Positions 1-21,264 of a stretch of DNA of 21,264 nucleotides are shown here, in pieces; the stretch's first letter is position 1, and every line of letters begins with the position of its first letter. The stretch is from a virus. The notes under the pieces were generated by a model, which searched no databases, had not been told where the DNA came from, and saw only the letters and a program-made list of their open reading frames with translations. A program made the position numbers and the translations under genes. The stretch covers positions 1 through 21,264 of IMG/VR virus record IMGVR_UViG_3300036829_000190. One strand, 5' to 3'.

Positions 1-333
1 GCCGACAACGCGCCTCCCGGCACGCTCTACAACAGCGACCGGATCGCCGTCGAGATGGCAGCGCGGCTCGTCGTGCAACTTCGCGCTGGCCTGCTCACCA
101 AAGCTTCCGAAATGTCGGTGCTGGTCTCTCTACTTGCCCGCTTAGGCATGACGCCCGCCGACCGCACCAAACTCGCCCCCGAGCCGCAGAAAGACAAGAC
201 CCCTCCCAAAGATGAATGGAGCTTCACATCTGGACTACGCGGGCCGAGCAGCCCGCTACGCGCAGTCGGTGACCAGCGGCAAGATACTGGCGAGCAAGTG
301 GACGCGCCTCGCCTGCCAGCGCTTCCTAACTGA
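1..333 (+). CDS. Phage terminase small subunit, P27-type (5' partial)
   Basis: The reading frame is open from the first base, so the N-terminus lies outside the window. The visible 110 residues start ADNAPPGTLYNSDRIAVEMA and contain a helical stretch ending LARLGMTPADRTKL, which matches the usual C-terminal pattern of P27-family small terminases (a conserved 'GLTPxxR' end). Small terminases recognise the phage packaging site and hand the DNA to the large subunit, which follows directly here. The frame runs on to a TGA at 331-333 and so overlaps the large-terminase gene by 122 bp in another frame; the last ~40 residues (after residue 70) are Pro/Arg/Gln-rich and look like translated large-subunit DNA rather than a conserved domain. 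Family assignment rests on this short C-terminal pattern plus position. Confidence 0.72.
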   Translation, partial: ADNAPPGTLYNSDRIAVEMAARLVVQLRAGLLTKASEMSVLVSLLARLGMTPADRTKLAPEPQKDKTPPKDEWSFTSGLRGPSSPLRAVGDQRQDTGEQVDAPRLPALPN

Positions 334-1885
334 CCTTACGCGCTCCGGTTATCGTTGGCAGTTCGATCATGATCGCGTTCACGCCATCTGCTCCTTCGCG
401 GAGTTGATGGTGCACGAAAAGGGCGAACTACAAGGCCAGCGCTACAAGCTCGAAGACTGGCAAGTCTTCATCCTGGCCAACATCATCGGATGGATCGACA
501 GCAACGGCATCCGCCGCTACCGCGAAGCGTTCATCCTGGTCCCGCGTGGCAATGGTAAGAGCCCGATCGCAGCGATCATCGCGCTCTGGATGGCGTTCTT
601 CGACGCCGAGCCGGGCGCTGAGGTTTACTGCGGGGCCAACACCGAGCGCCAAGCACATGAGGTGTTCCGCCCCGCCAAGGCAATGGTTGAGCAGGTACCG
701 GCGCTGACCGAGCGATTCGGGATTGTCCCGGCTGCGAAGAGTCTCTTTCAGCCCTCAACCCGCTCACGCTTCATGCCCGTCGTGGGCAAGCCGGGTGATG
801 GAGCAAGTGTCTACTGCGGCATCCTCGACGAGCTACACGAAGCCACTGACGCAGAGCTATATGACACGTTCAAGACTGGTGCTAACAAGCGCAAGAACAG
901 CCTGATCCTGATCATCTCGACGGCGGGCGTAGCAACACAAGGCCCGTGCAAGGTGAAGCAGGATGACGTCCAGCAGATGCTCGATGGCGTGATCGAGAAT
1001 GATCGCCTCTTCGGGCTCATATACCAAGCTGATCCGGATGTTGACTGGACGTCCTGCGACGCCCTTGTCATGGCGAATCCCAACCTGGGTATCAGTAACG
1101 ATGAAGAAGCTCTGCTGCTCGACCAAGCAGAGGCAGTACGCAGCCCGGCCAAGCAAAACATTTTTCGATGTAAGCACCTCAATCAATGGATGACGGCGGC
1201 GACGGCCTGGATGAATGTCGCGCATTGGGCAAAGTGCTACGACCCTAGCCTCGGTGAGGAGGTGGTCAGCGGTCTTTCGTGCTGGCTAGGGTCCGACCTC
1301 GCTTCAAAACTCGATCTCGCAGCCACCGTCCGCCTGTTTCGCCAGGACATCGATGGTAAGCCCCACTACTACTGCTTCACCCGCACCTATCTTCCCGAGG
1401 ACCGCGTCAACGCGCCAGAAAACCAGCACTACCAGGCATGGGCGCGGCAAGGATGGCTGACTGCAACCAGCGGGTCCGCAATCGATTACTCGGTCATCGA
1501 GGCCGACACACTCGCAGATATCGCCCGCTACCAAGTCAACGTGCTGGCGTACGACGCGCGTTACGCAGACCAGTACGCACAACGAGTAAGTGAGCAATCT
1601 GGTATCCCGCGTATCGAGGTACCACCTTCACCGGCAGTGCTTAGCCCCGCGATGAAGGAGTTGGAAGCCGCCGTCTACGATGGCCGCTTTCACCATGACG
1701 GCAACCCGGTGCTGACCTGGTGCATGAGCAACGTGATGACCCGTGAAACAGCAGCGGGCAACTACACGATGCCGGACAAACAGCGGCCCGAACTCAAGAT
1801 CGACGCCGCAGTCGCACTCTTCATAGCCATGGCTCGCGCGATGCTCGCTCCCGCCCCGCAATCGAGCGCCTACGCAATCTTGTAA
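212..1885 (+). CDS. terL: Phage terminase large subunit (ATPase/nuclease)
   Basis: The protein (557 aa) is the packaging motor that translocates DNA into the prohead and cuts concatemers. The N-terminal ATPase domain has a Walker A-type loop PRGNGKS at residues 111-117 and a Walker B segment YCGILDELHE at 201-210 with D206/E207. A coupling-motif-like LIISTAG lies at about 233-239. The C-terminal nuclease half shows the expected acidic residues in SDLASKLDLA (D362), LAYDARYA (D448) and KIDAAVAL (D531). The N-terminus (YAQSVTSGKILASKWTRLAC, residues 16-35) is the usual opening of the Terminase_1-type family, which supports the ATG at 212 even though no good Shine-Dalgarno precedes it and the gene starts inside the small-subunit frame. 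Coupled translation from the upstream gene is likely. Length is normal for the family. Confidence 0.95.
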   Translation: MNGASHLDYAGRAARYAQSVTSGKILASKWTRLACQRFLTDLTRSGYRWQFDHDRVHAICSFAELMVHEKGELQGQRYKLEDWQVFILANIIGWIDSNGIRRYREAFILVPRGNGKSPIAAIIALWMAFFDAEPGAEVYCGANTERQAHEVFRPAKAMVEQVPALTERFGIVPAAKSLFQPSTRSRFMPVVGKPGDGASVYCGILDELHEATDAELYDTFKTGANKRKNSLILIISTAGVATQGPCKVKQDDVQQMLDGVIENDRLFGLIYQADPDVDWTSCDALVMANPNLGISNDEEALLLDQAEAVRSPAKQNIFRCKHLNQWMTAATAWMNVAHWAKCYDPSLGEEVVSGLSCWLGSDLASKLDLAATVRLFRQDIDGKPHYYCFTRTYLPEDRVNAPENQHYQAWARQGWLTATSGSAIDYSVIEADTLADIARYQVNVLAYDARYADQYAQRVSEQSGIPRIEVPPSPAVLSPAMKELEAAVYDGRFHHDGNPVLTWCMSNVMTRETAAGNYTMPDKQRPELKIDAAVALFIAMARAMLAPAPQSSAYAIL

Positions 1886-1899
1886 CGCCCCAAGGACAA

Positions 1900-3615
1900 A
1901 TGGCAGCTATCTCATTCAATCCCTTCCGCCGCGATGCGATCACCTCCCTCGGCCTGCGCGATGCCCCCACCGATCTGGAGCTGCGCTCGCCCGTAGACAA
2001 TCCCGCGATCCCGCTGAACAGCCCCGCTGTTTGGGATTACTTCTATGGCGGCGAGCCGACTGCGTCCGGCGAACAGATCACTGAGGCTAATGCACTCCAG
2101 ATCACGACTGTATACGCAGCCGTGCGGATCATCGCAGAGTCGGTTGCATCGCTTCCCCTCAAGCTCATGGAGCGGACGGCAAACGGCCATGAAGAGGCGG
2201 TTGACGCGGCGCTGCACTACCTGCTCGCGGTCGAGCCCAACCCCGAGATGTCCGCCTACACGTTCAAGGAGTGCCTGACCGGGTGTCTCGCTCTCACGGG
2301 TAATGCTTACGCGCAGATCGAGCGCAGCGCTGCGGGCCAGCCTGTAGCACTCTGGCCGCTGCATCCGCTGCGCACCGAGCCTGTGCGCCTCCCCGATGGC
2401 ACGCTCGCGTTCAAGACGAGCGACGGCATGGCAGCAGGACAGTACCGCGTCATCCCCGCCGAGGACACGATCCACGTCGCGCTCTGGTCGATGGACGGCA
2501 TCAGAGGCATCAGCCCGATTGCGATGGCCAGGCAGTCGCTGGGCCTCACGAAAGCTGCAGAGAAGTTCGGGGCGCGATTCTTCGGCAACGGCACTCGCGC
2601 CGGAGCCGTGCTCACGACCAAGACGATCCCCGATCCCAAGACGCGCCAGGAGCTGAAGGAGAGCTGGGAGCACCAGCAGGGCGGCGTCAATCAGGGCAAG
2701 ACCGCGCTCCTGTTCGGCGATTGGTCGTATCAGTCGATTGGCTTGTCTCCGGACGAGTGTCAGTTCCTCTCAACGCGAAATTTTCAACGCTCAGAGGTCG
2801 CAGCGCTGTTCCGGATCGCGCCGCATTTTTTGGGCGACACATCCCGCCTGAGTGGCAACAACGCAGAGCAGGAAGCGCTCACGTTCGTCACGCACACACT
2901 CCGCCCGTACCTCAACCGCTTCGAAGCTGAGTTCGTGCGCAAGCTCATGCCGACGCTCGGTCGCAAAGCGGGTAAGTACTTCGTCCAGTTCGACGTCGCT
3001 GACCTGCTCAAGGTTGATTTCAAAACGCAGCAGGAAGGCTTTGCAGCGGGCAGAACGTGGGGATGGTATTCAGCCAACGACGTGCGCCGAAAACTTGGTG
3101 AGAACCCAGGCGGCAAAGAACTAGATGTGTACCTCGTTCCCGTGAATATGGTCGCCGCCGACCGCCTGCTTGACACCGAGTCCACGCTGGAGCAGCCGCT
3201 CAACACGCCCGCACCCACACCCGCAGAGCGCAACCTCCTGGGCGCGTACACCCGATCGTTCCTTACCGTCTACAAGGACGCATTCGGACGCCTATCCAAG
3301 CGAAATAAGCGCGATTCGGCCACCATTGACGCCCTCTTCCGCCCCGTTCTGCGGTCGATCGCGGACACGGCCCTGGCTGAAAACGGAGTCACCGAGCGCT
3401 TCGATGGCGACCCCGCAGACGGATACATCACCGACGTTGTCCAGGCCATGACCAAGCGTGCAGCCAAGTGGGCTGAGACGCTCCCCGCCGAGGAGATCGA
3501 TGCGCTGATGGCCTCCGAATTCACCAAGGCCATCCGCTCAATCCACATCAACATCACCCGCGAGATCGCTGCCGCGAAGGCTGCGGGCCAGCTTGAGGAA
3601 ACCACCCATGAATAA
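1900..3615 (+). CDS. HK97-family phage portal protein with C-terminal extension
   Basis: This 571-aa protein would form the dodecameric ring at the capsid vertex through which DNA passes. The start ATG at 1900 has AAGGA at 1892-1896. Portal features include VYAAVRIIAESVASLPLKL (about residues 71-89), LTGNAYAQIER (132-142), the GARFFGNGTRAGAVL segment (224-238) and STRNFQRSEVAALFRIAPHFLG (about 291-312), all typical of the HK97 portal family; the core ends near GKELDVYLVPVNM (405-417). Usual HK97 portals stop soon after this, but here about 140 more residues follow (430-571): a Pro/Thr-rich linker (TPAPTP) and a charged, mostly helical domain. The last eight bases overlap the protease start, so head genes are translationally coupled. 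The role of the extension is unknown. Confidence 0.94.
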   Translation: MAAISFNPFRRDAITSLGLRDAPTDLELRSPVDNPAIPLNSPAVWDYFYGGEPTASGEQITEANALQITTVYAAVRIIAESVASLPLKLMERTANGHEEAVDAALHYLLAVEPNPEMSAYTFKECLTGCLALTGNAYAQIERSAAGQPVALWPLHPLRTEPVRLPDGTLAFKTSDGMAAGQYRVIPAEDTIHVALWSMDGIRGISPIAMARQSLGLTKAAEKFGARFFGNGTRAGAVLTTKTIPDPKTRQELKESWEHQQGGVNQGKTALLFGDWSYQSIGLSPDECQFLSTRNFQRSEVAALFRIAPHFLGDTSRLSGNNAEQEALTFVTHTLRPYLNRFEAEFVRKLMPTLGRKAGKYFVQFDVADLLKVDFKTQQEGFAAGRTWGWYSANDVRRKLGENPGGKELDVYLVPVNMVAADRLLDTESTLEQPLNTPAPTPAERNLLGAYTRSFLTVYKDAFGRLSKRNKRDSATIDALFRPVLRSIADTALAENGVTERFDGDPADGYITDVVQAMTKRAAKWAETLPAEEIDALMASEFTKAIRSIHINITREIAAAKAAGQLEETTHE

Positions 3616-4342
3616 GCGCGAGATTCGCACAATTGAGACGTCAGAGCTGCGGGCCCTTCCCGGCGACGGCAATACGCTCACCGGTTACATTGCCGTCTTC
3701 AACTCGATGTCGGACGATCTGGGCGGCTTCCGCGAAGTCCTCGCTCCAGGCTGCTTCAGTTCGTCGCTTGGCAGTGGCCGCGCCATCCGCGCACTGATCA
3801 ATCACAACAGTGACGCGTGCATCGGCAACACCGCCAGCGGCACACTCCGGCTAAAGCAAGACTCGAAAGGCCTGGCCTTCGAGTGCGAACTGCCCGACAC
3901 AACCGCTGCCCGCGATCTCAAGGTAAGCATCGAGCGCCGCGACACAACCGGTTGTAGCTTCGGGTTCCGCTGCCTCGACGACGATTGGAAGAATGTTGAC
4001 GGCGTTACGATCCGTACCATCAAGGACCTCGAACTGTATGAGGTGAGTGCGGGCGTGGTATTTCCGGCCTACGACGCGACATCCTCGCAGCTCCGCAGCC
4101 TCTTCCCCGATGGTCCACCCGTCAATCCACTGATCGAGACTCGCGACGCCGAAGACGACGCCGAGGATCGCGACTCATGCCAGTGCGATTGCGCAGAGTG
4201 TGAGGCCGGTGACTGCGCAGACTGCTCAGACCCGGACTGCGATGACTCGATCTGCGCTGACGCCGAGGAACGCTCGGTCCACAACGAGGACGAGAACCGC
4301 CGCTTGCGCATCCGCCTGAGCTTCGCCTGCGACTCGAAATAA
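3608..4342 (+). CDS. HK97-type prohead protease (peptidase family S78) with Cys/Asp-rich tail
   Basis: This maturation protease (244 aa) would cleave the N-terminal arm of the capsid protein inside the procapsid. I chose ATG 3608 because GAGGA lies at 3595-3599 in front of it; a TTG at 3593 would add only five residues. Family marks are the N-terminal LTGYIAVFNSMSDDLGGF (24-41), FREVLAPGCF (41-50), the catalytic His in LINHNSD (H66), the catalytic Ser in TTGCSFGF (S117), and the closing ELYEVSAGVVFPAY (142-155). After the protease core comes an odd tail: residues 180-222 are dominated by Asp, Glu and eight Cys (191, 193, 195, 198, 203, 206, 211, 216), then a basic helix RRLRIRL. The tail might bind metal or be self-cleaved; that is inference. 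Confidence 0.93.
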   Translation: MNKREIRTIETSELRALPGDGNTLTGYIAVFNSMSDDLGGFREVLAPGCFSSSLGSGRAIRALINHNSDACIGNTASGTLRLKQDSKGLAFECELPDTTAARDLKVSIERRDTTGCSFGFRCLDDDWKNVDGVTIRTIKDLELYEVSAGVVFPAYDATSSQLRSLFPDGPPVNPLIETRDAEDDAEDRDSCQCDCAECEAGDCADCSDPDCDDSICADAEERSVHNEDENRRLRIRLSFACDSK

Positions 4343-4549
4343 TTCGGTGAGGCCGCACCGTTTCGGGCGCGGCTTACTACCTTACATGCGTAGGCACTCT
4401 GGCCGTCTCCCGACGCCGGACGCCGTAACACCCGAGTCAGACCGTGCCACCTGCTGGCCGCGTTCGTTCGCAGCGTGATGACTCGCGCATAGAGATGCTC
4501 ACCCGCCGTGACGCATCGTCGAGCACCAATCCAACCCCAAGGAACAACA
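4343..4549 (+). other. 207-bp gene-free leader before the major capsid gene
   Basis: This is the longest stretch without a gene in the window. It begins right after the protease stop with an imperfect GC-rich hairpin (4352-4373) and ends with the capsid ribosome-binding site AAGGA at 4539-4543. Short overlapping frames inside it have no conserved features. I see no convincing -35/-10 pair, although one could be missed in a host with different promoter rules. It most likely serves as an mRNA leader or separate expression unit for the capsid gene. Confidence 0.5.
4352..4373 (+). terminator. Imperfect GC hairpin after prohead protease
   Basis: GCCGC at 4352-4356 pairs with GCGGC at 4369-4373, and an inner CCG (4358-4360) pairs with CGG (4364-4366) around a TTT loop, leaving small bulges. 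Only two T residues follow directly, so it is at best a weak terminator; an mRNA-processing or stabilising hairpin ahead of the capsid gene is equally possible. Confidence 0.35.
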
Positions 4550-5713
4550 ATGACCTCCCAGGAATTGCGCGAGAAGCGCAGCAAACTCATGTTCGACGCG
4601 CACGCAATCATGTCGGGCGCAGAAGTCACGGCTGAGCAGCGTAGCAACGTAGATCGTATGCTGGCGGACGCCAACCAACTCAAGGCTGATGCCGAGCGCA
4701 TGGACGTGCTCGAAGCCGAGACCCGCAGCAACCGCACGGTGCCGCGCGGCAACCCCGGCGCATCGGATGCAACAGACACTCGCTCCGCAGATGAGCGTCG
4801 CTCGGCCACCAGCAAGGCCCTGCGCACCTATCTGACCACGGGCGTCGTCGAAAAGCGTGACCTGACCGTTGCCAGCAATGGCGGCGTGATGATCCCGGTC
4901 GGCGTGAGCGATCCCAAGATCGCCCTGAAGTCGGCTGGCGGCGTGTATGACCTGGTCTACAAGCTGCGCACTGATACGGGTGAGGCGATCAAGGTACCCT
5001 TCTTGAACGACACTGCCCAGGGCTTCGTCCTCAACAGCGCTGGCATCACGACCACCGATCCCTCGACCTCGGGTGTCACGATCTCGATCGACGACATTCG
5101 CATGAACCCAATCCTGCTTGAGAATTCGCTGATCCAGGACGCGGCGTTTGACTTGGTTGGATTCGTGGAAAAGGCTGCCTACAGCCGCTACCAGCGGACC
5201 ATGTCCAACTGGATCACGGGGGGCAACTCCTCGAACGTTGCAGGCCTGACGTCGATCACCGCTGGCATCACGGGCGCGACGACCTTGGTCCTCAAGTACG
5301 CGGACCTCAGCAACCTGAAGAACTCGTTGGACCCCGCGTATCAGCCTTCCAGTGTCTGGACGATGAACACCGCGACTCTGGGCTTGGTTGAACAGATCGT
5401 GGACACCAATGGCCGACCGATTTTCTTGAACTACACGGACGGAGGAGCTTCGGGATTTTCCGGCTCCCTTCTCGGCTTCCCCGTGAAGATCAACCCGTAT
5501 CAGCCGAGCATCGGTGTGGGCAACGCCTTCATCCAGTTCGGGAGCTTCGACCAGGGCTACACGCTCCGCGAAGTGAATCCGGGTATCGTGCTCAAGCAGA
5601 GCGATCAACGCTGGGTAGAACTAAATAGGCTCGGCGTAACCGCTTTTGCCCGCGTGGGCGGAGCAGTCACAGACGCGGGAACCCACCCGATCGTCACGCT
5701 GACCGGCAAGTAA
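4550..5713 (+). CDS. HK97-family phage major capsid protein
   Basis: This 387-aa protein forms the icosahedral shell. The ATG at 4550 is preceded by AAGGA at 4539-4543; a GTG at 4508 in the same frame would add 14 residues without a good ribosome site. Residues 1-60 (TSQELREKRSKLMFDA..., rich in charged helix) form the delta-domain-like scaffold arm expected to be removed by the upstream S78 protease, with a low-complexity link (about 62-85) before the mature shell domain starting near DLTVASNGGVMIP (104-116). The HK97-fold part carries familiar segments such as VPFLNDTAQGFVLNSAG (about 146-162), the IDDIRMNPILLENSLIQDA spine-helix region, and the C-terminal LLGFPVKINPYQP and FIQFGSFDQGYTLRE. 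Position directly after portal and protease is standard. Confidence 0.95.
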   Translation: MTSQELREKRSKLMFDAHAIMSGAEVTAEQRSNVDRMLADANQLKADAERMDVLEAETRSNRTVPRGNPGASDATDTRSADERRSATSKALRTYLTTGVVEKRDLTVASNGGVMIPVGVSDPKIALKSAGGVYDLVYKLRTDTGEAIKVPFLNDTAQGFVLNSAGITTTDPSTSGVTISIDDIRMNPILLENSLIQDAAFDLVGFVEKAAYSRYQRTMSNWITGGNSSNVAGLTSITAGITGATTLVLKYADLSNLKNSLDPAYQPSSVWTMNTATLGLVEQIVDTNGRPIFLNYTDGGASGFSGSLLGFPVKINPYQPSIGVGNAFIQFGSFDQGYTLREVNPGIVLKQSDQRWVELNRLGVTAFARVGGAVTDAGTHPIVTLTGK

Positions 5714-5718
5714 TCACC

Positions 5719-5749
5719 CCTCCGGGGCCGTGTAACAGCGGCCCCGAGG
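5719..5749 (+). terminator. Strong GC hairpin after major capsid gene
   Basis: CCTCCGGGGCCG (5719-5730) pairs with CGGCCCCGAGG (5739-5749) as an 11-bp stem with one bulged C and an 8-nt loop. Only a short broken T stretch (TCCTTTC) follows. It begins six bases past the capsid stop and ends 28 bases before the next ATG. It may act as a partial terminator or protect the 3' end of the capsid message, fitting the need for more capsid than connector protein. Confidence 0.6.
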
Positions 5750-5777
5750 TCCTTTCAGACTTTCCCCCGAGACCCAC

Positions 5778-6452
5778 ATGCCCCTGAGTTATAGAGAGAC
5801 ATCCGCACCCGCTGCGGAGTTGGTGAGCCTCGCGCAGACTAAGGCGCAGTGCGTCGTTGACGCCACATTCGCCGACGATGACGCTCTGCTCTCTAGCCTG
5901 GGGATCGCGGCACGGCAGTACATCGAAAAGCTGATCAACCGGGCGATCTACGACCGCACCATCCAGCTCAACCTCGACTACTTTCCGTACCCCAATTACA
6001 GCTCGACCATCAATCCCAACGACCGCCACTGCTTCTACGGGCGCTATTGGCACGAGCTGGCGATCCGCTTGCCGATGCCTCGCGCTGTCAGTGTGCAGTC
6101 GATCACCTATGTAGCGCTGGACGGCACGACGCAGACTCTCGATCCATCCCTCTACCGCGTAGACCTCAACTCCGAGCCCGCTCGGATCGTTCCCGCTCCA
6201 GGCCTGTACTGGCCGCAGGGTCAGACATACCTGCCCGGCAGCGTCACCATCACGTACACCGCTGGCACCTACGGCGATGGCGTCACCGTTGACACATGCC
6301 CGCAGACGATCAAGCACGCGGCGTTGATGTTGGTCTCGTACTGGTACGGCAACCGCGACGCAGCAGCCATGCAGCCACCGAAGCAAGTTGAGTTCGCAGT
6401 AAATGCGCTCCTCGCCGGTGAGATGTTCGACACCTTTGGGTACGGGCAATGA
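5778..6452 (+). CDS. Phage gp6-like head-tail connector protein
   Basis: This 224-aa protein is placed as the first neck protein, docking under the portal. The N-terminal half (EDDALLSSLGIAARQYIEKLINRAIYDRT-like region, about residues 34-63) and the C-terminal helix TIKHAALMLVSYWYGNRDA (about 178-196) match the phiE125 gp8 / HK97 gp6 connector pattern of paired helices; the middle (about 64-175, with many Tyr and Thr) is a beta-rich insert typical of the longer phiE125 gp8-type members. The start ATG at 5778 follows a weak ribosome site (CGAGA). Its stop overlaps the next start as ATGA at 6449-6452, implying coupled translation. Confidence 0.85.
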   Translation: MPLSYRETSAPAAELVSLAQTKAQCVVDATFADDDALLSSLGIAARQYIEKLINRAIYDRTIQLNLDYFPYPNYSSTINPNDRHCFYGRYWHELAIRLPMPRAVSVQSITYVALDGTTQTLDPSLYRVDLNSEPARIVPAPGLYWPQGQTYLPGSVTITYTAGTYGDGVTVDTCPQTIKHAALMLVSYWYGNRDAAAMQPPKQVEFAVNALLAGEMFDTFGYGQ

Positions 6453-6799
6453 GCGATCCGCTAATCATCCAGCCGGGTGATCTCCGCAACTCGATCACCA
6501 TCCAGGCCCAGTCCCAAACCAAGGATGAGTTCGGCCAGGCCATCTCCTCATGGACCAATGCGCTGACGACTCGCGCTCGCGTCCGCACCCTCGCACTCCG
6601 CGAGCAGTTCGGCCAGCCAGGCTTCTCCGGCCAAGCCACGCTCCAGGTCACGATGCGTTATCAGTCCGCCGTTGCGATCCTACCCGGCCAACGCATTGTC
6701 GTGGACGGGAAAACGCTCATCGTTCAATCCGTTGAAAACGTGCGCGAGCGCAACCGAATCATCAACGTGCTCGCGATCGAGCTACAGCCCACCCAATGA
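6449..6799 (+). CDS. Phage head closure protein (SPP1 gp16 / HK97 gp7-type)
   Basis: This 116-aa protein would be the head-closure (stopper) ring between connector and tail. It begins with LRNSITIQAQSQTKDEFGQA, the standard opening of phage head-tail joining proteins, followed by W (TNALTTRARVRTL), a central FSGQATLQVTMRY strand and the closing RIVVDGKTLIVQSVENVRERNRIINVLA, all expected for the small beta-barrel family. It overlaps the connector gene by 4 bp (ATGA) and the next gene by 4 bp (ATGA at 6796-6799), placing all three in one coupled neck operon. Confidence 0.88.
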   Translation: MSDPLIIQPGDLRNSITIQAQSQTKDEFGQAISSWTNALTTRARVRTLALREQFGQPGFSGQATLQVTMRYQSAVAILPGQRIVVDGKTLIVQSVENVRERNRIINVLAIELQPTQ

Positions 6800-7185
6800 T
6801 TGAGTCCGGCCTCACATCTCGCCTCCTCGCGGACACGACGCTTGCAGCCCTGATCGGCACCTCGATCTATCCCGTTCTGCTGCCAGAAGGCACATCGACT
6901 GCAGTGACCTACAGGGTGATCAGTAAGGTCCCCGATTACTCACTCACCTCTGCGCTCGGCATGGTCAAGGCACGGATCGAGTTCAACGCCTGGGCCGCGA
7001 CCTACGCCGCTGCCAAAGCGATCGAGGAAGCCATCCGCCTCTCGCTCGACGGCTACGCAGGGGCACTGCCCAACGGCGTGATCGTCGCCAACATACTGCG
7101 CGACAACGGTGCGATCGACGGCTTCGACCAAGATACCCGCCTCTACCGCGTCCAGATCGACTACCGCGTCATTTACGCCGAATAA
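6796..7185 (+). CDS. Tail terminator / completion protein, DUF3168-type
   Basis: This 129-aa protein resembles DUF3168 proteins, which are related to lambda gpU-type tail terminators and cap the head-proximal end of the tail tube. Visible family features are the opening ESGLTSRLLADTTLAALIG, IYPVLLPEGTSTAVTYRVIS (about residues 24-43), the strand RIEFNAWAATYAAAKAIEEA (about 60-79) and the C-terminal DTRLYRVQIDYRVIY. It is coupled to the head-closure gene by an ATGA overlap and is followed by a 59-bp gap with a short hairpin before the tail-tube gene. An HK97 gp10-like gene is normally found just before this one, but here it lies downstream, ahead of the tape measure. Confidence 0.83.
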   Translation: MIESGLTSRLLADTTLAALIGTSIYPVLLPEGTSTAVTYRVISKVPDYSLTSALGMVKARIEFNAWAATYAAAKAIEEAIRLSLDGYAGALPNGVIVANILRDNGAIDGFDQDTRLYRVQIDYRVIYAE

Positions 7186-7194
7186 CCCACCTCA

Positions 7195-7211
7195 CCGCGC
7201 TCCCCGCGCGG
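7195..7211 (+). terminator. Short GC hairpin between tail terminator and tail tube genes
   Basis: CCGCGC (7195-7200) pairs perfectly with GCGCGG (7206-7211) around a TCCCC loop. No T tract follows, so intrinsic termination is unlikely. It lies 20 bases upstream of the tail-tube ribosome site and may be an mRNA processing or stabilising element. Confidence 0.3.
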
Positions 7212-7244
7212 CAAAGCAACACCCGCAACTAGGAGCGAACAACA

Positions 7245-7691
7245 ATGTCCACCGCATTCATTTTGGGGAAAGGCGCAGTCCTTTCCGCCTCGACCAACGG
7301 CACCACCTTCACCCCGGTCAACCAGCTCAAGCAGATCACGTTTTCCGGAGCCCAGTCCGACTTCGTGGATGTTACTAACCTCGGATCGACCGGTGCCTAC
7401 AAGGAGTTCGCGCCGACGTTGCTTGACTCCGGCACTGCCACCATCACCGGCATCCTGTCCCCTTCAGGTGATGCGGGACAGACCATGGTCGGCGCTGCTT
7501 TTGAAAATCAATCGTTGACGCACTGGAAACTCCAGTTTTCTCCCGCTGGCGCACAGACGACCGGGGCACTCCGCACGTTCAACGCATATGTGAGCAAGAA
7601 GCCTGTCATGAATGCGCAGCTCACCGATGCTGTCAGTTTCGACTTTGAATTAAAAGTGAGCGGCCCTATCACAGATACCGCAGGCGCATAA
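7245..7691 (+). CDS. Phage major tail tube protein
   Basis: This 148-aa protein would polymerise into the tail tube. ATG 7245 has AGGAG at 7231-7235, one of the best ribosome sites in the window, fitting high expression. The sequence is beta-rich with the tail-tube pattern FTPVNQLKQITFSGAQSDFVDVTN (about residues 25-48), where 'D-x-T-N' and the later GAYKEFAPTLLDSGTATITG (50-69) are the usual hallmarks of siphophage tube proteins (related to gpV and Hcp folds). No C-terminal Ig-like domain is present, so the protein is the minimal tube length. It sits between the tail terminator and the tail chaperone genes, the normal place, and is followed by a strong hairpin. Confidence 0.88.
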   Translation: MSTAFILGKGAVLSASTNGTTFTPVNQLKQITFSGAQSDFVDVTNLGSTGAYKEFAPTLLDSGTATITGILSPSGDAGQTMVGAAFENQSLTHWKLQFSPAGAQTTGALRTFNAYVSKKPVMNAQLTDAVSFDFELKVSGPITDTAGA

Positions 7692-7714
7692 CTCCCTCTC
7701 CCGATTAACCCAAC

Positions 7715-7740
7715 GCCCGCCGAGTGATCGGCGGGCTTAC
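7715..7740 (+). terminator. Perfect hairpin after tail tube gene
   Basis: GCCCGCCGA (7715-7723) and TCGGCGGGC (7728-7736) form a perfect 9-bp stem with a GTGA loop, followed by TTACTTAT. It looks like an intrinsic terminator with a weak T tract. It ends 17 bases before the chaperone ATG (7754), with only the ribosome site between, so read-through must supply the downstream genes. Confidence 0.65.
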
Positions 7741-7753
7741 TTATAGGACTCCC

Positions 7754-8128
7754 ATGTCTCACTCAGTTGCAGGCAAGCCCGGCCTCGATCCCACTCTGCC
7801 GGATGTAAGCGTGAAAATCGCCGGTCAGACGTATCAACTCGTTTTTTCGTTCAACTCGATCTGCGTGGTTGAATCCCTCACAGGCATCAACCTGCTGAAG
7901 GCATCCATCAGCGATGTCTCTGCGGTCAACGTCCGCGCCTTGCTGTACGCCGCACTGCTGCCTACGTATCCAGACATGACCCTCGAAGCTGCGGGCAACA
8001 TGGTCACGATGCGCAACGTCGGCACGCTTCACAACGCGCTCATCTCCGCTTGGTTCGGGAGTATCGAGACCGACTCTGACGCTGAGGACAACCCATCGGG
8101 GGAAGCGACGGCTCAGCCGAAGGGCTGA
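7754..8128 (+). CDS. Tail assembly chaperone, G-type (upstream frame)
   Basis: This 124-aa protein lies between tail tube and tape measure, where phages encode the G/GT chaperones that coat the tape measure during tail assembly. ATG 7754 is chosen because AGGA lies at 7745-7748; a GTG at 7724 in frame falls inside the terminator hairpin. The protein has the small globular helical pattern of this class (VKIAGQTYQLVFSFNSICVVE, then INLLKASISDVSAVNVRALL, then TLEAAGNMVTMRNVGTLHNA), similar to GTA gp11/TAC-type proteins, and ends in a hydrophilic tail. Near its 3' end a slippery site and stem (8098-8130) should shift a fraction of ribosomes into the -1 frame, giving a 239-aa G-T fusion ending at 8472. 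Confidence 0.75.
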   Translation: MSHSVAGKPGLDPTLPDVSVKIAGQTYQLVFSFNSICVVESLTGINLLKASISDVSAVNVRALLYAALLPTYPDMTLEAAGNMVTMRNVGTLHNALISAWFGSIETDSDAEDNPSGEATAQPKG

Positions 8129-8130
8129 GC
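8098..8130 (+). promoter_or_regulatory. Programmed -1 ribosomal frameshift signal
   Basis: The heptamer G GGG GAA (8098-8104) is in the correct phase: zero-frame codons are GGG (8099-8101) and GAA (8102-8104), and a -1 slip lets the GGG tRNA re-pair perfectly on GGG. A 6-nt spacer (GCGACG) is followed by a perfect 8-bp stem, GCTCAGCC (8111-8118) with GGCTGAGC (8123-8130), closed by a GAAG loop. The upstream-frame stop TGA (8126-8128) lies inside the stem. The -1 frame is open only from 8086, so the shift must happen in just this 43-nt window. Confidence 0.8.
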
Positions 8131-8472
8131 ATTCCGCACCTCTGGGCACGGGCCCGGGTGGACCTCAAGCTGTCCTCTGAAGAGTTCTTCGGGCTCACAC
8201 CGCGTCAGCTATTCCTGCTCTCCGAGTGCCATCGACGCGAAATGCTTCACCGCGAGATGACCGCCGCGCTCACCACGGCGTCCGTGATCAACCACTCGAT
8301 GAATCCATACGAGCAGCCGGTCAATTGGACGATGTTCGCACCGTCGCATCGAGACAACCTCAAGGCGAAGACAGCAGAGCGCGAGCCGACTGAAGAGCAG
8401 AAGAAACAGATCAGCGAGTACAACCTGCGTGTGCTTGAGATGGCCGCGAAAATGAAGGACGGCAATGCCTGA
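8104..8472 (+). CDS. Tail assembly chaperone, T-type extension made by -1 frameshift
   Basis: This is the downstream (-1) frame of the tail chaperone. It reads SDGSAEGLSIPHLWARARVD and then LKLSSEEFFGLTPRQLFLL, the typical 'lglspeeFw.lTPrel' motif of T-domains fused to phage tail chaperones, followed by a charged helical part ending EMAAKMKDGNA. A free start is unlikely: the first candidate is a GTG at 8158 with no ribosome site, and it would cut off the conserved LWARAR lead-in. The fusion protein would have 239 aa. The T part is thought to contact tail tube subunits while G coats the tape measure. The stop TGA (8470-8472) overlaps the next ATG (8465). Confidence 0.72.
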   Translation, partial: SDGSAEGLSIPHLWARARVDLKLSSEEFFGLTPRQLFLLSECHRREMLHREMTAALTTASVINHSMNPYEQPVNWTMFAPSHRDNLKAKTAEREPTEEQKKQISEYNLRVLEMAAKMKDGNA

Positions 8473-8941
8473 TGGCTTCGAGAAACTCATCGCGCAACTC
8501 CACTCACTCCAGGGTGAGGAGCTGCGCAAGATCGAACGCACGGCTCTCCAGGCCGTGAGCAACGTCATTACGCCCGCGCTGATCGAGGCCGCTCCCATTC
8601 AAGCTGGCGTGCCTGAAGGCATCCTCGCCCCCGGCGAGCTGAAGGCCAGCATCAAGCCTCGGGTGCACGTCGCAACGGACCAGCAGCGCACCCAGCGCGA
8701 GCACGGCTCGTACCTCGTCATCAAGCCCGTCGATAAGGACCTCAAGGGCTACAAGGCTGTCCAAGGCCCGTACAGCGTCGCGGTCTGGTTGGAGTACGGC
8801 CACGCAGGCCCGAAGTCAAGCTCCCCACGTACAAAGCCCCATCCATTCGTCCGCCCGACAGTTGACGCCGTACAGGCGAAGGCTGTTGAGACGTATGCAA
8901 CCACGATGACGGAAGAGATCAAGCGAGTGACAAATGCCTAG
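8465..8941 (+). CDS. HK97 gp10-like neck/tail protein, in unusual position
   Basis: This 158-aa protein has the HK97-gp10 family layout: an N-terminal helix (GFEKLIAQLHSLQGEELRKIER), a segment APIQAGVPEGILAPGELKASI (about residues 41-61) matching the 'aP.~tG~Lr~si' motif, and the C-terminal VAVWLEYGHAGPK...KPHPFVRPTVDA (about 107-139) matching 'fvEfGT....HPFlRPA'. Such proteins act in head-tail joining or tail completion. The gene usually lies between the head-closure and tail-terminator genes; here it follows the tail chaperones and overlaps both neighbours (8465-8472 and 8934-8941), so it is co-translated with the tape measure gene. Confidence 0.82.
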   Translation: MPDGFEKLIAQLHSLQGEELRKIERTALQAVSNVITPALIEAAPIQAGVPEGILAPGELKASIKPRVHVATDQQRTQREHGSYLVIKPVDKDLKGYKAVQGPYSVAVWLEYGHAGPKSSSPRTKPHPFVRPTVDAVQAKAVETYATTMTEEIKRVTNA

Positions 8942-11405
8942 CATCAGCGTCGTCTTCGACGCAGACACCGGAAAATTCGTAAGTAACGTCGCTGGCGCAG
9001 AGAAGTCTGTGATCAAGGCCTCGGAGGCCGTCGCCCAGGCGAAGAATCAGATTCTGTCCTGGGGCAAGGCTCAGGTCGAGCAGGCCCAGGCCGCTGGCCG
9101 ATCCTTCGAACAGCTTGAGCGCATTCAGACCCAGACTGCGCAGCGCCTGGCAAGTGTCACTGAGTCCAACGCCACCCGCGTCATCAACGCAATGGATCGC
9201 CAGCAGGCCAAGGCCAAGGCGCTCGCTGCAGAACTCGCCAACGTCAACCGCGTTGCTGCAGTCACCCGTCCTGAGTCACACGATCTGCTCGCTGGTATCA
9301 CCCAACGGCAGCAGGCATCAGCCATCATCCGTGCAGGTTCGGGCTCGATGTCGATCCGCGCTGCCGAATCGTTTGCAACGCTCCTCCCCGGCTTTGAAGC
9401 TGTCGCGGGTGCTGTATTCCCTATCGTCGGTGCCGCTGCGTTCGGCGCGGAAATCTACAGAGGCGTGGAAGCGCTGGCCAAAATGCGCGACGAGCAAGAA
9501 AAGGTCAAGGAGTCTCAGCAGGAGTTCGGGATTGCCAGCGCGGAGGTCTTCAAGGGTTACCGTGAGCAGCTCCTCCAGGCGGGTATGCGAGCCGACGAGC
9601 TGCGTGGAGATCACATCGGGGCGCTCCGCAAAGAGATGGAACTGCTGGACATGCAAGGCCTCGACAATCTGATGGGCGCGTTTACAAAGCTCGCCAAGAT
9701 CAGCGACGACACGCTCAAGACGGTCAAGGCCAACTGGCTCCAAGGCTTCGATTCCACGCTGCGTGCTGGTCTGGGCATGGACTACAGCGGCACAGACAAG
9801 ATCGATCGGACCCATACGCAATTCGGGCTGCAGTATCGATCGCTGCTGGCGGATAACAAACCCACCGACGCGCAGAATCTGCTCAACAAAACACAGCAGG
9901 AGCAGTCCGCACTCTTCACCCTGATGGGACGCGTCGTCAACTTCAAGCCTACGAGTGCAGGTGGTCAGGACTGGGATGCCATCACCCAGCTCAAGGCAAA
10001 GGGGCTCTACTCCAGCGCGACCTCTGACTTCGCCAAGATTTACCAGGCTCAGCAGACCTTGGTCGAAGAACTGACCGCCGCGCAGACCGCTGCCGCCGAT
10101 CAGCGGAAGCTTACCGGCCTGAACCGCAGCAACACGCTCGCGTCTGCCAACCGCCTCACCGGCAACCCCCTGAAGGAACAGGCGGAGACTCTGATGCAGG
10201 GGCTTAACCGCCTGCTCGAATCGGGTAAGGCATCAGGCCGTATCGAGAGCCCGGGGGATGTGCAGGACTTCTGGGCGAATGCAACCGGCCATCGCTCGCT
10301 CAGCGGAGGACCTGCAAGCGCAAATCCCTATCTGCAGGACGCGGCTCAGAAGGAATACAACGCCGCCACCATCGAGCTGAACAAGCAACTCAAAACTGCT
10401 GACGCTGCCCTCGCAAAGTGGAGCCTTGCGCTCGATGAAGAAGGCGTCAAAAAGCTGCAGCAGGAAGCTGCGGAGCGCTTGCGCATGCAGCGCGAGCAGC
10501 AGCAGGCCTACGTCAAAGCTCAGAAGGGTGCAGCAGATGACCAGATCGCATCCGCACGACTGCTGTACGCCCACGGGTACATCGGCAGCCGTGACGCGGC
10601 CCAGCAGGAGCTGAGCGCGTACCAGCGTCTCGGGCAGAACACCGGCCTGACGATGATGGATACGCCCGAGGGTGCGCAGCTCCGTGCAAAGATAGCGGAG
10701 CTTGAAGAGCAATTAGAGCCGCCCATCAACAAGCTCTTCGATTCGATCCGCCGCAACGCACAAGACACGAGCGACAAGATAGAGAAAATCACCGAGAAAC
10801 TCATCAGCGACGTCAATGACAACGTGGTGAGCACCATGTTCGGGGAGAGAACGGACTGGAGCGGAGCCTTCCGCAACGCAGGAAAGTCGCTCGCCAAAAC
10901 GGGTCTCGAAAAAGCAGAGGGTCTGCTCTTCGGTGGCGGGAAAAAGGCCAACGGTTACAACGTTTGGGTAGACAATCTGGGCGGCGCGGGCACTCCGGGC
11001 ACAGCAAATACCACCGGCGAGCAGAAGGGCTTACTCGGTGCTGCGGGCAAGAGCCTGCTCGGCTTCCTGAACGACAGTGACTGGGCGTCCGGCCTGTTCG
11101 GCGGAAAGTTGTTCGGCTCCGGCTCGTTCTTCGGTGGCGGCAAGGCCATCGGCGGCAGCGTCAACGCGGGCACGACTTACCTTATTGGCGAGCGGGGCCC
11201 GGAGCTATTCCGCCCCGGCGCATCGGGAAGCATCGTCCCCAACCACATGCTCGGCGGAAGCAACTCCACATACCACATCGACGCTCGCGGGACAGACCCT
11301 GCGATGACTCAGGTCGCGGTCCAGCGAGCCATGGTTGCTACCCACGCCCAGGCTGTGCGGGACGCAGGCCGGGCAATGGCTGACCGTCAACGTCGCACTG
11401 CTTAA
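8934..11405 (+). CDS. Phage tail tape measure protein
   Basis: At 823 aa this protein sets tail length and is ejected with the DNA. Residues 18-115 are Ala/Gln-rich coiled coil. A hydrophobic stretch at about 152-176 (GFEAVAGAVFPIVGAAAFGAEIY in part) is a likely membrane-active segment. A long helical middle (180-660) has repeated AQQTLVEELTAAQ-like coiled coil, and the C-terminus is Gly-rich (about 660-745) before the hallmark GERGPELFRPGASGSIVPNH (about 755-775), a widespread lambda-family tape-measure end. No muramidase or peptidase domain is visible. By the rough rule of 0.15 nm per residue the tail would be around 120 nm long; this is an estimate only. The start overlaps the gp10-like gene by 8 bp. 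Confidence 0.92.
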   Translation: MPSISVVFDADTGKFVSNVAGAEKSVIKASEAVAQAKNQILSWGKAQVEQAQAAGRSFEQLERIQTQTAQRLASVTESNATRVINAMDRQQAKAKALAAELANVNRVAAVTRPESHDLLAGITQRQQASAIIRAGSGSMSIRAAESFATLLPGFEAVAGAVFPIVGAAAFGAEIYRGVEALAKMRDEQEKVKESQQEFGIASAEVFKGYREQLLQAGMRADELRGDHIGALRKEMELLDMQGLDNLMGAFTKLAKISDDTLKTVKANWLQGFDSTLRAGLGMDYSGTDKIDRTHTQFGLQYRSLLADNKPTDAQNLLNKTQQEQSALFTLMGRVVNFKPTSAGGQDWDAITQLKAKGLYSSATSDFAKIYQAQQTLVEELTAAQTAAADQRKLTGLNRSNTLASANRLTGNPLKEQAETLMQGLNRLLESGKASGRIESPGDVQDFWANATGHRSLSGGPASANPYLQDAAQKEYNAATIELNKQLKTADAALAKWSLALDEEGVKKLQQEAAERLRMQREQQQAYVKAQKGAADDQIASARLLYAHGYIGSRDAAQQELSAYQRLGQNTGLTMMDTPEGAQLRAKIAELEEQLEPPINKLFDSIRRNAQDTSDKIEKITEKLISDVNDNVVSTMFGERTDWSGAFRNAGKSLAKTGLEKAEGLLFGGGKKANGYNVWVDNLGGAGTPGTANTTGEQKGLLGAAGKSLLGFLNDSDWASGLFGGKLFGSGSFFGGGKAIGGSVNAGTTYLIGERGPELFRPGASGSIVPNHMLGGSNSTYHIDARGTDPAMTQVAVQRAMVATHAQAVRDAGRAMADRQRRTA

Positions 11406-11413
11406 GAGGACCA

Positions 11414-11797
11414 ATGGCGCAAATAACGATCGCAAGCACGTCTATCCCGGGGTGGCAGGGCAGCTCCTCGGGGATCACGCTCCACATATACACCAACGCA
11501 GCCTTCGCTGCCGCGAGTGGCACTCTCTACCCGCAAACGATTCTGAGCAACGCAGCGAGCCTCGGGACCTTCTTCCTCTCGTTTGCATGCACCGTCTCAG
11601 GCGGTGCACTCGTGATCCCCGCGATCACGATCGACTCGACGACTGACGCGCTAGACAATCCGGCAGCTACCTATACAGCAGTGGTCTGGGACACCAACGC
11701 GGGCATGGCCGTGCAGCCGATCGGCACGTTCTATCTGCTTCCGTCGCCGACCAGCACCACCTGGGCCGCGATCTTCGCCGCTGAGGCCGTCAGCTAA
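11414..11797 (+). CDS. Unrecognised beta-rich tail-associated protein (127 aa)
   Basis: I do not recognise this family. ATG 11414 has a good ribosome site AAGAGGA (11404-11410) and starts nine bases after the tape measure stop, so it is in the same transcript. The sequence is rich in Ala, Thr, Ser and short beta strands (ITIASTSIPG, GITLHIYTN, ALVIPAITIDS, TYTAVVWDTNAG, GTFYLLP), with one Cys and no signal peptide, Walker or metal motif. The second half, with the strand pattern ATYTAVVWDTNAG..PIGTFYLLP...TTW, looks like a small Ig-like or beta-sandwich fold and is loosely similar in layout to residues 85-120 of the next gene. A structural or adaptor role in the tail is inferred from position only. 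A strong terminator-like hairpin follows. Confidence 0.7.
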   Translation: MAQITIASTSIPGWQGSSSGITLHIYTNAAFAAASGTLYPQTILSNAASLGTFFLSFACTVSGGALVIPAITIDSTTDALDNPAATYTAVVWDTNAGMAVQPIGTFYLLPSPTSTTWAAIFAAEAVS

Positions 11798-11821
11798 GCC
11801 ATCCCCATCTCCTCCCACATC

Positions 11822-11849
11822 AGGCACCCACTCGGGTGCCTTTCCTTTT
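11822..11849 (+). terminator. Intrinsic terminator just before the fibre gene
   Basis: AGGCACCC (11822-11829) pairs with GGGTGCCT (11834-11841) around an ACTC loop and is followed by TTTCCTTTT, the best intrinsic-terminator match inside the structural region. It ends only 11 bases before the ATG at 11861, leaving no space for a downstream promoter, so it must be read through if the fibre gene is to be made. Confidence 0.75.
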
Positions 11850-11860
11850 GGACATCATTC

Positions 11861-14800
11861 ATGCTCAAGCGACTCATGCTCTCTCTGCTCCTGCTCCTGC
11901 CTATGACGGCGGCTGCGCAGGTCTCCATCACCGCGACTCACGTTGTCGATGCGTTCGAGCGTCCTCTTGCTGGGGCCAAGCTTTGCTTCGCGCCTGTCGA
12001 TGCCACCGCCACACCCACCGGCTTCCGCGTCGGCTCTGTGCAGGTCGTCACAGGAGCCGTCTGCGGACTCATCAGCAATGGTGCACTCCAGCCAGGCCTG
12101 AGCATCGCCCCCGGGCCGAGTGGCGTCTACTACCACGTCTGGGTAGCGAGCCGCGCGAATGAGATCGTCCGCGACTACGGGATGACACCCATCACGGGCA
12201 CCACATGGAGTCTCGACACTTACGATCCGACGAGCATGGCGGTTCTGCCTCAGCCGGTCACGATCGGCACTGTCACGACGCTGGCCTCCAACGCATCGCC
12301 GACCGCTTCGATCACCGGCACCGGCCCGTACTTGCTCAACCTGGGCATCCCTCAGGGTGCTTCGCCCAACGTCACAATGGGCACAGTAACAACGCTGTCG
12401 GCTGGGGCTACGGCAACCGCGCAGATCGTCGGCACTGCCCCGAACTTCACGGTCAATCTCAGCATCCCTCAGGGGGCTCAAGGCACGCAGGGTGTCCAGG
12501 GCGCAACAGGCCCGCAAGGCGCAACGGCCATCACAGGCATGAGCGGCGATGGAGCGGGCAATGCCACGCTCACGGGCACATTGACTTCCGGAGCCATGGT
12601 CCTCGGTGGTACCGGTGATCTCAAGGCCAGCACCTGCCGTCCCGTTCGCGGGGCAATCAACATCCAGGACTGCGGTGTTGTCAGCAGCACGGTACTGAAC
12701 CAAACATCTCAGGTCAAGACAGCAATGCAGGCTGCCCGCACATACAGCGTACCTCTGCTTTTGCCGGGAGGCATGACCGTTGATATTTGCAACCTCACTC
12801 TCGACTCTTCGACTAACCAGGTGGCTCTCATTGGCCCCGGTACGTCGGGTGGTGGCGGCGGCGCGGCAGCGTTCACATTTCAGGCGACGAGCACTTGTAC
12901 TGCGGGACCGACCGTGTCAGGCACGCCTCTTATAGGCGGAGTGTTGTTTGACGGATACTCGGGCGGCGGGTTCCAGCGTGCGAATCTCTGGCAGGGCATT
13001 ACCTTCGATCTGCGCAACGTCGGCATCCACGCGTTCTTTAACTACTTCGGGATCACCAACACCTACAAGTACAACACCTTCTCCGGCATGAAGGCTGATG
13101 GCGGTCAGGGGCTTACTCCTCAGAATCGTTCGACCTACATCTATGACGATCTGGCGGAATATAACGACTACAACTACAACTATTTCCAGGGCTCGAAGGG
13201 CTATGCGTTCTACGCCACCAACTGCAACCGCTGCACGACCGAGCACAACCTGATTTACACCCAGGGCGGGGTTGGATTCTTCGGCGGTTACGCGATGACT
13301 TCGACCGCAGACGACTGGGAAGGTGTCTTTTCCAACCCGTGGGACACCACGAATTCGATCTGGGAAATGGGTCTCGGAACATTCACGAACGAAATCTCCA
13401 ACATGTACATGGAGGTGATCAACTCTGCTACCTGCGGACTCGTCAGCGCCAGCGTCACAAGCAATGTCGCCACAGTGGTCGCCAATTGCAACACGATGAG
13501 TCTGGCCGTTGGCAACTATGTGGGCCTGGCGGGCACCCACACCATTGACGCGAATAACTCTCTTGTTTCAACGGTGACGGTGAACTCGCCCGTCTCCGGT
13601 CAGACAACGATCACATACCCGTTGACCCATGCCGATGCGGCAGTGACTACATACAGCATCACCGGCTTCCCGACGTGTAACAGCTATCCCAACGTCGCTA
13701 ATGTGTGCTATGCAACCCTCAGCACTGTACCGACCGGCCTGCGTGCCCATGACTGGATCACCATCTCCGGTACCGGAACTTGCGCAGACGGTTCAAACCA
13801 GACGCAGGTCATTAACGGCACCACAATCGGGGTTTCTCTTGCGTCTGCCTGTGCGCCGACCACGACAGCGACGGGCACCGCTGTATTCGGAGCAGTGCGC
13901 GGCGGTCAATCAATCAACAACCCCACCCTGTTCTGGGCACGGCAGAACTACGGCACGATCAAACTGCACGGCAACTACGCGAATTTCGGCACGGTGCCTG
14001 CCAACTTCGGAGCCGTATTCGTCAACAGCATCAATCCGGCAGACGTCAGCTCAAACACGGTATTGCGGGCGGACGCAGTGTTCTCGGGGCCGTCGAATGC
14101 ACTCCCCCCGGCTGGCTCGCAGGTATCTGGGAATTATGCTAACGACGTTGATTCCACCGGTTCATACGGGCTCGGAATAATGACCCTGCTCGGGGCGGCT
14201 GATACGCAGGGGGCTGCCTGGCTGGGAGACCTCGGCGCGTCCTACTACACCGCAGGACATCGTCATGCATTTTATGGCGGCCCGATCAATCAGTGCGCGT
14301 ACGAAGACCTGTCCACCTCGGTAACCTGGACTGACCTGGGCACCTGCAATATCCACCTCATCTCCTCGACCAACGCCGCGACGATCTCGACTGTGTATAA
14401 CGCCAAGGTGCCCCAGGTTGACAACGTCCAACGCAGCATGCCTGGCTACTTCACGTTTGAGGCAGCGAACGGCAACACGACATTGGCGAACGCGCAGTTC
14501 AACAATGCCAGCGGCGCGAACTTCCCGCTTCCGGCAAACAGGCCGGTGCTCTACCAGGTTGGATATAACGGCGTGGTGCGCGAAGTCGGCGCATGGAGCA
14601 CCATGCTTAGTCAGTCAGCCGGACGACTCTGGTACTCGGACGGCGCTAAGCCAGTCTCTGTTGCGCTGACCGGATTCGTCAAAGCCAACACCAGCGGCGC
14701 ACCAACCGCAGTAGCCCCAAGCGGTAACGGCACCGCCGTCGCAACAACGTCGGTGACCACCGACAGCGCTGGTCAATCAGCCTGTTGGGATGGGGTGCAC

Positions 14801-15199
14801 AACCTAACCAACTCAGGATGCAGCGGTGGAAGTGGTGGCACATTCTTCTCGGCACATCTGACCGGGCAGACGGCGTCAATCGGTAATACAACCATTACCA
14901 CCGTTGGTGGTGCCCGGCAGTGCTTCATTGCGAATAGCGTGATTCATACGACAACCGTGGGAACCAGCGGCACAGTTACCAGCGCCTTCGGAACCACCAT
15001 TGATGGAACGTCAGGTATAAACGTGGGTCAATCTAGCTCAGTTACAGCCACAGCAGCGCCTAATAATGGTGCTTCGTTGGGCCTGAACACGCGCTACTTC
15101 TGCGCGGACGCTGGTGCTGCAGTTTATTACTTCACCACCTCCACGGCGGCGGGCGGGCATGTCTACAACCTGGACGTGTCGTTGCAGGCGGTGCCGTAA
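11861..15199 (+). CDS. Fibre/tailspike-like protein with Sec signal peptide
   Basis: This is a 1112-aa modular protein. Residues 1-19 are a textbook Sec signal (KR, then LMLSLLLLLPM, then AAA before Q20), unexpected for a phage fibre. Residues 20-130 form a beta-rich domain; 134-167 and 172-206 are two copies of a GTVTTL...IPQGA repeat; 205-222 is a short collagen-like Gly-X-X run. Residues 260-520 are Asn/Gly/Tyr-rich with a pattern like a right-handed beta helix (LWQGITFDLRNVGIHAFFNYFGITN), as in tailspikes. The C-terminal ~125 residues look like a separate beta-sandwich tip. Twenty Cys are spread along the chain. The likely role is receptor or surface-glycan binding; a secreted host-modifying protein is the alternative. 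It lies between tape measure and tail-tip genes, bounded by hairpins. Confidence 0.85.
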   Translation: MLKRLMLSLLLLLPMTAAAQVSITATHVVDAFERPLAGAKLCFAPVDATATPTGFRVGSVQVVTGAVCGLISNGALQPGLSIAPGPSGVYYHVWVASRANEIVRDYGMTPITGTTWSLDTYDPTSMAVLPQPVTIGTVTTLASNASPTASITGTGPYLLNLGIPQGASPNVTMGTVTTLSAGATATAQIVGTAPNFTVNLSIPQGAQGTQGVQGATGPQGATAITGMSGDGAGNATLTGTLTSGAMVLGGTGDLKASTCRPVRGAINIQDCGVVSSTVLNQTSQVKTAMQAARTYSVPLLLPGGMTVDICNLTLDSSTNQVALIGPGTSGGGGGAAAFTFQATSTCTAGPTVSGTPLIGGVLFDGYSGGGFQRANLWQGITFDLRNVGIHAFFNYFGITNTYKYNTFSGMKADGGQGLTPQNRSTYIYDDLAEYNDYNYNYFQGSKGYAFYATNCNRCTTEHNLIYTQGGVGFFGGYAMTSTADDWEGVFSNPWDTTNSIWEMGLGTFTNEISNMYMEVINSATCGLVSASVTSNVATVVANCNTMSLAVGNYVGLAGTHTIDANNSLVSTVTVNSPVSGQTTITYPLTHADAAVTTYSITGFPTCNSYPNVANVCYATLSTVPTGLRAHDWITISGTGTCADGSNQTQVINGTTIGVSLASACAPTTTATGTAVFGAVRGGQSINNPTLFWARQNYGTIKLHGNYANFGTVPANFGAVFVNSINPADVSSNTVLRADAVFSGPSNALPPAGSQVSGNYANDVDSTGSYGLGIMTLLGAADTQGAAWLGDLGASYYTAGHRHAFYGGPINQCAYEDLSTSVTWTDLGTCNIHLISSTNAATISTVYNAKVPQVDNVQRSMPGYFTFEAANGNTTLANAQFNNASGANFPLPANRPVLYQVGYNGVVREVGAWSTMLSQSAGRLWYSDGAKPVSVALTGFVKANTSGAPTAVAPSGNGTAVATTSVTTDSAGQSACWDGVHNLTNSGCSGGSGGTFFSAHLTGQTASIGNTTITTVGGARQCFIANSVIHTTTVGTSGTVTSAFGTTIDGTSGINVGQSSSVTATAAPNNGASLGLNTRYFCADAGAAVYYFTTSTAAGGHVYNLDVSLQAVP

Positions 15200-15250
15200 C
15201 GCCTGCGGCATATTCGACGACCGCTGGTTGCAGCACCTCACAACCCTCAC

Positions 15251-15275
15251 GGGCGACCTTCGGGTCGCCCTTCTC
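15251..15275 (+). terminator. Hairpin after the fibre gene
   Basis: GGGCGACC (15251-15258) pairs perfectly with GGTCGCCC (15263-15270) around a stable TTCG tetraloop and is followed by TTCTC. It resembles an intrinsic terminator with a weak T tract. It lies in the 88-bp gap after the fibre stop and ends 17 bases before the next ATG (15288), again leaving no space for a promoter. Confidence 0.65.
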
Positions 15276-15287
15276 ATTGGGATAAAT

Positions 15288-15932
15288 ATGTCCATCATCG
15301 GCACCTTCAACGGGGCGAGCATCATCGCGCTCCCCTCCGACACTCTCCCCACTGTCCCGGCACCGTCTTCGATCGAGTGGAGCCCGCAGGAAGTGGTGAG
15401 CGTCAACACCAGCCCATTCACCGGGCAGACCCAAACGTACGACTGGCAGGCATCGTGGTGGGAGGGGCAGGTATCGTTCCCGCCAATGAATCGCTGGGCG
15501 AGCGACGCGTGGTCCGCTTTCATTCTCTCCTTACGCGGACAGACAAACGTGTTCCTCATGGGCGATCCCAAGGCCAACCTGCCTAAGGGTGCGGCCATGG
15601 GCACTCCCGTCGTTGCGGGCGCGGGCCAGACAGGCTACCAGCTCGTTACGCGGGGGTGGACGGCGAACCAAACCTCACTCCTCATCGCCGGTGACTACAT
15701 TCAGATCGGCTACCGCCTGTACAAGGTGCTGAGCAATGCATCGAGCGATGGTTCCGGCAACGCAACGCTTGCAGTGTGGCCCAACCTTCGTGATCAGCCA
15801 GCAGATGGCACCACCATCATCACTCGCAATTGCAAGGGCCTGTTCCGCCTCAAGGCGAACAGCGGAAACAAGTGGAGCATCAACCCGGGAAGCTACGGCC
15901 TGTCCGGCTTCGCCATCCGTGAGGCGATCTAA
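15288..15932 (+). CDS. Distal tail-like protein
   Basis: This 214-aa protein opens the tail-tip cluster. I use ATG 15288 after the hairpin, with a weak GGGA at 15279-15282; an upstream in-frame start at 15114 would lie inside the fibre gene. The sequence is beta-rich with many Trp (YDWQASWWEGQVSFPPMNRWASDAWSAF at about residues 48-75) followed by LRGQTNVFLMGDP and a second beta domain ending FRLKANSGNKWSINPGSYGLSGFAIREA. This layout of a ring-forming N-domain plus beta insertion, and the position two genes before the NlpC-like and J-like genes, fit a distal tail (Dit-type) protein. Domain assignment is inference from pattern and context. Its stop overlaps the next ATG (TAATG, 15930-15934). 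Confidence 0.65.
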   Translation: MSIIGTFNGASIIALPSDTLPTVPAPSSIEWSPQEVVSVNTSPFTGQTQTYDWQASWWEGQVSFPPMNRWASDAWSAFILSLRGQTNVFLMGDPKANLPKGAAMGTPVVAGAGQTGYQLVTRGWTANQTSLLIAGDYIQIGYRLYKVLSNASSDGSGNATLAVWPNLRDQPADGTTIITRNCKGLFRLKANSGNKWSINPGSYGLSGFAIREAI

Positions 15933-16549
15933 TGCCTCGATTGATGACATCTGGAATGGCGACGGCACTCGTCGCACCGATCGTACGGATGGCGCTGATG
16001 GCGTCGCTGCAGTTCGGCGACAACACGGTTTATGTCTGGTCGGGGATTGGCCCCACAACTTGGAATGGGATGACCTTCCAGGGCGTTGGATCGTTCGGAG
16101 ACGTGTCACCCATCAGCGAGGACTCGGATGTGGCGGCAAAGAGCGTGACGATCTCGCTCAGTGCCATCCCCAGCAGCTTGATGAGCGAGGTGTTGTTCGA
16201 GACGCGCGTGCTTCGCAGTGCAAACATCTGGCTGGCGCTCTACGACGCGAGCGGTGGACTCATCAGCACGCCATTGCTGAGCTACCAGGGCAAGATGGAC
16301 GCGCCCGAGCTGGAGGACGACGGCCAGCACTGCGTCTGCACTATCAGCCTGGAAAACGTGCTTGTGGACTTGAACAGACCTGTCTACCGCCGCTACACAG
16401 ACGCGGACCAGCAGCTCGATCTACCTGATCAGATCGCCAGGCTGGGGTTGCCCACGAACACCATCGACACGGGGATGATGCACGTGGCTGGTCTCCAAGA
16501 ACAGATCACATTTTGGGGCAGGATGCCTTCGTCGGTAAATAACGTTTGA
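15932..16549 (+). CDS. Baseplate hub / DUF2163-like tail protein
   Basis: This 205-aa protein has GAGG at 15920-15923 ahead of its ATG and overlaps the previous stop by one base. After a Met-rich opening, it shows FGDNTVYVWSGIGPTTWNGMTFQGVG (about 28-53), then VAAKSVTISLSAIPS (66-80), SANIWLALYDASGGLI and LLSYQGKMDAPELEDDGQHCVCTISLEN (about 111-138), then a RPVYRRYTDADQQ motif (148-160). The strands 'v.g..v.iyl.l.d..g.li..p....G.mD...i' and the 'rrYT..dQ' end are the pattern of DUF2163-type hub domains in gene-transfer-agent-like tails, placed as here before an NlpC-type gene and a J-like gene. The family call is from memory of that pattern, so moderate. Confidence 0.68.
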   Translation: MPRLMTSGMATALVAPIVRMALMASLQFGDNTVYVWSGIGPTTWNGMTFQGVGSFGDVSPISEDSDVAAKSVTISLSAIPSSLMSEVLFETRVLRSANIWLALYDASGGLISTPLLSYQGKMDAPELEDDGQHCVCTISLENVLVDLNRPVYRRYTDADQQLDLPDQIARLGLPTNTIDTGMMHVAGLQEQITFWGRMPSSVNNV

Positions 16550-16983
16550 TCGCTCGACTCCCAGACTGGCAATCAGCACTCAGCGCCTACATCCTCAGCC
16601 GGGCCCAGACGCCCTTCAGGTACGGCCAGCTTGACTGCGGGCTCTTTGTCGCTGACGCGATTCAGGCGATGACGGGCGTGGATGTGGCTGCTCCTCTCCG
16701 AGGCCGCTACACCAACCGCAAGCAGGCCTTCGAAGCCATAAAAGCTCTCTGCGGCTCTGCTTCGATGGAGGCCCTGGCCAACTACCTAAGTAGTGAACAT
16801 GGTTTGCCTCAGGTACGGGTGCTCCTCGCCCAGCGGGGCGATCCAGTCGTGCTTCGCACCGGCCAGCGTTCCTCACTCGGGATCGTTGACCTAGTACCCG
16901 GTTATCTCCTCACTCCTTACAGAGACGGACTCCTCCGTCTACCTCTCTCCTGCGCGTCACGCACATTCCACATAGGTCAATAA
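16546..16983 (+). CDS. DUF6950 / NlpC-P60-like tail protein, TTG start
   Basis: This 145-aa protein begins at TTG 16546, overlapping the previous TGA as TTGA; an in-frame TAA at 16540-16542 rules out any earlier start, and the conserved RLPDWQSALSAYI follows at once, so TTG is the only sensible start. The family pattern is clear: FRYGQLDCGLFVADAIQAMTG (about 24-44) with the nucleophile-type Cys C31, LRGRYTNRKQAFEAI (51-65), QRGDPVVL (about 105-112) and a closing hydrophobic strand pair. In NlpC/P60 peptidases a His follows 'GDvv...gHvgi', but here the matching place reads RSSLGIVDLV without His, as in the DUF6950 group. It may therefore be a structural or weakened relative of the tail peptidoglycan peptidase (gpK-like). 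Confidence 0.8.
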   Translation: MIARLPDWQSALSAYILSRAQTPFRYGQLDCGLFVADAIQAMTGVDVAAPLRGRYTNRKQAFEAIKALCGSASMEALANYLSSEHGLPQVRVLLAQRGDPVVLRTGQRSSLGIVDLVPGYLLTPYRDGLLRLPLSCASRTFHIGQ

Positions 16984-19934
16984 TGAGCAAGGCAGTCACG
17001 GAAGTAGCAGTCGGCGCGGCGGCTATAGGCATGGCTATTGCCATGCCCGGCATCGGTGCGGGCCTCGCCTGGATGACTCTCGGCATGCAGAACGCGATCA
17101 TCGGATCGCTCGCATCCATTGGTGCGTCGCAGGTTTTCGCCGGTGTGTCTGACGCGATCGGACGCAATCAGGGCGGCCTGGCTATCGGTGTCACGACCCC
17201 CATCGGACCCTGGGCTTACGTGTACGGCACGCAAAAGGTTGGCGGTGTCGAAATCTTCCGCGAATCGAACAACAACACCGGCGTAAGCGGCTCCACGTCG
17301 GCGGATAAACAGCTCCACCGAATTTACTGTCTCGCCGCGCATCCCTGTGAAATCGGCAGCGACTGGCAACTCCGCATCGATGGTAAGCAAGTGCTGGTCC
17401 GGCAGGACACTCACGCACCCACCGACTACGTGAGCTACAGCCCCACGCAGTTACAACACAACATCACAAGCATCAGCCGCACCAACGGTGTTGTGACCAT
17501 GACGCTCGATGGCGGCATGTCCCCAGAGACAGATGGCACCACGCTCCAAGTGCGTTCGGTCGCCGATCGCACGTTTAATGGCACCTGGATCGTCACCCAA
17601 GCTAACCCGACCGACCTCACCACGTGGACCTTTGTGTGTGGCGGGCCTGATGCCACCACTTCAGGTGGCAACGCGCGTACCACCTACTCGGACTACAAGG
17701 ACAAGATTCGCGTCTCCTTTCTCGATGGCAACCACACCAGCACATTCCCTACACTCCTCGCAGCGGGCACGACCTGGACCGCCAACGATCTCTGTCTGGG
17801 CCGGACCCTCGCCTATGTGCAGATGGGTTACGATGACACCGTCTTCCCGTCGTCTATCCCCAACGTAAGCTTCGTCATCAAGGGGAAGAGCGACATCCTC
17901 GATCCTCGGTCTGGCACACGCGGATGGACGAATAACGCAGCGCTCTGCATTGCGGACTTCTTGAGCCTTCCGCCGACCAAGGGGGGATTCGGTCTCACCA
18001 TCGGCACCGACATTCCCACCGCTGCACTCATCGCAGCAGCGAACGTGTGTGATGAACAAGTTCTGCTCAACGCAGGCGGCACGATCAAGCGCTACACCTG
18101 CGACACGTTTTTCATGCTCAACTCTCCGCGCGGAGCAATCCTCAAGGACATGCTCAGCTCCTGTGCTGGCCGGATCAGTTATCAGGGCGGCACGTACATG
18201 ATCCAGCCCGGTGCATGGGTCACACCAACGCTGCAATTGACAGACGCTGACCTGGTCGGGCCGATCAAGTGGAGGCCCCGGCACTCGATCCGCGATACCG
18301 CCAATGGCGTCAAAGGGACGTTCATCAGCCCCGAGAACGCATACCAGCAGGCCGATATCCCTCCTTACATGCAGGACGCAGATCACGGGTATGTCAGCGA
18401 TCCATGGCTGGCTGAGGACAATGGCGAGCGCATCTTCGCGGAGGCTAACTTCCCATGCACAGACTCCTCCGCCACAGCACAGCGGCTGGCCAAGATCGCG
18501 TTGCTCCGCACGCGCTACCAAGGCCGTGGAACGATCCGCGTCAACCTCAAGGGATACCAGGCGGTCGCGCTCGACATCATCCAGATCACGCACCCGCATT
18601 ACACCTGGCTGAACAAAAACTTCGAAGTGCTCGCGTCTCGGTTCGGGATCGATAAGAGCGGTGACGCTCCTCTGCCTTATGTGGAGCTAGACATTGCTGA
18701 GACTGATTCTTCGATCTACGACTGGAATCCGATCGAGCAGTTGACGCCTCAAGATTACAAGCAGCCCAATAATGTTGGCGTGCGTATCTGCATGCCTCCA
18801 GAGGACGTCACAGGCTACTCAGGACCGGGCGCAACCATCAATGGCTTCACCTACCCCTCCACGATCACCACGGGCGCGGATGGGCGTATCCAGAACTCGA
18901 TCTACATCCATTGGACGCAACCCAACGATGCAAACGTCGTGTTCGGCGGACATCTTGAGGCGCAATGGCAGATGGTGGGCACAACCACCTGGAGTGGCCT
19001 CGCAAAGGTTGACGCTTCTGCTGATCACCTGTGGATTCCAAACGTCAGCGATGGACAGCAATACAACGTGCAGGTGCGAGCCGTAAACACGGCGGGCGTA
19101 CCCAGCGACTGGGTCTTCTGTGGACCGATCACGGTATCAAACCAACTCAGCTCGATCAGCTATTCAGGCATCGAGCTTGGACCACCCGGCACGTTGATGG
19201 CGCAGGGACTCGCAGACGGTACGGCTCAGATCACGGTCCTCCCATTTACGGGCACGATCGGTGCACTGTCGGCGGACTTTACTCCGAGTCCCAACACGAT
19301 CAGCGGCCTGAATCAGTCGCAGCTCTATTACGTCTACTTTGTCCGCAGCACATTTACGGATGGAACGATCGACCCGATCGCGACGCAGACGCCGTCCGAC
19401 TTCGAGGGACAGACCGGCTACTTCCTGATCGGGTCGATTGTCACGCCGAGCTACACTCCCCGGTACCAACCGAGCCGCTTCTCCGACGTTGGCAACTCAT
19501 CCACGAGCAATGCTCAAGCGGCCTACGACAACGACGTCACCACTTACGCAGTCGTCGTTGCCACCTGGTGGAGCACTGCCACGGGCACGCCATCGGGCCC
19601 GGTCTTCGCGTATCACTCGGTCACCGGTGACTGCGTCTGGAGTGGCTTCCCTGCCATCACCACGACCGCTGACACAACGCTCCACGTCATCACCAGCGCT
19701 GCTGCAAGCACTGCGACGGCCTGGAGTTGCGCTGTCTCGGTCAAGATCGGCGGGACGACGACGACGCTCATCTCATTCAGCGCTGCGTCAGCCGAGAGTG
19801 ATTACACGATGACGATCCCAGCGGGCACTGACCTTAGCACGATCTCAGTTGAGGCGACCGCGAACATCACCGCTGATTCATCGCCGGGTAGCGGCTGGGC
19901 AAAGATGCAAGGCTTCGAAATTTATGTAAGTTGA
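16983..19934 (+). CDS. Tip attachment / host-specificity protein, gpJ-like
   Basis: This 983-aa protein is the central tail tip. It starts at ATG 16983, overlapping the previous TAA by one base. Residues 1-58 have two hydrophobic Gly/Ala-rich helices (VGAAAIGMAIAMPGIGAGLAW; IIGSLASIGASQVFAGV), then the characteristic GPWAYVYGTQKVGGVEIF (75-92), as found at the start of J-type tail proteins. The middle (about 290-560) is the hub-like part with LCIADFLSLPPTKGGFGL and a RISYQGGTYMIQPGAW strand. At about 635-720 lies a fibronectin-III-like domain (IYIHWTQPND...YNVQVRAVNTAGVPSDW). The C-terminal 250 residues are Thr/Ser-rich beta structure, probably the receptor-facing end. It would close the tube and trigger DNA release on host contact. 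Confidence 0.88.
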   Translation: MSKAVTEVAVGAAAIGMAIAMPGIGAGLAWMTLGMQNAIIGSLASIGASQVFAGVSDAIGRNQGGLAIGVTTPIGPWAYVYGTQKVGGVEIFRESNNNTGVSGSTSADKQLHRIYCLAAHPCEIGSDWQLRIDGKQVLVRQDTHAPTDYVSYSPTQLQHNITSISRTNGVVTMTLDGGMSPETDGTTLQVRSVADRTFNGTWIVTQANPTDLTTWTFVCGGPDATTSGGNARTTYSDYKDKIRVSFLDGNHTSTFPTLLAAGTTWTANDLCLGRTLAYVQMGYDDTVFPSSIPNVSFVIKGKSDILDPRSGTRGWTNNAALCIADFLSLPPTKGGFGLTIGTDIPTAALIAAANVCDEQVLLNAGGTIKRYTCDTFFMLNSPRGAILKDMLSSCAGRISYQGGTYMIQPGAWVTPTLQLTDADLVGPIKWRPRHSIRDTANGVKGTFISPENAYQQADIPPYMQDADHGYVSDPWLAEDNGERIFAEANFPCTDSSATAQRLAKIALLRTRYQGRGTIRVNLKGYQAVALDIIQITHPHYTWLNKNFEVLASRFGIDKSGDAPLPYVELDIAETDSSIYDWNPIEQLTPQDYKQPNNVGVRICMPPEDVTGYSGPGATINGFTYPSTITTGADGRIQNSIYIHWTQPNDANVVFGGHLEAQWQMVGTTTWSGLAKVDASADHLWIPNVSDGQQYNVQVRAVNTAGVPSDWVFCGPITVSNQLSSISYSGIELGPPGTLMAQGLADGTAQITVLPFTGTIGALSADFTPSPNTISGLNQSQLYYVYFVRSTFTDGTIDPIATQTPSDFEGQTGYFLIGSIVTPSYTPRYQPSRFSDVGNSSTSNAQAAYDNDVTTYAVVVATWWSTATGTPSGPVFAYHSVTGDCVWSGFPAITTTADTTLHVITSAAASTATAWSCAVSVKIGGTTTTLISFSAASAESDYTMTIPAGTDLSTISVEATANITADSSPGSGWAKMQGFEIYVS

Positions 19935-19945
19935 CAAGGACACCC

Positions 19946-20218
19946 ATGGATCAAGTACAAAGCACCGGGCAGATGCTGCTCGATGAGTTCCGTCAATTCC
20001 GGCGCGATCTCGGAGAGTGGCAGAGAGAAACAGGTGAGCGGCTGGCTCGCCTGGAGACAGAAGTCAAGAGCGGCATATCAGGCAACGGTCAGCCGTCGCG
20101 ACTCAAAATGGTGGAAGGCCGCGTCGATGCGCTGGAGCACTTCCGCTGGTACCTGGCCGGTGGCTTGTTCGTGGCGGCGGGCGTGGTGGAGATGATCCTC
20201 CATGCGGTGGCCAAATGA
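19946..20218 (+). CDS. XhlA-like coiled-coil membrane protein of the lysis cassette
   Basis: This 90-aa protein starts at ATG 19946 with AAGGA at 19936-19940; a TTG at 19931 would lack that site. Residues 10-40 form a charged coiled coil (DEFRQFRRDLGEWQRETGERL region), residues 50-66 continue as helix, and residues 67-86 (RWYLAGGLFVAAGVVEMIL) form one transmembrane helix, with a short basic tail. A coiled coil followed by a single C-terminal membrane helix is the plan of XhlA-type haemolysin/holin-accessory proteins. The overlap with the lysozyme gene (ATGA, 20215-20218) suggests it takes part in releasing the lysozyme to the wall. No second membrane helix is present, so it is not a classical holin; the call is inference from architecture and context. 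Confidence 0.65.
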   Translation: MDQVQSTGQMLLDEFRQFRRDLGEWQRETGERLARLETEVKSGISGNGQPSRLKMVEGRVDALEHFRWYLAGGLFVAAGVVEMILHAVAK

Positions 20219-20640
20219 AGTACAGCAAAGATGGGCTCCATCTGACGGAGCAGTTCGAAGCTTGCAAACTCGTCGCTTACCCAGACTCAAGAGGCGTCTG
20301 GACGCTAGGCTACGGCCACACCGCTGGAGTACATGCAGGCATGACCTGCTTGCAAGCGCAGGCCGAGGCCTGGTTGGTAGAGGACATCGCCTGGGCCGAG
20401 GGCCGAGTGAATGCGGACGTGCATGTGCCTTTGACGCAGGGCGAGTTCGACGCGCTGGTGGACTTCGTCTTCAATTGTGGTGTCGGCAACTTCGAGCACT
20501 CGACGCTGCTGAAGCTGGTCAACGCTGGCGACATGAACCATGCAGCGGGTGAGTTTGAGAAGTGGGATCACTGCGGCGGGGTGGTTGTGGCCGGGCTGCT
20601 GCGGCGGCGTGTGGCTGAGGATGCGGAGTTCGTGAGCTAA
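20215..20640 (+). CDS. Phage lysozyme, GH24 endolysin
   Basis: This 141-aa enzyme would cut the glycan strand of peptidoglycan to release progeny. It shows the T4-lysozyme-type active site in order: E15 in LTEQFEACKL, D24 in AYPDSRGVW, and T30 in WTLGYGHT, with the usual spacing. The second lobe has LTQGEFDALVDFVFNCGVG (about 74-92), the family's 'l.~~q~dALvsfaFN~G~g' motif, and the end LLRRRVAEDAEF matches the usual 'gL.rRR~aE~~L~'. There is no N-terminal signal or SAR helix, so it needs a holin-like partner, probably the gene just upstream with which it overlaps by 4 bp. Length is normal for the compact phage form. Confidence 0.93.
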   Translation: MKYSKDGLHLTEQFEACKLVAYPDSRGVWTLGYGHTAGVHAGMTCLQAQAEAWLVEDIAWAEGRVNADVHVPLTQGEFDALVDFVFNCGVGNFEHSTLLKLVNAGDMNHAAGEFEKWDHCGGVVVAGLLRRRVAEDAEFVS

Positions 20641-20665
20641 AAGTAAGATTAGAGTGGAATGAAAT

Positions 20666-20697
20666 GGGCCGGGATCGCTCCCGGCCCTTGTCTATTT
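20666..20697. terminator. Strong bidirectional intrinsic terminator
   Basis: GGGCCGGGA (20666-20674) and TCCCGGCCC (20679-20687) form a perfect 9-bp stem with a TCGC loop, followed by TTGTCTATTT on the plus strand and, on the minus strand, by ATTTCATT. It sits between the lysozyme stop and the 3' end of a converging minus-strand gene, so it closes both transcripts. Confidence 0.85.
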
Positions 20698-20913
20698 GGA
20701 AGCTTTCTTTTGTGCTGCCCATCGTTTCTTCTGAGCCGCAGCTATTCTCGCTCTACCCTCAGGGCTCATCACCCGTTTGCTTCTCTTGGGCGTTGTATTC
20801 TTCGATGGTCTCCCGACCCTACGCTTGCCTGTCTCTTGTGATTGCGAAAGCAAAGAACGCACCTGCTGTAGCCGTGCAATCTCTGTGTCAATTGCTTCAA
20901 TGATACCTTTCAT
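20692..20913 (-). CDS. Small basic coiled-coil protein (73 aa), putative nucleic-acid binding
   Basis: The protein reads a coiled coil at residues 1-27 (IIEAIDTEIARLQQVRSLL), a basic linker with RRVGRPSK (about 31-38, AT-hook-like GRP core), and a basic tail MSPEGRARIAAAQKKRWA (about 49-66). The tail resembles the short NUMOD3-like 'S.E.r.kI..A.k.rW' element. I recall many small proteins of this plan in Acidobacteriota genomes, where they are usually unnamed. An AGGAG lies 11 bases upstream of the ATG. The start overlaps the stop of the gene behind it by 4 bp (ATGA), so the two form a unit. Base composition looks lower in GC than the phage structural genes. DNA binding is inferred from charge and motifs, not shown. 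Confidence 0.72.
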   Translation of the reverse strand: MKGIIEAIDTEIARLQQVRSLLSQSQETGKRRVGRPSKNTTPKRSKRVMSPEGRARIAAAQKKRWAAQKKASK

Positions 20914-21264
20914 TGGCGACTATTCTCCTGAGGCAATTGTACTTGTCCGTCGCTGCTGGGTATCTCGTCTGGGAGCGGAGCAGCGGGAGAGTTCCTTAAC
21001 AGGTTGCGTATCGCCTCACCAGTTTCCGGGGACAAGTGGGGGTCGTCGGCAATGAGCCGTATTGCGTCTTCATGAAGGATGGCGGCTTCACTGTGGCGAC
21101 GGCTCACCTTAGAAAGGCGGAGTGGTTCGTCTAAGTAAAAAGCCACGACGCGGCGCAGCGCGGTTCGTCGGAACATGACAAAGGCTCCGTTAATAGATAT
21201 GGCGATCGCATTCAATACCACCATGACGACGAAAGCAGAGGATACGGGTTCTTTCTTGAAGGCG
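20910..21264 (-). CDS. Hypothetical protein with N-terminal membrane helix (5' partial)
   Basis: The minus-strand frame ends at TGA (20910-20912), overlapping the ATG of the 73-aa gene as ATGA, which supports it as a real, coupled gene. The first ATG inside the window is at 21224 (104 aa), but no ribosome site precedes it and the frame stays open to the window edge, reading KKEPVSSAFVVMVVLNAIA, so a hydrophobic helix starts before that ATG and the true start is probably outside. After the helix come a basic stretch (FRRTALRRVVAFYLDE) and an acidic/Pro-rich helical tail (SPETGEAIRNLLR, LPDEIPSSDGQ). I do not recognise the family. It could be a host gene at a prophage edge or a phage accessory gene. 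Confidence 0.55.
   Translation of the reverse strand, partial: AFKKEPVSSAFVVMVVLNAIAISINGAFVMFRRTALRRVVAFYLDEPLRLSKVSRRHSEAAILHEDAIRLIADDPHLSPETGEAIRNLLRNSPAAPLPDEIPSSDGQVQLPQENSRQ

Follow-up and report, generated by a model that had tools for sequence, protein, structure and literature searches.

A tail fibre with a putative cleavable Sec signal peptide in an uncultured tailed phage and its possible assembly with the virion from two compartments

Tailed phages are taken to complete their particles in the cytoplasm, and the locus described here raises the question of why a large phage fibre should begin with what looks like a signal for export from it. The locus lies in a 21,264-base IMG/VR virus record, a fragment, which is called the window in the following text (G+C approx. 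60%). The open reading frame starts with ATG at 11861 and extends to 15199 on the plus strand, as do the window genes, domains and flanking hairpins located below, and it encodes 1112 amino acids. The initial annotation of this DNA offered several uses for such a signal, i.e., a protein exported during lysogeny, an uncleaved hydrophobic tail anchor, or an internal start giving a cytoplasmic virion form. A reading that was absent from it, namely export followed by attachment to the virion, is the one that we find most likely.

The phage, which is uncultured, siphovirus-like and tailed, has a dsDNA genome and encodes a capsid protein, a terminase, a tape measure protein and an endolysin. Its late module is colinear, with terminase, portal, protease, capsid and head-tail genes followed by the tape measure protein (8934–11405, PHROG match), a leaderless beta protein of 127 amino acids that we call gp127 (11414–11797), and the fibre. 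On the 3' side of the fibre there follow a distal-tail-type protein (15288–15932, the functional name being taken from its position), a further tail protein, an NlpC-like DUF6950 protein, a J-like central tail protein (16983–19934, phrog_31 and phrog_5616), a small protein with a C-terminal hydrophobic segment that is a holin-like candidate (19931–20218), and the endolysin (20215–20640, Phage_lysozyme, PF00959), which has no signal peptide of its own. A strong bidirectional terminator-like hairpin at 20666–20687, 3' of the lysozyme gene, is likely to be the end of the late operon. No integrase was recognised within the 21,264-base fragment.

It had been claimed that the protein is of the fibre or spike type, and this holds as a prediction, for which speak the fold of its anchor domain, its place in the tail module and the PHROG tail-fibre matches of its relatives. 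The mature N-terminal domain (residues 20–123, 11918–12229), which carries Cys42 and Cys68, was modelled by AlphaFold as an eight-stranded beta-sandwich with a pLDDT of 90.5. Against solved structures, Foldseek matched it to the Bxb1 tail tip and the tail fibre of cyanophage A-1(L) with a probability of 1.00 (E 1.6e-3 to 2.2e-2), and to the P22 tail complex and tailspike with a probability of 0.93–0.97, while the best matches among the viral predicted structures of BFVD include tail-fibre and P22-tailspike N-domains. By this argument, which is made at the level of fold and with modest E-values, the mature N-terminus would be a virion-anchor-type domain. It is followed by two 'GTVTTL...IPQGA' repeats and a short collagen-like stalk (12254–12526), with the repeats also present in the L002–L009 fibres, and by a variable C-terminal body (12527–15199) that contains 18 Cys as consecutive local pairs. 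Both a gene within the tail module and a variable C-terminus are features of tail fibres.

The window fibre itself matched no Pfam or PHROG family, and its body had no relative in IMG/VR, phage isolates or PDB sequences. Searches of isolates and plasmids with the whole or N-terminal fibre sequences gave no match, and no confirmed relative came out of genome-contig scans that used the anchor domain or the distal-tail protein as query. The signal-bearing relatives L020, L014 and L022 were assigned to PHROG tail-fibre or minor-tail families. Additionally, the body of L020 has homologues among proteins of isolate phages (of Escherichia, Klebsiella, Rhodococcus and Stenotrophomonas) that are annotated as tail fibres or spikes; the two homologues of this body that were examined (Ptacy1537 and JZBo1) are leaderless, with 3 Cys in 751 and 4 Cys in 885 residues, compared with 12 in 886 for L020. 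Within one subfamily, both a signal-bearing fibre (L067:3583-6654) and a leaderless one (L065:4001-6157) carry GDSL/SGNH hydrolase domains, and two phages have two signal-bearing fibres each with differing bodies (L034:3138-6080 and 7767-9608; L035:3433-5442 and 5456-6934, the latter pair in tandem).

The fibre N-terminus reads MLKRLMLSLLLLLPMTAAA followed by QVSITATHVV, with an n-region of two positive charges, a Leu-rich core and an AAA-Q site after residue 19 (leader at 11861–11917), so that all of the Sec/SPase I features (positive n-region, hydrophobic core, and A-x-A within approx. 18–30 residues) are present. Syntenic relatives were fetched with the distal-tail protein as bait, and the set was enlarged by scans with the anchor-domain alignment, gp127 and single domains to 32 signal-bearing fibre genes, window included, from related uncultured phage contigs. 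About two dozen relatives of the phage make a fibre with such a leader. It is conserved both among syntenic relatives (approx. 12) and in fibres further removed, and what is kept is the cleavage motif (-1 Ala in 26/30 and +1 Gln in 23/30 leaders listed), while the letters of the core drift. L011, L012 and L014, which occupy the same slot, have leaders with other letters and an identical n/h/c plan, and their fibre bodies are very different in length and sequence. The calls were made with a simple home-made n/h/c-region scorer, not SignalP, which accepts 29/30 signal-bearing fibre N-termini compared with 5/131 other structural proteins, the latter scoring weaker.

It is therefore strongly supported, as a prediction from sequence, that residues 1–19 are a genuine and conserved Sec/SPase I signal peptide, which upholds the call of the initial annotation, and export of the fibre is likewise well supported, as the layout of its Cys and the leaderless homologues described below also argue. 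If the hydrophobic N-terminus were due to chance, or the start codon wrongly chosen, the protein would be an ordinary cytoplasmic fibre; we consider this the least probable explanation of all, given a leader conserved across the 32 fibre genes, the above scorer counts, and the coupling of the leader to paired Cys described below.

Gln at +1 of signal peptidase I substrates, known as the Q-rule, is limited to Bacteroidetes (PMC5837995, PMC10653852). The +1 Gln of the phage fibres resembles this rule despite the G+C content of the window, and could be a clue to the host, although this difference in composition means that the phage host may lie outside Bacteroidetes. Acidobacteriota could be a host group, which is a guess on our part.

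The initial annotation drew attention to 20 Cys in the rest of the chain. The count is correct, with all of them in the mature chain and none in the leader, but their density is not special, since it amounts to 1.6–1.8% in these fibres and is similar in the J, DIT and NlpC-like proteins of the same phages. High Cys content was accordingly dropped as evidence of export, J and other tail proteins being equally Cys-rich, and an even number of Cys over the whole chain (19/22 compared with 50/78 controls) was at most suggestive, so a pairing test was used instead. What is special is the local pairing. When the mature Cys are taken in order as pairs (1–2, 3–4 and so on), the gaps within pairs of the window fibre are 26, 12, 36, 3, 18, 10, 23, 17, 12 and 60 residues, while the gaps between pairs are 191, 39, 109, 67, 63, 25, 148, 146 and 34, with p=0.0006 on shuffling of the gaps for this fibre alone. 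For 24 fibres pooled, the within-pair fraction was 0.23 compared with 0.56 expected (0/20,000 shuffles), which is not a clean probability as the pooled fibres are related, although their bodies differ widely. Control proteins were unpaired (J p=0.89, DIT 0.81, gp15932 0.29, gp5778 0.51), except for weaker pairing in the NlpC-like protein (p=0.01, 6 proteins). Since such pairs in the mature fibre imply an oxidising compartment, the mature chain appears to be adapted to one, and the spacing of the Cys predicts approx. ten local disulphides, including Cys42-Cys68.

Homologues lacking the leader were envisaged by the initial annotation together with a conserved start further downstream. Five of them do exist (L031, L033, L036=L016, L065 and L066), while the conserved downstream start does not, as they are separate lineages in which the coding sequence opens at the anchor domain with an ATG of its own. 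They have no Cys pairs and so speak for a connection between leader and disulphides. In the tree set, the anchor domain has 2 or 4 Cys in 30/30 signal-bearing fibres, compared with 0, 0, 1, 1 and 2 in the five leaderless ones. Between L035/L067 and L036/L065/L066, the leaderless side retains the Cys of 'CVQP', and its strand-partner Cys is replaced by Gly. The tree has three changes of signal state, and the Cys pairs shift likewise in 2–3 of the three independent contrasts, three pairs being too few for significance. Other leaderless fibres with 'GTVTTL' repeats are also Cys-poor. The leaderless gene of L016 (7401-9868) is found in two overlapping frames (7401-8216 and 8108-9868), because of a frameshift or a sequencing error.

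These homologues bear on two further explanations, close to readings that the initial annotation had put forward, that are disfavoured here. According to the first, the hydrophobic N-terminus stays uncleaved and serves as a virion anchor or a membrane-active peptide, for which it speaks that the segment is hydrophobic and at the virion-proximal end of the fibre. However, it is the SPase I motif and not the core that is conserved, the anchor domain comes first in the five leaderless homologues, and paired Cys imply that the chain reaches an oxidising compartment, so that we hold this to be highly improbable. According to the second, which seems to us slightly more improbable still, translation from an internal start yields the virion form in the cytoplasm, with the full-length form exported for another purpose. 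In its favour, the leaderless homologues prove that synthesis of the domain does not require a leader, but they are without the Cys pair, which suggests that the two forms are differently adapted; moreover, no start codon 3' of the leader is conserved across homologues, and in the window there are start codons only at codons 6, 15 and 60, with Shine-Dalgarno-like sequence absent by eye.

The genes of gp127 and the fibre form a cassette between the tape measure and the distal-tail protein; both cassette genes are missing in L010, L013 and L015, where the tape measure is followed directly by the distal-tail-type gene. Every gp127 with a readable next gene has a signal-bearing fibre directly 3', at a gap of approx. 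0–12 nt in most relatives, 30 nt in L022 and 63 nt in the window. The protein has no leader, its fold model reaches a pLDDT of 81, and it gave weak matches to the XM1 neck and the Ur-lambda tail tip; it could be a cytoplasmic docking protein or adaptor on the tail. Remote homology between gp127 and the anchor domain was not significant by hhalign (2.5% probability). Since gp127 was not detected with several more distant signal-bearing fibres (L028, L029, L032, L034 and L035), it is not universally needed, and in some of the more distant phages signal-bearing fibres are found elsewhere in the tail module, e.g., after J (L028) or before the tape measure (L035). The sole Cys of gp127, Cys59, is invariant in 12/12 aligned homologues although the protein is leaderless, and a mixed disulphide between it and the fibre after lysis is conceivable. 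In L023 (12216-13295), the distal-tail gene is in two pieces with approx. 460 nt between them, as if interrupted by an intron, an intein or the insertion of a gene.

A protein that is exported need not return to the virion. The fibre-derived protein could be a secreted depolymerase of surface polysaccharides, a receptor-masking or superinfection-exclusion factor or an adhesin, possibly a moron expressed by the lysogen, and we consider such a role possible, albeit doubtful. It would fit the real signal peptide and the paired Cys, the dispensability of the cassette in the three relatives without it, and the terminator-like hairpins that flank the fibre gene in the window (11822–11841, between gp127 and the fibre, and 15251–15270, 3' of the fibre). 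The latter hairpin has similar counterparts in L014, L018 and L021 and weaker ones in L011 and L046, but the upstream one was found in the window only and not in the relatives checked, and a search limited to sigma-70-like promoters gave 0 for the fibre gene compared with 3.7 expected. A tailspike-like fold is also reported for a bacterial envelope enzyme, WceF of Pantoea (PMC7949094). Against a purely secreted role are the virion-anchor-type domain at the mature N-terminus, the position of the gene within the tail module and directly 3' of gp127 in relatives, the variable C-terminal body, which is typical of receptor-binding proteins, and the leaderless L016/L036 homologue, which fills the same slot between tape measure and distal-tail gene. 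From the initial proposal of a decoy, adhesin or exclusion factor made during lysogeny, the export part survives, while nothing points to lysogeny: the gene lies in the tail module, in most relatives closely behind a virion-like tail gene, and its mature N-terminus has a virion-anchor fold.

Attachment to the virion is preferred to a purely secreted role on three grounds: cleavage exposes the very domain by which fibres are fixed to virions, the same slot is filled in relatives by leaderless homologues, and lysis by the leaderless endolysin should mix the compartments. To hypothesize, Sec would export the fibre precursor and signal peptidase I would cut it after residue 19, and the periplasmic chain would then oxidise to the predicted disulphides, that of the anchor domain included. 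Meanwhile the cytoplasm would be the site of head and tail assembly, where leaderless gp127 may serve as the dock. Once the envelope gives way to holin and endolysin, the two compartments would mix and the exposed anchor domain would dock on the tail, making the fibre the last part to be added. We regard this route as rather probable, with export, cleavage and periplasmic oxidation of the fibre followed, at lysis, by its addition to tails built in the cytoplasm; the final attachment is what we infer from the arguments above. The broader statement, that a tailed-phage lineage builds its virion in two compartments joined only at lysis, with head and tail plus gp127 made in the cytoplasm and disulphide-bonded receptor-binding fibres brought to the periplasm via Sec, stands in our judgement evenly between being right and wrong.

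If true, part of a tailed virion would be matured outside the cytoplasm by the Sec and oxidative-folding machinery of the host, and this would account for how such phages come by receptor-binding proteins that are oxidised and stable. The assembly pathway is directly testable, and annotators should neither discard such genes nor move their start codons.

Regarding known systems, the P22 tailspike head-binding domain, the A-1(L) fibre and the Bxb1 tip share with the window fibre an N-terminal beta-sandwich anchor of the same broad fold, and siphophage and podophage tail fibres and tailspikes also share the collagen-like stalk, the variable receptor-binding body and the place in the tail module. 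The proteins of P22, A-1(L) and Bxb1 have no signal peptide and are products of the cytoplasm; unlike them, the window fibre has paired Cys and, before its anchor domain, a predicted cleavable Sec leader. Within the partial coverage of the literature searched, no description of a signal peptide on a tail fibre was found, and by analogy the nearest counterparts of a secretory tail fibre are lambda Lom and pIII of filamentous phages. Lom is an outer-membrane beta-barrel with a signal peptide, expressed in lysogens from a gene among the tail genes (PMC12309495). It is thus phage-encoded, exported by a signal peptide and placed among tail genes, like the window fibre, but it is a lysogenic-conversion barrel, whereas the window protein is a large fibre with a putative virion-anchor domain. 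The receptor-binding virion protein pIII has a cleaved Sec leader and disulphide-bonded N-domains, and it shares with the window fibre this logic of leader and disulphides; filamentous phages, however, are non-lytic, membrane-assembled and ssDNA, whereas the window phage has the gene set of a tailed dsDNA phage given above.
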